Positions 1-64,000 of a DNA stretch of 64,000 nt are shown in pieces. The first letter of the stretch is position 1. The number at the start of each line of letters is the position of its first letter. The notes beneath the pieces were generated by a model. That model searched no databases. It was not told the DNA's origin and saw only the letters and a list, made by a program, of their open reading frames with translations. Both the position numbers and the translations under genes were made by a program. Origin of the DNA: Thermaerobacter sp. PB12/4term. GTDB taxonomy: Bacteria; Bacillota; Sulfobacillia; Thermaerobacterales; Thermaerobacteraceae. Location: contig NZ_CP048407.1 of NCBI RefSeq assembly GCF_003403315.2, positions 2,170,001 through 2,234,000 on the forward strand, given 5' to 3'.

Positions 1-678
1 AAGGCGGTAAGTTGGCCCGCCACTGCTGATCGCCCCCACCAGCCGTTGTTCTCCGTCGAACACGGGAAACCCAACGGCAAAAGCATCGGGCGTTACTTCA
101 CCGACGGAGTGGGCATAACCCACCTCCCGAATCCGCTGCAGTTGCGCCTTGACTTCCTCCACCGACAACCCGTCCGCCGACAATTGGTCCTTTATGGCAC
201 GGAGATAAGCCTCAATGCGAGACGGCGGCTGAAAGGCGAGCAGAACCTTGTTCGATGCCCCTCGATGCAGCGGGTAGACGCCTCCGACCTGCATCATCAG
301 CTGGATCTCATGGGACGACTCCACCTTGTCCAAACACACACTGAAGCCGCCGCGTTCCACCGTCAGAAAGGTCGACTCGCCGGTCTCCTGCGAAAGCCAC
401 TCCATAACTGGACGCGCCACTTGACGGAGATCGACCCGTCGCGCCGCCGCAAGGCCCAGGATCAGGACCCGTTCGCCCAGGCGATACTTCTTCGTCAGCG
501 GATCCTGCTCCAGATAACCGTGGCGCCGCAACGTGGAGACAAGTCGGAAGGCAACCGCCTTGTTCACCCCGAGGTGCGCGGCCAGACCCGACAGCGACCA
601 CTCGGCGGTGTCCTGAAAGCAATCCAGCATTTGCAAGGCCCGGCCGACCGTCTGGAGATACTGATCACGATCTTCCAC
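1..678 (-). CDS. IclR-family transcriptional regulator (3' end outside window)
   Basis: DNA-binding regulator with an N-terminal winged helix-turn-helix (about residues 8-65, including SLSGLAAHLGVNKAVAFRLV) and the start of the IclR effector domain (YRLGERVLILG, then ESTFLTVERGG and HRGASNKVLLAF). The chosen start is GTG at 678-676, with a GGAGGG ribosome site just upstream. The frame is open to base 1, giving 226 residues of a family that is normally about 250 long, so roughly the last 25 lie outside. It is the last gene of a minus-strand group headed by the M24 hydrolase and probably controls that group or itself. A 17-bp palindrome lies about 60 bp upstream of the start. Confidence 0.85.
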   Translation of the reverse strand, partial: MEDRDQYLQTVGRALQMLDCFQDTAEWSLSGLAAHLGVNKAVAFRLVSTLRRHGYLEQDPLTKKYRLGERVLILGLAAARRVDLRQVARPVMEWLSQETGESTFLTVERGGFSVCLDKVESSHEIQLMMQVGGVYPLHRGASNKVLLAFQPPSRIEAYLRAIKDQLSADGLSVEEVKAQLQRIREVGYAHSVGEVTPDAFAVGFPVFDGEQRLVGAISSGGPTYRL

Positions 679-738
679 GAAGTGGTGAGCCCTCCAGGGA
701 GCGCCCGTGGCCCCCGCAGCATCCGAACCGGTTGTCGT

Positions 739-755
739 GGTTCGTTTTGCGAACC
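739..755. promoter_or_regulatory. Palindromic operator, probably for the IclR regulator
   Basis: GGTTCG-TTTTG-CGAACC has two perfect 6-bp arms around a 5-base spacer. It lies in the 178-bp gap between the M29-like gene and the IclR start. The form GTTCG-N5-CGAAC resembles sites described for some IclR proteins of the PcaR/PobR type. Position and symmetry suggest autoregulation; binding is inferred. Confidence 0.5.
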
Positions 756-856
756 TCTGTTTCGCTGATAGATTACTTCTGCACGGGTACCCCGGATCCT
801 GCAGCCCGGGCCGACGAATTTACGAAAACGCCTGGAGTTCAGCGCGGGGTTGAGGG

Positions 857-1822
857 CTACCCGACGATACGGCCGTCCTCCACCACCAGGTGGTTGTCCA
901 AGTAGAGGGTGGGGCGTAGGATGACGCCGTCGGTGTGGCTTGGGGCATCCACCGTCCCGCCCAAGTTTACGCTGCTGCCGATGCCCACATGGACGCTCCC
1001 CAGAATCCGCTCGTCCTGAATCAACCGACCGGAGAGGCTGGCTTTGGGATTGGTCCCCACGCCGATCTCGGCGATATTGTACACGCCCGGGTGATGGAAG
1101 GACGCCAGGAATTCTCGGTATTCCTTCGCTTGCCGGCCTCCTTCGATGGCCGTCACCACGCCGCCCTCGACCCGCAGACGAACCGGCTCACGCAGGATGC
1201 CGACAGGGGCCAGGCTGCCGTCGAAAACGATCCAACCCTCGGTGGTACCCTCCAGGGGTGCCAGCGCTGTGGTTCCTGCCGGAATGAAGTTCCATTGACC
1301 CGGCTGGTCACAGACTCCATCGACGGCCATGGCCGTCCGGTCACCCAAACGCATCGTGACGTCCGTGCCGTTGCGGTCCACGACCCTGGCCGTTCGGGCG
1401 TTGGTAAACATCTCTGCCAGGCGGCGGGTCTCACGAGCAAGGCGGTCCTGGTCGACGTCGACCGGTCCCCGCATCATCTCTTCCGTCAGCCCAGAGCACA
1501 CGAGGACCCGTGCACCGGCGGCGCGGGCCTCCCGCACCGCCTTGGTGTGGGTGATGGACACCGACGGCGCCACCACGACGGCGTCCGCTGCCGCGAAGGC
1601 AGCGCCCACGAAGGCGGGCGGCTCGTCGTTCTGACGCTCCAGGGCCGGCCAGGTCACCAGACCCACCCTGGCACTCAGCACCTGACCCGCGGTGACGAAC
1701 GCGTCCAGTAGCCGCGGGCTTTGGAGCGAGTCACCGGCAATGACAAGACCCTCACCGGACCTGACCTTCAGGTTGTGCATCAACACCTTGTGGGCAATGC
1801 GTACCAGTTCCGACACGTTCAC
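857..1822 (-). CDS. M29 aminopeptidase / NicX-like metalloprotein
   Basis: A 321-residue soluble metalloprotein of the M29 aminopeptidase superfamily, which also contains the ring-cleaving 2,5-dihydroxypyridine 5,6-dioxygenase NicX. Visible candidate metal ligands are E252 (NIAEIG), H278 (GSVHVGIG), H296 and D298 (PSHTDG). The last three match the His-His-Asp set of NicX and are also shared with M29 peptidases. The length is closer to NicX (about 350) than to M29 peptidases (about 410). Its ATG start overlaps the stop of the upstream aminotransferase gene by 4 bp (ATGA), so the two are translationally coupled. The substrate is unknown. Pairing with an M24 hydrolase and a PLP enzyme suggests catabolism of a nitrogenous compound or peptide-like amide. 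Confidence 0.75.
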   Translation of the reverse strand: MNVSELVRIAHKVLMHNLKVRSGEGLVIAGDSLQSPRLLDAFVTAGQVLSARVGLVTWPALERQNDEPPAFVGAAFAAADAVVVAPSVSITHTKAVREARAAGARVLVCSGLTEEMMRGPVDVDQDRLARETRRLAEMFTNARTARVVDRNGTDVTMRLGDRTAMAVDGVCDQPGQWNFIPAGTTALAPLEGTTEGWIVFDGSLAPVGILREPVRLRVEGGVVTAIEGGRQAKEYREFLASFHHPGVYNIAEIGVGTNPKASLSGRLIQDERILGSVHVGIGSSVNLGGTVDAPSHTDGVILRPTLYLDNHLVVEDGRIVG

Positions 1823-3042
1823 CGCCGTTCTTCCTTTCGGATAAGGTCTGCAAGCAAACGGGCTGCTTGTTCGAGGTCCGCTTCCGTGTTGTAGTAATGG
1901 GGAGAGATCCGCACAACTTCCTGGACGCCGTGTTTCGTCAGCGCCACATGTGCCATAAAGGATCCTGCCTCGACGATGACGCCCTCTTCCTCGAGCGCCG
2001 CCACCACCCGCCGAGGGGCAAGCCCCTGGACGGTGAACGGAATCATGCCAATGCGATCCCTTGATAGCCGGGGACCGAGCACCGTGACGCCGGGAATCTG
2101 CTGAAGGAGTTCATAACCGTAATCCGTCAGATGCCGGACACGGTTTGCAATCCACTGGATGTCCAGCTGCTGGGCATACTCCAGGGCAGCCCCCAACCCC
2201 AGGATTGCGGGAATATCCGGTAGGCCGGCTTGAAATCGTTTGGCCGTTGCGGCATAGCGGAATTCGTCATCACTGGCCAGCCATTCAGTGCCTCCCCACC
2301 CCACCAGCGGCGGGCGCAGGGATTCGATCCATTCGCGGCGTACGTACAACAGGCCGGACCCTTCTGGCCCACGCAACCATTTGCGGCCTGGCGCCGTCAG
2401 GAAATCGCAATGCAAACGTTGCACCTGAAGGGGCAACAAGCCGAGCGACTGCGATGCATTAATCAGGTAGAGAACCTCTGGATGCTCCTTCTTCAGGGCC
2501 GCTCCGATCTCCGCCACCGGTTGAACCGTTCCAAGCGCATTCGATACATGGGTCAAGGTCACCAGGCGGGTCCGCGGATTGACGGCTGCGACCACCATAT
2601 CGGGCGTGACAAGGCCGTCCTGCGGGGTTTTGATGACCCGCAGACGTACGCCCTTCTCCTTCGCCAATCGCAGCCAGGGAACATAATTGGAATGGAACTC
2701 GATATCGAGGAGAACGATCTCATCGCCTTCCCGCCATGGCAGACCTTCGGCAACCAGGTTGATGCCCTCGGTTCCATTGCGCGTAAAGGCGATTTCCTCT
2801 GGGGCGGCCCCAATGAATTCGGCGACCTTCCGTCGAATCTCCTCGACCCGGTCATAGGTTTCAGCCCGAAAACGAGGCAAATAAGGCCCCCACTCGGCGA
2901 GGTGCTTGAGGTAAGTCGTCATGGCCTCCACTACAGGCCACGGCGGAGGGGCGGCGGCGGCGGCATCCAGGTAAATGTAGCGGGAAAAAAGGGGCGTGTC
3001 CTGGCGAATGCGTTCCAGGTCGTGAACCCGGTCCACGCTCAA
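1819..3042 (-). CDS. Class V aminotransferase-fold PLP enzyme, not a cysteine desulfurase
   Basis: A 407-residue fold-type I PLP enzyme. The N-terminal YLDAAAAAPPPWPV, FTRNGTEGINLVA and the lysine motif APGRKWLRGPEGSG (K221) place it in the class V / NifS-IPN epimerase superfamily. The catalytic cysteine loop of desulfurases is absent: the equivalent C-terminal stretch reads EAGSFMAHVALTKHG. The Asp that normally contacts the pyridine nitrogen (VDAAQ-type motif) appears to be Asn195 in LINASQSLG, which is unusual and could alter the chemistry. It lies 16 bp after the M24 hydrolase gene and overlaps the M29-like gene by 4 bp. Epimerase, lyase or transaminase activity cannot be distinguished. 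Confidence 0.8.
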   Translation of the reverse strand: MSVDRVHDLERIRQDTPLFSRYIYLDAAAAAPPPWPVVEAMTTYLKHLAEWGPYLPRFRAETYDRVEEIRRKVAEFIGAAPEEIAFTRNGTEGINLVAEGLPWREGDEIVLLDIEFHSNYVPWLRLAKEKGVRLRVIKTPQDGLVTPDMVVAAVNPRTRLVTLTHVSNALGTVQPVAEIGAALKKEHPEVLYLINASQSLGLLPLQVQRLHCDFLTAPGRKWLRGPEGSGLLYVRREWIESLRPPLVGWGGTEWLASDDEFRYAATAKRFQAGLPDIPAILGLGAALEYAQQLDIQWIANRVRHLTDYGYELLQQIPGVTVLGPRLSRDRIGMIPFTVQGLAPRRVVAALEEEGVIVEAGSFMAHVALTKHGVQEVVRISPHYYNTEADLEQAARLLADLIRKEERR

Positions 3043-3058
3043 TGATACGGTCCTCCTT

Positions 3059-4156
3059 TCACAGTTCCATCAATTCACGGGGATATCGGGTTATACTTTC
3101 GAAGCCCTGTTCCGTCACGACCACGTCGTCTTCAATGCGAATGCCACCCTGACCGGGCAGGTAGATGCCTGGCTCAACGGTAAAGGTCATGCCAGGCTGA
3201 AGACGCAGTTGATTGCCTTTCATAATATATGGTTCCTCGTGGGCATCGAGGCCAAGGCCATGGCCGGTACGGTGGGAGAAATAGGACCCGTACCCGGCCT
3301 CGGTGATGTAGTCCCGGGCCAGCGCATCGATTTCCCCTGCCGTCCGGCCGGGGGCCACACCCTCGCGGGCACGACGCTGTGCCTCGTACACGACCTGGTA
3401 AGCATGGCGTAATTCGTCGGAAACACGGCCAACGGCAACGGTCCGCGTGATGTCCGCGACGTAACCTTTATAAATTGCTCCAAAATCCAGGATCACCAGT
3501 TCCCCTTCCTCAATGGTCTTAGCCGAAGCGCGACCGTGAGGCAGGGCACCGCGATATCCCGAGGCGACGATGGTCCCAAACGGCGTTCCCTCTGAGCCAA
3601 GTTCCCGCATGACCATCTCGAGTCGCGCCGCAATTTCCACCTCTTTACGCCCCGGACGAATCTCCGGCAGGACCCTTTCCAACGCCGTTTCCACAATCGC
3701 AACCGCCTCGCGCAGGGAATCCAGCTCGGCGGCATCCTTGCATACCCGAGCAGCGGCGAAGAACTTCGATGCGTCCACCGTGTTGAACGAACCGGCGACG
3801 TCTTGCAACAACCGAAACTCAAGCAGGCGCATGACGCCGTATTCGACCCCGAGGCACGCCCCGGCCAACTTCAGTTCCGCCGCCACCTGCCGGAGGGCCG
3901 CCGCGGGCCCTTCCTCGTCCTTATACGTCCGAAAGTTCTGCCACGGGCTCACTTCCCGGACACTGGGCAGTTCCAGTTCGGGTAATAGCAAGACGGGCTC
4001 TCCCCTGGTCGGCAGAAAGCCCAACATAATCCGCTCACTAACCTTGCCCTTGAAGCCGAAGGTATAGAGAAGATTCGCCCCAGGCATCACCACCACCACG
4101 TCGACCCCGCGGGCCATTGCAGCGTCGACAATCTTTTTGACCCTTGCTTCAAACAC
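3059..4156 (-). CDS. M24-family metallohydrolase (Xaa-Pro aminopeptidase/creatinase fold)
   Basis: Pita-bread fold dinuclear metallohydrolase. It has an N-terminal creatinase-like domain (about 1-130) and a C-terminal M24 domain with all five ligands: Asp in ILDFGA, Asp in VADITRT, His in RTGHGLGLDAHE, Glu in TVEPGIY and Glu in GIRIEDD (D224, D235, H299, E328, E342). The start is set at GTG 4156 because a perfect AGGAGGTG lies about 9 bases upstream; a longer frame from GTG 4168 would begin inside that ribosome site. It is the first gene of the M24/aminotransferase/M29 unit. It may be a prolidase, or a creatinase- or ectoine-hydrolase-like enzyme. GC content is lower than in the genes beyond 4.3 kb. 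Confidence 0.85.
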   Translation of the reverse strand: MFEARVKKIVDAAMARGVDVVVVMPGANLLYTFGFKGKVSERIMLGFLPTRGEPVLLLPELELPSVREVSPWQNFRTYKDEEGPAAALRQVAAELKLAGACLGVEYGVMRLLEFRLLQDVAGSFNTVDASKFFAAARVCKDAAELDSLREAVAIVETALERVLPEIRPGRKEVEIAARLEMVMRELGSEGTPFGTIVASGYRGALPHGRASAKTIEEGELVILDFGAIYKGYVADITRTVAVGRVSDELRHAYQVVYEAQRRAREGVAPGRTAGEIDALARDYITEAGYGSYFSHRTGHGLGLDAHEEPYIMKGNQLRLQPGMTFTVEPGIYLPGQGGIRIEDDVVVTEQGFESITRYPRELMEL

Positions 4157-4185
4157 GCTACCCCTCACCTCCTGGGGTACCTTTT

Positions 4186-4203
4186 TGCCAACTTTATGCC
4201 AAC
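4186..4203. promoter_or_regulatory. Helically phased direct repeat upstream of the M24 operon
   Basis: TGCCAAC occurs twice (4186-4192 and 4197-4203), 11 bp apart, so both copies face the same side of the helix. It lies 30-47 bp upstream of the M24 start. An activator or repressor site is plausible; no clear -35/-10 pair was found here. Confidence 0.3.
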
Positions 4204-4314
4204 AACCCCCGTTACCACCGCGTACAAGAGATACGTCGCGATTTAGGGCGATCCCTCCTTGAGAGCTACAGGGACTGGCGTATTTGGGGTGATTTCCTTA
4301 TGTAAAATAGAACT

Positions 4315-4629
4315 TTAGGAGGAACGATGTTCCTTTAAGGGTTTGCCCGCCTCGGCGGCGATGGTGCGGGCCAGCCCGGGCTTGCGCCGCTTCCGGATCT
4401 GCTCGGAGGCCCGCTTGAAAATCGCGTACCGCCGGTACGGGGGCAGGGGGATTTCCCGGTAAGCCCGCCGGGCCGCCGCCACCGCCCGCTCCACATCGTC
4501 CCTGCTCGCCCGGGCGACGCAACCGATGACCTCGCCGGTGTGCTTGTTGCAGACCGGAAGGGTCTTGTCCCGATGGCCCCACTGGCCGTCGATGAACAGG
4601 CCGCAGGTCGAGGCCGCCACGGTCGTCAT
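4315..4629 (-). pseudogene. Truncated aldehyde dehydrogenase, N-terminal fragment
   Basis: The 104-residue frame matches residues 1-98 of the intact aldehyde dehydrogenase at 6789-8222 (GLFIDGQW, NKHTGEVIG, PLPPYRRY, ARTIAAEAGKPLK). It then breaks into an unrelated EHRSS tail and a stop. Catalytic Asn, Glu and Cys are all missing, so it cannot be active. It retains an ATG at 4629 and a good GGAGAGGTGAG ribosome site, and sits just after a MaoC-MaoC-SDR cassette. Immediately past the break the DNA turns AT-rich (about 4265-4325). This looks like the remnant of a second ALDH-MaoC-MaoC-SDR unit cut by an insertion or deletion. Confidence 0.85.
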
Positions 4630-4700
4630 GTTCTCACCTCTCCTTCACCCATTAGCCACAGCGGGTTTCACCGCGGCTGCCCCGGTTCAACCGCCGACCC

Positions 4701-5453
4701 TCATGGCCCACCGCGGACGTAGATCACCTGACCCGATACGTAACTGGCACCCTCGCTGCAGAGGAAGGCGATAACCCCGGCCACATCCTCCGGCTTGCCC
4801 ACCCTGCGCAAGGCCGTCCGCTCGGCGGCGGCCTTCTTCAACTCCTCGTAGTCGACGCCGGTGCGCTCCGCCACCGCCCGGGTCATCCGCGTCTCCACGA
4901 ACCCCGGCGCGACCGCGTTGACGTTGATGTTGAACGGACCGAGTTCGATCGCCAGGGTCCGCGCCATGCCCTGGATGCCCGCCTTGGCGGCCGAGTAGTT
5001 GGTCTGGCCGCGGTTCCCCAGGGCCGAGGTCGAGGAGAGGAACACCATCTTGCCGTACCGCTGGGGCACCATCACCCGCTGCGCCGCCTGGGCGCAGAGG
5101 AACGTGCCCTTAAGGTGGGTGTCGATGACCGCGTCCCAGTCCTCGTCGGTCATCTTGTGGATCAGGTTGTCGCGGATGATCCCGGCGCAGGTGACGAGGA
5201 AGTCGAGCCGGCCAAAGGTCTTCACGGCCTGCTCGACCATGGCCTCGACCTGCTGCCGGTCGCGCACGTCGCAAGCCACCGCCAGGGCGCGGCCGCCCTG
5301 TTCGCGGATCTGACTGGCGACCTCGTCGGCCGGTCCCTGGTCGACGTCCGAGACCACCACCGCCGCGCCCTCCTGAGCGAAGCGCAGCGCCGTGGCCGCA
5401 CCGATCCCGCGGCCGCCGCCCGTCACCAGGGCGACCCGATCGGCAAAGCGCAT
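4701..5453 (-). CDS. SDR 3-oxoacyl-(ACP/CoA) reductase-like dehydrogenase, copy A
   Basis: A 250-residue classical short-chain dehydrogenase with the NAD(P) motif TGGGRGIG (11-18), CAGI (89-92) and a Tyr153-Lys157 pair (NYSAAK) with Ser140. A FabG/PhaB-like role is expected: oxidation of 3-hydroxyacyl-CoA or the reverse. The ATG at 5453 follows GGAGGAG. The protein differs from copy B (14752-15504) at only about 17 of 250 positions by eye, so the two are recent paralogues. It follows two MaoC-type hydratases in transcription order, giving consecutive hydration and dehydrogenation steps. Confidence 0.9.
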   Translation of the reverse strand: MRFADRVALVTGGGRGIGAATALRFAQEGAAVVVSDVDQGPADEVASQIREQGGRALAVACDVRDRQQVEAMVEQAVKTFGRLDFLVTCAGIIRDNLIHKMTDEDWDAVIDTHLKGTFLCAQAAQRVMVPQRYGKMVFLSSTSALGNRGQTNYSAAKAGIQGMARTLAIELGPFNINVNAVAPGFVETRMTRAVAERTGVDYEELKKAAAERTALRRVGKPEDVAGVIAFLCSEGASYVSGQVIYVRGGP

Positions 5454-5489
5454 CCGGACTCCTCCTCCCGGCAAGCTGCCATGGATCCG

Positions 5490-5628
5490 CTACTTGCGGG
5501 GTACGACGGGATGTTGCAACCCTCTGCCCTGAGCGGGGTGCGACAGGCATCTTGTCGCTCCTTGCCCTGAGCGGGGAGCGGCGGGCACCCTGTCGCTCCC
5601 GTGAGCGGGATACGACGGGCACCCCCGG
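5490..5628. repeat. Imperfect 34-38 bp tandem repeat with a hairpin in each unit
   Basis: Three to four degenerate units lie between the SDR and MaoC genes. TGCCCTGAGCGGGG recurs at 5525 and 5563, with related copies of GCGGG(G)-TACGACGGG near 5496 and 5603. The best unit contains GCGACA-ggcatct-TGTCGC, a 6-bp stem. No equivalent array was noticed between the paralogous genes at 15505-15563. Origin and function are unknown. Confidence 0.5.
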
Positions 5629-5712
5629 CTCAGGGGATTGCCCCGTCGCAAAACCAGTGGGACCATCGTCAACCCGTGTCGAGCAGGCACCGGCCCCGGT
5701 CACCCGGCCCGA

Positions 5713-6123
5713 TCACCCGTCCGGGACCAGCACCTCTCCCTCACCGGTGGTCACGGCCTCCCCCCTCTGGTTCTCGGCCCAGACCTCAAGCACCACGCGC
5801 CGGTGAGCCCCCTCGGGGCGCACCTCCTTGACCCGCCCCTTGCAGGTGAGGACGTCGCCCGGCCGGACCATCTGCCGGAACCGCACCTTCAAGCGGCGCA
5901 CGTTCTCGGGCCCCGCCAGCTGGGTCAGGTACTGGCCCAGGAAGCCCATGCTCAGCATGCCGTGGGCGATCACGCCGTCGAGACCGACCCGCCGGGCGGT
6001 CTCATCGTCGGTGTGGATCAGGTTGTAATCCCCCGAGGCGCCGGCGTACTTGACCAGCTGCACCTTGGTGATGGGCTCCTTCGTCAGGGGAGGAAGCTCC
6101 GCGCCCGGCTCCCACTGGCCCAT
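5713..6123 (-). CDS. MaoC-like hot-dog dehydratase/hydratase, copy A
   Basis: A 136-residue single hot-dog protein of the (R)-specific enoyl-CoA hydratase / HadB type. The hydratase-2 motif GDYNLIHTD supplies Asp32, Asn34 and His37; AHGMLSMGFLGQYL follows. The ATG at 6123 has GGAAAGGGGTGG upstream; a longer open frame to 6219 lacks homology to copy B and a ribosome site. It is adjacent to the FAS1-type hot-dog gene at 6233-6628, the usual partner in a HadA/HadB-like heterodimer. It likely hydrates 2-enoyl-CoA in the same pathway as the flanking SDR. Confidence 0.85.
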   Translation of the reverse strand: MGQWEPGAELPPLTKEPITKVQLVKYAGASGDYNLIHTDDETARRVGLDGVIAHGMLSMGFLGQYLTQLAGPENVRRLKVRFRQMVRPGDVLTCKGRVKEVRPEGAHRRVVLEVWAENQRGEAVTTGEGEVLVPDG

Positions 6124-6232
6124 GCGTTCCACCCCTTTCCTTCGTTGACCTGCAGATGTCCCGGCCCGTGGCGGGTCCTGCCGGCACGCCGGCCTTTCCC
6201 GCGGCCCCCCGGCCGGCACCCCGGCCAGGCCC

Positions 6233-6628
6233 TCAGCGGACGATCACCGTGCTCCGGCCGGTGAAGACCAGCTCCCCCGCTTCATCCCGCCCCTCGATCT
6301 CGGTGACCAGGAAGGTCATGCGGCCGAGCCGCCCTTCCTTCTCGTACACATCCACCACCCGGCTCTTGCACCGCACCCGGTCCCCCGCCCGGATCGGCCG
6401 CTGGAAGGTGTATTCCTGCTCGCCGTGTAGTACCCGGCTGAGTTCCAGGGACAGGCCCGGGATCGGGATCCGGAACGTAGTCGGGAAGGTGGGCGGGGCG
6501 ATCTCTCCCCGCTGGTAAGCCGGAGTGGGGTCGCCAATCGCCTCGGCGAACTTGCGAATCGCCCCCTTTTCCACCTCGAAGACCACTTCTTCCGATTCCT
6601 TCCCGATGAGGGAACGGTCGATGGCCAC
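6233..6628 (-). CDS. MaoC N-terminal (FAS1-like) dehydratase domain protein, copy A
   Basis: A 131-residue hot-dog protein (MAIDRSLIGKES start, then FAEAIGDPTPAY, PPTFPTTFR, LHGEQEYTF, TFLVTEIEGRDEAGE). This is the non-catalytic or auxiliary subunit type (FAS1-like dehydratase, HadA/HadC) that pairs with a catalytic MaoC protein. It has the same length as copy B (16272-16667) with only scattered substitutions. It is followed by the catalytic MaoC gene after about 110 bp, and preceded by the aldehyde dehydrogenase. Confidence 0.82.
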   Translation of the reverse strand: MAIDRSLIGKESEEVVFEVEKGAIRKFAEAIGDPTPAYQRGEIAPPTFPTTFRIPIPGLSLELSRVLHGEQEYTFQRPIRAGDRVRCKSRVVDVYEKEGRLGRMTFLVTEIEGRDEAGELVFTGRSTVIVR

Positions 6629-6788
6629 GCTTCATCGCCCTCCCAAACGACGAACGCCGCCCACCTCAACCCCTCCCCTCGATCGGGTAGGTTGGTGGGG
6701 CGGCGGGAAGTGCAAGCGGTGGGTTGTAGTTCTACGACATCGGTGACGTCCCTGGGCGGCGCCGGGTTCCACCCGCCGTGGAAAAGGG

Positions 6789-8222
6789 TCAGAGATTGAA
6801 CACCACCAGCCGCAGATCGGTCAGGTGCTCGATGGCGTACCGCGGGCCTTCCCTCCCGATGCCGCTGCCCTTGACGCCCCCGTACGGCATGAGATCGACC
6901 CGCCAGTTGGGGATCTCGTTCACCATCACCCCGCCGACCTCGATCCGCCGCGCCGCCTTCATCGCGGTCTGGAGGTCGCGGGTGTAGATGCCGGCCTGCA
7001 GTCCGTAGAAGCTGTCGTTGACCATGGCGATGGCCTCGTCCACGTCCTCGAAGGGCGCCACCGTCACCAGCGGGGCGAAGGCCTCCTGGCAGACCACCTT
7101 CATGTCCGGGCGGACGTCCACCAGCACGGTGGGCTCCAGCACCGCGCCCTGCCGCCGCCCGCCACACAGGACGCGGGCTCCCTGCTCCACGGCCTCGCGG
7201 ATCCAGGCCTCGGCCCGCTCCGCCTCGGCCTCGCTGATCATGGGGCCCACGTCGGTCTCGGGATCCAGGGGGTCGCCGACCTTGAGCTTGCGGGTCTCGG
7301 CAACGAGCTTCTCGAGAAACGCCTCGTAGACCGGCCGCTGGACGTAGATCCGCTGCACCGAAAGGCAGATCTGCCCGGCGTTGGCGAAGGCACCACGGGC
7401 GCAGCGGGCGGCGGCCAGGTCCAGGTCGGCGTCGGCGCAGACGATGGTTGCCGAGTTGTTGCCCAGTTCCAGCACCACCCGCCGCAGGCCCGACGCCGCC
7501 TTGATCCGCTCGCCCACCGCCGCGCTGCCGGTGAAGGTATAAGCGGCGATGCGGGGATCGGCCAGCAGCCACTCGCCCACCTCCCCGCCCGCGCCCGTGA
7601 CCAGGTTGAGGTAACCGGGGGGCAGGCCGGCATCCGCCAGAGCCTGGACCAGGTGGACGGCGCTCAAGGGCGTGGCGGTGGCGGGTTTGAGCACCACCGC
7701 GTTGCCCGCGGCCAGAGACGGCCCCACCTTGTGGGCGGCCAGGTTCAAGGGGAAGTTGAAGGGGCTGATGGCCGCCACCACCCCCACCGGCACCCGCAGG
7801 GTGAAGGCCAGCCGGTTCTCCGCCCCCGGGGCGGCCTCGATGGGCACCTGCTCACCGTGGATGCGCTTGGCTTCCTCCGCCGAGATCTCCAGGGTCTGGG
7901 TGCACCGGTCGACCTCGGCCAGGGCGTCCTTCAAGGGCTTGCCCGCTTCCGCGGCGATGGTGCGGGCCAGCTCGGGCTTGCGCTCCCGGATCAGCTCCGA
8001 AGCCCGCTTGAGGATCTGGTACCGCCGGTAGGGCGGAAGGGGGTTCTCCCGGTACGCCCGCTGCGCGGCTGTCACCGCCCGCTCGACGTCGTCGCGCGTC
8101 GCCCGGGCGACGTAACCGATGACCTCGCCGGTGTACTTGTTGCGCACGGGCAGGTTCTCGTCCCGTTCGACCCAATGTCCGTCGATGAACAGGCCATAGG
8201 TGCGAACCGCGACGGCAGCCAT
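6789..8222 (-). CDS. Aldehyde dehydrogenase (NAD(P)-dependent)
   Basis: A 477-residue member of the ALDH superfamily oxidising an aldehyde to its carboxylate. The catalytic set is present: Asn156 (ISPFNFPLN), Glu252 (LELGNNS) and nucleophile Cys286 (NAGQICLSVQR), with TGSAAVGE for cofactor binding. The chosen ATG at 8222 has AGGAGGT 9 bases upstream; the frame stays open to 8393 without homology. It lies 91 bp downstream of the alcohol dehydrogenase, so alcohol to aldehyde to acid conversion is the likely pairing. Residues 1-98 are duplicated as the fragment at 4315-4629. Confidence 0.92.
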   Translation of the reverse strand: MAAVAVRTYGLFIDGHWVERDENLPVRNKYTGEVIGYVARATRDDVERAVTAAQRAYRENPLPPYRRYQILKRASELIRERKPELARTIAAEAGKPLKDALAEVDRCTQTLEISAEEAKRIHGEQVPIEAAPGAENRLAFTLRVPVGVVAAISPFNFPLNLAAHKVGPSLAAGNAVVLKPATATPLSAVHLVQALADAGLPPGYLNLVTGAGGEVGEWLLADPRIAAYTFTGSAAVGERIKAASGLRRVVLELGNNSATIVCADADLDLAAARCARGAFANAGQICLSVQRIYVQRPVYEAFLEKLVAETRKLKVGDPLDPETDVGPMISEAEAERAEAWIREAVEQGARVLCGGRRQGAVLEPTVLVDVRPDMKVVCQEAFAPLVTVAPFEDVDEAIAMVNDSFYGLQAGIYTRDLQTAMKAARRIEVGGVMVNEIPNWRVDLMPYGGVKGSGIGREGPRYAIEHLTDLRLVVFNL

Positions 8223-8313
8223 GGTCTCTATACCTCCTGTCCCCGCAGGCCGGCCTCGGGCCGCCGCCCCCAGCCGGCCCCGCGGATTGCCACCTTCCGC
8301 CGGGAAGGCCGGC

Positions 8314-9447
8314 TCAGCCTGCGTTGGGCTGTACCACCTGCCGCACCGCTTCACCGGCGGCCAGGCGATCAAAGCCCTGGTTGATTTCGTCAAGGCCGAG
8401 GCGGTGGGTGATCAGCCGGTCGACGGGCAGCCGGCCCGCCCGGAACAGGCGGAGGAAACGCGGCAAGTCCCGCCGGGGTACGGCGGAACCCATGTACGAG
8501 CCACGGAGGACCCGTTCCTCCGCCGTGACCGTCACCGCCGGGATGGACAACGTCGCCTCAGGGTGGGGCAGGCCGACGGTGATGGTCGTACCACCGCGCC
8601 GCGTGGCCCGGTACGCCTGGGCGAGAACGTCCGCGTTGCCCGCAGCCTCGATGGCATAATCGGCACCGCCGCCGGTGAAATCCCGCACCGCCTCCACCGC
8701 GTCGGCCTCCCGGGCGTTGACGATGTGCGTGGCACCCAGGGCACGGGCATGCTCCAACTTCTCCGGGAGTACGTCGACCGCCACCACAGGGTGCGCCCCT
8801 GCCGCAACAGCGCCCATCACGGCGGCAAGCCCGACTCCCCCAAGACCGAACACCGCCACGGAACTTCCGGGTTCCACCCGAGCCGTGTTCACCACGGCAC
8901 CGACACCCGTCATCACGGCACACCCGAACACGGCCGCGACCTCGAAGGGGACGTCGGGATCGATCTTGATCAGCGACTCCTCGGCCGCCACGGTGAACTG
9001 CGAGAAGGCCGACACCCCCAGGTGGTGGTGCACGGGCTGGCCGTGGCGGTGGAACCGGCGTCCGCCTCGCAGGAGCTCGCCGCGCGCATTGGCTGCGTTG
9101 CCAAGCTCGCACAAGGCGGGCCTGCCGCTGGTGCAGTACATGCACCGCCCGCACATGGGAACGAAGGTGAAGACCACGTGGTCACCAGCCTGCAAACTGG
9201 TCACACCGGGACCCGTCTCCCGGACGATGCCCGCCGCCTCGTGTCCCAGAACCATCGGCGTGGGCCGGGGCCGGCTCCCGTCCACCACGGAGAGATCCGA
9301 ATGGCAGATCCCCGCTGCCTTGAGCTCGACCAACACCTCGCCGTATCCCGGGCCATCCAAGTCCACCTCGTCCACGACCACCGGGTGGGACTCGGTGTAC
9401 GGCCGCGGTCGTCCCATCTCGACCAGAATGGCGGCCCTGGTTTTCAC
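8314..9447 (-). CDS. Zinc-dependent alcohol dehydrogenase (MDR)
   Basis: A 377-residue medium-chain dehydrogenase of the class III / NDMA-like type. Catalytic zinc ligands appear in AGICHSD, LGHEAAG and FGCAVMTG, and structural zinc cysteines in CGRCMYCTSGRPALC. The nucleotide-binding motif is VFGLGGVGLA. The GTG start at 9447 has GAGGGGGAT upstream and lies 18 bp after the AHL-lactonase-like gene. It probably oxidises a primary alcohol for the downstream aldehyde dehydrogenase. Confidence 0.92.
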   Translation of the reverse strand: MKTRAAILVEMGRPRPYTESHPVVVDEVDLDGPGYGEVLVELKAAGICHSDLSVVDGSRPRPTPMVLGHEAAGIVRETGPGVTSLQAGDHVVFTFVPMCGRCMYCTSGRPALCELGNAANARGELLRGGRRFHRHGQPVHHHLGVSAFSQFTVAAEESLIKIDPDVPFEVAAVFGCAVMTGVGAVVNTARVEPGSSVAVFGLGGVGLAAVMGAVAAGAHPVVAVDVLPEKLEHARALGATHIVNAREADAVEAVRDFTGGGADYAIEAAGNADVLAQAYRATRRGGTTITVGLPHPEATLSIPAVTVTAEERVLRGSYMGSAVPRRDLPRFLRLFRAGRLPVDRLITHRLGLDEINQGFDRLAAGEAVRQVVQPNAG

Positions 9448-9465
9448 GGCCGGATCCCCCTCGGA

Positions 9466-10302
9466 TCACTCGTAATAGCCCTCGGTCGACTTGATGAGCT
9501 GCGCAAACTGCTCGGCATCGTGCCCGAACCACACCTGGGAACGGGTCGCTTCGGCCAGCCGGCGGATGCGCTCGACGGTCCGCGTGTAGCCCAGCGAGTC
9601 GTAGATGATGCCGGGCAGGCGCACGGGCGGACCGTAGTTGGCGGCGCAGTAGACGGCATCCGAGGCAAGAATGATGCCGCCGGTGCGGGGCAGTTGCACC
9701 TGCAGGCCGAGTATGCCGAAGGCGTGGCCGCTGCCCAGGTTGAGGATGTGCACCCCCTCCACCAGCGGCAGGTCTCCCTCGTCGCTTCGCACCGGCCGCC
9801 AGTGAAGCTCGTTGCGGATCCACGCATCGATGTCGTCCCAGATGTACGCCCCCAGGCGCTGGTGCATGGCGTACAGCTTCAAGGCTCCCGCCAGTTCGTC
9901 GTCGTGGACAATGATGGTCGACTTGCGGAAGTACTCGAGGCAACCGGCGTGGTCAAGGTGCAGGTGCGAGCACACCACGTAACGGATGTCGTCAGGGCGC
10001 ACCCGCAGTTGTTCCAACCGGTGGGGCAGGTAACATTCCACGCCACTGACGATGGGGAAGGTGTTCTGGGTCGGTTCCGGCCAGCGGCCGTTCGGCCCCA
10101 TGGAGTTCGGGTTGCAGCCGGTGTCGAACAGCACGTTGCCGTCGGGGTGGTCGATGAACACCGAATAGATGGGGAACTCGATCCACTCGGCGGGCCGGTT
10201 CGGGTTGTCCCGGGAGGCCAGGGTCGCCCCGGCGAGCATCAACGACTTGTCCATCTGCATCCGGCCGCAGTCCAGAACGTACAGTTTCATCCGCACGGAC
10301 AT
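9466..10302 (-). CDS. AHL-lactonase-family metallo-beta-lactamase-fold hydrolase
   Basis: A 278-residue hydrolase. The zinc motif HLHLDH (H113, H115, D117, H118) plus GSGHAFG, ASDAVY and WFGHD give the full dinuclear site of the AiiA/AttM family. Length matches AHL lactonases (250-280). The start is ATG 10302, with a GGGGGG-type ribosome site. Location between an acyl-CoA ligase and an alcohol dehydrogenase suggests ring opening of a lactone to a hydroxy acid as a catabolic step. Quorum quenching is possible but not shown. Confidence 0.82.
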   Translation of the reverse strand: MSVRMKLYVLDCGRMQMDKSLMLAGATLASRDNPNRPAEWIEFPIYSVFIDHPDGNVLFDTGCNPNSMGPNGRWPEPTQNTFPIVSGVECYLPHRLEQLRVRPDDIRYVVCSHLHLDHAGCLEYFRKSTIIVHDDELAGALKLYAMHQRLGAYIWDDIDAWIRNELHWRPVRSDEGDLPLVEGVHILNLGSGHAFGILGLQVQLPRTGGIILASDAVYCAANYGPPVRLPGIIYDSLGYTRTVERIRRLAEATRSQVWFGHDAEQFAQLIKSTEGYYE

Positions 10303-10454
10303 GGTTGCATCCCCCCAGATCTGCACACGATCAAGGTGTTCGCGCCCACGTGGACCCCGCTCCCCCGGCACTTCCTGGGCTCCCCAAGCGTCCGCCGGTG
10401 CCCTGTCGAATCCGCGGCAAGCGCCACCGCCGGAATCCATGGCGCCGGCGGGCC

Positions 10455-12257
10455 TTACTGTCCCGCGTCCCGCTCCCGTAGCACCCGCCGCAGGATCTTG
10501 CCCGTCAGCGTCTTCGGCAGCTCGGGCACGATCTCCACCTGCCGCGGGTACTTGTAGGCCGCCAAGCGCTCCCGGCAGAAGGCGATGAGCTCCTCCGGCG
10601 TCACCCGGCCCTCGAATTCGGCCTTCAGGGACACCACCGCCTTGACGGTCTCGCCCCGGTAGGGGTCGGGCACCCCCACCACCGCCGCTTCCCGGACGGC
10701 GGGGTGGCGGTAGAGCACGTCCTCCACCTCCCGTGGCCAGACCTTGAAACCCGACGCGATGATCATGTCCTTCTTCCGGTCGATCACGTAGAACCAGCCC
10801 TGGGCATCCATCCGGCCCACGTCCCCGGTATGCAGCCAGCCGTCACGGATGGCATGAGCCGTCTCCTCGGGCTTCTGCCAGTATCCCGCCACCACCATGG
10901 GACCGCGGGTCACCATCTCGCCCACCTCGCCGGGCGGCAGGTCCCGACCGGTGTCCAGGTCCACCACCTTGACCACGGTGCTGGGCACCGGTACGCCCAC
11001 CGACAGGGCGCCCGACTCCTCATCCACGGGCGCCCGGCGCCCCAGGGGCACGGCATGGGAGGGGGAGGTGGTTTCGGTCAGCCCGTAGATGTTGTGGATA
11101 TACGTCCCGGTGGCTGCCTCGAAACGCTCTACCACCGCCGCCGGGATGGGCGCCCCGCCGCTGTACGCCTTGCGCAGCGAGCTCAGGTCGCGGCGCCCGA
11201 AATCCGGATGGTTCATCAGGGCGATGTAGGCCGTAATGGCGGCCACCATAAAAGTCCCGCGCCAGCGCTCGATGAGCTCCAGCATCGTGCCCGGGTCGAA
11301 CCGGTACCCGAGGATCACCGGCACGCCGGCCAGGCCGGCGGCGGCCAGGTGGCCGATGAGCCCGGTGATGTGGAAGAGGGGCGCCGCCCCCACCACCACG
11401 TCCCCCGGCCCCAGCCCCATCCAGGTGCGGTAGACCTCCGCGTTGAAGGCCACGTTGCCGTGGGTGTTCATGGCGCCCTTGGGCGAGCCGGTGGTGCCCG
11501 AGGTGTAGGTGAGCAACGCCACATCTTCTTGCCGCGGTTCGGCGCCGGGGTCGGCCGCTCCCTCCAGCCGGCCGCAAACCTCCAGCAGGTCCCAGGTTTC
11601 GCCAAACCGGCGCCGGGACGAACCGGCCAGAACGGCCGGGACCCCGCTCCCGGACCCGGAGCCGGCCGCCCCTGACGCCCCCGCCGGCGGGGTCAGGAAA
11701 TCCAGCTCGGAGGTGGTGATCACATGCCGGACCTCGGTCCGCCCCAGCACCCTGCGGGCCACCGCATCGTACAGGGATTCCAGGCTGACCAGGACCGTGC
11801 TGCCCGAGTCGTTGAGATGGTAGGCAAGCTCTTCTTCCTTGAACATGGGGTTCAGGGGCACGGCGATGGCGCCCGCCTTCCAGGCCGCCAGCAGGGCGAT
11901 CCAGAACTGGGGGACGTTCTGGAGGAACAGGGCCACCCGGTGGCCGGGTTCGACCCCCAGGTCCCGTAGCCCAGCGGCCAGCGCATTGCTCAGGCGGTCC
12001 AGCTCGGCAAAGGTCAGCACCCGGTCGAAGTAGTACACCGCCGGCCGGTCGCCGGCCCGCCGGGCGGTGTTCCGGAACTGCTCCACGGCCGGCTGGGCGG
12101 GCAAGGGGAGGTCAGCCGGTACCCCGGCGGTGTAAAGTCCCAGCCAGGGGCGGCCGGGTGCGGTACCCGCACCGCCCCGCTGGGCACCATACGGTTCCAT
12201 CATGGCCAGGCACCCCCATGGACGTTCCGCGCGGGCCGGGCCCGGCCGGTCGCTCAC
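10455..12257 (-). CDS. AMP-forming acyl-CoA ligase
   Basis: Adenylate-forming enzyme activating a carboxylic acid to acyl-CoA. Signatures: P-loop-like YTSGTTGSPKGA, NIYGLTETT, HTGDVGRMD, VIDRKKDMI and the C-terminal Lys in KTLTGKILRR. A Gly/Ser/Pro-rich insert (about residues 190-215) is lineage-specific. The GTG at 12257 overlaps the stop of the phosphotriesterase-like gene (GTGA), supporting coupling. An ATG near 12203 would give a form about 18 residues shorter and cannot be excluded. It would activate the acid made by the ALDH or lactonase steps. Confidence 0.88.
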   Translation of the reverse strand: MSDRPGPARAERPWGCLAMMEPYGAQRGGAGTAPGRPWLGLYTAGVPADLPLPAQPAVEQFRNTARRAGDRPAVYYFDRVLTFAELDRLSNALAAGLRDLGVEPGHRVALFLQNVPQFWIALLAAWKAGAIAVPLNPMFKEEELAYHLNDSGSTVLVSLESLYDAVARRVLGRTEVRHVITTSELDFLTPPAGASGAAGSGSGSGVPAVLAGSSRRRFGETWDLLEVCGRLEGAADPGAEPRQEDVALLTYTSGTTGSPKGAMNTHGNVAFNAEVYRTWMGLGPGDVVVGAAPLFHITGLIGHLAAAGLAGVPVILGYRFDPGTMLELIERWRGTFMVAAITAYIALMNHPDFGRRDLSSLRKAYSGGAPIPAAVVERFEAATGTYIHNIYGLTETTSPSHAVPLGRRAPVDEESGALSVGVPVPSTVVKVVDLDTGRDLPPGEVGEMVTRGPMVVAGYWQKPEETAHAIRDGWLHTGDVGRMDAQGWFYVIDRKKDMIIASGFKVWPREVEDVLYRHPAVREAAVVGVPDPYRGETVKAVVSLKAEFEGRVTPEELIAFCRERLAAYKYPRQVEIVPELPKTLTGKILRRVLRERDAGQ

Positions 12258-13237
12258 TCCGCCCCGAAGAGCCGGGCCGGGTTGCGGGTGAAGATGCCGT
12301 CCAGCACCTCAAGCCGGACCCCCGCCGCCACCAGAGCCGGCACCACGTCGTCGAAGAGGTGGGTGGGATGCCAGGCCGCCAGCAGGTCCGCCAGCTCGGG
12401 CGGCCACCGCACCGGCCGGCCCAGCCAGAAATTCACCGAGTCGTGGGAGAGCATGATGCGGTCGGCGTAGCCCAGGGCGATCAGGCCGGTCACCAGGGCG
12501 TTGCGGGCCTCGTCGGAGGGCATGCCGACGAACCGCTGGATCCCGTAGCGGTCGAAGGCGATGAAGACACCGTGGGCCAGGGTGGCCAGGTGGTAGGCGA
12601 TGTCGGTGTTGCCGTCCATGTGGCCGATCATGATGCGCCGCGGATCGGCCCCCTCCCCCACCAGGAGGGCCGCCTGTTCCGGACCCATGGTGCCTTCCTG
12701 GGTGTGGGTGATGATGGGGACCCCCGTCTCCCGCTGGGCGCGGGCCGCGGCCCGGAAAAACATCTGCTCGTACTCGGTGATCACGCCCTTGCTGGAGGCG
12801 AGCTTGATCACCCCGGCCCGGATCCCCGTACCGCCGATGCCTTCGGTGATCTCCCGCATGAACATCTCGTAGATCTCTTCCTCGGCATCGCCCAGGGCGC
12901 GGCGGAACTTGAAGTATGCCGGGGCGCCTTCGCCCTCGTAGTAGTAGCCGGTGGAACAGATGATCTGCAGGCCCGTGCGCTCGCTGATCTCCCGCAGCAG
13001 CTCGGGATCGCGGCCGCAGTCGCTGGGCGTGGCGTCGACCACCGTGCGAACGCCGCAGGCCATGACCCGCCGTGCCACATCGAGGCCGACCTCCAGCGCC
13101 CGCTGCCGGTCGTAGGGCGCCACCGTCAGGTCCCCGTGAAATCCGGGGTACCCGAACACGAAGTGCTCGTGGACCAGGGTCTTGCCCAGGTCCTCGGGAC
13201 GAACCGGCCCCGTCACGGTGTTCACCGTGCGGCTCAC
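12254..13237 (-). CDS. Phosphotriesterase-family amidohydrolase (possible lactonase)
   Basis: A 327-residue TIM-barrel metallohydrolase. The binuclear site is complete: H23 and H25 (VHEHF), bridging Lys145 (VIKLASS), H178 (ITHTQEG), H206 (GHMDGN) and D266 (LSHDS). The family includes true phosphotriesterases, PTE-like lactonases and uncharacterised esterases. Proximity to an AHL-lactonase-like protein and an acyl-CoA ligase favours lactone or ester hydrolysis; this is inference. The GTG start at 13237 follows a GGGGGTG site, and the end overlaps the ligase start by 4 bp. Confidence 0.85.
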   Translation of the reverse strand: MSRTVNTVTGPVRPEDLGKTLVHEHFVFGYPGFHGDLTVAPYDRQRALEVGLDVARRVMACGVRTVVDATPSDCGRDPELLREISERTGLQIICSTGYYYEGEGAPAYFKFRRALGDAEEEIYEMFMREITEGIGGTGIRAGVIKLASSKGVITEYEQMFFRAAARAQRETGVPIITHTQEGTMGPEQAALLVGEGADPRRIMIGHMDGNTDIAYHLATLAHGVFIAFDRYGIQRFVGMPSDEARNALVTGLIALGYADRIMLSHDSVNFWLGRPVRWPPELADLLAAWHPTHLFDDVVPALVAAGVRLEVLDGIFTRNPARLFGAE

Positions 13238-13391
13238 AGGACACACCCCCACTGGCGGGCGGCTTCCCGCCCCCGTTGCTCCGGGGCCCTTCCGGCGGGC
13301 TTGAGGCCTGGCGTCCCGCGCCGTTCCCCTCCGCCGGATGGCCCTGCCCGGGTTCCCCCAGCGACCCGGGCAGGCCGGCCCCAATGCATGT

Positions 13392-14690
13392 CTATTCGGC
13401 GCTTGTCCGGGGTATGTCTCGGGACCGTCCGCCCTCCCTGCGGCCGGGGAGCCGGTACCACCGGGCCGGCCCATCGCCCCGGCGCCCGGCCAGACCCTCC
13501 CCCTCCAGCCACAGGAGGAAGGCCAGGGTCTCGGCCACTGCCCCCCGCAGCCGGTGCGGCTTCTGGCGGGCATCGTCCGGCCGGCGGGCCGCCACGATTT
13601 CGAAGGCCGTGGGGCCGGGTTCGTCCGGCAGGCGGTCGCGCAGGGCGAGGGCGGCCCGCCGGTGCCAGCCCGCCAGGGCTGCCGCATGGGGCATCATCGG
13701 CCCGCACCACGGCAGCCCGTGGCCGGGAAGAACCGGCCCTGCCGCCCGGGGGCCGGGGCCCGGCCCCGCGCTCCCCTCCGTACCGGCCGCGCCTTCCCGC
13801 CAGTCCCCGGGCCCGCCCTCTCCCCGGGCCAGGCAGGCCGGGGCCTTTGCCCCGGCCGCCCTGGCCGCCTCGTCCGGGGCTTCCAGCCCCCAGGCCGCAT
13901 CCAGCCGGGCCACCGCCTCCAGGTTGGCCAGATAGGCCCCCATGGGGTCCGCCGGCCCGGCAGGGTTGGCCCAGACGTTGATGCCCGCCCGGGGGAGGAC
14001 GTGGTCCCCGGTGAAAACCCAGCCCGTTTCGGCAACCCGCAGCATAACGTGGCCCGGCGAGTGCCCCGGCACGTAGACCACCTCAAAGGTGAGTCCCGCC
14101 ACCGGCAAGGCGGCCACGGGCAGGCCGGGGCCCTCCGCCAGGGGGGCCAGGAACGGGTAGGGCACGGCATCCGGCGGCAGGGGCATGCGCTCTGCCCGGC
14201 GCAGGAGGGCCTCCATCACCTCCGCCGGCATGCCGGTGAAGGCAAGCCATGCCTCCAGCACCGCCGGATCCGCCCGGTCCAGCTCGAGCTCGGCCGGATG
14301 AACGTAGACCGTTCCACCCCACCGCTGGCGGACGGCCACCACGTCACCCGCGTGGTCGGGGTGGCGGTGGGTCAGCAGGATGGCGGCCAGGCCGGCTTCG
14401 GGCACCCCGGCCGCCCGCAATGCCCAGCCCAGGGCCCTTAGGCAGGCCGGTGTTCCCACCCCGGCGTCCACCAGCACCCACCCGCCGGGGGCCCGGACCA
14501 GGTAGGCGTTCACAAAGGGCACATCCCAGGGCAAGGGCAGCAGGATGCGGTAAAGGCCTGGTGCCAGTTCCCAGCAGTGCTCGTCGATGGGCCGTTCCGG
14601 CAACCGGTCGGGCCCGTGCCGCTGCGACGTCGCCCCCACCCCCCGCCTCGGAAGAACCGGCCCCTGCGGGCCGTGGTGCAGGGCCCGCAC
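13392..14690 (-). CDS. Metallo-beta-lactamase-fold hydrolase with C-terminal helical domain
   Basis: A 432-residue protein. It has an MBL fold with THRHPDH (H108, H110, D112, H113), VPGHSPGHV and FTGDHVLP; LPGHGLPW supplies the last His. The C-terminal 100 residues resemble the winged-helix tail of LACTB2/glyoxalase-II-like proteins (HRLRGAVAETLAFLLWLEGEGL). A 45-residue Ala/Gly/Glu/Pro-rich insert (about 282-326) sits before the last His. The true start is uncertain: the GTG at 14690 is followed by about 38 weakly conserved residues. A thioesterase or glyoxalase-like role in acyl-CoA metabolism is possible; no substrate can be named. Confidence 0.75.
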   Translation of the reverse strand: MRALHHGPQGPVLPRRGVGATSQRHGPDRLPERPIDEHCWELAPGLYRILLPLPWDVPFVNAYLVRAPGGWVLVDAGVGTPACLRALGWALRAAGVPEAGLAAILLTHRHPDHAGDVVAVRQRWGGTVYVHPAELELDRADPAVLEAWLAFTGMPAEVMEALLRRAERMPLPPDAVPYPFLAPLAEGPGLPVAALPVAGLTFEVVYVPGHSPGHVMLRVAETGWVFTGDHVLPRAGINVWANPAGPADPMGAYLANLEAVARLDAAWGLEAPDEAARAAGAKAPACLARGEGGPGDWREGAAGTEGSAGPGPGPRAAGPVLPGHGLPWCGPMMPHAAALAGWHRRAALALRDRLPDEPGPTAFEIVAARRPDDARQKPHRLRGAVAETLAFLLWLEGEGLAGRRGDGPARWYRLPGRREGGRSRDIPRTSAE

Positions 14691-14751
14691 CCAGTGCGGC
14701 CCCAGAGAACCCCGGCGTGACGGCGAGCTCCTATCGCCGGGATGGCGGCGG

Positions 14752-15504
14752 TCACGGCCCGCCGCGGACGTAGATCACCTGGCCCGAGACGTAGCTGGCG
14801 TCCTCGCTGCAAAGGAAGGCGATGACCCCGGCCACGTCCTCGGGCTGCCCCACCCGGCGCAGGGGCGTCCGCTCGGCCGCCGCCTTCTTCAGCTCTTCGA
14901 AGTCCACGCCGGTGCGCTCGGCCACGGCCCGGGTCATCCGTGTCTCGATGAAGCCGGGCGCCACGGCGTTGACGTTGATGTTGAAGGGCCCCAGCTCGAT
15001 GGCCAGGGTCCGGGCCATGCCCTGGATCCCCGCCTTGGCGGCCGAGTAGTTGGTCTGGCCGCGGTTGCCCAGGGCCGAGGTGGACGACAGGAACACCATC
15101 TTCCCGTAGCGCTGGGGCACCATCACCCGCTGGGCGGCCTGGGCACAGAGGAAGGTCCCCTTCAGGTGGGTGTCGATCACCCCGTCCCAGTCGTCATCGG
15201 TCATCTTGTGGATCAGGTTGTCGCGGATGATCCCCGCGCACGTCACCAGAAAATCCAGCCGGCCGAAGGTGTCCAGCGCCCGCTGCACCATGGCCTCCAC
15301 CTGGCCGCGGTCCCGCACGTCGCAGGCGACGGCCAGGGCCCGGCCGCCCTCCTGGCGGATCTGGGAGGCCACCTCCTCCGCCGGCCCCTCATCCACGTCG
15401 GAGACCACCACCGCCGCCCCTTCCCGGGCAAACCGCAGGGCGGTGGCGGCCCCAATGCCCCGGCCGCCCCCGGTGACCAGCGCGACCCGATCGGCAAAGC
15501 GCAT
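14752..15504 (-). CDS. SDR 3-oxoacyl-(ACP/CoA) reductase-like dehydrogenase, copy B
   Basis: 250 residues, about 93% identical by eye to copy A (4701-5453), with identical TGGGRGIG, CAGIIRDNLIHKMTD and NYSAAK motifs. Both end in SGQVIYVRGGP. The ATG at 15504 aligns exactly with the copy A start and follows a GGAGAGGAGG stretch. It is the third gene of the duplicated MaoC-MaoC-SDR cassette, here preceded by an acyl-CoA dehydrogenase instead of an aldehyde dehydrogenase. Expected role: NAD(P)-linked 3-hydroxyacyl-CoA dehydrogenase/3-oxoacyl reductase. Confidence 0.9.
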   Translation of the reverse strand: MRFADRVALVTGGGRGIGAATALRFAREGAAVVVSDVDEGPAEEVASQIRQEGGRALAVACDVRDRGQVEAMVQRALDTFGRLDFLVTCAGIIRDNLIHKMTDDDWDGVIDTHLKGTFLCAQAAQRVMVPQRYGKMVFLSSTSALGNRGQTNYSAAKAGIQGMARTLAIELGPFNINVNAVAPGFIETRMTRAVAERTGVDFEELKKAAAERTPLRRVGQPEDVAGVIAFLCSEDASYVSGQVIYVRGGP

Positions 15505-15563
15505 CCGGATCCTCCTCTCCCTCCATGGCCCTCCGCTCCATGGCACCGCCGCCCGGCCCCGTA

Positions 15564-16034
15564 TCAGGACGAACCTGCCGGAGAACCTGCCGGCGCCGGC
15601 ACCAGCACCTCACCCTCGCCGGCGGTGACGGCTTCGCCCCGCTGGTTCTCGGCCCACACCTCGACCCGCACCCGCCGCAGGCCCGGGGCCTCTTCCGGGC
15701 CCACCTCCACCACCCGGCCCTTGCAGGTCAAGACGTCGCCGGGACGGACCATTTGGCGGAAGCGGACCTTCAACCGGCGGACCCCTTCCGGGCCCGCCAG
15801 CTGGACCAGATACTGGCCGAGGAAACCCATGCTCAGCATGCCGTGGGCGATCACGCCGTCGAGCCCGACCCGCCGGGCGGTCTCGTCGTCGGTGTGGATC
15901 AGGTTGTAATCGCCGGACGCGCCGGCGTATTTGACCAGCTGCACCTTGGTGATGGGCTCCTTCACCAGCGGCGGCAGCTCGGCCCCGGGTTCCCAGCGCA
16001 CCGGCACCGCCTCCGCTCGCACTGGTTCCACCAC
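15564..16034 (-). CDS. MaoC-like hot-dog dehydratase/hydratase, copy B
   Basis: 156 residues with the hydratase-2 motif at D42, N44 and H47 (GDYNLIHTD). The core is near-identical to copy A; the N-terminus is 10 residues longer and a Pro/Ala/Ser tail follows LVPAP. The GTG start at 16034 has GGGAGGTGAAG upstream. It is probably the catalytic subunit acting with the adjacent FAS1-type hot-dog protein on 2-enoyl-CoA from the upstream acyl-CoA dehydrogenase. Confidence 0.85.
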   Translation of the reverse strand: MVEPVRAEAVPVRWEPGAELPPLVKEPITKVQLVKYAGASGDYNLIHTDDETARRVGLDGVIAHGMLSMGFLGQYLVQLAGPEGVRRLKVRFRQMVRPGDVLTCKGRVVEVGPEEAPGLRRVRVEVWAENQRGEAVTAGEGEVLVPAPAGSPAGSS

Positions 16035-16271
16035 GGTTCTTCACCTCCCTGGCAGCGGGATCCAGCCCGCCACCCCATGGCCGCGGGCTCCATTGCCGCG
16101 GGTCCCGCGCGCTGCCCGTGGCCGCGTCCCCATAGACGGCTTGTTCTGCGACCCTGGGGCACCGCCGCCCCCGGGCTCGCCGCCGCCCCGCCACCCCCCA
16201 CGCCCCCCGCGACCCTGCCGGCCGCGGCCGGCACCGCGAGGGCGGACCTGGACCGCGAGCGGCCCGGCGGC

Positions 16272-16667
16272 TCAGCGCACGATGACGGTGCTCCGCCCCG
16301 TGAAGACCAGCTCCCCGGCCTCGTCGCGCCCCTCGATCTCGGTGACCAGGAAGGTCATCTTGCCCAGGCGCCCCTCCCGCTCGTAGACGTCGGCCACCCG
16401 GCTCTTGCAGCGCAGCCGGTCGCCCGCCCGGATCGGGCGGCGGTAGCTGTACTCCTGCTCGCCGTGGAGCACCCGGCTGAGCTCCAGGTTCACACCGGGA
16501 ATCCCCATGCGAAAGGTGGTGGGAAAGGTGGGCGGCGCGATCTCGCCGCTGCGGAAGGCGGGGTGGGGATCCCCGATCGCTTCGGCGAACTTCCGGATGG
16601 CACCCCTCTCCACCTCGAAGACCTCTTCGGGCGATTCCTTTCCTATTAAGGAACGGTCGATGGCCAC
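16272..16667 (-). CDS. MaoC N-terminal (FAS1-like) dehydratase domain protein, copy B
   Basis: 131 residues, the same start (MAIDRSLIGKES) and the same end (GRSTVIVR) as copy A. Differences are concentrated in the middle (PHPAFRSG for PTPAYQRG, MGIPGVN for IPIPGLS). It is the auxiliary hot-dog subunit partner of the downstream MaoC gene, separated by a 237-bp spacer that contains a 16-bp GCCGGC-based palindrome (16217-16232). It follows the acyl-CoA dehydrogenase in transcription order. Confidence 0.82.
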   Translation of the reverse strand: MAIDRSLIGKESPEEVFEVERGAIRKFAEAIGDPHPAFRSGEIAPPTFPTTFRMGIPGVNLELSRVLHGEQEYSYRRPIRAGDRLRCKSRVADVYEREGRLGKMTFLVTEIEGRDEAGELVFTGRSTVIVR

Positions 16668-16844
16668 GGATCCCTGCCTCCTTACCGACCCCGTCGATCG
16701 ACCGCCGCACCCCGGCGGGACGGCCGCGCCGGGAGCCCTGCTCCGCCGCCCGGCCGGGTTCGTCCGCAGCGCGATCTCCGGGCAGTTCCGACCTTCGCTC
16801 TCCGGGCCGGCTCGGTCCGCCGGCGGTACGTCTCGCCGCTGCGG

Positions 16845-18011
16845 TCAGTCCCAGGTGCCGATGCGCACGACATCGCGCAGCAGGTTACGGGCGATGGTCC
16901 GGCGCTGGATCTCGTCGGTCCCTTCGTAGATGCGGTACACGCGCACGTCCCGCAGGACCCGCTCGATGGGCATCTCCTTGGTGTAGCCCATGCCGCCGTG
17001 GATCTGCATCACCCGGTCGGCAACCCGCCAGATCATGTTGGCCCCGGCCAGCTTGGCCATGGAGGCCTCGTGGCGCACGTCCTTGCCCTGGTCGGCCTTC
17101 CAGGCGGCATGGAGCACCAGCCACTTAACCTGCTGGATCTCGACGGCGCTGTCGGCCAGCATCCACTGGATGGCCTGGTACTCGCCGATGGGATGGCCGA
17201 AGGCCACCCGCTGCCGGGCGTAGTCGATGCCCATCTGCAGCAGCCGCTCGGCCTGTCCCACCGCCCGGGCGGGGATCAGGATCCGGCCGTTGCCGATCCA
17301 CTGCATGGCCAGCTCGAAGCCGCGGCCCACTTCACCGAGGACGTTCTCTTCCGGCACCCGCACGTCGTTGAACACCAGTCGCGCCGGGCTCCACCCGCCC
17401 ATGGTGGCGATGGGGTATGACTTCCACCCCATCTCCCGGTCGACCAGAAAGCAGGTGATGCCGCCGCGGGCACCCTTCTCCTTGTCGGTGACGGCGAAGA
17501 CGATGGCGAAGTCCGCCTCCAAGCCCCCGGTGATGAAAATCTTCTCGCCGTTCAAGACCCACTCGCGCCCGTCCTTGACCGCCGTCATGCGGATGTTGGT
17601 GGCGTCGGACCCGGCGGTGGGCTCCGTCAGGGCGAAGCACGAGCGGCGCTCGCCGTTGATGGTGGGGATGAGGTAGCGCTGCTTCTGCTCCTCGTTGCAG
17701 GCGAAGAGGATGTTGTCGGCCGAGCCGCCGTAGGAAAAGGGGACGAAGCTCTTGGCCGTCTCCATCAGGATCAGGCAGGTGGTCACGTAGTCGAACCCGG
17801 CCCCGCCGTATTCCGGAGGGGTCATCAGGCCCCACAGGCCGATCTCCTTCGCCTTGAGCTGCAGCTGGCGGTGGGTCTCGGGGTCGGGGAACCGGCGCCC
17901 CTCCAGCTCGGCCCGCTGCATCTCCCGCTCCAGGGGCATGAGCTCGCGCCTGACGAACTCCCGCACCGTCTCGACGATCATCTTCTGCTCCGGTGTGAGG
18001 GAAAAATCCAT
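16845..18011 (-). CDS. Acyl-CoA dehydrogenase
   Basis: A 388-residue FAD enzyme forming 2-enoyl-CoA. It has the N-terminal helical domain, FALTEPTAGSDATNI (FAD/substrate motif), ITGGLEADF and QIHGGMGYT. The catalytic base Glu363 lies in the MCAD-type motif YEGTDEIQ. The ATG at 18011 follows GGAGGTG. The electron acceptor (ETF) is not encoded in the window. It heads the second MaoC-MaoC-SDR cassette, giving the order dehydrogenation, hydration, oxidation. Confidence 0.92.
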   Translation of the reverse strand: MDFSLTPEQKMIVETVREFVRRELMPLEREMQRAELEGRRFPDPETHRQLQLKAKEIGLWGLMTPPEYGGAGFDYVTTCLILMETAKSFVPFSYGGSADNILFACNEEQKQRYLIPTINGERRSCFALTEPTAGSDATNIRMTAVKDGREWVLNGEKIFITGGLEADFAIVFAVTDKEKGARGGITCFLVDREMGWKSYPIATMGGWSPARLVFNDVRVPEENVLGEVGRGFELAMQWIGNGRILIPARAVGQAERLLQMGIDYARQRVAFGHPIGEYQAIQWMLADSAVEIQQVKWLVLHAAWKADQGKDVRHEASMAKLAGANMIWRVADRVMQIHGGMGYTKEMPIERVLRDVRVYRIYEGTDEIQRRTIARNLLRDVVRIGTWD

Positions 18012-18078
18012 GCGGGAGACACCTCCAGCCTCCTGATTTCCATGTTCCTCCGGGCCGTCCTGCCGGAATCCGGACGAT

Positions 18079-18508
<430 letters not shown>

Positions 18509-18514
<6 letters not shown>

Positions 18515-19453
18515 GCTGAACACCTGCAGCAGGGCCACCAGGGCCGCCGTGCCGAGCATGGAGCCGGGGACCGACGCCAGGCCGCCGAAGACGATCATGG
18601 CCACCAGGGCGATGGACGAGGTCAGGTTGAAGTCGAAGGGGCTGATGAAGCCCACCAGGTAGGCGTACAGGCCCCCGGCGATCCCGGCGTAGACGGCACT
18701 GAGGGTGAAGGCCAGGGTCTTGTAGGTCACCAGGTTGATGCCCAGGGACTGGGCCAGCACGTCGCTTTCCCGCAGGACCATCAGGGCCCGCCCCGGCCGG
18801 GTGCGGAGCAGGTTGCTGGCGACGGCCATCAGCACGAAGGCGGCGCCCCAGGCCAGGTAGTACACCTGCCGTTCCCCGGTCAGCTCCCAGGGACCCAGGG
18901 CCGGCCCGGGCACCAGTACCCCCGCATGGCCACCCGTCAGCGTGTCCCACTGCAGGATGATCTCCGGCACCGCCGCGCCGAAGCTGATGCTGGCCAGGGC
19001 CAGGTAGTGGCCGTGCAGGCGCAGGGCCGGGAGCCCCATGAGAAACCCCACGGCACCGGTCACCGCGGCGGCACCCAGCAGGGCCACGGGAAAGCTGGCT
19101 CCGGCCCGGGTGGCCAGCAGGGCCGTGGCATAGGAACCGATGGCCATGAACCCCGCGTGTCCCAGGGAGATCTGGCCCGCTACGCCGATCAGCAGGTTGA
19201 GGCCCAGGGCCGCGATGCCCCAGATGGCCATCAGGGCCGCCAGGTAATGAAGGTAGGTGCTGCCTGGGACCAGAAAGGGCAGAAGGAGAATCAGGACCGC
19301 GGTCGCCAGGGTGGCAGCGGTCCCGGAGTTCAGGCGGGACGCCAGCGGCCTGGCGCCCCGGCCCCGCCCGGCGGCAGGCGCCGCTCCCGCCTCCGCCGCC
19401 GGCGTGGCGGCGGGCCCGGCCTGGCGTTCCGATCCGCGGAAGACCCTGGCCAT
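18509..19453 (-). CDS. livM: Branched-chain-type ABC transporter permease LivM, probably C-terminally truncated
   Basis: 314 residues with about eight to ten hydrophobic helices, including GLNLLIGVAGQISLGHAGFM and the EAA-like loop MVLRESDVLAQSLGINLV. The ATG at 19453 is 2 bp after the livH stop, with GGAGGG inside livH. The protein ends at GTAALVALLQVFSR; family members usually continue about 30 residues through another hydrophobic segment. The next base pairs are mid-livF sequence, so the 3' end was probably lost in the same deletion that removed livG. The Ala/Gly-rich N-terminus (first 35 residues) is atypical. Confidence 0.8.
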
Positions 19454-19455
19454 GC

Positions 19456-20327
19456 CTAGACCCTCCTTGCCGCGGGCTGGCCCAGGATGCCGTGGGGCCG
19501 CAGGATCAGGACCAGCAGGATCAGGGTGAAGGAGAAGACGTTCTTCAGGTCGGTGGAGATGAACCCCGCTACCGCCGTTTCCAGGACCCCCAGCACCAGC
19601 CCCCCGGCCACGGCCCCCGGCAGGCTGGTGATGCCTCCCAGGATGGCTGCCGCGAAACCCTTGATCAGGACCTCCGCCATGAAGTTGGGGTCCAGGGAGG
19701 TGGCGGGGGCGACGAGCATCCCCGCGATGCCCCCCAGCCCCGCGGCCACCGCCCAGCTGACGGCAAAGACCCGGCCCGCCGGGATGCCCATGAGCTGTGC
19801 CGCCGGCAGGTTCTGGGCCACCGCCCGCACGGCGACCCCCAGGCGCGTGTACCGGTAGAAGGCGAAGAGGGACGCCATCACCACCAGGGCCACGGCCAGG
19901 ACGGCCAGATGATCGGCGCTGATGGCCACCCCACCCGCCACGATGGGCGCTCCGCCGACCGGCGCCGGAAAGGCCCGCGGTTCGTAGCCCCATTGCAGGC
20001 CGGCCAGGCCGTTGAGCATCATCCCCAGGCCGATGGTCACCATGATCTGGCTGACCGCCGACACGTGGAGCAGGGGCCGGAGGAACAAGCGCTCCAGCAG
20101 CATCCCCAGAAGGGCCGCCGCCGCCGCGCCCAAGACGAAGGCCTCCCAGTAGCCCAGGCCCAGCTGCTGCAGGCCGGCCAGGGCGAGGAAGGTGGCCACC
20201 ATGGCGATCTCGCCCTGGGCGAAGTTGATGATGCCCGTCGCCTTGAACACGGTGACCAGCCCGACGGCCACCAGGGCGTAGAGGCTGCCCGTCGAAAGGC
20301 CCGCCACCAGGTTCTGCAGCACCGTGA

Positions 20328-20331
<4 letters not shown>
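19456..20331 (-). CDS. livH: Branched-chain-type ABC transporter permease LivH
   Basis: A 291-residue inner-membrane permease with about eight helices. Family landmarks: GLSTGSLYALVAVGLVTVFK, NFAQGEIAMV, the EAA-like loop VRAVAQNLPAAQLMGI and C-terminal LILRPHGILG. It appears full length. The ATG at 20331 overlaps the acyl-CoA ligase stop (ATGA). Its partners are damaged (livK amber codon, livM/livG/livF deletion), so it is likely orphaned unless ATPases and a binding protein are supplied from elsewhere. Confidence 0.9.
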
Positions 20332-21995
<1,664 letters not shown>

Positions 21996-22002
21996 GCCGG
22001 TT

Positions 22003-22028
22003 GGGAAGGAGGCCCCCTCCTCCTTCCC
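22003..22028 (-). promoter_or_regulatory. Hairpin holding the ribosome-site-like sequence of the acyl-CoA ligase mRNA
   Basis: In minus-strand RNA, GGGAAGGAGG-AGGGGG-CCUCCUUCCC forms a perfect 10-bp stem with a 6-base loop ending 8 bases before the ligase ATG. The GGAGG is paired. No U tract follows, so termination is less likely than translational control or an RNA stability role. Confidence 0.45.
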
Positions 22029-22067
22029 GCACCCCCTCTCGCAACAACCGGCCGCTGGCGGGCCAGT

Positions 22068-23234
22068 TTAGAGCCGCTCGATCAGGGCGGCAATCCCCTG
22101 TCCCCCGCCGATGCAGGCGGTCACCAGACCCAGCCGCCCGCCCCGCCGCTGCAGGGCACTGAGCAGCTTGGTCACCAGGATCGCCCCCGTTGCCCCCAGG
22201 GGATGCCCCAGGGCGATGGCCCCGCCGTCGGGGTTGACCCGCTCCGGATCAAGACCCAGCTCCCGGATGCAGGCCAGCGCCTGGGCGGCGAAGGCCTCGT
22301 TCAGCTCCACCACCTCCACCGCATCCAGCCGGGTCCCCGTCCGCTCCAGCACCTGGCGGGTGGCCGGCACGGGGCCGATGCCCATGTAGTTCGGGTCGAC
22401 CCCGGCCACCGCCCAGCCGGTGATCCGGCCCAGGGGACGACTTCCCCGGCGCTCCGCTTCGGCGGCGTCCATCACCACCACCGCCGCGGCGCCGTCGTTG
22501 ATGCCGCAGGCGTTTCCTGCGGTGACCGTGCCCCCCGGCTTGAACACGGGGGGCAGGGCCGCCAGCTTCTCCAGGGAGGTGTCGGGACGCGGGTGCTCGT
22601 CCCGGTCGAAGGAGGCCACCTGGCCCTTGCCCGCGGGAACCGGCACCGGCACGATCTGCTCCGCGAAGTGGCCCGCTGCCTGGGCCCGGACGGCCCGCCG
22701 GTGGCTCTCCAGGGCGAAGGCGTCCTGCTCCTCCCGGGAGATGCCATAGCGTTCCGCCACATTCTCGGCGGTGATGCCCATGGGCGGGTTGCCGACGGCT
22801 TCCGGTGCCAGCTGGAACCGGAGAAAGCGGGGAGGGGTCCGCGGGAAGGGCTGGGCCGGCCGTTCCAACAGGAAGGGAGCCCGGGTCATGCTCTCGGTCC
22901 CTCCCGCCAGGTAGATCCGGCCCTCGCCGGCACGGATCAGGGACGCCGCCAGGACGATGGCCTGAAGCCCGCTCCCGCACTGGCGATCCACGGTCATGCC
23001 GGGAACGGTCACGGGCAGCCCCGCTTCCAGGGCCGTGAGGCGGGCGATGTTGCCGCCCCCCAAGAGGACGTTGCCCAGGATCACATCGTCCACCTCGGAC
23101 CCGTCGAGACCGGCCCGCTCAAGGGCGGCCCGCAACACCACCGCCCCGAACTGGTGGGCTTCGAGGGCCGCCAGCCCCCCGCCCACCCGGGCCACCGCCG
23201 TCCGCACCGCGCTGACGATCACCGGTTCGCCCAC
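22068..23234 (-). CDS. Acetyl-CoA acetyltransferase / 3-ketoacyl-CoA thiolase
   Basis: 388 residues, thiolase superfamily. The nucleophile is Cys86 (DRQCGSGLQ), with the N-terminal [32 protein letters not shown] (His) and CIGGGQGIA (second Cys) also present. It cleaves 3-ketoacyl-CoA to acetyl-CoA and a shortened acyl-CoA, which would complete beta-oxidation with the MaoC and SDR enzymes downstream. The GTG start at 23234 follows GGGGGAGGGA. Confidence 0.92.
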
Positions 23235-23299
23235 GGACCCGTCCCTCCCCCAGTTCGGGGCCGGCCGGCGCCGTCACCGGCCGGCCGTTGCCATGCCCG

Positions 23300-24541
23300 T
23301 CATTCGGCAGGGATCCAGTCGCTGACCCGGACGAACTGCTGGCCCTGCAGCTGGCGGATGAAGCCCTGCTTATAGCCCGAATGGTCGTCCTTGGTATACG
23401 TGACGGGCCCGAGACTCTGGAAATCCTGCATGCTCTCCAGGGCCGCGATCAGGCTTTCCCGGGTCAGGTCCGGACCCGCCCGGCGCACGGGCTCGACGAA
23501 CAGCCGTGCCGCCGCCCAGCCGGTCAGGTTGGTGGGGGTGATGGGCGTCTTTTCGTACTTGGGATACAGCTCCAGGAATTCCTTGACCACGGGGTGGTCG
23601 GTGTCGGTCACCGTCGCCGAGTAGGCCGCAAAGTAGGCGCCCTGGGCGGCATCTCCGGCCAGCTCGATCAGGGACGGGCTGGTCACCACGGCGCTTGCCA
23701 GCCACTTGGGCTTGTAACCGATTTTCTGAGCTTCCTGCATCAGCAGGGCCGCATGCTTGACGGTCGACCAGATCAGCACGCCCTCGGCTCCCGCTTCCTT
23801 GAGCCGCAGCGCCTGGGCGGCCACGCTGACGTCGGCCGGGGCGTAGCTGACTTCGGCCACGATCTGGGCGCCCATGGCCGCAGCCGCCGCCTTGGCCCCT
23901 TCCAGCCCGTCGCGGCCGAAGTCGTCGTTCTGGTAGAACACGCCGAGCTTGGTGATCTTGAGGGCCTCGACGGCGTACCGGACCAGCAGGTTGGCTCCCC
24001 GCTTGTAGGACATGAGACCGGCGAACAGCAGCGGGTCGACGGGCTCGGAGAACTTGGTGGCCCCATTCATGTAGGCTACCACGGGCACCCCGTGCTGCTT
24101 CAGGTAATCCCGCACCGCCGTGAGGTTGGAGGTCCCCACGGGGGCCACCAGGGCGAAGACCTGGTCCTGTTCGACCAGCTTCTTCACCGCCGCCACGCTG
24201 CGGGAGGGCTGGTACTGGTCATCCTCCACGATGAACTTGAACTTGCGGCCGTTGACGCCGCCCTGCTCGTTGACGGGCGTGAAGTAGGCGTTGAGCCCTT
24301 TGGCCAGCTCGCCCCAGGCCGCCGCCGGTCCGGAAAGGGGCATGAAGGTCCCCACCACCACCGTGTCGGCGGTCACGCCGGGCACGGCCTAGCCTGCCCC
24401 CTGGCCCGGCCCCTCCTGGGACGGCCCGCCGCCCGCACCGCCTGCCGGCTGGCCGCCTCCCCCACAACCGGCCAGCACGATCATCAGCACCGTCAGCAGC
24501 CAGGCCAGGGGAGCCCACCGCCGGGTATCGGTTCCACCCAT
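23300..24541 (-). pseudogene. livK: livK-type substrate-binding lipoprotein interrupted by an in-frame amber codon
   Basis: The reading frame starts at ATG 24541 with a lipoprotein signal (WLLTVLMIVLAGC, lipobox Cys26) and a Gly-rich linker. It meets TAG at 24391-24389 (codon 51), then continues in the same frame for 361 residues of an intact Leu/Ile/Val-binding-protein domain (VVVGTFMPLSGPAAAWGE, FIVEDDQYQPSRSV, VFYQNDDFGRDG, GPVTYTKDDHSGYKQGF). A GTG at 24385 just after the stop could allow restart, but the product would lack any export signal. Together with the damaged livM/livF this suggests decay of the transporter. A sequencing error or readthrough are alternatives. Confidence 0.85.
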
Positions 24542-25274
24542 GTCTGCCGGTACCCCCTATCGTGACGCCTTGCCACCAGGCGTGGCGCCTTCAGGCGTGA
24601 CGCATCCCCAAGCGCCGGCCCATTCCCCGGGGAACCCCCGGCCGCTTCCGCAGGAAATGGCGGAAGGGCAGGCTCGGAACATACCCCCTGGTGCGCCCCG
24701 CCGCCGCACAGCGGGGCGGCCCCTGGGATGGACCTCGCGCTACCACCTGCAATGGAACACCCACAAAACGGGGCAAGAGGGATCCGACGGTTGTGCTCCG
24801 GCCCGGCAACCTCACCTCCCGGTGGAGGCCGTACCGGCACGACGGCTGCGGATCGCGGGCCGCCGCAGCGGCCCTGATGGGGCGACGACTGGGTGGGATG
24901 AACCTGCCCGCCGGGGTGCGGCCGGCTCTACGGTGGCCCGGCCGCGCCCAGCGCGCCCGGCAGGACGGCCCGGTTCTCTTGGGTCCCGTAGTTTCCACCT
25001 CCGGGTGGCCCGCTCCTCCCGGCCGATCCCGCCGTTTACCGGCCGAAAACCACGTCCCACCCCCCGCCACTGCCCACTGGCCGGCAGGAGGAGGGGTAGA
25101 AGCGCAACCACTGCACCGGGAATGGTACAGGCTTCCTCTGTACCGGGGCATCCCGCTGGCCCAACGGTCGATGGCACCCCCGGGCCCCTGGCTCGCGGGG
25201 CCCCGGGGTGCTCGCCGGGCCGTGCCGGGCGACCACACCCGCCCCTTACTCGCCCGGTTTCCCTTTCTGGCGAC
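24542..25274. other. 733-bp intergenic region without a recognised gene
   Basis: Open frames on both strands here have Arg/Pro/Gly-rich translations without recognisable motifs. The right half is very rich in C and G. Next to livK there are three related copies of GGCGTGRCGC (24560-24605), with self-complementary GGCGCC. The region should contain the livK-thiolase promoter, but no convincing -35/-10 pair was identified. Confidence 0.4.
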
Positions 25275-26291
25275 TCAGGTCGCCCTCCGCAGGACCAGCT
25301 TCCCGTAGGAGCGGCGTCCCGCCAGATCATCCAGTGCCTCTACCAGCCGGTCAAAGCCGTACTCCCGGAACACCACCGGCCGGATGGTACCCCGGCGGTA
25401 CAGATCGAGCAGGTGCAGGTGGTCGTCCCGCACGGCGGCGGGCTGCAACCGGGCCCGGTAGCCCCAGTGAATCCCCACCACGCTGTAGTTCTTCACCAGC
25501 ACGTGGTTGGCGGGCACCTGGGGAATGCCGCCCCCCGCAAAGCCGATGACCAGAATCCGCCCCTCCGGCGCCACGCACCGCCGGGACCGGTCGAACGCGT
25601 CGCCCCCCACCGGGTCGAAGATCACGTCGGCGCCCCGCCCGCCGGTGGCCTCCTTCACCGCCTCGACGAAGTCCTGCTGGCGGTAGTCGACGGCCAGCTC
25701 GGCCCCCAGCCGGCGGCACAGGTCCACCTTCTCGGCGCCGCCCGCGGTGGCCAGCACCCGGGCGCCCATGGCCACCCCCAGCTGGATCGCCGCCGACCCC
25801 ACACCGCCGGCCCCCGCATGGACCAGCAGCACTTCGCCCGGCTGCAACCGGGCGCGGTGGCGTAGGGCATAATCGGCCGTATGAAAGGCGATCAGGAAGG
25901 CTGCAGCGTCCGTGGCCGGCATGCCCGGGGCCACGGGATAGACCCGGTCCTCCGGGACCACCACCCGCTCGGCCAGTCCGCCCCGGGGCAGGACGGGCAG
26001 GGCCATCACCCGCTCCCCCACCTTAAAGGTCGCACCCGGCCCCGCTTCGATCACGGTACCCGCCACCTCGGCCCCGGGGGTAAAGGGCAGGGGCGGGCGT
26101 TCCTGGTACTGGCCCAGGCAGAGCAGGATGTCGAGGAAGTTCAACGCCGCCGCTTCCACCCGGATCTTCACGGTGCCGGCTTCCACCGCCGGTTCGGGCA
26201 CGTCCGCCAGGCGCAGGACCTCCGGCGGCGGCCCCAGCCGCTCGACCTGCCAAGCAAGCATGACCTGACCCCCCGGCGCCGCGGCCGTCAC
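25275..26291 (-). CDS. Quinone-oxidoreductase-like MDR dehydrogenase
   Basis: 338 residues, zinc-free MDR family (NADPH:quinone oxidoreductase/enoyl reductase type). Motifs: AAALNFLDILLCLGQY, FTPGAEVAGTV, HAGAGGVGSAAIQLG (nucleotide binding), DPVGGDAFDRSRRCV and GRRSYGKLVL. The GTG at 26291 overlaps the ABM stop (GTGA), although an ATG 30 bp later (MLAWQVERLG) is the usual family start. Probable NADPH-dependent reduction of a quinone or enone in concert with the ABM protein. Confidence 0.88.
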   Translation of the reverse strand: MTAAAPGGQVMLAWQVERLGPPPEVLRLADVPEPAVEAGTVKIRVEAAALNFLDILLCLGQYQERPPLPFTPGAEVAGTVIEAGPGATFKVGERVMALPVLPRGGLAERVVVPEDRVYPVAPGMPATDAAAFLIAFHTADYALRHRARLQPGEVLLVHAGAGGVGSAAIQLGVAMGARVLATAGGAEKVDLCRRLGAELAVDYRQQDFVEAVKEATGGRGADVIFDPVGGDAFDRSRRCVAPEGRILVIGFAGGGIPQVPANHVLVKNYSVVGIHWGYRARLQPAAVRDDHLHLLDLYRRGTIRPVVFREYGFDRLVEALDDLAGRRSYGKLVLRRAT

Positions 26292-26578
26292 GGCGTCACC
26301 GGCCGGTAGAACTGGCGCTCCCTCTGCTCCAGCATGGGCACGATGGTCTCTTCGACGATGCGGCGAAAGTGGGGCGCCTGCCGGTGGGCCTCCAAAGCCG
26401 CCTCATCACGGTACACCTCGTAGAGCAGAAACTCGTTCTCCCGCTCCACCGAGCGGTTCACCTCGTACCGCAGGCAGCCCTCTTCCTGGCGGGAGAGGGT
26501 GATCATCTCCCGCAGGGCGGCCTCGACCCGGTCCGTCATGCCGGGCCGGGTGACGTAACGGGCCACCAGGACGATCAT
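26288..26578 (-). CDS. Antibiotic-biosynthesis-monooxygenase (ABM/YgiN) domain protein
   Basis: 96 residues with a ferredoxin-like ABM fold: MIVLVARYVTRPGMTDRVEAA, SRQEEGCLRYEVNRS, NEFLLYEVYRDEAALEAHR and HFRRIVEE. Such proteins act as quinol monooxygenases or heme-degrading enzymes. Pairing with a quinone-oxidoreductase-like gene through a 4-bp overlap suggests quinone/hydroquinone cycling. The ATG at 26578 follows GGGAGGTG. Confidence 0.85.
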   Translation of the reverse strand: MIVLVARYVTRPGMTDRVEAALREMITLSRQEEGCLRYEVNRSVERENEFLLYEVYRDEAALEAHRQAPHFRRIVEETIVPMLEQRERQFYRPVTP

Positions 26579-26810
26579 GCCGGCCACCTCCCGCCGGTTC
26601 TTTCCCTGCGGGTGGGGCAAGAACCTCCAGGCCCTGGGGCCAGCCGCTCGCTGTCCACACCGTACGGGTCCCGGCTTTCGGCGACGGGGTCGGTAGAGTT
26701 CGGCCCCAGGCCGATTCGCTGCCGGGGCTCGACCGCCTTCAGGACCGCCGGCCCCTGTCAGCGGCTCCTCCGGCACCCCGCGAGGACAGGCGGCACGGTC
26801 CGCGACAGCA

Positions 26811-26817
26811 CATACTA
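26811..26817 (+). promoter_or_regulatory. Forespore sigma-G/F-like -10 element of the gerA locus 1
   Basis: CATACTA matches the -10 consensus CATnHTA of sigma G/F. It ends 8 bases before the gerA ATG, and no Shine-Dalgarno sequence is present, so the mRNA may be leaderless. No GHATR -35 was found at the expected distance, which lowers confidence. Confidence 0.3.
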
Positions 26818-26825
26818 CGCCTGCT

Positions 26826-28406
26826 ATGGCCAACCGCAACCTGCTGGATCGGCTCACGCACGAGATCCATACGGCCAGCAGCCGCCTTGGCGCGTACCTG
26901 GACGGCTGGGCCGCCGATCGGGCCGCGGTGGAACCCCTTCCCCACCGGCTCGATGAGGCCACCCGCCGCCTGGCTGCGCTGCTCGGCCATGCCAGCGACC
27001 TGCACATCCGCCACCTGCGGCTGCGGGGCCAGGTCCGGGTGGCCGTGGCGGTGATCGACGGGCTGGCCGTCGACGAACTGATCCATCGCTTCGTGCTGGT
27101 CCCGCTGGGAAGCATCCCGGCCGGTGTGAACACCCCGGACGAGGTGGTGCGGTGGCTCGTCCGCCGCGGGCTCCAAGGAACCCGGCTGCAGCAGGCCCGC
27201 CGCTTCGACGACGTCGTGCGGGAGCTGCACCGCGGCAGTGCCGTGGTGCTGGTGGATTCGGTCGACCGCGCCCTCATCGTCGACTTCAGCGGCTTCGAAC
27301 ACCGCCTGCCTGAGGAACCGGCCACGGAGGTGGTGACCCGCGGGCCGCGCGAGGGGTTCACCGAGGTGCTCCGCACCAACCTGGCCGCCGTCCGGCGCCG
27401 CCTGGCCGATCATCGCCTGCGCGTCGAGGACTTCGAGGTCGGTCGCCTGAGCCACAGCCGGGGTGCCCTCCTCTACGTGCTCGGCCGAGCCGACCCGTTG
27501 CTGGTCGAGACCTTGCGGCGGCGGCTGGCCGCCGTGGACCTCGACACCGTGGTCGACACGAGCCAGCTCGCCTCCTTCCTCTCGGGACGGCCCTGGTCCC
27601 CCTTCATGCAGTACCGCAGCACCGAACGCCCGGACGTGTGCACCGCCGCCCTCGCCGAGGGCCGGGTGGTCCTGATGCTGGACGGCACGCCCTTTGCGCT
27701 GATCGTCCCGGCGACCTTCTGGGACTTCCTGCAGAGCCCGGAAGACTACTACCTGCGCTGGCCCTTCGGCACGGCCATGCGACTGCTGCGCCTGTTCGCC
27801 GTGCTGGTCAGCGTCAGCGGCCTGGCGCTGTACGTGGCCATCGTCAACTACCACCACGAGCTGATCCCGACCAACCTGCTGGTCACGATCCTCACCAGCC
27901 GCGCCGCCGTACCCTATCCCACGGTGGTCGAGGCGATCATCCTGAACGTCGGCTTCGACCTCCTGCGGGAGGCGGGCGCCCGCATGCCCCGCGGCATCGG
28001 CGGTGCGCTCTCCGTGGTGGGCGCCCTGGTGGTGGGGGAGGCCATGGTGCGGGGCGGACTGGCCAGTGCCCCGATGGTGGTGCTGGCCGCGACGACGGCC
28101 GTCGCCACCCTCTCGCTCCCGACCTTTGCCGTGACGGTCCCCTTCAGGCTGATTTCCTACGCGTTGTTGCTCCTGGGCAGCGCCCTGGGGCTGTTCGTCA
28201 TCGCCGTCGGGGTGACCGCCGTGGTCGGGCACCTGAGCTCCCTGGAGTCGGTGGGCAGGCCCTTCCTCGCCCCGCTGGCACCGTGGCGCGGCGAGGCGCT
28301 GCTGGAAGACGCCCTGGTGCGCCTGCCCTGGAGGCGGCACCGCAAGCAGGTCCCCTTCGTCCCCGTGGAGCGGACCGTCGGGCGGGCGGCGGAGCCCGAA
28401 CCATGA
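26826..28406 (+). CDS. Spore germinant receptor subunit A (GerA family), locus 1
   Basis: A 526-residue GerA/GerAA-type protein of the spore inner membrane. It has a cytoplasmic N-terminal domain (about 1-290, including IDGLAVDELIHRFVL, EHRLPEEPATEVVTRGPREGF, LRTNLAAVRRRL) followed by four to six transmembrane helices from about 315 (WDFLQSPEDYYLRWPFG, ALYVAIVNYHHELIPTNLL, GGALSVVGALVVGEA). Family length is usual. The stop overlaps the gerBC start by 4 bp (ATGA). No ribosome site precedes ATG 26826; a sigma-G-like -10 lies immediately upstream. It senses or transmits nutrient germinant signals together with GerB and GerC. Confidence 0.93.
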   Translation: MANRNLLDRLTHEIHTASSRLGAYLDGWAADRAAVEPLPHRLDEATRRLAALLGHASDLHIRHLRLRGQVRVAVAVIDGLAVDELIHRFVLVPLGSIPAGVNTPDEVVRWLVRRGLQGTRLQQARRFDDVVRELHRGSAVVLVDSVDRALIVDFSGFEHRLPEEPATEVVTRGPREGFTEVLRTNLAAVRRRLADHRLRVEDFEVGRLSHSRGALLYVLGRADPLLVETLRRRLAAVDLDTVVDTSQLASFLSGRPWSPFMQYRSTERPDVCTAALAEGRVVLMLDGTPFALIVPATFWDFLQSPEDYYLRWPFGTAMRLLRLFAVLVSVSGLALYVAIVNYHHELIPTNLLVTILTSRAAVPYPTVVEAIILNVGFDLLREAGARMPRGIGGALSVVGALVVGEAMVRGGLASAPMVVLAATTAVATLSLPTFAVTVPFRLISYALLLLGSALGLFVIAVGVTAVVGHLSSLESVGRPFLAPLAPWRGEALLEDALVRLPWRRHRKQVPFVPVERTVGRAAEPEP

Positions 28407-30796
28407 GGTCGCAGCGGGTCGAAGCCCTGCAGGTCGCCATCAGCGCCATCATCGCGGTGACCACGGGGGCGCTGCTGTACCTGCCGCGGCCCGTGGTGGT
28501 GAGGGCGGGACGGGACGGCTGGATGGCGGTGGGCGTGGCGGCGCTGCTCGGGATGGTCCTGGCCTGGTGCTGGTGGGCCCTGTACTTCGGGCCGGAGCGG
28601 GCACCGGGCGAGCGGACGGCCGGGGACCGGCCCGGCTGGGGCGACCGCCTGCTCGCGGCGGGCTTTGCCGGGTATGTCACGTACCTGGCGGTGGTCCTCG
28701 TCGCCCAGGTCACCACCGTGTTCGCCACCGTGCTGCCGGAGATGCCGGTGGCGGTGTTCGCCGCCGGGACGGCGCTGACGGGTTGGGTCCTGGCAGCCTA
28801 CGGCCTGGAGGCGGTCTACCGCAGCGGCCAGGTGCTCTTCCCCCTGATGGTGGGCGCCAGCGTGCTCAACCTTGCCGTCGTGCTGGCGGGGAACGTGGAC
28901 ATGCGCGAGCTGACGCCGGTCCTGGAAACGGGTGTCGGTCCGGTGACGACCGCCCTGCCGGTCGCCTTCGCCTTTTCCGGCGCGTCGGCCGTGGTGCTGG
29001 CGGCCGCCGGCCGGTTGCGGGACCCCGGACGGGTGCGCTGGGCCCTACCCCTGGCCGTGGCCCTGTCGGGCCTGCTGCTGGTCGCCTACACCGCGGCCGC
29101 CGTTGCAGTGCTCGGCGCGTCCGAGGTGGCGCGGTCGACTTTCCCGGTGCTCAGCCTGATCCGTCAGGTCCGTGCCAGCCTGTTCCTCCTGCGCCTCGAG
29201 ATCCTCACGCTGTTCGCCTGGCTGACGGGGGCGTTCGTCCATCTGGGGCTCTTGCTGACCGCGGCCGGCACGGCTGTGGCCCGGGCCCTCCCCGGGAGGC
29301 CGCAATGGCACGGCGTGGTGACGGCCGTGATCGCCGCCGGGGCCGGGTGGGTGGGCGTCGTGGCGTTCGCCAGCGGCCCGGTGCTTCTCCACCACGTGGA
29401 GAGGTTCTTCCCGGCGGTGTCCATCGCGGGGACGGCCTTCCTGCTGGCCGGCGGCTGGCTGAGCCTCCAGGCACGCCGGTCCGGCCGGCCGCGACCCCCG
29501 GCCACCCCCACCGGGTCCCCCCGGATGGGCGGGATGGAGGAGCCACCGCGCGAGGGGCCGGATCCTGCTGAAACGATCCCGTCATCCAAGGCGAGCGGAC
29601 CCGATGCGTCTCCGAACGAGGGTGGATCCGGCTCCCAGGTCCGGAGCGCCGAGCCTGGGTCGCGGCGCGCTGCGGCCCTGGGGATGCTCGCCCTTTCCGC
29701 CGGCCTCTTCCTCGGCGGCTGCTACGGCCGCATCGAGCCCGAGCAGGCCGCCGTGGTGACGGTGCTGGGCATCGACCGAGCCCGCGGCGACCGCCTGCTG
29801 CTCACCGTGGAGATCGTCGGCGCCCCCACCACCGGCCCCAGGGAACAACCGGGCAGCATCGCCCACCGGCTGCTCCAGGCCGAAGGCCGGTCGCTCCTCG
29901 ATGCGCAGCGCCAGCTGGAGCTGCTCGCAGGACGGGAGATCCTGTGGAGCCACGTCAACGTGGTGCTGGTGGGGCGGGACCTGGCGCGATCGGGGCTTGA
30001 GCCCGTCCTTGACACCCTGTCCCGGCGGTACACCTTCCGGCGCAACGCCTTCCTGTTCGTCACCGACGGCCCCGCCGGCCGGTTCCTCCAACGCCTCCAG
30101 CCCGCCTTCGGCGCCCCGCGCTTCGTCGCCTTCCAGCGGATGATGCTTCGTCCCTCCGCCCGTCTGGGCCCGCCCATCGATCTGAACGCCTTCCTGCGCA
30201 CCGTGGGCCACGGGGGTGAGGATCCGGCGGTGCCGGTGGTAGATCTCGCCGCGTCGACGCCGTCCGAACCTATGGTGCGGCGCGTGGCCCTGTTCCGCGG
30301 CCTGCGCATGGTCGCCCTGGCGGACGAACCGGCCACCCGGGGCCTCTACTGGCTGACCGGCCAGCAAGAGGTGGACCGGCTGGTGTGGCCCTGCCCCGGC
30401 GATCCGCCGGATCGCGGGTTCGGGGTCACCGCCGTGCGCAGCAGCAACCGGCGGAGTGTCCGCTGGACGCCCGCCGGGCCGGCGGCCTCCGTGCGGGTGC
30501 GGATCGAGGCGGACGTCGAAGAGTGGCAGTGTCCGGAGCCCCTGACGACGTCCGCGCTGCCGCGGGCCCAGGCCGCGGCGGCACGCGCCGTGGGCCGCGA
30601 CGTGGCGGCGCTGCTGCAGCTGGCCCGCCGGGAGGGGATCGACCCCGTGGGGTTCGGCCTGGAGTTGCATCGCCGCGATCCGGCCGCGTGGAGGGGCGTC
30701 TCCCCGCAGTGGCGCAGGCGGCTCGCGAGCCTGCGCGTCGGGGTCCAGGTAGACGTCCACCTGCGCCGCACCGGCTTGACGATGGGCGCCCCTTGA
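28403..30796 (+). CDS. Spore germinant receptor GerB-GerC fusion protein, locus 1
   Basis: One uninterrupted 797-residue frame. Residues 1-365 are a GerB-type amino-acid-permease-like integral membrane protein of about ten helices (VAISAIIAVTTGALLYLP, PEMPVAVFAAGTALTGWVLA, LRLEILTLFAWLTGAFVHLG). A hydrophilic Pro/Ser/Gly linker (about 366-420) leads to a signal-peptide-like segment with lipobox LFLGGC (Cys440). The rest is a GerC-type domain (AAVVTVLGIDRARGD, FRRNAFLFVTDG, RRVALFRGLRMVAL, LARREGIDPVGFGLELH). GerB and GerC are normally separate, as in the second locus here. Lipoprotein processing at Cys440 could release GerC after export. Confidence 0.9.
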   Translation: MRSQRVEALQVAISAIIAVTTGALLYLPRPVVVRAGRDGWMAVGVAALLGMVLAWCWWALYFGPERAPGERTAGDRPGWGDRLLAAGFAGYVTYLAVVLVAQVTTVFATVLPEMPVAVFAAGTALTGWVLAAYGLEAVYRSGQVLFPLMVGASVLNLAVVLAGNVDMRELTPVLETGVGPVTTALPVAFAFSGASAVVLAAAGRLRDPGRVRWALPLAVALSGLLLVAYTAAAVAVLGASEVARSTFPVLSLIRQVRASLFLLRLEILTLFAWLTGAFVHLGLLLTAAGTAVARALPGRPQWHGVVTAVIAAGAGWVGVVAFASGPVLLHHVERFFPAVSIAGTAFLLAGGWLSLQARRSGRPRPPATPTGSPRMGGMEEPPREGPDPAETIPSSKASGPDASPNEGGSGSQVRSAEPGSRRAAALGMLALSAGLFLGGCYGRIEPEQAAVVTVLGIDRARGDRLLLTVEIVGAPTTGPREQPGSIAHRLLQAEGRSLLDAQRQLELLAGREILWSHVNVVLVGRDLARSGLEPVLDTLSRRYTFRRNAFLFVTDGPAGRFLQRLQPAFGAPRFVAFQRMMLRPSARLGPPIDLNAFLRTVGHGGEDPAVPVVDLAASTPSEPMVRRVALFRGLRMVALADEPATRGLYWLTGQQEVDRLVWPCPGDPPDRGFGVTAVRSSNRRSVRWTPAGPAASVRVRIEADVEEWQCPEPLTTSALPRAQAAAARAVGRDVAALLQLARREGIDPVGFGLELHRRDPAAWRGVSPQWRRRLASLRVGVQVDVHLRRTGLTMGAP

Positions 30797-30933
30797 GGCC
30801 GGGGACCCGGCCCCGGACCGCGCGGGCAGGAATCCACTGCCAGGGAACGTATATGGCGAACGTGGCCGGCGACGGGGCGGCAGGTTCTGCTGTCGCCAGC
30901 ACAGTCCGCGCAGGAGAACGGGGGACCCGAGCC

Positions 30934-32574
30934 GTGGGTTTCAAGGAATACGACCGGTACGACGGTCTCGGCCTCGCCGCACTCATCCGCTCGCGGCAGG
31001 TCAAGGCGGTCGAGGTGGTCGAGGCGGCCGTCCGGCGCATCGAAGCGGTCAATCCCCGGCTGAACGCGGTGGTGGTGCCCCTCTTCGAGCAGGCACTCGA
31101 GCGCGCCCAGGCCATCGACGCGCGGCTGGACGCCGCCGGGGGCGGGGCCACGGACGCTGTCGGGGCCGCGGCCGGCGTCGAGACCGGCAGCGCCTACGGT
31201 TCTGCGCCCCCTGGCGCGGCCGGCGGCTCGTCGACCACCCCGGGCCGCACCGGAGATCACGCCGCGGGAGGGCCCTTCGCCGGCGTCCCCTTCCTGGTCA
31301 AGGACCTGGGCGAGGCCCTGGCCGGGGTGCCCCTGACCCACGGCTCCAGGGCGTATGCCGGGTTCGTCCCGGATCACGACGCCGAGACGGTGCGGCGCTA
31401 CAAGGCGGCCGGGCTCGTCATCCTGGGGAAGACCAACACGCCGGAGCTGGGCCTGGTGGCCTTCACCGAGCCCGAGCTCTACGGCCCCTGCCGCAACCCC
31501 TGGGACCCCTCCCGCACGCCGGGCGGCTCCAGCGGCGGCTCCGCGGCGGCGGTGGCAGCCGGCATGGTGCCCCTGGCCTCGGGCGGCGACGGGGGCGGCT
31601 CGCTGCGCATCCCGGCCTCCCACTGCGGCCTGTTCGGCCTCAAGGCCAGCCGCGGCCGCACGCCCACCGGGCCGGATTTCGGGCAGATGTGGCACGGCGC
31701 CGCGGTCTACGGGGTCCTCACCCGCTCGGTGCGGGACAGCGCCGCCATCTTAGACCTCCTGGCCGCGCCGGAGCCCGGGGCTCCGTACGTCATCGCCCCG
31801 CCCCGCCGTTCCTATCTGGACGAACTCGGCCAGGACCCCGAGCCGCTGCGCATCGCCATGGACACCCGCTCGCCCATCGGCCGGCCCGTCGACCCGGAGT
31901 GCGTCAGGGCGGTGGAGCGGGCGGCGCGGCTCCTGGAAGAACTGGGCCACCGCGTGGAGGAGGCCCGGCCGGCCATCGACGGCCTGGCCCTGGCCCGCAG
32001 CTACCTCACCATGTACTGCGGCACCGTGGCGGCCGAGGTCCGGCGGGTGCAGGAGCTGCGCGGCCCGGAAGCGGTCAAGCAGCTGGAGCCCGCCACCCGG
32101 ATGCTGGGCCTTCTGGGCGAAACGGTCAGCGCCGGCGAGTTCAGCCAGGCCCTGGACCGCTGGGACCAGGCGGCCCGGGCGCTGGGCCGGTTCTTCCAGG
32201 ATTGGGACCTGTACATGACGCCCACCGTGGCGCGGCCGCCCGTGGCCATCGGGGAACTGAAGCCCTCGCCGGGCCAGGAGCGGCTGATGAGGGTGCTGAA
32301 CGCCTTGGGCGTCCTGGGCTCGGGGCGGATCTACCGGGCGGCGCAGATCCTGGAGACGGTGGCCCTGGAGAACCTGGCCGCCACCCCCTTCACCCAGCTG
32401 GCCAACCTGGCCGGGGTCCCCGCCATGTCGGTGCCCCTCCACTGGACGGCGGAGGGGCTGCCCATCGGGGTCCAGTTCGTCGCCCCCTTCGGCGCGGAAG
32501 ATCTGCTCTTCCGCCTGGCCGGGCAGCTGGAGCGGGCGGCGCCGTGGTTCGACCGGCGGCCGGCGCTGCCGTGA
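30934..32574 (+). CDS. Amidase-signature family amidase
   Basis: 546 residues, Ser-cisSer-Lys amidase. The catalytic Lys lies in PFLVKDLGE, the cis-Ser in PGGSSGGSAAAVAAG and the nucleophilic Ser in GGDGGGSLRIPA. It hydrolyses a carboxamide to acid plus ammonia. The GTG at 30934 (MGFKEYDRYDGLGLAAL) fits the family start; an in-frame ATG at 30853 adds 27 low-complexity residues. A 45-residue Gly/Ala/Ser/Thr-rich insert (about 65-110) precedes the conserved core. It lies after gerBC on the same strand but has no obvious link to germination. Confidence 0.9.
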   Translation: MGFKEYDRYDGLGLAALIRSRQVKAVEVVEAAVRRIEAVNPRLNAVVVPLFEQALERAQAIDARLDAAGGGATDAVGAAAGVETGSAYGSAPPGAAGGSSTTPGRTGDHAAGGPFAGVPFLVKDLGEALAGVPLTHGSRAYAGFVPDHDAETVRRYKAAGLVILGKTNTPELGLVAFTEPELYGPCRNPWDPSRTPGGSSGGSAAAVAAGMVPLASGGDGGGSLRIPASHCGLFGLKASRGRTPTGPDFGQMWHGAAVYGVLTRSVRDSAAILDLLAAPEPGAPYVIAPPRRSYLDELGQDPEPLRIAMDTRSPIGRPVDPECVRAVERAARLLEELGHRVEEARPAIDGLALARSYLTMYCGTVAAEVRRVQELRGPEAVKQLEPATRMLGLLGETVSAGEFSQALDRWDQAARALGRFFQDWDLYMTPTVARPPVAIGELKPSPGQERLMRVLNALGVLGSGRIYRAAQILETVALENLAATPFTQLANLAGVPAMSVPLHWTAEGLPIGVQFVAPFGAEDLLFRLAGQLERAAPWFDRRPALP

Positions 32575-32671
32575 TCCCGCGGTCCGGCCGGAGCAATCGG
32601 GCGCAGGAGCGCAGAAGTCCGCGGGTCCGGCAGCGGGCGCCCCGGGTTGCACTGTTTCGGGTGTTCAGTCC

Positions 32672-33208
32672 TCACTCCCCGGTCGCCGCGGGCGGACGCC
32701 GGATCCATGGCAATGGGCACGGCGGGCGCCTCGTAGCCGCCCTGGCCGCAGCCAGCAGGACCAGCGGCGATACGACAAGACCCGCCCCGATGTAGGCCGG
32801 CGTGTAGTACGGCAAGGCCTCCGCTTGAAGGAGGCCGAGCCAATCCTGACCGTTGAAGAGGTCCCGGTGGGCCAGGTAGGTGAGATAGGCGCCGCCCAGG
32901 ATCACCATGCGCTCCATCGCAGCAGCCACCACGCCCAGGGCGGCCACCTTGGACCACGGGTATGCGGCCTGCCTGCGACGGCTGACCCAGCCGGCGAAAA
33001 GACCGCCCACCGCGTACGGGATCGTGCCCATGAGCAGGCCGCTCGCCCACACCGCCGCGGGGGGCCAGGGGGCATTGTGCCAGGCGCTGAAATCAGTCTG
33101 GCCCAGCAGGAGCATGGCGAACACGATGACCAGCCCCAGGACCTGGGGCGTCAACACGTATGCCACTCCGGTCACCGCCACCGTCAGGACGCCGTCGATG
33201 GCGAGCAC
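32672..33208 (-). CDS. Integral membrane protein of unknown function
   Basis: 178 residues with about five hydrophobic segments (GVLTVAVTGVAYVLT, VLGLVIVFAMLLLG, AVWASGLLMGTIPYAVGGLF, ALGVVAAAMERMVILGGAYL, YIGAGLVVSPLVLLAAA). No recognised family motif. The GTG start at 33208 follows GAGGGGGGTTGA and lies 6 bp after the preceding gene, so it forms a unit with the two small membrane genes upstream. It converges with the amidase gene. Confidence 0.65.
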   Translation of the reverse strand: MLAIDGVLTVAVTGVAYVLTPQVLGLVIVFAMLLLGQTDFSAWHNAPWPPAAVWASGLLMGTIPYAVGGLFAGWVSRRRQAAYPWSKVAALGVVAAAMERMVILGGAYLTYLAHRDLFNGQDWLGLLQAEALPYYTPAYIGAGLVVSPLVLLAAARAATRRPPCPLPWIRRPPAATGE

Positions 33209-33214
33209 GCCGGA

Positions 33215-33628
33215 TCAACCCCCCTCAGCCTGGGGCCGGCCGAGGCAACCGGCCAGGTCCGCAGCGATCAGCACCAGATACGCCACCAGAGGCAGCAGGA
33301 CGGCCAGCCGCACGGGCGACATCAAAAAGGGCACCGCCAGGATTGCCGTTCCTCCCGCCAGGGACAGGTCATAACCCAGGAGCCTGGCGGTACGGGCACG
33401 CGGGTTGAGCCGCCGTATGGCCAGCGGCGCCCAGCTCAGTGAGAGCAGGGCCGGCATGGACGCGAGCAAGATGATGCCGGTGCTGTGAAACCGGCCCCCC
33501 TGCAGGTGGTAAGGGAGCCAGAAGAGGGCCCCATAGAGGACCGCCGCGGAACCGGCCAGCCCCACGAGCAGCGCCGGCACCGCCGTGATCCGGTCGACCG
33601 TCTTCACCCCCGTCTTCACCCCATCCAT
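33215..33628 (-). CDS. Small four-helix membrane protein, unknown
   Basis: 137 residues with about four hydrophobic segments (AVPALLVGLAGSAAVLYGAL, STGIILLASMPALLSL, LSLAGGTAILAVPFLM, LAVLLPLVAYLVLIAADLAG). The start is placed at ATG 33628 because GGAGGGGGTGA lies 5 bases upstream; the longer frame from ATG 33646 would place that ribosome site inside the gene. It is in the middle of a three-gene minus-strand group. No family is recognised. Confidence 0.62.
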   Translation of the reverse strand: MDGVKTGVKTVDRITAVPALLVGLAGSAAVLYGALFWLPYHLQGGRFHSTGIILLASMPALLSLSWAPLAIRRLNPRARTARLLGYDLSLAGGTAILAVPFLMSPVRLAVLLPLVAYLVLIAADLAGCLGRPQAEGG

Positions 33629-33658
33629 CGCGTTCACCCCCTCCATGTGTCAGCAGGC

Positions 33659-33760
33659 TCAGTAGGCGGCCGCCATCCCGTACATCAGGAGCAGGACGAA
33701 CACCGCCAGGAAGACGGGCGCCACCGCCGCCGTGGCGAGATCCGGACGGCCGCGCTGCAT
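33659..33760 (-). CDS. 33-residue single-span membrane peptide
   Basis: A short frame MQRGRPDLATAAVAPVFL continuing through AVFVLLLMYGMAAAY to a TGA. There is a basic N-terminus and one hydrophobic helix, so N-in orientation is expected. GAGGAA lies 10 bases before the ATG at 33760. It is the first of three consecutive minus-strand membrane genes and may be a small subunit of the same complex. Function unknown; recognised only from composition, position and ribosome site. Confidence 0.5.
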   Translation of the reverse strand: MQRGRPDLATAAVAPVFLAVFVLLLMYGMAAAY

Positions 33761-34275
33761 CGCCGCCGTTCCTCAAAACATGGGCGCTTATTGCATCCGC
33801 CCAGGACGCCGGGCGAACGGTGCTCCCGGCGATTCGCGCCGGGGGATCGCACCCCGGCCCCCACCGTCGACAAGCCGAGCAGGTCACAGTACAGCCCCAT
33901 CACGCAAATGGCCGCGACGAGAAGTCATCCCGGCCGCCGCCGCACCAAGCCAAGGAGCGACGACACCACCATCGCGACCACGGCGACGAGGCCCAAGGTC
34001 AACCGGACGGTGACCGCGCAAAGGTCGACGGGTCCCTTCAATGTCGGGTCCGGTAGCTCCCGCCAAGTTTCACCGCTGCCGGCCCGGATGGGGACGGGCC
34101 GGTGTGGGCACGGCCAGTAGGCCCGGTGTTGGAGAAGGATGCGGACCAAAATCCGGCGTAGATAAGTTAGTAATCACTCAACCAGTATCCCGTTAACCGC
34201 GACATCCCGTTACCCGGCGATGGTTCGTGCCAACCCCGGGTCTCCGGGCGTCCCAGGCGAGGAGGTGGGCTCGCG
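33761..34275. other. 515-bp region with only doubtful small frames; divergent promoters expected
   Basis: No convincing gene. A minus frame ending at 33925 encodes a possible 38-residue membrane peptide (TTG start near 34042, VRLTLGLVAVVAMVVSSLLG), and an overlapping frame downstream has no recognisable motif. GC is lower than in flanking genes. Near the TetR gene are two direct repeats, CCCGTTAACCG (34189-34199) and CCCGTTACCCG (34206-34216), 17 bp apart, which could bind the TetR protein. Confidence 0.35.
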
Positions 34276-35058
34276 ATGTGCCCGCGACGAGCGAAGGTCA
34301 AGCGGTCCGAACAGATCCTGCGCACGGCCAAGGCCGTGTTCGCCCGGTCCAACTTCCGGTCCAGCACCACGTCGGCCATCGCGGCCGAGGCCGGCGTCTC
34401 GGAGCCGCTGATCTACCGCTATTACCCGTCGAAGAAGCAGCTCTTCCTGGCGGTACTTGATGACGTCACCCGGAGGATCCTGCAGCGCTGGGACGCCATC
34501 CGCCGGTCCGAGCCGTCGAGCCTGGCCTGCCTCCGGCGGATCGGGCAGGACTACCTGGATCTGGTCGACCGGAACAGCGAGGACCTGAAGGTCTTCTTCA
34601 AGGCCGTCTCCGAGGACAACGACCCGGAAATCCGCCACTTCTTGGCGGAGAGTTACCGCAAGTACGCCCGGTACCTGGAAGACGTCGCTCGGCGGGGACA
34701 GCAGCAGGGCGAGATTCGCGGCGATGTCCCGTCCCGGATCATCGCCTGGCAGATGATGAGCCTGGGCGCCGCCTTCAACCTGTTCGCCGCACTGGGACTG
34801 TCGGAATGGACCAGGGCGGACCGCGAGGCCCAACTGCTGGCATTCCTCGAGCGCATCCGTGAGGCAAGCCCGCCCGCCGGAGCGCCGGGCGGCAGGGACG
34901 ACGGGGAGGCTGCGCACGGCGAGGCGCTGGCCCGTTCGCCTGCCAGGTCGCCCGCAGGCGCTTCGGACCGCGCGGCGACCGGCTCCGCCGGGAACTCGGG
35001 GCGAAGTGCGGGGGTCCGGCCGGTCACCCCGCCGGATCGAGGGGGGCAGGAAGCGTGA
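34276..35058 (+). CDS. TetR-family transcriptional regulator
   Basis: 260 residues. The N-terminal TetR helix-turn-helix is clear (SEQILRTAKAVFARSNF, TSAIAAEAGVSEPLIYRYYPSKKQLFLAVL). The ligand domain extends to about 195, and the last 65 residues are a disordered Ala/Ser/Gly/Arg-rich tail. The ATG at 34276 follows AGGAGGTG. Its stop overlaps the acyl-CoA dehydrogenase start (GTGA), so it is the first gene of a three-gene operon and probably represses it in response to an acyl-CoA. Confidence 0.92.
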   Translation: MCPRRAKVKRSEQILRTAKAVFARSNFRSSTTSAIAAEAGVSEPLIYRYYPSKKQLFLAVLDDVTRRILQRWDAIRRSEPSSLACLRRIGQDYLDLVDRNSEDLKVFFKAVSEDNDPEIRHFLAESYRKYARYLEDVARRGQQQGEIRGDVPSRIIAWQMMSLGAAFNLFAALGLSEWTRADREAQLLAFLERIREASPPAGAPGGRDDGEAAHGEALARSPARSPAGASDRAATGSAGNSGRSAGVRPVTPPDRGGQEA

Positions 35059-36683
35059 GATACCAGTCCTACGCCTACGGGCAGAACCACTGGGAGCTCG
35101 ACCCGGACCTGCGCCACGTGCTGGCGCACTACTGGCCGGGCTTCACCGCCCACGAGGACGAGCTTCGCCGCTTCGGCGCCCTGGCGGGCAAGGAGGTCTA
35201 CGAGGTCGCCTACCACGTGGACCATGACGCCCCGCCGGTGCTGGTCATGCACGACCTGGACGGCCACCGGGTGGACCGGGTGCGCCTCTCACCCGCCCAG
35301 GAGGCGTTACTCCGGGAACTTGCCCCGATGAACCGTCCCCCCTATGAGGGCGGGAGCTGGCACCACCACTACGCCTTGGGCTACTTGGTCGCCGATCCCG
35401 GGATCTACTGCATCCTGACCATCACCAACCAGACGGCCTACATCATCCACAAGTACGCAGCGGAGTTCAGCGAGTGGAAGGACAAGCTCCTCCGCGGCGA
35501 GTTCTGGGGCGCCACCTGGATGACCGAGGTCCAGGGCGGCAGCAACCTGGGCGCCAACACCCTCCAGGCCACCCGCGATGGCGACGCCTGGCGGCTCGAC
35601 GGCGAGAAGTACTTCTGCAGCGGCGCCGGCCTGACCGACGTGGCCGTCGTCACCGCCCGCCCGGAGGGCGCGCCCGCCGGGCCCAAGGGACTGGCCCTGT
35701 TCCTGGTTCCTCGGATGAACCGGGCCGGCCGGCTGAACTTCCACGTCCGCCGGCTCAAGGACAAGAGCGCCACCCGGGCCGTCCCCTCGGGCGAGGTGGA
35801 TTTCCGCGGCAGCGAGGCCTTCCTGGTGGGCGAGGCGGAGCAGGGGATCTACTACACCCTTGAGGTGCTGACGGTCTCCCGGCTGGCCAACGCCATCGCC
35901 GGCATGGGCATCGCCCGCAAGGCGCACCTGGAGGTGCTGGAGCGGGTGCGGCGCCGCCGGTCCTTCGGCCGCCAGCTCGTCGATCACCCGCTGATCCGCC
36001 GGGACCTGACCGACATGGCCGTGCGCATCGCCGGCGGCCTGATGTTGGGCTTCCACGCCGCCGACCGCTTCGAGAAGGCCCGGGACGAGCGGCCGCCTTA
36101 CACGGCTCGCTACCACTACGCCCGGTTCCTCTCCCACCTGGCCAAGAATCGCACCGCCGACCACGCCGCCGAGGTGACGCGGCTGGCCATGGAGCTCTTC
36201 GGCGGGCTCGGGTTCCTGGAGGAGTACGCCGTGGCCCGCTGGCACCGCGAGGCGCTGATCACGCCCATCTGGGAGGGGCCGAGCAACATCCAGGCCCTCG
36301 ACCTGCTGGAGGCCATGCACAAGAAGCGGGCCCACGAGGCGTTCCTGGCCGAGTTCATCCCCATGTTGGAAGAACCCGGCACGCCCGAGGCCCGGGCCGC
36401 CCGGGAGGTCCTGGAGGAGACCCTGGCCCGGCTGGCCGAGTTGGCGGCGAGCCGTCCTGCGGAAGCCCAGTGGTACGCCAAGGATGCCGCCGCCCGGCTG
36501 GCCGACGCCGCCCAGGTGGGCCTGCTGTACAGGCTGGCCGAGACCGCGGGCGAGCGTTACGCCCACCTCGCCTCCTTGTACGCGCGCCGGTTCCTCCTGG
36601 GTGAGGAGTATCCGGCCTGGGCGCTGGAGAAGCCGGAGGTGTGGTCGGCAGGTGTGACGGCCGGGTCCCGGGGGCTGGCATGA
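35055..36683 (+). CDS. AidB-like acyl-CoA dehydrogenase
   Basis: 542 residues, longer than classical acyl-CoA dehydrogenases (380-400) and organised like the AidB group. It has an N-terminal extension, ATWMTEVQGGSNLGAN and YFCSGAGLTDVAVV in the FAD domain, RRRSFGRQLVDHPLIR, and IWEGPSNIQALDLL where E. coli AidB has its glutamate region. The C-terminal 110 residues form an extra helical domain. Start GTG 35055 overlaps the TetR stop. With the following ligase it probably oxidises a specific acyl-CoA. Confidence 0.88.
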   Translation: MRYQSYAYGQNHWELDPDLRHVLAHYWPGFTAHEDELRRFGALAGKEVYEVAYHVDHDAPPVLVMHDLDGHRVDRVRLSPAQEALLRELAPMNRPPYEGGSWHHHYALGYLVADPGIYCILTITNQTAYIIHKYAAEFSEWKDKLLRGEFWGATWMTEVQGGSNLGANTLQATRDGDAWRLDGEKYFCSGAGLTDVAVVTARPEGAPAGPKGLALFLVPRMNRAGRLNFHVRRLKDKSATRAVPSGEVDFRGSEAFLVGEAEQGIYYTLEVLTVSRLANAIAGMGIARKAHLEVLERVRRRRSFGRQLVDHPLIRRDLTDMAVRIAGGLMLGFHAADRFEKARDERPPYTARYHYARFLSHLAKNRTADHAAEVTRLAMELFGGLGFLEEYAVARWHREALITPIWEGPSNIQALDLLEAMHKKRAHEAFLAEFIPMLEEPGTPEARAAREVLEETLARLAELAASRPAEAQWYAKDAAARLADAAQVGLLYRLAETAGERYAHLASLYARRFLLGEEYPAWALEKPEVWSAGVTAGSRGLA

Positions 36684-36803
36684 GCCGCGGCCCGCGAGGA
36701 CGAGATGTCCAGGAGGGCGGTTTGCGCAGGAGGGCGGTTTGCGCCGGCCGGTCCGCCGGCGGTCACCTGTTATCACCGACCGCGCCGAGAGGGGGAGCGT
36801 CTG

Positions 36804-38408
36804 GTGCGCGAGCTGGTCGTCCACGAGGTGTTGCAGAGCGCGCTGCACAACGGGCCGAAGGCCGAGATCGTCTACGGGGAGCGGCGGCTTACCTACGAGC
36901 AGTTCTACGAACGGGTGCTACGGCTGGCCCACAGCCTGAAGAAGCGGGGTGTGGGTCGGGGCACCGTGCTGGGGGTCCTGGACGTCAACAGCCACCGGTA
37001 CCTGGAGCTGCACTACGCCAGCTCCATGCTGGGGGCCGTGTTGCACACGGTGAACTTCCGCCTGCCGCCCGACGACCTGCTCTACGGCATCCGCCACGCG
37101 GGCGTGGAGTGGATGTTCGTCTGGGAGGGGTTCCGGGAGCCGCTGGCCGAGGCGCGGCCCCTTTTCCGGAACTGGGTTTGGCTGACCGAGGGCGACGCCT
37201 CGCCCGAGCAGGGTACGCCCACCCATGAGGAGCTTGTCCAGGGCGGCCGGCCGGAGGTTCCGGATGAAGCGGCGCGGGTGCGCGAGACCGACCCGTATTC
37301 GATCTTCTACACCACCGGCACCACGGGCCGGCCCAAGGGGATGCTCTACCGGCACCGGGACATCCTCCTGGCCTCCCTGGGAATCTTGCCCCACTTGGCC
37401 ATCCATCCCACCGGGGCGGCGGCTGGCAGCCGCGACGTGTATATGCCGTGCATCCCCTTCTTCCATATCCACGGCTGGGGGACCGCCCTGTTCGTCCCCT
37501 ACCTGGGCGCCAAGCTGGTCCTGCCGGGCAAGGCCACGCCCGCCGAACAGCTGCGCTTGATCCTGGACGAACAGGTCACCTGGTCCAACATGGTGCCGAC
37601 CCAGGTCCACATGCTGCTGGAGGCGGCGGACCAGGCCGGTGTCCGCGAGCTCAGCGGATACAAGATCCTCACCGGCGGCAGCCCGGTGCCCGCGGGCTTG
37701 GCCCGGCGGGCCCGGGAGCGGGGCATCGCCTACAGCGTGATCTACGGCGGATCCGATCAACTGGCGGCCACCATCTCGGTGGTGCCCCGGGGCATCGCGC
37801 CGGGGACGCCCGAGGCCTGGGAGGCGCTGCGGACGAACATGCTGCCGCTGGCCATGGTCGAGATCCGGCTGGAGGACGAGGACGGCAACCCCGTGTCCGC
37901 CGACGGCAAGAGCATCGGCGAGGTGCTGGTGCGCTCTCCCTGGCTGCCCGACGGCTACTACAAGGACCCCGAGCGGAGCCGCGGGGTCTATGAAGGCGGC
38001 TGGTTCCGCAGCGGCGACTTGGGTGTGATGAACCCCGATGGCACCCTCTACGTGGTTGACCGGAAGAAGGATGCCGTCAAGAGCGGCGGGGAGTGGATCG
38101 CCACCGGCGTGCTGGAGGCGCTGATCTCCGAGCATCCCGACGTGGCGGTGGTGGCCGTCATCGCCCAGCCCGACGAGCGCTGGGGCGAACGGCCGCTGGC
38201 CGTGGTGCAGCCCCGCCGGGAGCTCTCCGGCGATGACGCCCGGGCTTGCCTGGAAGCGGCGCTCCGGAGCCATCTGGCGGCGGCGGTGGAACAGGGCCGG
38301 CTCGCCCGCTTCTGGATCCCCGACCGGTTCGTCTTCGCCGAGCAGCTGCCGCTGACCAGCGCGGGGAAGATCAACAAGGCGGCACTGCGGCGGGAGCTGG
38401 CAGGTTAG
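36804..38408 (+). CDS. AMP-forming acyl-CoA ligase (TetR operon)
   Basis: 534 residues of the medium-chain fatty acid CoA ligase type. Motifs: YTTGTTGRPKGMLYRH, PFFHIHGWG, FRSGDLGVMNPDG, VVDRKKDAVKSGGEWI and C-terminal SAGKINKAAL. The A5 motif, usually Y-G-x-T-E, reads YGGSDQLAATIS, which may change acyl or AMP contacts. The GTG at 36804 has GAGAGGGGGAG upstream; the frame is open to 36705 but without homology. It follows the AidB-like gene by about 120 bp. Confidence 0.9.
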   Translation: MRELVVHEVLQSALHNGPKAEIVYGERRLTYEQFYERVLRLAHSLKKRGVGRGTVLGVLDVNSHRYLELHYASSMLGAVLHTVNFRLPPDDLLYGIRHAGVEWMFVWEGFREPLAEARPLFRNWVWLTEGDASPEQGTPTHEELVQGGRPEVPDEAARVRETDPYSIFYTTGTTGRPKGMLYRHRDILLASLGILPHLAIHPTGAAAGSRDVYMPCIPFFHIHGWGTALFVPYLGAKLVLPGKATPAEQLRLILDEQVTWSNMVPTQVHMLLEAADQAGVRELSGYKILTGGSPVPAGLARRARERGIAYSVIYGGSDQLAATISVVPRGIAPGTPEAWEALRTNMLPLAMVEIRLEDEDGNPVSADGKSIGEVLVRSPWLPDGYYKDPERSRGVYEGGWFRSGDLGVMNPDGTLYVVDRKKDAVKSGGEWIATGVLEALISEHPDVAVVAVIAQPDERWGERPLAVVQPRRELSGDDARACLEAALRSHLAAAVEQGRLARFWIPDRFVFAEQLPLTSAGKINKAALRRELAG

Positions 38409-38521
38409 GGCGACCCGCCGCCCGGCCTGCCCCGCGGGGGCCGAGGTACCCGTTTCCCGTTACCGTACCCGGGCCCGGGCCGTCGCGCCCCCGGCCAGGA
38501 CCCGCAGTCCTTGCCGGGTGC

Positions 38522-40050
38522 TCACGACCGCGCTCCCGCCGCCCGGCTCAGCCCGCGGCCCCACCGCGCCGACACCCAGTAGGCGAACCCTCCCACCAGG
38601 GGCAGCACCACGGCCGCCGCCACCCAGGCGACCCGGGCCCAGGGCCGCAACCTGCGCCGCCCGGTGTCCCGGCCCGTCCAGACCACCAGGGCCAGGTCGG
38701 CCACAGGGGGCAGGATCATCATCACCAGGTATCCGGCCGCCCCGGCCAGGTCGGCGGCCAGGAGCCGGCCTGCCGGGTTGTGGTTGCTGTAGATCAGGTT
38801 GTTGACGATCCGCGTCCCGTCCTGGGGGGCCAGCTTCTCCGAGTCCAGGGTGTTGGGAACGATGCCCGACATGTTGTACCGCCAGACGGAGTTCATGATG
38901 GTCAGGTTGCCGCCGGTGTTGGTCCCCGAGTAGCCGAGGGCGTTGTACTCGGCCACCACCTGGGTGATCACGGCGTGGCACGGCTTGCACTGGCCGATGT
39001 AAAAGCCCGAGTCGGGGCTGCCCGAGGCGTAGGAGTGGTCGAACTGGCCGTAGACCGAATCGTAGGCGTAGATGCCGTAATCCCCGTTGTTGTAAGCCGT
39101 CAGGTACGAGCCGCGGTAGCCGAGCACGCCCGTCCAGTAGAAGCCGTTGAGCAGGTGGTTGCGGCGGTCATGTTCTCGACGACCACGTCGTCGGCGCCCA
39201 GGACCTTGATCCCGTTGGCCCGCTTGAACTCCCCGTCGATGATCACCCGGTTGCGGTCCAGGCCGCGGAGGGTCAGGTGGGGCTTGGTCACCACCACCTC
39301 CTCCCGGTACACGCCCGGCCCCACCAGGATCAGATCGCCGGGTTCGGCGGCGTCAACGGCCGCCTGGATGGTCGGGTAATCCTCCGGCACCCGCAGGGTG
39401 TGGTAGGGTCCCACCGGTCGCGGCGGCGGCGCCGGGGGCAGGGGTTCTTCGCCCGAGCCCTGGCCTCCCGTCGATCCTGGAGCTCCGCTCGCCCCGCCGC
39501 CCGGCGTGCCGGGCGCCGCCCCACCCCTGGTGCCGGGTTCTTCCACGATGACGGCGCCCGCCATCCCGATGCCGCCGGGGGCCCCGTGGTAGACGCAGTA
39601 GTAATCGTACCGGCCGGGCCGGTCAAACCGGACGCGGTACACATCGCCGGGCATGAGGTGCCCCGAGTCCCAGGAGCCGTCGTCGGCGGTGACCGTGTGG
39701 GGGTTGCGCCCGGTCATCTTCCAGACCACCGTGGTGCCGGGAACCACGCGGACCACGGCGTCGCGGAAGAAGTCGTCGCCCCCTTCGACGTACACCTCGG
39801 GCCCCCCAGAGGGGGTGGATGGCTGCCCCGATGCGGCCTCCGCCCTTCCGGAGGCTAGGACGCCCCTGGCCTCGCCCCCGGTGCCCGCGCTCCCCGCTGC
39901 CACCGCGACCACGAGGGCAACCAGGACAAGCACCCTTGCCGGCCGCCGGCAACGCCGGCCCGCCTGTGCCCTGACCAGGGCCGGCCCCGCGGCCGGCACC
40001 CCGGCCGGCTCCACGGCCGGCCCGTCATCACCGGTCTTGCCTTCCCGCAT
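38522..40050 (-). pseudogene. Cupredoxin plus NosD-like beta-helix membrane protein, frameshifted
   Basis: Two frames join into one protein. The first (start ATG 40050, GGGAGGGAAG site) has a basic N-terminus, membrane/signal helix PARVLVLVALVVAVAAG, a type I copper domain (NPHTV, YYCVYHGAPGGIGM giving His, Cys, His, Met), a Gly/Pro linker and a beta-helix start (DYPTIQAAVDAAEPGDLILV). After ENMT at about 39170 it shifts. The other frame continues with NHLLNGFYWTGVLGYRGSYL, more beta-helix rungs and two C-terminal membrane helices. One missing C in GCCCGCAAC (39161-39166) would restore a single frame of about 510 codons. A real mutation or an assembly error cannot be separated. Confidence 0.8.
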
Positions 40051-40324
40051 GAGGCTTCCCTCCCGCAGCATCACCCCGCCGGCATCCCCCGGGACCGGCG
40101 GCGCCGCTGGCGCCGTGGCGGCTTGCGGGACCCCCGGTAGCCCGGTCCCCCCGAGCCGGCCCGGAACGGCGCCCGGCTGATCCCGCTGCCCCGGCTATTC
40201 GACCTGCCGGGTACCGGTTCTTGCTTCCGGAAACGTTCAGTCCCCGCAAGATCTGCGGGAGGAACCGGCCCACCTCCTGCGAACAGGACATCAGCCAGAT
40301 CCTTGCGCCTGCGGAGGGATTGCC

Positions 40325-41059
40325 GTGGCCCGTCCCCGCATCGGCCTGACCTCGTCCGGTTCGGACGCCCTGGGCCGCCCGTCCGTCCCGAGGGCTTACC
40401 TGACGGCCGTCGCCCTGGCGGGCGGCGAACCGGTGGTGCTGGATGCCCTTGATCCCACCGCGCCCCCACCCGAGGAGGTCCTCAACGGGGTGGACGGCAT
40501 CATTCTGGTGGGCGGTGGCGATGTCGACCCGGCCTACTACGGTGCGGACCTCCACCGGGAAACCCAGCCCGTGGCCCCGGCCCGGGACGCTTTCGAACTG
40601 GCCCTCGTGCAGCTGGCCATCCAGCGCCGCGTACCCCTGCTGGGCATCTGCCGCGGCGCCCAGGTGATGAACGTCGCCCTGGGCGGGGACCTGATTCAGC
40701 ACATCCCCGAGTGCTATGGGGAGACCGTTCCGCACTCCCCCGCCAACCCGGCCGGACCACGGGCGCTGCATCCGGTCCGGGTGGTGGCCGGTTCCCGCCT
40801 CCACCAGATCCTGGAGAAGGAGGTCGTTGAGGTCCGGTCCCGGCATCACCAGGCGGCGAACCGCCCCGCCCCCGGCCTGCGCGTGGTAGCCACCGCGGAC
40901 GACGGCGTGGTCGAAGCCGTGGAGTGGGAAGATCCCGCCCACCCCCTGGCCATCGGCGTCCAGTGGCATCCCGAGGACGGCATCGAGGACAACCCCGTGC
41001 AACAGCGGCTGTTCCAGGCGCTGGTGGCGGCAGCCCGGAAAAAGGGCAGCAAGGAATAG
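40325..41059 (+). CDS. Gamma-glutamyl-gamma-aminobutyrate hydrolase family peptidase (C26, PuuD-like)
   Basis: 244 residues, class I glutamine amidotransferase fold. Nucleophile Cys109 (LGICRGAQVMNVALGG), His215 and Glu217 (VQWHPED), and the GGGDVDPAYYG loop typical of PuuD. It probably cleaves a gamma-glutamyl amide in polyamine or amine catabolism. The GTG at 40325 follows CGGAGGGA. It is monocistronic here, with a convergent RDD gene 22 bp downstream. Confidence 0.9.
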   Translation: MARPRIGLTSSGSDALGRPSVPRAYLTAVALAGGEPVVLDALDPTAPPPEEVLNGVDGIILVGGGDVDPAYYGADLHRETQPVAPARDAFELALVQLAIQRRVPLLGICRGAQVMNVALGGDLIQHIPECYGETVPHSPANPAGPRALHPVRVVAGSRLHQILEKEVVEVRSRHHQAANRPAPGLRVVATADDGVVEAVEWEDPAHPLAIGVQWHPEDGIEDNPVQQRLFQALVAAARKKGSKE

Positions 41060-41081
41060 GAAATTGGGCAGAAGAACGGCC

Positions 41082-41525
41082 TTACGAGGAAATCCCCACG
41101 GGCCCGGCGGCCTGGACAGCGGGCGGATCCGTCGTCACATAGGTACCGGCGATGAGATCGTGCAGGGAGCGCTTGTCTTCCCGGGCCGCCACCAGGATTG
41201 CGCTGACGATCAGGCCGGCCCCCAGGGTGACGAAGTACACAAGCCCTCCCACCACCGAGCGCAGGAACATGGTGCCGATGCCCACAGGGGCACCGTTGAG
41301 CCGTACGATTCGTATTCCCACGATGCGCTTGCCGACCGTGTACCCGTGCCAGACCACCGGAACCACCAGCGCGTAGAGGACGTTGGCCAGCGACGTGAAC
41401 CAGTTGGCATCCGCGGTGTCGGTGACCAGATAACCCAGGAAGGTGATGGGTCCGCCGACCACGACCCCGTCCAGCAGGCTGGCGGCAAACCGTTTCCAAA
41501 AGCCGGCCGGATTTTTCACGGCCAT
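41082..41525 (-). CDS. RDD-family membrane protein
   Basis: 147 residues with the RDD signature: GFWKRFAASLLDG at the N-terminus, GYTVGKRIVGIRIV in the middle and DKRSLHDLIAGTYV at the C-terminus, with three to four membrane helices. RDD proteins are poorly defined; some act as Na+/H+ antiporters. The ATG at 41525 follows GGGGAGGAGAGG. It ends 22 bp from the convergent PuuD-like gene. Confidence 0.85.
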   Translation of the reverse strand: MAVKNPAGFWKRFAASLLDGVVVGGPITFLGYLVTDTADANWFTSLANVLYALVVPVVWHGYTVGKRIVGIRIVRLNGAPVGIGTMFLRSVVGGLVYFVTLGAGLIVSAILVAAREDKRSLHDLIAGTYVTTDPPAVQAAGPVGISS

Positions 41526-41661
41526 GGTGCCTCTCCTCCCCCCGCGCGGCCTTGCCGCGCCCCGTTCATTCCCCTGGGCATTGTATTCTCGGGTATTCGC
41601 GCCACAGGCCTTCCTCCCTGCGCCGGGGGCATCTTGTGCTTTCGCGCTGCCCCGTGGGCCG

Positions 41662-42972
41662 TCAGGGTGCCGACACCGTGAGGTCGTAACTCCGCAGGTG
41701 GAACTTCACCCGCACGGCGGGCCTCAACTGGCGCAGCTCGCGGCGCCACCCGGCCTGCAGGGCGCGCCACGCTGCGGGATCCTGCCGGTACAGGGCCGTC
41801 CCAAAGCCGGCGGGATCGGCGCCCAGGGCGGCGGCCTGCTCCAGGGCCGCCCGAATCTGCCGTTGCGCCTGCCGGGCCACCGCCCGCCGAACCGCCATGG
41901 CCCGGGTCCGGTCGACGCGGCCGCCGGGGCATTGCCACTCCAGCAGGGTTCCCTCCAGCTTGACCTCGACGGCCACCCGGGGCGGCGGGCCTGTTTCCAC
42001 CACCTGGATGCGGGCTTCATTGCGGTCGATCCGCAAGGACACCACCGGCTGCACCGGCACATCCTGCGCTTCCCCGCCCGCGCCGCCCTGCGTCTCGCCG
42101 CCCGCGCTACCGCTGGCACTGCCTTGACCATCCGTTGCCTGACCGCTCGTCTCCGGGCCGGCCGTTCCTTGAGAACCCCCACCCTCACCGGCGGCCTCAG
42201 GACAGGGAACGGCCAGGGTAAAGGGGTGGGCCTCACCCCGGGCCATGAGCAGCCCCTCGTCGAGGGGCGGGGGGAGAAAGCCCACCAGCCGGTCCCGGGC
42301 GAACAGGGCCAGGCCCGCCGGCACCGGGTTGATGGTATCCCGGGTGCGGCCGGTGGCCACCACCGGCAGGAAGGGGTCGATGCCCGGCGTATCAAGCCAG
42401 CGCAGCACGGTGTTGCCGTCCACCACCCGGATGGTTCCTGGCCTGTTCTTCCGGCCCAGGGCATCGAAGGAACGGGCCAGGGAGCGATCCAGGGCGGGTT
42501 GCAACAACTCCAGCAAGCTGCCCGCCTCGCCCCGCACCACGTAAAGGGACGCCTTGCGCTCCACCCGGTAACTGCGGGAGATCATCTCCAGCAGGGGCCG
42601 TAGGCCCGACCGGGCGGCCGGCTCCCCGATGAGGATGTGGTCGGTAAAGGACCAGCGGACCTCCCGCGGCACGCTGCGGTCCAGGGACTCGGCGGCCATG
42701 CGCGGGGTCTGGCCGGGCGCCGACCGGAACAGCGTGTTGCGACTCATGCCCGGCCCTCCTGCGCCGCCCCCTCCCACCGACGCCGGCAGGACCAGCTCGG
42801 GCACGGGGATCGCCACCGTCCAGAGGTAGCGTCCTGCAGGGTTCCGGTCCAGGGCGGCCACCGTAATGAAGGCCAGGTCGTTGACCTCGTTGTAGCCCCA
42901 GCATCCACCCAGCGTCAGGGCACTCAGAATCAGGACGAACCCGGCCCGCCAGCGGCCCCCGCGGCTCATCAT
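41662..42972 (-). CDS. Spore germinant receptor subunit C (GerC family lipoprotein), locus 2
   Basis: 436 residues. Lipoprotein signal with lipobox LTLGGC (Cys24), then the GerC fold (AFITVAALDRNPAG, RWSFTDHILIGEPAARSG, RKASLYVVRGEAGSLLELLQP, GLALFARDRLVGFLPP). The C-terminal domain includes AALEQAAALGADPAGFGTALY, as in the fused GerC of locus 1. A 50-residue Gly/Ser/Gln-rich insert (about 258-305) is unusual. ATG 42972 overlaps the gerB stop (TGATG). It is exposed on the outer face of the spore inner membrane with GerA and GerB. Confidence 0.92.
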   Translation of the reverse strand: MMSRGGRWRAGFVLILSALTLGGCWGYNEVNDLAFITVAALDRNPAGRYLWTVAIPVPELVLPASVGGGGAGGPGMSRNTLFRSAPGQTPRMAAESLDRSVPREVRWSFTDHILIGEPAARSGLRPLLEMISRSYRVERKASLYVVRGEAGSLLELLQPALDRSLARSFDALGRKNRPGTIRVVDGNTVLRWLDTPGIDPFLPVVATGRTRDTINPVPAGLALFARDRLVGFLPPPLDEGLLMARGEAHPFTLAVPCPEAAGEGGGSQGTAGPETSGQATDGQGSASGSAGGETQGGAGGEAQDVPVQPVVSLRIDRNEARIQVVETGPPPRVAVEVKLEGTLLEWQCPGGRVDRTRAMAVRRAVARQAQRQIRAALEQAAALGADPAGFGTALYRQDPAAWRALQAGWRRELRQLRPAVRVKFHLRSYDLTVSAP

Positions 42973-44237
42973 CACGGCATCCGCCCCCCGGCAGGCTCCC
43001 TGCCGGCGGCGGCGGCGCGTCCGGCTTCGGGAGCCTCGTCGCCCTGGGGTGCCGGGCCGGAACCCGGACGGTGCCGCCCGGCGGGCATACCCTCCGGTGC
43101 CTGTCCCAGGGATCGTTCCTCCGCCCTTCCCGCCGCCCGTCCCGCCCGGGCGGGCAGCAGGCCGGCCACCAGCCCCGCCACCAGCCCGGCCATCCCCACC
43201 AGGGGCCAGACCCGGGTAAATTGCCAGTCCCAGCGCTCGCTGTCGGGAAAGAGGATGGCCGCCACGGCGACCGCTGCCAGGGTCATCAGCCCGTGGACCG
43301 GTCCCTGCCACCGCTCGGTGAGCCCCAGGCCCGCTCGTGCCGTCACCCCCGCCGCGTAGACGAAGAGGGCCAGCTTCAGGGCGATGCCCAGCAGCCATGC
43401 TGAAATCGTGAACACCTCCGGACGGGACATCACGGGCACGGGCCGGGCCAGCCGAGCCAGAATGAAGGTGGGGGCCACCGCCCGGGCCGTTTCCCCCGGC
43501 CCCAGCACGACGATGCCGGCCAGCGCCACACCGGCCAGCAGCACCACCATGCCCGCCGCGGCAAGCATCAGAGGCCGCAGAACACCATGGCGGGAGGACA
43601 GCCCGTCGGCAAAATAGGTCAGGATCAGGGTCTCGGCCGTGGCCGCCACCATCACCGGCAACCCTCCCAGCAACGGGCGCGCTCCCCCTTCCAGCAGCGG
43701 CAAGAGCTGGGCCCACTCCGCATTGCCCGGAAGGAGAATGAGCAGGTTCGTCGCCAGGGCCAGCACCATCACCGGCAGAACCAGCAGCCCCAGCCGGGCC
43801 AGGGTTTCTCGCCCGTACGCCACCAGGACCCACGTGGTCAGGGCCATGGTGGCATGAAAAGCCCACACCGGCGTCTCCGGGAAGACCACCACCGTGAGCA
43901 GCACCGTTTCGCCCAGAATGCCGCCGGCATGGTAGGTCGCATACGCCACCAGCACAGGGAGGACCAGCCACCGCATGAGCGGGTGAAACCGCAGGCGGTC
44001 AAGGGGCGTAAGCCCCGGGCGGAAGTAGAAGGCGTACCACGCCCCGACCACCAGGGCCACCACGGGGGTGCTGGCCAGCACGGCGAGCCAGGCGTCGCGG
44101 CCGGCGACGGCCGCCAGCGACCGCGGCAGGAAGAAGACCAGGGTGGCCAGCACCACCACGATCAGCAGGACCGCGATGGAGGCGGGATCAACCTGGTCAC
44201 GGCGCGGCACGGCCGGTTCCTCCCCGCCGCCCCGCAT
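42972..44237 (-). CDS. Spore germinant receptor subunit B (GerB family), locus 2
   Basis: 421 residues, about ten transmembrane helices of the APC-like GerB family (IAVLLIVVVLATLVFFLPR, FPETPVWAFHATMALTTWVLV, EVFTISAWLLGIALKLALFVY). The C-terminal 75 residues are a hydrophilic Ala/Gly/Pro-rich tail after GLLPARAG. The start is ATG 44237, with a GGCAGGTGCAGGG site. It is separated from gerA by 237 bp, unlike the overlapping genes of locus 1. It probably forms the germinant-binding pocket. Confidence 0.92.
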   Translation of the reverse strand: MRGGGEEPAVPRRDQVDPASIAVLLIVVVLATLVFFLPRSLAAVAGRDAWLAVLASTPVVALVVGAWYAFYFRPGLTPLDRLRFHPLMRWLVLPVLVAYATYHAGGILGETVLLTVVVFPETPVWAFHATMALTTWVLVAYGRETLARLGLLVLPVMVLALATNLLILLPGNAEWAQLLPLLEGGARPLLGGLPVMVAATAETLILTYFADGLSSRHGVLRPLMLAAAGMVVLLAGVALAGIVVLGPGETARAVAPTFILARLARPVPVMSRPEVFTISAWLLGIALKLALFVYAAGVTARAGLGLTERWQGPVHGLMTLAAVAVAAILFPDSERWDWQFTRVWPLVGMAGLVAGLVAGLLPARAGRAAGRAEERSLGQAPEGMPAGRHRPGSGPAPQGDEAPEAGRAAAAGREPAGGRMP

Positions 44238-44474
44238 ACCCTGCACCTGCCCGAGGCCCGTCCTGGCCTTGCCTTCCCTGTGGCTCCGCACGGCTCCCTG
44301 GTGCCCACGGCCGGGCACGGTCTGGCCGTCCCCGCCCCTCTACATGGGCACCCCGTTCCCCTGGCCCGGCGAAACCTGGCCATTCCTTGCGCCGTGCCCG
44401 GCCTGTTCCTCCCCGCCGCCTGCCGCGGGCTCCTGCATCCCTTTGCGCGCCGTCCAAGCCTCGCCCCCGCCTCC

Positions 44475-46355
44475 TCACTGACCTGCGCCGGCGCCCGTGC
44501 CCTCGCGCCCGATCAGGGGCGGCTTGCCCCGCATCATCGCCCAGGGAGCGCGGACCAGGGCATCCTCCCAGCCCTGGGGACGATACGGAGCGTATGGCGT
44601 GAGGTAGGGCACTCCCACTGAACGCAGGGACACCATATGGGCCAGCACGATGAGGAAGGCCGTGACCAGCCCGTACATGCCCAGCACGGTCGCCACCCCC
44701 AGGAACACGTAGTGCAGAACGCGGAAGGGAATAGCCGCGCCGAAGGTGGGCAGGGCGAAGGCGGCCATGGCGCTGACCCCGATGAGGATCAGGGTCGGAG
44801 CGGTGACGATGCCCGCCCGCACCGCCGTATCCCCGATGACCAGGCCGCCGACGATGGTCAGGGCTCCGCCGACCTGGCGGGGGAGACGGGTCGTCGCCTC
44901 GCGCAGGATGTCAAAGACGAAGCTCAGCCCGGCGGCCTCCAGGGCCGTGGGTAAGGGCAGGGCTTCGCGGGACGCCGCCAGGGAAAAGAGGAACTCCCGG
45001 GGGATCAGCTCCTGGTTGTAGGTCGTCACGGCCACGTAGAGCGGGAGCCCCACGGTCATCAGCAGGACGGCGAAGAACCGGACCATGCGCAGGATGCCGG
45101 CGAAAGGCCAGCGCAGGTAGTAGTCGTCGGGCGACTGGAGCAGGTCCCAGAACTGCAGGGGCACCACCACGGCGAAGGGTGTGCCGTCCAGCAGGACCGC
45201 GACCCGCCCCTCCATCAGCCCCGCCGCCACCACGTCGGGCCGCTCCGTCAACCGCGCCTGGGGGAAGAGGGAGAGGGGGCGGTCCTGCAGCAGCGCCTCG
45301 ACCTGTTCTTCCGAGAACAGCATGTCCCAGGGCGCCGCCTCCAGGCGCCGCCGCACCTGAGCCACGGTGCCGGGATCGGCCCGCCCCGCCACGTAGACCA
45401 CGGCCGCCCGGGTGCGGCTCAGGCGGCCCGTCTCCAGCTCTTCGATGCGCAGGTAGGGTGTGCGCAGCCGCCGGCGCAGGGCCGCGGTGTTCACCCGCAG
45501 GACCTCGACAAAGGACTCCCGCGGGCCGCCGATGGTCCCTTCCGTGGCCGGGTCGTCCACACCGCGGTGCTCGAACTCCCGGACGTCCACGAGCCACGCG
45601 GTGCCCGCCCCGCCTGCCCGCTGTCCGTCCGGGGTGGCCCCGCGGCCCGCGCGGAACGCCCCCTGTCCCGCGGCACCGGCCGCTGGTGCGCCCCCGGAAT
45701 CCGCAACGGCTGGGGGTCCACCCGCAGCGTCGACGGCAATCAGGGCACACCCTTCCAGAAGCCCGTCGACCGCCTGCGCCAGGCGGGTCACGGGACGAAC
45801 CCGGCCGCCGGGCAACAGGCCGCGGTCCAGCCACCGGGCCACCTGGGGCGCGGTGGCCGGCAGGCGTTCCAGCAGCGGCCGGAGGATGAACTGGTTGAGG
45901 AGGGTGTCCCCCACCAGGCCGTCCACGTACATGACCAGCAGCTCCGCGCCCCCCGGGCGCCGGAGGGGTACGGCCACCAGGTCGGCGGCGTGGCCCAGGG
46001 CATCCCGCACCAGCGACTCCAGGGACCGTACCTCCGCCGGCACAGGTTCTTCCAGCGCCAGATCGGCGACCCAGCGGTCCATCCGGCCCAGGAAGTCTTC
46101 CAGGTGCTCGCGCAACCGGGTGGCGGGGGTTTCCGCCAGGGGCGGCCGGCCCCCCAGAGGCGTGGTCGACCAGGCCGGCAGCCGGGCGTGGAGGCGATCC
46201 AGCCGCCCGGCGGCGCCTTCAAGCCCGGCCTCAGGGTGGACGGGCTGCCGGGCGGGCGCCCCGGCCGGCGGCTGCACGCCGGCCCGTGTTTGCCCCCCCG
46301 CGGGCCGGGCACCGCCCCCCAGCCCTCGCCCCACCCACCGCACTCTGCGGCTCAC
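44475..46355 (-). CDS. Spore germinant receptor subunit A (GerA family), locus 2
   Basis: 626 residues. It has an unusually long Gly/Pro/Arg-rich N-terminus (about 1-85), then the GerA cytoplasmic domain (VMYVDGLVGDTLLNQFIL, EGTIGGPRESFVEVLRVN, LRIEELETGRLSRTRAAVVY) with an Ala/Gly-rich insert, and four to six C-terminal helices (WDLLQSPDDYYLRWPFAG, YNQELIPREFLFSLAASREA, GGALTIVGGLVIGDTAV). GTG 46355 is chosen because GGGAGGAGGTGGG lies just upstream. The core is clearly homologous to GerA of locus 1. A possible sigma-G promoter lies at 46388-46417. Confidence 0.92.
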   Translation of the reverse strand: MSRRVRWVGRGLGGGARPAGGQTRAGVQPPAGAPARQPVHPEAGLEGAAGRLDRLHARLPAWSTTPLGGRPPLAETPATRLREHLEDFLGRMDRWVADLALEEPVPAEVRSLESLVRDALGHAADLVAVPLRRPGGAELLVMYVDGLVGDTLLNQFILRPLLERLPATAPQVARWLDRGLLPGGRVRPVTRLAQAVDGLLEGCALIAVDAAGGPPAVADSGGAPAAGAAGQGAFRAGRGATPDGQRAGGAGTAWLVDVREFEHRGVDDPATEGTIGGPRESFVEVLRVNTAALRRRLRTPYLRIEELETGRLSRTRAAVVYVAGRADPGTVAQVRRRLEAAPWDMLFSEEQVEALLQDRPLSLFPQARLTERPDVVAAGLMEGRVAVLLDGTPFAVVVPLQFWDLLQSPDDYYLRWPFAGILRMVRFFAVLLMTVGLPLYVAVTTYNQELIPREFLFSLAASREALPLPTALEAAGLSFVFDILREATTRLPRQVGGALTIVGGLVIGDTAVRAGIVTAPTLILIGVSAMAAFALPTFGAAIPFRVLHYVFLGVATVLGMYGLVTAFLIVLAHMVSLRSVGVPYLTPYAPYRPQGWEDALVRAPWAMMRGKPPLIGREGTGAGAGQ

Positions 46356-46387
46356 GCGCCCACCTCCTCCCGCCCTTCTCACCTGGA

Positions 46388-46417
46388 TAAGGTCACCGCC
46401 AGAACCGGCACCTATGC
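46388..46417 (-). promoter_or_regulatory. Candidate sigma-G promoter of gerA locus 2
   Basis: On the minus strand GCATA (46417-46413), an exact GHATR -35, is followed after 18 bp by GACCTTA (46394-46388), a 5 of 7 match to CATnHTA. The spacing is that of sigma G promoters, and a strong ribosome site follows. Forespore expression is expected for germinant receptors. Confidence 0.35.
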
Positions 46418-46528
46418 CGCCCCAGGGCCGCGCCGCTCCGGCCCTTCCCTCAGGTTTCCGTCACGGGGCACTCAGCAGGAACTCAGGTGGCTTGTTGACG
46501 ATGAAGTTGCAAGAAGGAGGTGGGTGCA

Positions 46529-46996
46529 ATGATTCAGCGGATCCTGATTGCAGCCGACGGTCCTGCCGACGCCCTCCGCCTCAGCCGGGCCGTCCGGGAG
46601 CTGTTCCCCCAGGGCGGGGGCGCCACGGCTACCATCCTGCAGGTCCTGCCGCCGCCGGTTCCACCCGCGTTGTCCAGCCCGCTGGTGCCGCCCCTGACGG
46701 CCGGTGACGACGTCCTGGTCCTTGGGGAGGCCAACGCCCGGCGGGATCTGGCACCGGCCCGGGACGAACTGGCCTCCGCCGGCTTCCAGGCCGAGGTCGA
46801 CGTGGCCACGGGCGCCGCTGGCGAGGAGATCTGCCGTTATGCGCGGGCCGGCAACTACCAGCTCATCGTCGTGGGCCGGCGAGGCCTGGGACGGCTGCAG
46901 GAGGTCCTGCTGGGCAGCGTCAGCGAGTACGTCCTGCGCCACACCCGCCTGCCCGTGCTGGTGATCCAGCAGGAGCATCCGGCGAGGAACGGATGA
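46529..46996 (+). CDS. Universal stress protein (UspA family)
   Basis: 155 residues. It begins IQRILIAADGPADALRLSRAV and has the ATP-binding-type motif VVGRRGLGRLQEVLLGSVSE (G-x2-G-x9-G-S), followed by LRHTRLPVLVIQ. It is likely a nucleotide-binding dimer. A Pro-rich loop near 42-60 replaces the usual second strand region. The ATG at 46529 follows a perfect AGAAGGAGGTG. Monocistronic, divergent from gerA locus 2. Confidence 0.9.
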   Translation: MIQRILIAADGPADALRLSRAVRELFPQGGGATATILQVLPPPVPPALSSPLVPPLTAGDDVLVLGEANARRDLAPARDELASAGFQAEVDVATGAAGEEICRYARAGNYQLIVVGRRGLGRLQEVLLGSVSEYVLRHTRLPVLVIQQEHPARNG

Positions 46997-47009
46997 AGGA
47001 TCCCGGCAA

Positions 47010-47057
47010 GACGCCCCCGGCCGTCCGCGGCCCGAGGGCCGGGCGACCGGGGGCGTC
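47010..47057 (+). terminator. Hairpin after the universal stress protein gene
   Basis: GACGCCCCCGG (47010-47020) pairs perfectly with CCGGGGGCGTC (47047-47057), with a further GGCCC/GGGCC stem inside. It begins 14 bp after the stop codon. No T tract follows, so the terminator call rests on stem strength and position. Confidence 0.45.
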
Positions 47058-47085
47058 GCGCTTGGGATGCCCTGGTGGGGTACTC

Positions 47086-47160
47086 ACGGTCTGTGCGCAA
47101 GTAAGGGCGGGCCCGAAGGTCCTAGCCCCACGCCGCGCAGGTGGGGCGAGGGCAGACCGT
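47086..47160. terminator. Nested inverted repeat between convergent genes
   Basis: ACGGTCTG (47086-47093) is complementary to CAGACCGT (47153-47160), which abuts the stop codon of the fatty acid transporter gene. GCCCCAC and GTGGGGC form an inner stem around 47124-47146. It could serve as a terminator for either strand; no T run is present. Confidence 0.3.
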
Positions 47161-48581
47161 CAGGGCAGGAAGACCAGCCCCAGGGCCATGACGGCGAAGG
47201 CCACCATCATGACCACCGCGGTGTAGCCCAGGATCTGGCCGGCCCGCAGCCCGGTCATGCCGAGCAGCGGCAGCGCCCAGAAGGGCTGGATCATGTTGGT
47301 CAGCTCGTCTCCGAAGGCCACCGCCATGACCGCCTTGCCCAGGTCCAGGTGGAGTGCTTGGGCGGCCTGGATCACGATGGGCCCCTGCACCGCCCACTGC
47401 CCCCCGCCCGACGGCACCGCCAGGTTGACCAGGCACGCGCTGACGAAAGTCCAGAAGGGGAAGGTGACAGGCGTCGAGATGGCCACGAACCAGTTGGCGA
47501 TGATGGCCACCAGTCCCGACCCCGTCATGATGCCCATGATGCCCGCGTAGAAGGGGAACTGCAGGATGACCCCGCTGGCCGACCGCACCCCGTCGGCGAT
47601 GGCCTGGGCGTAGCGGATGGGGGTTCCGTGCAGCAGCATGCCCAGGATCAGGAAAATGAAGACCACCATGTTGATGTCCAGGGCCGCAATCCCCTTCTGG
47701 ACGAAGGCACTGGTGATGTAGACCACGCCCGCCAGGACGATGAGCCCCGTCAGGATGCGGCTGCGCTCGAGGCGCTCCGCCGGGGTGATCTCCACGCCCG
47801 GGCCTCCCGCGCCGGGCGCCAGGGGCGGCTCGGCCGTCGCAGCGGTCCCCTCCCCGGACGCACCGGCCAGCGCTGCCGGGATCTCCACCACTTCGCCACC
47901 CGCAGGGTGCATGCGGGCCATGATCCACGGCGAGAGGAAGAGCAGCACCAGCGCCACGACGACGTTGAAGGGCCGGAACAGGGTCTCCGTCAACGGAAGG
48001 AGCCCCATCTGCTTCTCCAGGAAGTGGCCCGGCGTGTTCACCGTCAGCGGGGCCGAGCCGGACAGGCCGCCGTGCCAGATCATCAGGCCGATGTACCCTG
48101 CCGCCACCAGCAAGGGGAAGTGCACCTTGATCCCCCGCCGCGAGCAGGACCGCCCCACCTCGATGGCCAGCAAGGCCCCGGCCACCAGGCTGAGCCCGTA
48201 ATTGATCAGACCCAGCAGGCCGGTCATGAAGGCCACCAGGGCCACCGCCTGGCCGGCCGACCGGGGCCAGTCCGCCAGGCGCTGCAGGCCCCTGCGCACG
48301 CTTGGCGTGTTCGCCAGGGCGTACCCGGTGACCAGGATGAGCGTCATCTGCATGCCGAAGGCCAGCAGGTTCCAGAAGCCGCCGTACCAGTCCAGCACCA
48401 GCTGGTAGGGGCCGTGGTCGGTGAAGACCAGGCCCATCACGTAGACCACCAGCGTCAGCAGGATGGCAAAGATGAAGGAGTCCGGAAGGTAGCGGCGGGT
48501 GAACCGGCTGAGCGCCTCACCGATTCGCTGCAATCGTCCCACCCCCAGCTGGGAAGGAAGATGAGCCCACCGGCATCCCAC
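47160..48581 (-). CDS. atoE: Short-chain fatty acid transporter (AtoE family)
   Basis: About 473 residues and about twelve membrane helices. Family motifs: FTRRYLPDSFIFAILLTL, WYGGFWNLLAFGMQMTLILV, GYIGLMIWHGGLSGSAPLTV, NLAVPSGGGQWAVQGPIV, GDELTNMIQPFWALPLLG. A Gly/Ala-rich cytoplasmic loop (about 245-270) is expanded. The GTG at 48581 gives 13 extra residues; a GTG at 48542 (VGRLQRIGEALSRF) is an alternative, and neither has a strong ribosome site. It probably imports acetoacetate, butyrate or related acids for the acyl-CoA pathways nearby. Confidence 0.88.
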   Translation of the reverse strand: MGCRWAHLPSQLGVGRLQRIGEALSRFTRRYLPDSFIFAILLTLVVYVMGLVFTDHGPYQLVLDWYGGFWNLLAFGMQMTLILVTGYALANTPSVRRGLQRLADWPRSAGQAVALVAFMTGLLGLINYGLSLVAGALLAIEVGRSCSRRGIKVHFPLLVAAGYIGLMIWHGGLSGSAPLTVNTPGHFLEKQMGLLPLTETLFRPFNVVVALVLLFLSPWIMARMHPAGGEVVEIPAALAGASGEGTAATAEPPLAPGAGGPGVEITPAERLERSRILTGLIVLAGVVYITSAFVQKGIAALDINMVVFIFLILGMLLHGTPIRYAQAIADGVRSASGVILQFPFYAGIMGIMTGSGLVAIIANWFVAISTPVTFPFWTFVSACLVNLAVPSGGGQWAVQGPIVIQAAQALHLDLGKAVMAVAFGDELTNMIQPFWALPLLGMTGLRAGQILGYTAVVMMVAFAVMALGLVFLP

Positions 48582-48670
48582 AGCGCGAATGCCATTGCGA
48601 TTCGGCTCGAATTCGCGGCATTCCTGCCTGCAGGCCGGCCGTCACGCCGCCCTGCGCACCGCGGCCGGGC

Positions 48671-49487
48671 TCATCCCGCCTCGCTCCAGTCAAACCGGGC
48701 GGTAAAATGGCGCAGTGCGGACGGTTCGTCCACGAACCGCACGCCGCGCACCTGCTCCCGCCGCCGGAAGACCCGCGCCACCACCTCCGCCACATCCTCC
48801 AGGTGGCGGTGGGTGTAGACCCGGCGAGGTGCGGCCAGCCGGTAGAACTCGAAGGGGGACGGGAGCTGCTGGCCCGTCGCCGGGTCCCGGCCCATCATCA
48901 GCGAGCCCACCTCCACACCCCGCACTCCACCCTCCAGGTAGGCTTCCAGCGCCAGGGCGTGGCCGGGGAACCGCTCCGGCGGGATGTGGGGGAGGAACTG
49001 CCGGGCGTCGACGAACACCGCATGGCCGCCGGTGGGCCACTGCACCGGAACCCCGGCCTCCCGCAGCAGCCGCCCCAGGTACTCCACCTGGCCCACCCGG
49101 CCCACCCGGTACGCCAGGTAGGCCGGGTCCAGCGCCTCCCACAGCCCCACGGCCAGGGCCTCCATGTCACGCCCCGCCATGCCGCCATAGGTGAGAAAGC
49201 CCTCGTAGGGCACCAGGCGCGCCGCCGCCCGGCGGTACAGATCCTCGTCCTTGAAGGCAGCCCGCCAATGTTGACGAGCCCGTCCTTCTTGGCGCTCATC
49301 AACATTCCGTCGCCCAGGGCGAACATCTCCCGAACAGGTTGAGCCCGGCCCGGCGAAGGGCTGCCTCCCGCTCCGGCCGGGAAATCAAACGTATGGCCTC
49401 GACCATCTTGATCCAGAAGGGTTCACCCCGGGGGATGAAGTCTGCCGCCGGGGACGGCTTCGGATTCGAGTCCGCCGAGTCCCTCAC
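48671..49487 (-). pseudogene. Decayed tryptophanase/tyrosine phenol-lyase (beta-eliminating lyase)
   Basis: Three homologous blocks lie in different frames. The N-terminus starts at GTG 49487 (AAGGAGG site) with [19 protein letters not shown] and RRAGLNLF. The next block is [24 protein letters not shown], the PLP-lysine region. The C-terminal domain from [11 protein letters not shown] and [20 protein letters not shown] runs to 48671. Between blocks one and two about 195 family residues are deleted at NLF/REMF (near 49328), with a frame change. Between two and three a single base is missing near GGGCTGCC (about 49260). It cannot encode an active enzyme. Confidence 0.88.
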
Positions 49488-49608
49488 TGACCCGCCTCCT
49501 TAATTGCCGTCTGAGGAGGTGGCTGTCCACGGTCTGCCCTCCTGCCCGTGCCGGCGGTTCGGTGTCTCGTGCATGGGGTTCGACGCGAAACCTGCGCTGC
49601 CGACGACG

Positions 49609-49638
49609 GGCATGCCAACGATCGGCATGCCAACGATC
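49609..49638. repeat. Perfect tandem 15-bp repeat
   Basis: GGCATGCCAACGATC occurs twice in direct succession. Each unit contains the 8-bp palindrome GGCATGCC, so two symmetric centres lie 15 bp apart. It is in the 257-bp gap between the lyase pseudogene and the SnoaL-like gene, upstream of the pseudogene. Confidence 0.55.
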
Positions 49639-49744
49639 GAGGAACGAACGGTTCAAGTGCGTACGAGGCGGCGCCGCAGCAGGGGCCATGGCAGTGCCAG
49701 GACCGTAGTGCGCTCACCGCGGTGCCATCGCCCGCCGCACGGTC

Positions 49745-50101
49745 CTACACGAAGCGGTCCATGAAGTAGCTGTAACGGCGCCAGATCAAGCCGTCGCGAA
49801 AATGATGAAAGTCGGCAAACCGTACGGTCACCGCTTCCCCCGTCTTCAGGACACCCCGGAACACGCCCCGGACCGCCACCTGCTCGCCCTCAACCAGGAT
49901 GGCATCCAGCTGGTGCCGGCCTTCCTGAATGACCCGCTCCCCCTCGTAGAACCGGCGCAGGGCGTCAATCCCCTCAATGGGGTCCCGCCCGCCCCGCTCG
50001 TAGCGGACCTCCGGGTGGAACAGCGCCAGCAAGCCCTCAAGATCACCGGCGTCAACCCGCTGGTAGTAGCTTGCCACCACATCCCGCAAGCGCTCGCTCA
50101 T
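49745..50101 (-). CDS. SnoaL-like / ketosteroid-isomerase-fold protein
   Basis: 118 residues with the cone-shaped alpha+beta barrel pattern: VASYYQRVDAGDLEGLLALF, HPEVRYERGG, IEGIDALRRFYEG, FADFHHFRDGLIWRRYSYFMD. Such proteins are isomerases, dehydratases or ligand-binding subunits; the catalytic residues cannot be assigned. The ATG at 50101 follows AGGAGGGG. Transcribed in the same direction as the DUF262 gene, 127 bp downstream of it. Confidence 0.8.
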   Translation of the reverse strand: MSERLRDVVASYYQRVDAGDLEGLLALFHPEVRYERGGRDPIEGIDALRRFYEGERVIQEGRHQLDAILVEGEQVAVRGVFRGVLKTGEAVTVRFADFHHFRDGLIWRRYSYFMDRFV

Positions 50102-50227
50102 TGCAACCCCTCCTCCCCGCTGCGCATCCCCCAGCAACTGGCCCACTGCACTCGCGGCAAGGCTCATGGCTGGCATCCGATGCGACGCATTAGCCTGTCC
50201 GTTGACGGCACCCCCGTCCTCGCGACC

Positions 50228-52015
50228 CTACAGTTGCTCATACCACCGCTTGATCCGAAGGGCCATGAGGCGCCGCCGCTCGGCCAGGAAGGAATCATAA
50301 TCCGGTACGTTGCCTTCCAGCACGGACAGCGGAATGCAGTTTTCCTCCAGGTTCTTCTTCAAGACCTGCGGGTCCGTAATACCTCCATACTTCTTGGGAC
50401 CACCGTTAACCTGATCCTTGAAGTAGACATGGGGTGGGGTGTCGCCAATGGCGATGTTGATCTCACTTTGGGTGACCACAAAGTTAGCAATCTGGTTGTA
50501 GCGACCACGGCTCAGACCAAGCTGCTGAAGGTACTTCCTTGGGAAGACATGATGGTGGTCGCCCTGATTGAGGAGAAGATCCCGAACCGTAATGTTGGTT
50601 GAGAGGAATCCCCTGTCGCCAAGAGACACCTGGGCTGCTTTAAAGGCAACAAAATACGGGCTTTGGACTGAAGACGTTTCCATCAGTTGCGGGAGAAGAT
50701 TGGTCCAGAAACTATCAGAAAGCTCACTGGTTAGGACAGCTTCCGTGTAACGGGCGATGCCGTGACTCTCTATCTGCCGAATATCGAGGTCAAAGACCGT
50801 TTCCGGGTGGGTTGTATACCGGCCCGTCAGGATAGACATGGCATACCATCGGCGGACAATGCGCTCCAGTTCATCCGCAGCCATCCCTTCTGATCGGCCG
50901 CGTAGATATAGGATGTATGCAAAGTTCACTGCGTTATGGCTGGTAATCAATCTACTTGTAATAAAGCCCGCCGAGCGGAGGATCATCATGAATCGCTTAA
51001 AGTGGGTCTCGTTGATAAAAGCGTGAATACCATCTTTGAGCCTAGCAAACGAATTTTCGACAATGGCTTCCTCATATTGTCGAGTCTCGAAGTTCCGCCC
51101 CGACAGGAGCGCGACCAGGTCCTGCAACCTTCCCCGTCCAAATTGGGATGTGAATGCGACCCGCAGCATATCCGTGTAATCCGGGTCATAGAGGTCATCA
51201 TTGAAATCCTTGAGCCACCTCATTTTGGGCCAAAATTCCGTTCGAGTGAACTCAACGTCATTTTTTTCAATTTGAACGTAAAACTCAGGATCCCGAGCCA
51301 GGTGGCAAAAGTAGTCGATGGCCTTCCGCAGAAGGTGTCCGCCGTAGGTTTCGTTCACAGCAATTTTGGACATCGCGAAGTCAGCCTGAGATAGTTCGAC
51401 GCCGGCCGAGTTGACACGGATGAAGATCTCGGTCACGGTCTCAATGTCCAGTTCCTCCGCCAGCTCAATGAGGCCGATGTGGTTGTTAACGATCTTTTTG
51501 AACCGTTCCAGGATCCGGCCTATCTGCTTGCGATCAATATCCGGATTCTTGACCACATAGTCGTCAACGAAGTCTCCCAGATAGGCATCCGGCGCAAAGA
51601 GGCGACTGATGTCGTCGATCCAGGCGGGGTCTCTGGTAATGGCGGAATTTCGGACCTCGAATCGCTCTTCCTTGGGGTTGAAGGCGATTTGGATCCGTTT
51701 CCGCGCATAGTTCTCGTCCAGTACCTCCTCACCCAGAAGGGCGGCGCGGAGTGCCGTCACCCGCTGCTGGCCGTCAATCAGGATCCGCTTCCCCGCCGAG
51801 AGGGTGCCGTCCTTTAACCGGACGCTGGGATTTCGCCAGGCGATGAGGTAGCCCACGGGATAGCCCCTGTAGAGAGAATCCAGAAAGTCGCGGACCTTGG
51901 TCGCATTCCAGACAAAGGGCCGCTGGATCTCGGGAATAGCGATTTCTCCCGACTTGACCCAGGCCAGAAGCGTTTCGATGGGGTGGGGAGTCACCGAATA
52001 CCGTTGCGTGGACAT
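50228..52015 (-). CDS. DUF262/DUF1524 (GmrSD-like) protein, putative type IV restriction or defence nuclease
   Basis: 595 residues. The N-terminal DUF262 ParB-like domain has [11 protein letters not shown] (27-37), [14 protein letters not shown] and the DGQQR motif (81-85). A central helical domain follows ([20 protein letters not shown]). The C-terminal HNH-like domain has [12 protein letters not shown] (His 487-489) with NQIANFV and NIAIGD asparagines. GmrSD enzymes restrict DNA with modified cytosines using NTP hydrolysis. GC content is clearly lower than in neighbours (about 50-55% by eye), suggesting transfer. The ATG at 52015 follows GGGAGGAC. No methylase or partner gene is adjacent. 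Confidence 0.85.
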
Positions 52016-52117
52016 AGGAGGTCCTCCCTGGACAGACTGGCCTAATCGCCCTGGGCGTCTACTGCCTCCCGGGTGGATTCCCCACCCGCCGCCTGAGTCC
52101 TCCGGCGGGGCATGCAT

Positions 52118-52249
52118 CTACCCCCACCCGCGGCTACAAGAAGCCCCCGCCCGGACGGGCGGCGGCTTGCCAACGGTCCGGAATAGCCAGGCCGGTTCGT
52201 CCCACGCGTAGCGAGCCGTCTCCTCCAGCCGACGCAGGAACTCTCGCAT
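52118..52249 (-). CDS. Possible 43-residue small protein
   Basis: The frame MREFLRRLEETARYAWDEP continues through AWLFRTVGKPPPVRAG. The composition (aromatic, acidic, basic heptads) looks protein-like rather than the Arg/Pro/Gly-rich noise common in this GC-rich DNA. There is no good ribosome site, and the last third overlaps a strong hairpin (52141-52168, AAGCCCCCGCCC / GGGCGGCGGCTT), so it could be a gene remnant ending at a terminator. Confidence 0.3.
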   Translation of the reverse strand: MREFLRRLEETARYAWDEPAWLFRTVGKPPPVRAGASCSRGWG

Positions 52250-52340
52250 GAAGCTTGCCAGAGAGGGTGTCAGGCAGGACCCTCTGTTCGCGGCTTCATG
52301 GGAGAATAGGACCCAAAGGCGAGCGGGAGGGAACGATCCC

Positions 52341-53159
52341 ATGGCAGTTGACGTTTCGCCCCAGCCCACACCCCGGGGACCCGGTATGTCCGCCGCCCCC
52401 GGACGGCCCGTTGCGCTTCTGACCGGCGCCTCATCGGGCATGGGGTTTGCGGTGGCCCGGCGCCTGGCCGGGGAAGGGTACATCCTCATCCTCTCCAGCC
52501 GGCGGCCCGAGCCCGCGGCCCAGCGCTTGCAGGCGGAGGGGGCCACGGTCCTGCCCGTAACCGGCGACCTTGCCCTGCCGGAGACGGCCGAACGCCTGGC
52601 GGCGGCGGCCGGCGAGCTGGGGCGGCTGGATGCTCTCCTTCTCAACACGCCAGGCCCGGCCGTGCGGCCCTTTGTGCAGCTGACCGATGACGACTGGGAC
52701 GGGGCTTTCCGGCTACTGGTTCAGGGGCCCCTGCGCCTTTTGCGCCGCGTGGTGCCCCTCTTCGAGCGCAGCGGCGGAGGCCGGGTGGTGGCCATCACCT
52801 CCTTCACCGTCAAGCAGCCCGGGCCCGGCAGCAGCCTGTCCAACGCCCTGCGGGCCTGCCTGGTCAACGCCCTGAAGACCGCCGCCCTTGAGCTGGCACC
52901 GTCCGGCATCCTGATCAACATGGTGGCCCCGGGCTACACCTTGACCGAAAGCCTGCGGGAATGGAACGCGGCCCACGCCGCCCGCCAGGGCATCACGCCG
53001 GACCAGGTGGCCGCCGAGGCCGCCGCTCGCATTCCGCTCCGGCGCCTGGCCCGGCCGGAAGAAATCGCCGAGGTGGTGGCCTTTCTCCTCTCACCGCGCA
53101 ACAGCTACATCACCGGCCAGCAGGTTGGCGCCGACGGCGGCCTGGTGGTCGCCCTATAG
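52341..53159 (+). CDS. Atypical short-chain dehydrogenase lacking the YxxxK pair
   Basis: 272 residues with a good Rossmann start (LLTGASSGMGFAVAR, residues 27-41), LLLNTPGP in place of NNAG and VAITSFTVKQPGPGSSLSNALRACL where classical SDRs have Ser and Tyr-x3-Lys. Catalytic Tyr and Lys are absent. The C-terminal part (LINMVAPGYTLTESL, RRLARPEEIAEVVAFLLS, ITGQQVGADGG) is normal. A FabG-like subfamily with LSNxxR at this position is known to me, but its activity is not. The ATG at 52341 follows GGGAGGGAA. Divergent from the DUF262 gene. Confidence 0.85.
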   Translation: MAVDVSPQPTPRGPGMSAAPGRPVALLTGASSGMGFAVARRLAGEGYILILSSRRPEPAAQRLQAEGATVLPVTGDLALPETAERLAAAAGELGRLDALLLNTPGPAVRPFVQLTDDDWDGAFRLLVQGPLRLLRRVVPLFERSGGGRVVAITSFTVKQPGPGSSLSNALRACLVNALKTAALELAPSGILINMVAPGYTLTESLREWNAAHAARQGITPDQVAAEAAARIPLRRLARPEEIAEVVAFLLSPRNSYITGQQVGADGGLVVAL

Positions 53160-53289
53160 GTCGCGAGGTTGATGGCGACCATGGCGGAGCCCTCTGCAGC
53201 TGCCCGGTGCCCCTTGAAGCTGCTAGGGGCGCTTGAAGCCGCTGAACGCGTTTGAATCTACTGGGGCCCTTGATTGGAGGTGGATACCG

Positions 53290-53919
53290 GTGAACGAAAG
53301 GCACGATCCCGCCGGGAGGACGGGCTCGACAACGCCCCAGGACGGGGCTCGGGAAGACCACCGGCCGGGAACCCGGCACCTGGAGACGGCCACCCTGGGA
53401 GGCGGCTGCTTCTGGTGTCTTGAACCCATCTTCGAAGAGCTGGAGGGCGTGGTGCGGGTCGAACCCGGCTACGCCGGCGGCCACGTCCCCAACCCCACCT
53501 ACGAGCAGGTCTGCAGCGGTACCACGGGCCATGCCGAAGTGGTCCAGGTGACCTTTGACCCGCAGGTCATCTCCTACCGGGATCTCCTGGAGGTGTTCTT
53601 TTCCGTTCACGATCCCACCACCCCCAACCGCCAGGGCCACGACGTGGGTCCCCAGTACCGGTCCATCATCCTGTACCACTCGCCAGAACAGAAGGCTACG
53701 GCCGAGGCGGTGATCCGGGGGCTGGAGGCCAGCGGCCGGTGGCAGGATCCCATTGTCACCCAGGTGGTGCCCTTTGAGGCGTTCTACCCGGCCGAGGACT
53801 ACCACCGCCGGGTCTACCGCAAGAACCCGAACTACCCCTACTGCCAGGTGGTGATCGACCCCAAGGTGCAAAAGTTCCGCAAGGCGTTCGCCCGGCGCCT
53901 GAAGGCGGCCGGTTCGTAG
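53290..53919 (+). CDS. msrA: Peptide-methionine (S)-S-oxide reductase MsrA
   Basis: 209 residues. Catalytic Cys40 lies in [13 protein letters not shown]; ARed-type motifs [45 protein letters not shown] and PFYPAEDYH-like [13 protein letters not shown] are intact. It repairs methionine S-sulfoxide using thioredoxin. A 30-residue hydrophilic N-terminal extension precedes the domain. The GTG at 53290 follows GGAGGTGG, about 130 bp after the atypical SDR. Confidence 0.95.
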
Positions 53920-53986
53920 TCGCGGCAGGAGTTATCCCCTTCCCGCCGAATGCCCCTTTCCAACACCTTTGTGGGGGTGACCGTCC

Positions 53987-55690
53987 ATGGGGGGGACGGC
54001 GTCACGGGTGCGGGAGGGGGACGCTCCGTCCGTTGACCTCGCCCTGAACCTCATCCAGCGGGTCTGCGCTGGCGACATCCTGACCCGCACGGCCCAGCGG
54101 TATCCCAGCAAGACGGCCATCGTCGACATTCATGGCGGGCGGACCCTGACCTACGCCGAGCTGAACCGGTACGCCAACCGGGTGGGCCGGGCCTTGCTCG
54201 GCCTGGGCCTGGGGCACCAGGACAAGGTAGCCATCATGGCCCGCAACACCTGGCAGTTCGTGGTGACCTACTTCGCCTGCGCCAAAGCGGGCCTGATCGC
54301 CATGCCCGTCAACCTGGGCCTGCGGCCCGAGGAAATCGGCTACGTCCTGCACGACGCCGGGGCCCGGGTGGTGGTGGCCGAGGGGATCTTCCGGACGGCC
54401 CTGGAAGCCGCGGCAAGCCGCCTGCCCGCCATCCAGCGGGTCTACCTGACGGAGGTCGACCCGGCCACCGAGTTCACGGCCGGCCATGTCCAGTTCCTGG
54501 CCTTCGACCGCCTGCTGGCCGGACCGCCGGCACCGGCCAGCTCCCCCGGCGGTGGGCCACCGGGCGGGGGCGGCCCCCGGGCCGGCCTTGACCCGGACGA
54601 TGCGGAGCTGGAGGTTTTCATCGCCGACCGGGACACGGTGCAGTGCCTTTACACCTCCGGCACCACCTCCCTGCCCAAGGGCGTGCTGACCAGCCACCTG
54701 GCCGTCACCATCACCGCCCTCGCGTCGGCGGTGGCGAACAAGTCCGATCCCGACGACGTCCTCCTCCTGGTGCTGCCCATCTTCCACTGCGCCGCCCTCA
54801 ACGCCCTGTTGCTGCCGGCCCTGCTGGTGGGCGCCACGGCCGTGTTCCTCCGCAAGTACGACGTCCGGGACGTGATGGACGCCCTCGAGCGGCACCGCGT
54901 GACCCACGTGCTCCTTTTGCCCATGATGTGGCAGGAACTGCTGCAGCAGCCGGGCGTGCGGGAGCGGGACTTCTCCTCCGTGCGCCGCTGCCTCTATGCC
55001 ATGGCGCCCATGGCGCCCGAGCGCATCGCCGAGATCCAGGCCCTCTTCCCCAACGCCGACGTGGTGCTGGGGTCCGGCCAGACGGAGTTCACCCCGCCCA
55101 CGGTCTTCCAGCGCCCCCACCACCAGCACACCAAGCCCGCCTCCTGGGGCCTGCCCACGGTGATGACCGACGTGCGCATCATGGACGACCAGGGCCGGCT
55201 CCTTCCCCGGGGCCAGGTGGGGGAGATCGTCTACCGCGGGCCCCAGTGCATGACGGCATACTGGAACAACCCCGAGGCCACCGCCGAAGCCTTCCGCCAC
55301 GGCTGGTTCCACAGCGGCGACGTGGGCTGGATGGATGAGGAAGGGGTCGTGTGGTTCACGGACCGCAAGAAGGACATGGTCAAGACCGGCGGCGAGAACG
55401 TGGCGTCCATCGAGGTCGAACGGGCCCTTCTGGCCCACCCGGCGGTGGCCGAGTGCGCCGTGGTCGGGCTGCCCCACGACCGCTGGGGCGAGGCGGTGAC
55501 CGCCTTCGTCCTCCTGAAGCCCGGTAGCCAGGCCACCGAGGAGGAGTTGATCGCCCACTGCCGGGAACGGCTGGCGGGGTTCAAGGTGCCCAAGCGGGTG
55601 GTCTTTGCCACCGAGTTCCCGCGGACGGGTACCGGCAAGATCCAGAAGCACGTGCTGCGCCAGCAGCACCGAGACCTCTATCAGGGCTAG
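53987..55690 (+). CDS. AMP-forming acyl-CoA ligase, first gene of the Atu-like operon
   Basis: 567 residues. Motifs: CLYTSGTTSLPKGVLTSH, LPIFHCAALNALLLP, LGSGQTEFTPP (A5 motif with Gly-Gln-Thr-Glu), FHSGDVGWMDEEG, FTDRKKDMVKTGGENV and TGTGKIQKHVL. A Pro/Gly-rich insert (about 180-205) precedes the P-loop. ATG 53987 follows GTGGGGGTGA. It activates a free acid, the role of AtuH in terpene utilization. Followed in the same direction by crotonase, AtuA, dehydrogenase and carboxylase genes. Confidence 0.9.
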   Translation: MGGTASRVREGDAPSVDLALNLIQRVCAGDILTRTAQRYPSKTAIVDIHGGRTLTYAELNRYANRVGRALLGLGLGHQDKVAIMARNTWQFVVTYFACAKAGLIAMPVNLGLRPEEIGYVLHDAGARVVVAEGIFRTALEAAASRLPAIQRVYLTEVDPATEFTAGHVQFLAFDRLLAGPPAPASSPGGGPPGGGGPRAGLDPDDAELEVFIADRDTVQCLYTSGTTSLPKGVLTSHLAVTITALASAVANKSDPDDVLLLVLPIFHCAALNALLLPALLVGATAVFLRKYDVRDVMDALERHRVTHVLLLPMMWQELLQQPGVRERDFSSVRRCLYAMAPMAPERIAEIQALFPNADVVLGSGQTEFTPPTVFQRPHHQHTKPASWGLPTVMTDVRIMDDQGRLLPRGQVGEIVYRGPQCMTAYWNNPEATAEAFRHGWFHSGDVGWMDEEGVVWFTDRKKDMVKTGGENVASIEVERALLAHPAVAECAVVGLPHDRWGEAVTAFVLLKPGSQATEEELIAHCRERLAGFKVPKRVVFATEFPRTGTGKIQKHVLRQQHRDLYQG

Positions 55691-55801
55691 GGGCTCGCCG
55701 GCCGCTCCCCGGCGGCCGGCCGGGCGGCACGTGCCCTTCGCCCGGCGTGGGACCGGGGGTTCAGGCGACGCGGGGGCCCGCTTTCGCAGGAGGTGGTGCT
55801 C

Positions 55802-56635
55802 GTGGGCGCCATGCAGGGGGAGGCCGGGCTGCAAAAGGGGGAGGTCCGGCAACAAGACCAGCTGGTCCTGTACGAGGCCGACGGCCCCGTGGCCATCATC
55901 ACCCTCAACGACCCGGAACGAAGGAACCCGCTCTCCACCGCCATGGCGGAGGCTCTGATCGCAGCCCTGCGGCGGGGGTGCCGGGACCCCCAGGTACGAG
56001 CGCTGGTCCTGACCGGAGCGGGCCAGGCCTTCTGCGCCGGGGGGGACATCCGCGAGTTTGCCGGGCTCGACCGGCTGACCGGACCCCAGGTGCTGGAGCA
56101 GGGTGAGCGGTCGACCGAGCTCTTCAAGGCCGGGCAGTGGCTGACCAAGCCGCTGATCGGCGCCGTGCAGGGGGCAGCCATGGGGGGCGGGCTGGGCCTC
56201 GTGTGCCTCTGCCACTGGGTGGTGGCCGCCGACGATGCGGTCTTCGCCACGCCGGAGATCCAGCTGGGCCTCTTCCCCCTGGTGATCCTGCCCCTGATGA
56301 TGCAGGTCATGGGCCCGCGCCAGGCCCTGGCCCTGGGCCTTTCCGGCCGGCGGATCGGTGCCCAGGAAGCCAGCGCCCTCGGCCTGGTGACGGAGGTGGT
56401 GGCCCGGGACCAGGTCCTCCAGCGGGCCCGGGCCGTGGCCACCGAGCTGGCGGGCCGCAGCGGGGCCGCCATCGGCGCCGGCCTCAGGGCTTACGCTGCT
56501 GCCCTGAGCCTGCCCGCCCCGGCGGCCATCGACTTCGCCAACAGCCTGAGGGTGAGCACCTTCCTCAGCGCCGACCTCAAGGAAGGCGCCACGGCCTTCC
56601 TCGAGCGGCGAGCGCCGCAGTGGACCCACCGCTGA
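55802..56635 (+). CDS. Enoyl-CoA hydratase/isomerase family protein
   Basis: 277 residues, crotonase fold. The oxyanion-hole motif GQAFCAGGDIREF and the second Glu (FATPEIQLGLFP) are present. The first catalytic Glu of hydratases (GGGCEL) is replaced in AMGGGLGLVCLCHW, so simple hydration by the two-Glu mechanism is doubtful; isomerase or lyase activity is possible. GTG 55802 is 7 bases after AGGAGGTGG; ATG 55811 and GTG 55793 are alternatives. Positional equivalent of AtuE in the operon. Confidence 0.88.
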   Translation: MGAMQGEAGLQKGEVRQQDQLVLYEADGPVAIITLNDPERRNPLSTAMAEALIAALRRGCRDPQVRALVLTGAGQAFCAGGDIREFAGLDRLTGPQVLEQGERSTELFKAGQWLTKPLIGAVQGAAMGGGLGLVCLCHWVVAADDAVFATPEIQLGLFPLVILPLMMQVMGPRQALALGLSGRRIGAQEASALGLVTEVVARDQVLQRARAVATELAGRSGAAIGAGLRAYAAALSLPAPAAIDFANSLRVSTFLSADLKEGATAFLERRAPQWTHR

Positions 56636-56659
56636 GGCGCGGTTTTCCTGTGGGCGGCA

Positions 56660-56679
56660 CCGACCAACCGGTTGGTCGG
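56660..56679. promoter_or_regulatory. Perfect 20-bp palindrome upstream of atuA
   Basis: CCGACCAACCGGTTGGTCGG is fully self-complementary, with a further half site ACCAACCGG 1 bp to the right (56681-56689). It sits 160 bp before the atuA start and 25 bp after the crotonase stop. The form is typical of TetR-family operators of acyl-CoA catabolism; the cognate regulator is not adjacent. Confidence 0.6.
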
Positions 56680-56838
56680 GACCAACCGGCGCCGCCACCG
56701 GTCCCGGGGCTCTCGCCGGGCCTTCCCGCCAGGGCCGGTTCGATCGACGGCCGGCCGGCGGCCGGCCCCGCCGCCCGGGGAGCGGCAAGCAGCGGTGGGA
56801 CCCGAGGGGCAGGGTTCTTCCCCCGGAGGTGATGAGGC

Positions 56839-58230
56839 ATGGCAGCCAGGACCGTCCGCATCGGCGCGGGGCTGGGTTTTTACGGCGACCTCCCCTTTGC
56901 CGCGGCGGACGCCGTGCGAGCAGGCGACATCCAGTACCTCTGCTGCGACCACCTGGCCGAGCTGACCATGGCCATCCTGCACAAGGACCGGCAGCGCGAC
57001 CCCGGCGCCGGTTACACCCGCGACATCGGGCTCCTGTGCCAGACGGTGCTGCCGGTGGCCATGGCCAGGGGCGTGCGGCTGATCAGCAATGCCGGCGGGC
57101 TGAATCCCTACGGAGCGGCCCGCGAGGTCCTGCAGGTGGCGGCCCGCCTGGGCTTGCAGGACCTCAAGGTGGCGGTGGTCACGGGCGACGACGTCCTGGA
57201 TCGCCTGGACCTGTTCCGGCAAGAAGGGGCACCCCTGGAGCCGCTGGACGGCGGCCCGCCGTATGAAGAGGTCCGGCCGCGGCTGCTGTTCGCCAGCGCC
57301 TACCTGGGCGCCGAACCGGTGGTCCGCGCCCTGGCCACCGGCGCCCATGTGGTGATCACGGGACGGGTGGCCGACGCTTCCCTGTTCCTGGCCCCGCTGG
57401 TTTATGAGTTCGGCTGGCGGTGGGACGACTGGGACCGGCTGGCCGTGGGGGTGGTGGCCGGGCACATCAGCGAATGCTCGGCCCAGGCCACGGGCGGCAA
57501 CTTCAGCGGCCGCTGGTGGGAAGTCCCCGACATGGACCGCATCGGCTACCCCATCGCCGAGGTGGATGCCGGCGGTGGGCTGGTCATCACCAAGCCGCAG
57601 GGGACCGGCGGCCTGGTCACCCCCGATACGGTGAAGGAGCAGCTCTACTACGAGGTCCACGACCCGGCCCGCTACGTGAACCCGGACGTCACCGCCGACT
57701 TCTCCCAGATCGAACTGGTCCAGGAAGGCCCCGACCGGGTCAGGGTCAGCGGGATCCGGGGCGGTCCCCGGCCCGAGGTCCTGAAGGTCACCGCCGGCTA
57801 TGACGACGGCTGGCTCGGCCAGGCGGTGATCGGCTACTCCTGGCCCGACGCCCTGGAAAAGGCCCAGGCGGCGGAGCGAATCATCCGGCGGCAGATGGCC
57901 CGGGCAGGGCTGAACCCCGAAGCGATCCATGTGGAGTATCTGGGGGTCAACGCCCTCCACGGCCCTCTGGCCCCCATCCCCGACGAGCCCAACGAGGTCT
58001 ACCTGCGTTTTGCCATCCGGACCCGGACCCGGGAGGAAGCCGAGCGGCTGGCCCGGCTCTTCCCGCCCCTGGCCCTCAACGGGCCCCCGTACATCGGCGG
58101 CGCGTTGCCGGGCCTGGGTCGCTCCCGCCAGCTGCTGGGCATCTGGTCCACCACCGTTCCCCGCGGGTGGGTCGAACAGGCGGTGCGGGTGGAGGTGCTG
58201 GGGCTGGATGCCCTGGAGAAGGCCGGGTAG
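56839..58230 (+). CDS. AtuA-family (DUF1446) protein, main domain
   Basis: 463 residues of the acyclic terpene utilization AtuA family: GAGLGFYGDLPFAAADAV, YLCCDHLAELTMAIL, RLISNAGGLNPYGAA, ASAYLGAEPVVRALATGA, DASLFLAPLVYEFGW, GHISECSAQATGGNF. AtuA is required for growth on citronellol/geraniol in Pseudomonas, but its reaction is not defined to my knowledge. Pseudomonas AtuA is about 600 residues with an extra C-terminal domain; here that domain is a separate gene 167 bp downstream. The ATG at 56839 follows GGAGGTGATGAGG. Confidence 0.88.
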   Translation: MAARTVRIGAGLGFYGDLPFAAADAVRAGDIQYLCCDHLAELTMAILHKDRQRDPGAGYTRDIGLLCQTVLPVAMARGVRLISNAGGLNPYGAAREVLQVAARLGLQDLKVAVVTGDDVLDRLDLFRQEGAPLEPLDGGPPYEEVRPRLLFASAYLGAEPVVRALATGAHVVITGRVADASLFLAPLVYEFGWRWDDWDRLAVGVVAGHISECSAQATGGNFSGRWWEVPDMDRIGYPIAEVDAGGGLVITKPQGTGGLVTPDTVKEQLYYEVHDPARYVNPDVTADFSQIELVQEGPDRVRVSGIRGGPRPEVLKVTAGYDDGWLGQAVIGYSWPDALEKAQAAERIIRRQMARAGLNPEAIHVEYLGVNALHGPLAPIPDEPNEVYLRFAIRTRTREEAERLARLFPPLALNGPPYIGGALPGLGRSRQLLGIWSTTVPRGWVEQAVRVEVLGLDALEKAG

Positions 58231-58397
58231 ACCGCCGTCCTCGGGGTGTTACCGGGTGGGCCCGCCGGCCTGGGGGGTGGGCCTGGGTGGGAACCCGCCG
58301 GGGCGGGGGCCCCGCCGGCAGGTCCGGCGGCCTGGGAGGTCCCGCCGGCAGGGCCACCCCAGGGAGAACGGGGCGGGCCGGTGAAGGAGGGGTTTGC

Positions 58398-58781
58398 ATG
58401 GCACGGGTCGCCCTGCGGGGTTACTGCCAGGTCCGTTCGGGTGACAAGGGCGACACCCTGGACCTGACGGTGTTCGCCCCCAATGACGGATTTTACAGGG
58501 CGCTGGAAGAGCAACTGACACCGGCGGCGGTGCTGGAACACTTCCGGGGTCTGGCCCGGGGACCGGCGGAAGTCTACCCCCTGCCCCGGGTGCGGGGTAT
58601 CAAGATCGTCCTGCGCAATGCCCTGGGGGGCGGCGGGCCGGCCTCCCTGCGCCTCGATGCCCAGGGCAAGTCCCTGGCCGCCGCCATGCTGCGGATGACC
58701 GTGGAGGTTCCCGACGAGGTGCTGGCGGCCACCCCCTTCATGCGCCCGCCCCGGGCGGTCCTGCCGGCACCCGGGGAATAG
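58398..58781 (+). CDS. AtuA C-terminal ferredoxin-fold domain protein, free-standing
   Basis: 127 residues: LRGYCQVRSGDKGDTLDLTV, FAPNDGFYRALEEQLTPAAV, YPLPRVRGIKIVLRNALGGG, LRLDAQGKSLAAAML. This corresponds to the C-terminal region of long AtuA proteins (small ferredoxin-like fold, no iron-sulfur cysteines). The ATG at 58398 follows GAAGGAGGGG. It lies between AtuA and an acyl-CoA dehydrogenase and presumably associates with AtuA. The 167-bp gap before it contains imperfect GGTCCGCCGG/GGCCCGCCGG-like repeats. Confidence 0.82.
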   Translation: MARVALRGYCQVRSGDKGDTLDLTVFAPNDGFYRALEEQLTPAAVLEHFRGLARGPAEVYPLPRVRGIKIVLRNALGGGGPASLRLDAQGKSLAAAMLRMTVEVPDEVLAATPFMRPPRAVLPAPGE

Positions 58782-58881
58782 CCGGCCAGGGCGGCCGTCC
58801 CGCACGGCCGTCTCGCACCGGAACCACGCGCCGGGAACCACGCGCCACTGCACCAGATCGACACGAAAGGAGGCACCCGGG

Positions 58882-60090
58882 GTGCAGGCAACCCATCTCA
58901 ACCTGCTCGACCTGGGAGACGAGTACCGCCAGGTGGTGGAGATCACCCGCGACCTGATCCGGCGCCTCGAACCCCAGCGCAGCGAGTTCCTCCGCCAGAT
59001 CTTCGAGGAGCAGCGCTTCCCCGAGGCCATGTGGGAGCAGATGGCCGAGGCGGGCCTGCTGGGCCTGCTGATCCCCGAGGAGTACGGCGGCACGGGGCTC
59101 GGCCTGCTGGCCCTGACCCTGGTGATGGAGGAACTGGCCAGCGCCGGCTACGGCAACGCCCTGGTGGTGGTGACCAGCATGGACACCACCGCCATCCTCC
59201 GCGGGGGCAGCGAGGAGCAGAAGCAGCGGTGGCTGCCCCGCATCGCCGACGGCACCCTCAAGCTGGCCTTCGCCATCACCGAGCCCGAGAGCGGCACCAA
59301 CAGCTTCCGCATGAAGACCGAGGCCCGCAAGGAGGGCGGGGTCTACCGGCTGCGGGGCGAAAAGGGCTGGATCACCGGGGCCGACGTGGCCGACATGATC
59401 CTGGTGGTGGCCCGGACCATCCCCTATGCCGTCCTGAAGGAGCAGGGCCTGCCCCGGACCTACGGCCTGGGGCTGTTCCTGGTAGATCGCCACGCCCCCG
59501 GCCTGCACCTGTATCCCATGAACACCGCCGGCATCGAGGGCTACCGCCAGTTCCGCCTGGTGTTCGATGACGTGGAGGTGCCCGCCGACCACCTGATCGG
59601 CGCCGAACACATGGGCGCCCAGGTGCTGTTCTTCGCCCTGAATCCCGAGCGCATCCTGGCCGCCGCCACGGGCATCGGGTTGACCGAGCACGTGCTGCGG
59701 CGGGCCGCCGAGTATGCCCGCCAGCGCAAGGTGTTCGGCGACCGGCCCATCGGCTCGTACCAGGCCGTCCAGCACCCCCTGGCCCGGATCCGGGTGATGC
59801 AGGAGGCGGCCAGGCTGCTCACCTACCGGGCCGCCCAGGCCTTCGACCGGCAGATCTCGCCGGAGCGGGTGGGCACCTGGGCCAACATGGCCAAGTACCT
59901 GGCCTCGGAGACCGCCATCGCAGCCGTCGACCGGGCCATCCAGACCTTCGGCGGGCAGGGCTTCGTCAAGGAGAACCAGCTGATCCACCTCTGGACCTCG
60001 GCGCGGCTGCTGCGCACGGCGCCCATCAACAACGAGATGGTGCTCAACTTCATCGCCGAGCACGAGCTGGAACTGCCGCGCTCGTATTGA
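58882..60090 (+). CDS. Acyl-CoA dehydrogenase, isovaleryl-CoA-dehydrogenase-like active site
   Basis: 402 residues. Motifs: LIPEEYGGTGLGLLALTLV, AFAITEPESGTNSFRM, KGWITGADVADMILV, RQRKVFGDRPIGSYQAVQH and TFGGQGFVKEN. The MCAD-type YEGT glutamate is absent (RTAPINNEM). Glu256 in LNPERILAA occupies the place of Glu254 of isovaleryl-CoA dehydrogenase, which suits a beta-branched acyl-CoA. The GTG at 58882 follows AAAGGAGG. It corresponds to AtuD/LiuA in the proposed pathway. Confidence 0.9.
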   Translation: MQATHLNLLDLGDEYRQVVEITRDLIRRLEPQRSEFLRQIFEEQRFPEAMWEQMAEAGLLGLLIPEEYGGTGLGLLALTLVMEELASAGYGNALVVVTSMDTTAILRGGSEEQKQRWLPRIADGTLKLAFAITEPESGTNSFRMKTEARKEGGVYRLRGEKGWITGADVADMILVVARTIPYAVLKEQGLPRTYGLGLFLVDRHAPGLHLYPMNTAGIEGYRQFRLVFDDVEVPADHLIGAEHMGAQVLFFALNPERILAAATGIGLTEHVLRRAAEYARQRKVFGDRPIGSYQAVQHPLARIRVMQEAARLLTYRAAQAFDRQISPERVGTWANMAKYLASETAIAAVDRAIQTFGGQGFVKENQLIHLWTSARLLRTAPINNEMVLNFIAEHELELPRSY

Positions 60091-60138
60091 GGCGGGCGTG
60101 TCGAGGCGGCCGTGCCGCGCAACAAGAGGAGGATGGGC

Positions 60139-60921
60139 ATGAGCTTTGCCGGCAAGGTGGCCCTGGTGACCGGCGCCTCCCGGGGCATCGGAGAGGCGGT
60201 GGCCCGCACCCTGGGCGGCGAGGGAGCCACGGTGTTCGTCCACTTCAAGCAGCGGGAGGAGGACGCCCGCCAGGTGGCCGAGGCCATCGCCCGGGACGGG
60301 GGGCGCGGCATCCCGGTCCAGGCGGACCTGGAGGACCCCCAGGCGGTGGCGGCCATGATGGACCGCATCCGGGAGGAGGCCGGGGTCCTTGACATCCTGG
60401 TGGCCAATGCCGCCGCCACCGCCTTCAAGCCCCTGCTGGCCGTGGGGCCGCACAACATCCAGCGGACCTTTGCCATCACCATCCAGGCCTTCATCCAGAT
60501 GGTCCAGGCGGCGGTCCCCCTCATGCAGGGGCGGGCGGGGAAGATCGTCGCCGTGTCGGGATACGACAGCATCCGGTTCATCCCCGGCCACGGCATCCTG
60601 GGGGCGGCCAAGGCGGCCATGGAATCTTTGGTCCGCTACCTGGCTGTGGAACTGGCCCCCCTGGGCATCAACGTGAACGCCGTCTGTCCCGGGCCGGTGG
60701 AGACCGACTCCGCCCGCTTTTACGCGGGGGACCGTTGGCACGAGGTGGCGGCCCGGCTGGTGGCCGCCACCCCGCGCAAGCGGGTGGCCACCCCCGAGGA
60801 CGTGGCCCGCATCATCCGGTTCCTCTGCACCGACGACGCGGGCTGGCTCTGCGGCCAGACCCTGGTGTGCGACGGCGGCCTGACGCTGGACGGGGGCGCC
60901 ACGCTGTTCGGCATGGCATGA
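60139..60921 (+). CDS. FabL-like SDR (enoyl/3-oxoacyl reductase-like)
   Basis: 260 residues. Rossmann motif TGASRGIGEAVAR, VANAA, then SGYDSIRFIPGHGILGAAKAAMESLVRYLAVEL, which aligns with B. subtilis FabL. The spacing to Lys158 is that of enoyl reductases (Y-x6-K), but the Tyr is His151; Tyr142 is conserved. ATG 60139 lies 6 bases after AAGAGGAGG. It could act on a 3-hydroxyacyl- or enoyl-CoA, equivalent to AtuB/AtuG by position. Overlaps the next gene's earliest possible start. Confidence 0.86.
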   Translation: MSFAGKVALVTGASRGIGEAVARTLGGEGATVFVHFKQREEDARQVAEAIARDGGRGIPVQADLEDPQAVAAMMDRIREEAGVLDILVANAAATAFKPLLAVGPHNIQRTFAITIQAFIQMVQAAVPLMQGRAGKIVAVSGYDSIRFIPGHGILGAAKAAMESLVRYLAVELAPLGINVNAVCPGPVETDSARFYAGDRWHEVAARLVAATPRKRVATPEDVARIIRFLCTDDAGWLCGQTLVCDGGLTLDGGATLFGMA

Positions 60922-60941
60922 GCGGAGGAGGTCACGAGGCG

Positions 60942-62474
60942 GTGGAACGGGAGGCCCGCATCCTTCAGGAGCTCGAACGCATCAAGCGCGGGGGTCCCGA
61001 GCGGGGCCACGAGAAGCAGCGGGAAGCGGGCAAGCTCTTCGTCCGCGACCGGCTGCGCCTGTTCTTCGACGACGGCGAGCCCTATACCGAGTTCGGCGAG
61101 TTCGCCAGGGCCGGCGATCCCGAGCTGCCGGCCGACGGGGTTGTGACCGGCACCGGGCGGATCGGCGGGCGGCTTGTGTTTTTCGCCGCCAACGATTACA
61201 CGGTGAAGGCCGGCTCCATCGGCCGCTACCACGGCGAAAAGCTCATCCGCACCCAGGAGGCCGCCATGCGGGCGCGGCGGCCCATCCTCTACCTGGTCGA
61301 CTCCTCGGGGGCGCGGATCGACGAGGCGGGCGGCTACCACGTGGACCGCTACAGCGGCGGCCGGCTGTTCTACTACCACAGCATCATGTCCGGTGTCGTG
61401 CCCCAGATCGGGGTGCTGTACGGGTCGTGCTTCGCCGGTACCGCCTACACCCCAGTGTTCTGCGACTTCGTCATCATGATGGCCGGCTCGGCCATGGCCA
61501 TTGCGTCCCCCCGCATGGTGCAGATGGTGACGGGGGAGAAGGTATCGCCGGAAGAACTGGGCGGCGCCCGCATGCACGCCACGGTCAGCGGCTCGGCAGA
61601 CTTCGTTGCCCGGTCGGAAGAAGAGGCTGCGGATCTGGTCAAGCGGCTGCTCTCCTACCTGCCCGACAACTGCGACGAGCGCCCGCCCCGGGGCGAACCG
61701 CGGCCGCCGGCCCGGGATCCTGCGGAGATCGACGCCATCATCCCCCAGGATCCCAACCAGCCCTACGATGTGCGGCGCTTGATCGAAGCCATCGTGGATG
61801 AAGGAAGCTTTCTCGAGGTCAAGGCGGCCTACGCCGGCGAGCTGGTGACGGGATTCGCCCGCATCGACGGCCGGGTGGTGGGCATCGTGGCCAACCAGCC
61901 GGCGGTGCGAGGTGGGGCCATCTTCCCCGAGTCGTCGGACAAGGGAGCCGAGTTCGTCTGGATCTGCGACGCCTATAACATCCCGCTGCTCTACCTGTGC
62001 GACACGCCGGGGTTCATGGCCGGGTCGGCGGTGGAACGGGCGGGGATCCTGCGGCGCGGGCGCAAGTTCATCTTCGCCACCTCGTCGGCCACGGTGCCCA
62101 AGGTCTGCGTGGTGGTGCGGAAGGCCTACGGAGCGGGGATCTACGCCATGGCCGGGCCTGCATACAATCCCGACGTGACCCTGGCCCTGCCCTCGGCCGA
62201 GATCGCCGTCATGGGCCCGGAAGCGGCCATCAATGCGGTCTACTTCAACCGGCTGCAGGCCATCCCCGACCCCGCCGAGCGGGCCCGGGTGGTGGCCGCC
62301 CTGCGGGCGGAGTACCGCAAGGGCTACGAGATCACCAGGCTGGCGGCGGAGATGGTGGTCGACGACCTGATCCCGCCGCGGGACCTGCGCCGGGAGGTGA
62401 GCCGGTACTTCAAGCAATTCGAGAACCGGGAGGTGCAGTTGCCCAGGCGCAAGCACGCCACCATCCTGAGTTGA
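60942..62474 (+). CDS. Acyl-CoA carboxylase, carboxyltransferase (beta) subunit
   Basis: 510 residues, PccB/MccB/AtuC family. Motifs: VVTGTGRIGGRLVFFAAND, VDSSGARIDEAGGYHVDRY, YGSCFAGTAYTPVF, the second carboxyltransferase half VRGGAIFPESSDKGAEFVW, LCDTPGFMAGSAVE, RKAYGAGIYAMAGPAYNPD. It transfers CO2 from carboxybiotin to acyl-CoA. GTG 60942 is 9 bases after GGAGGAGGT; ATG 60918, overlapping the SDR stop, is an alternative. No biotin carboxylase or BCCP gene is in the window, so it must lie beyond the edge or elsewhere. 3-methylcrotonyl-, geranyl- or propionyl-CoA are candidate substrates. Confidence 0.92.
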   Translation: MEREARILQELERIKRGGPERGHEKQREAGKLFVRDRLRLFFDDGEPYTEFGEFARAGDPELPADGVVTGTGRIGGRLVFFAANDYTVKAGSIGRYHGEKLIRTQEAAMRARRPILYLVDSSGARIDEAGGYHVDRYSGGRLFYYHSIMSGVVPQIGVLYGSCFAGTAYTPVFCDFVIMMAGSAMAIASPRMVQMVTGEKVSPEELGGARMHATVSGSADFVARSEEEAADLVKRLLSYLPDNCDERPPRGEPRPPARDPAEIDAIIPQDPNQPYDVRRLIEAIVDEGSFLEVKAAYAGELVTGFARIDGRVVGIVANQPAVRGGAIFPESSDKGAEFVWICDAYNIPLLYLCDTPGFMAGSAVERAGILRRGRKFIFATSSATVPKVCVVVRKAYGAGIYAMAGPAYNPDVTLALPSAEIAVMGPEAAINAVYFNRLQAIPDPAERARVVAALRAEYRKGYEITRLAAEMVVDDLIPPRDLRREVSRYFKQFENREVQLPRRKHATILS

Positions 62475-62541
62475 GACCATGAAGGTCCTTGGATCGCATG
62501 GGGGTGCGGTCATGGGAGCGTACGTGTCGGGTGGGGTGGTC

Positions 62542-64000
62542 ATGGAGCCGCCCCGGGTGGGCGACCTACTCGCCCGGGCGGCCCTGCTGTACCCGGACAA
62601 GGTGGCGGTGGTCGACGGGCCCCGGCGCTTCACTTACCGCGACCTGAACCGGCGGGTCAACGCCCTGGCCAACGCCCTTGCCGGCCTCGGGGTCCGGAAG
62701 GGCGACCGGGTGGCCATCCTGATGCCCAACCGCTGCGAGTTCCTGGAGGTGCTCTTTGCCGCCGCCAAGCTGGGTGCCATCGCCGTGCCCATCAACCTGC
62801 GGCTGGCGCCTCCGGAGGTCCAGTTCATCCTGTCGGACTCGGGGGCTTGCGTGCTGTTCTACGACGCCCTTCTCGAGCCGCTCGCCCGGCACGCCGCAGC
62901 GGGCACGGCGGTCCGGGCCCTGGTCGAGGCAAGGGACGGCCCCGTCGCCGGGACGAACCCGCCCGCTTCGGCCGAGAGCCGGCCGTTGCAGTATGAGGCC
63001 CTCCTGGAACCCCACTTGCCGGCCGCCCGCGAGCCTGAAGCCCAGATCAGCTTTTTTGACCCGCATCTCATGATGTACACCTCCGGCACCACCGGGCGGC
63101 CCAAGGGGGCGATCCTTACCCACAGCAACTCCGTGTGGAACGCCGTGAACATGCTCCTCAACGAGGAAGGACTGGAGACCCGGGACGTGGTGCTGACGGT
63201 GGCACCCATGTTCCACATCGGCGGGCTGAGCGTCTACACCCTGCCGGCCCTGTTCAAGGGCTGCACGGTGGTGCTAGAGCGCCAGTTCGACCCGCGGCGG
63301 ACCCTGGAGCTGGTGGAACGGGAACGGATCACGGTGCTGTTCCTGGTGCCGGCCATGTGGCAGGCCGTGATGTGGCTTCCCGACTTCGATCGCTACGACC
63401 TGTCCAGCCTGCGGAGCCTGGTGTCCGGCGGTGCTCCCTGCCCGCTCACCGTGATCCAGTTCTTCCAGTCCCGCGGCTTCCGCTTCCTCGAAGGGTTCGG
63501 CATGACCGAAACGGCCCCCGACGTCGCCATCCTAAGCAGCCGCGACGCCGTGCGGAAGAACGGGTCCATCGGGCTGCCGGTGCACACCGTTCAACTGCGC
63601 ATCGTGGACGACACCGGCCAGGATGTGTCACCGGGACAGGTGGGCGAGCTGGTGGTCCGCGGGCCCAACGTGTGCGCTGGGTACTGGAACAACGCCGAAG
63701 CCACCCGCGAAGCCTTCCGTGACAGCTGGTTCCATACGGGCGACCTGGCCCGCCAGGACGACGAGGGCTTTTATTACATCGTCGACCGGAAGAAGGACAT
63801 GCTGATCTCCGGTGGCGAGAACGTCTACCCCGTCGAGGTCGAACAAGTGCTGGTCCAGCACCCCAAGGTCCTGGAGGTGGCGGTGACCGGCGCCCCCGAC
63901 GAGCGTTGGGGTGAAGTGCCGGCAGCCTTCGTGGTTCCCAAGCCCGGAGAAACAGTCACCCTGGATGAGCTGGTCGCCTTCTGCGAAGGGAAGCTGGCCC
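62542..64000 (+). CDS. AMP-forming acyl-CoA ligase (3' end outside window)
   Basis: 486 residues visible, frame open to the right edge. Motifs: MMYTSGTTGRPKGAILTHSN, APMFHIGGLSVYTLPAL, EGFGMTETAPDVAIL, FHTGDLARQDDEG, IVDRKKDMLISGGENVYPVEVE. The final C-terminal lysine motif lies outside. Start ATG 62542 (MEPPRVGDLLARAALLYP) fits the family; in-frame ATGs at 62479 and 62512 are alternatives, the former 4 bp after the carboxylase stop. It is the second ligase of the operon, so the pathway may activate two acids or have redundant ligases. Confidence 0.9.
   Translation, partial: MEPPRVGDLLARAALLYPDKVAVVDGPRRFTYRDLNRRVNALANALAGLGVRKGDRVAILMPNRCEFLEVLFAAAKLGAIAVPINLRLAPPEVQFILSDSGACVLFYDALLEPLARHAAAGTAVRALVEARDGPVAGTNPPASAESRPLQYEALLEPHLPAAREPEAQISFFDPHLMMYTSGTTGRPKGAILTHSNSVWNAVNMLLNEEGLETRDVVLTVAPMFHIGGLSVYTLPALFKGCTVVLERQFDPRRTLELVERERITVLFLVPAMWQAVMWLPDFDRYDLSSLRSLVSGGAPCPLTVIQFFQSRGFRFLEGFGMTETAPDVAILSSRDAVRKNGSIGLPVHTVQLRIVDDTGQDVSPGQVGELVVRGPNVCAGYWNNAEATREAFRDSWFHTGDLARQDDEGFYYIVDRKKDMLISGGENVYPVEVEQVLVQHPKVLEVAVTGAPDERWGEVPAAFVVPKPGETVTLDELVAFCEGKLA

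Follow-up and report, generated by a model that had tools for sequence, protein, structure and literature searches.

A putative germinant receptor operon of Thermaerobacter in which gerB and gerC share one open reading frame

Introduction

The closest described relatives of the locus studied here are the Ger(x) germinant receptors, such as GerA, GerB and GerK of B. subtilis, whose genes are separate and often overlapping and whose C subunit is expected to be lipid-modified and to lie at the inner spore membrane, on its outer face. Little is understood of how the C and B subunits work together. In 2021 the function of GerAC, a lipoprotein, was described as unknown, and the A and C subunits of B. 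subtilis rely on GerAB for their stability (PMC8617281). Current models place the C subunits on the outer face (PMC13170314), and B and C are taken to be present in a 1:1 ratio in ordinary receptors on the basis of AlphaFold protomer models (cited in PMC13170314).

Here we describe a locus in the closed genome (2.82 Mb) of Thermaerobacter sp. PB12/4term, contained in an analysed stretch of 64,000 nucleotides (the window). It resembles the Ger(x) receptors in that an A subunit adjoins B and C subunits of the same families and folds, but it differs from them in that B and C are encoded in one frame with an internal signal peptide. A further parallel is fbcH of Bradyrhizobium japonicum, which encodes a cytochrome b/c1 polyprotein that is cut at an internal signal peptide. 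There, too, the internal signal peptide lies between a polytopic membrane subunit and an exported protein that belongs to its complex, but the processing enzyme is signal peptidase I and the products are heme proteins that are not lipidated; we use the parallel as a lead only. A literature search returned no published fusion of GerB and GerC, which is a weak absence given that most subscription journals and the domain-architecture databases were outside its scope.

Results

Organization of the gerA-gerBC operon

The first gene of the operon, gerA (26826–28406, + strand), encodes a receptor A subunit of 526 residues (PF03323, E-value 1.5e-149) and overlaps the next gene in the sequence ATGA. 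This next gene, gerBC, is a single open frame (28403–30796, +) that runs from an ATG to a TGA over 797 codons (797 residues) without internal stops, as had been noted in the initial annotation. All Pfam matches in the frame were above their cut-offs: Spore_permease (PF03845) at residues 13–295, Spore_GerAC_N (PF25198) at 443–614 and Spore_GerAC (PF05504) at 628–791. The GerB half scored 102.4 bits against PF03845 (cut-off 23.4); it also matched the narrower NCBIfam model TIGR00912, here below the cut-off (88.3 vs 139.55). The GerC half was above the cut-off of TIGR02887 and aligned to a solved relative (3n54) with an E-value of 4.4e-58.

The GerB part (residues 1–357; 28403–29473, +) has ten transmembrane helices and an APC fold, as indicated by PF03845, the hydropathy profile and the match of the structural model to ApcT. 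It is followed by a hydrophilic linker (residues 358–420; 29474–29662, +), predicted to be disordered and, from the topology, cytoplasmic. A linker had been pointed out before with a length of 55 residues; within the limits used here, from TM10 to the signal peptide, it measures 63. Next comes an internal lipoprotein signal peptide, which is at the same time the eleventh transmembrane helix (residues 421–439, RRAAALGMLALSAGLFLGG; 29663–29719, +), delimited by its conservation in three species and by a helix in the model. Cys440 (29720–29722, +), numbered correctly in the earlier description of the LFLGGC motif, is the predicted lipidation site and a possible cleavage site; it is invariant in the orthologues, and in tblastn alignments the homology to separate GerC lipoproteins starts precisely at this residue. 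The remainder of the chain (residues 440–797; 29720–30793, +) forms the GerC ectodomain, assigned from PF25198, PF05504 and TIGR02887 and from the fold of B. subtilis GerBC (3n54). At the level of sequence features, the LGGC lipobox with Cys440 is that of a lipoprotein C subunit. The signal peptide (SRRAAALGMLALSAGLFLGGC) has n, h and c regions, and is located behind ten transmembrane helices, predicted to form an N-in/C-in membrane domain, and a linker of net positive charge.

Upstream of gerA, the sequence CATACTA (26811–26817, +) is found 8 bases ahead of the start codon, and its position is identical in the three species that carry the operon. It may represent a -10-like element of the sigma-G type, here without an established -35. 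The gerA start has no Shine-Dalgarno (SD) sequence, and the mRNA of the operon may have hardly any leader.

On the evidence of sequence, domains and predicted fold, the gerA-gerBC operon very probably encodes a nutrient germinant receptor of the Ger type with B and C as one chain. Separate B and C polypeptides, as in other Ger(x) operons, are not encoded at the gene level, since one open frame is present in three species. Separation of the two is usual in the family but does not define its function, and we therefore count the fused receptor as a variant.

Structure and topology of the fused protein

The hydropathy profile showed ten helices, a net positive linker and an eleventh helix that coincides with the signal peptide. 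An AlphaFold model of the fused protein, based on an alignment of 53 sequences only, had a pLDDT of 87 and a pTM of 0.85; folding of the single sequence, without alignment, gave a pLDDT of 41. In the AlphaFold model the pLDDT was below 50 in the linker (residues 389–416) and around the lipobox cysteine (residues 439–443), and the helix at 418–438 stands apart. The GerB part matched ApcT (Z 30.8, rmsd 3.5 over 336 residues), and the GerC part matched the crystal structure of B. subtilis GerBC (3n54). The even number of helices and the similarity to ApcT suggest that the C-terminus of GerB is inside.

Conservation of the fusion in Thermaerobacter

The genome of the window (G000) was compared with those of three other species of the genus, namely G001, G003 and T. 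marianensis. Two of the three have the fusion as well, with orthologues of 780 residues (G001, 86% identity) and 819 residues (G003, 89–91% identity). In T. marianensis the whole gerA-gerBC operon is absent from the syntenic place, and homology to the window picks up at 30931, downstream of gerBC. The linker, counted from the end of GerB to the motif RRAAAL, is 46, 63 (window) and 85 residues long in the three species with the fusion; all insertions and deletions are in frame and no stops are present. The initial annotation had proposed to compare the gerB/gerC junctions of related genomes, and had named a stop or frameshift in the linker, or orthologues with separate genes and a conserved gerC start, as results that would speak against a fusion. 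The former was absent from the genomes of all three species, and no orthologues of the latter kind were found.

The stretch RRAAAL-xMLAL-xAGLFLGGC is close to invariant in the three species. Over the 20 codons of the signal-peptide region, G001 differed from G000 by five synonymous and no nonsynonymous changes, and the comparison with G003 showed two nonsynonymous ones. Codon comparison across the species further showed that changes in the linker are mostly nonsynonymous, that those in RRAAAL are synonymous only, and that third-position changes predominate in the GerC half, which indicates purifying selection. At the GC content of the linker (about 75%), the chance that the linker alone stays open was 0.30–0.56 per species. 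An open linker in one genome thus carries little weight and was not used as proof; the weight for a real fusion comes from the conservation in three species, the in-frame insertions and deletions and the synonymous-only changes in RRAAAL.

We also looked for a separate start of gerC within the frame. No credible conserved start was found among the ATG, GTG and TTG codons of the linkers of the three species. Met428, the one start codon that they all share, lies 12 residues ahead of the cysteine and would leave the signal peptide without a charged n-region. Pairing of the linker codons with the anti-SD sequence was estimated at −1.7 to −6.2 kcal/mol (−3.2 to −6.2 kcal/mol for those other than Met428), compared with −9.5 to −12.1 kcal/mol for gerC where it is a gene of its own, in the sister operons. 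RRAAAL is located upstream of Met428, and its synonymous changes indicate that this stretch is translated from farther upstream.

The sister operon and the origin of the fusion

The window contains a second ger operon (41662–46382, − strand) with the same gene order: gerA (44475–46382, start uncertain), gerB (42972–44318) and gerC (41662–42972). In trees of GerB and GerC, its products are the nearest relatives in the genome of the fused protein, and the fused proteins of Thermaerobacter branch next to the unfused sister-operon proteins of their own genus. This operon is not fused, in agreement with the initial annotation: the TGA of gerB (42974–42972) overlaps the ATG of gerC (42972), which is read in a different frame and has its own SD sequence and a charged signal peptide. 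Some 11 kb separate the two operons, which are on opposite strands, and this layout is the same in G001 and G003; T. marianensis has the second operon only. The second operon's GerC has about 45 residues that the fused GerC does not have, inserted at 42060–42190 (−) and rich in Gly, Ala, Thr and Ser; the GerA of this operon contains a similar low-complexity stretch near 45600–45720.

Ahead of its stop, the sister operon's GerB has a hydrophilic C-terminal tail of 35–71 residues, and the linker of the fusion agrees with this tail in composition and in its range of lengths. From this resemblance, the simplest history is one in which the stop of gerB and the start of gerC were lost and the signal peptide was kept. 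On these sequence comparisons the fusion probably arose by the two losses together, and the linker looks like an ordinary C-terminal tail of GerB rather than a special acquisition.

Elsewhere in the genome, at 1695–1698 kb (L016, 2700–2830, −), a gerB and a gerC share a frame with one TAG between them, and the only starts available to this gerC ahead of its signal peptide are GTG codons. A distantly related genome (G057) likewise has gerB and gerC in one frame, with a stop between them that was read directly. Both pairs have long open frames, but they were rejected as fusions because of the in-frame stop in each; they are steps close to fusion.

Fusions outside the genus

Searches of two samples of the phylum (about 60 and 109 genomes) yielded further GerB-GerC fusions in the genus Carboxydocella only. 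C. thermautotrophica 41 (CP028514.1) has two fused loci, encoding 723 and 740 residues, each with an open frame of gerA size upstream. A contig scan with the window protein as query gave no match, and the same scan with the Carboxydocella protein led to C. thermautotrophica; a search of plasmid proteins returned separate GerC proteins and no fusion. As in Thermaerobacter, B and C are in one frame, and the signal peptide and the cysteine are retained. The Carboxydocella fusions differ in their separate origins, in a signal peptide that follows TM10 with hardly any linker, and in an atypical lipobox. At locus A TM10 runs nearly straight into RKLLFPLLIFLLLLNSGC. In the Carboxydocella fusions the residues up to the cysteine are LNSGC and INQGC, with position -3 departing from the usual lipobox. 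Some separate GerC proteins of Carboxydocella and its relatives are likewise atypical here. In a second Carboxydocella genome (G010), the first locus is present as a fusion. Its locus B is truncated (L068, 433–1296, −), and what is left of the fused gene encodes just the C-terminal 284 residues, which are 99% identical.

The GerB tree forced three changes of state between separate and fused, and none of the bootstrap trees had a single change. Three independent origins of the fusion are thus most likely as judged from the tree, in which long branches make the precise position of Carboxydocella locus B less certain. Overall, GerB-GerC fusions are rare but recurrent.

Discussion

Several explanations would make the fused frame less meaningful than it appears. 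The high GC content of the linker favours both errors and chance open frames, as an artefact of sequencing or assembly that removed a stop or a frame change would need; however, the same fusion occurs in three species' genomes with differing linker lengths, each in frame, which reduces the probability of such an artefact to a negligible level. As judged by this comparison of genomes, the fusion is no sequencing error. It is also very improbable that the operon is a decaying, non-functional receptor from which the stop was lost by drift. T. marianensis, without the operon at the syntenic place, shows that it is dispensable, and the second Carboxydocella genome has only a truncated copy of one fused gene, but the purifying selection on the GerC half and the signal peptide, the intact and conserved gerA and the conserved CATACTA upstream all argue for a functional operon. 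More room, though still little, is left for the idea that gerC also or mainly begins at a codon of its own within the frame, the fusion being a by-product that came about when gerB lost its stop. At least one ATG, GTG or TTG is present in every species' linker, G003 has a CTG with a strong SD-like site, and an internal start could lie at such non-conserved codons or at a CTG. Against this, the three species share no start that is credible and SD pairing is weak, RRAAAL ahead of Met428 is kept with synonymous changes and hence translated, and at Carboxydocella locus A no ATG, GTG or TTG is present in the 23 codons preceding the cysteine. Moreover, every ribosome that starts at gerB would yield the fusion regardless, as no stop intervenes.

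We thus consider gerBC to be translated as one chain, for which the initial annotation had offered two fates, a processed polyprotein or a permanently tethered receptor. GerB would insert with its ten helices and both ends inside, the linker would remain in the cytoplasm or spore core, and the former signal peptide of GerC would cross outward as the eleventh helix. GerC would then sit on the outer face, like a separately made GerC, and Cys440 would be lipidated by Lgt. Signal peptidase II probably cuts the chain at Cys440, which would give a normal GerC lipoprotein and a GerB with a hydrophobic tail; we lean towards this step with some reserve, from the strict conservation of LGGC in Thermaerobacter, which speaks for processing. 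The atypical lipoboxes of Carboxydocella call for caution, and those fusions may stay uncut. That the chain, lipidated or not, is never cut, so that GerB and GerC form one polypeptide with eleven transmembrane helices in the mature spore membrane, is a less probable outcome that deserves to be taken seriously. It is in line with the frame without a stop, with the length and flexibility of the Thermaerobacter linker, and with the nearly linkerless Carboxydocella fusions whose lipoboxes are atypical at -3. Heteromeric amino acid transporters, in which an APC transporter is covalently joined to an ectodomain partner, have been likened to GerAB/GerAC (PMC8617281). On the other hand, a canonical, invariant LGGC with a full n/h region, as in Thermaerobacter, is more than a plain membrane anchor needs, and the cysteine was kept in all three fusion events. 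A mature receptor with B and C covalently joined in a single-chain, lipid-anchored sensor-ectodomain unit, evolved at least three times, is put forward tentatively.

With cleavage at Cys440 as the preferred outcome, the fusion would mainly tie B and C together in their synthesis, in their insertion into the membrane and in their supply at 1:1. Equimolar synthesis follows directly from the single frame, and to this extent the proposed fixing of a 1:1 stoichiometry holds; as ordinary receptors are already thought to be 1:1 (PMC13170314), the fusion reflects this stoichiometry and creates no new one. In B. subtilis the stability of A and C depends on GerAB, so tying the synthesis of GerC to that of GerB would cost little. 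The earlier interpretation as a whole is partly supported.

For the receptor family, a fusion that most likely had three or more origins and is still present in at least three species provides independent evidence that B and C act jointly, in a 1:1 ratio and in the same patch of membrane, in agreement with the AlphaFold protomer models that propose 1:1 B/C. For structural work, the gerBC gene already provides a single-chain construct, and it is also a test case for the action of signal peptidase II on an internal lipobox behind a polytopic protein. If B and C are permanently joined, it would be natural proof that they form one 1:1 module.
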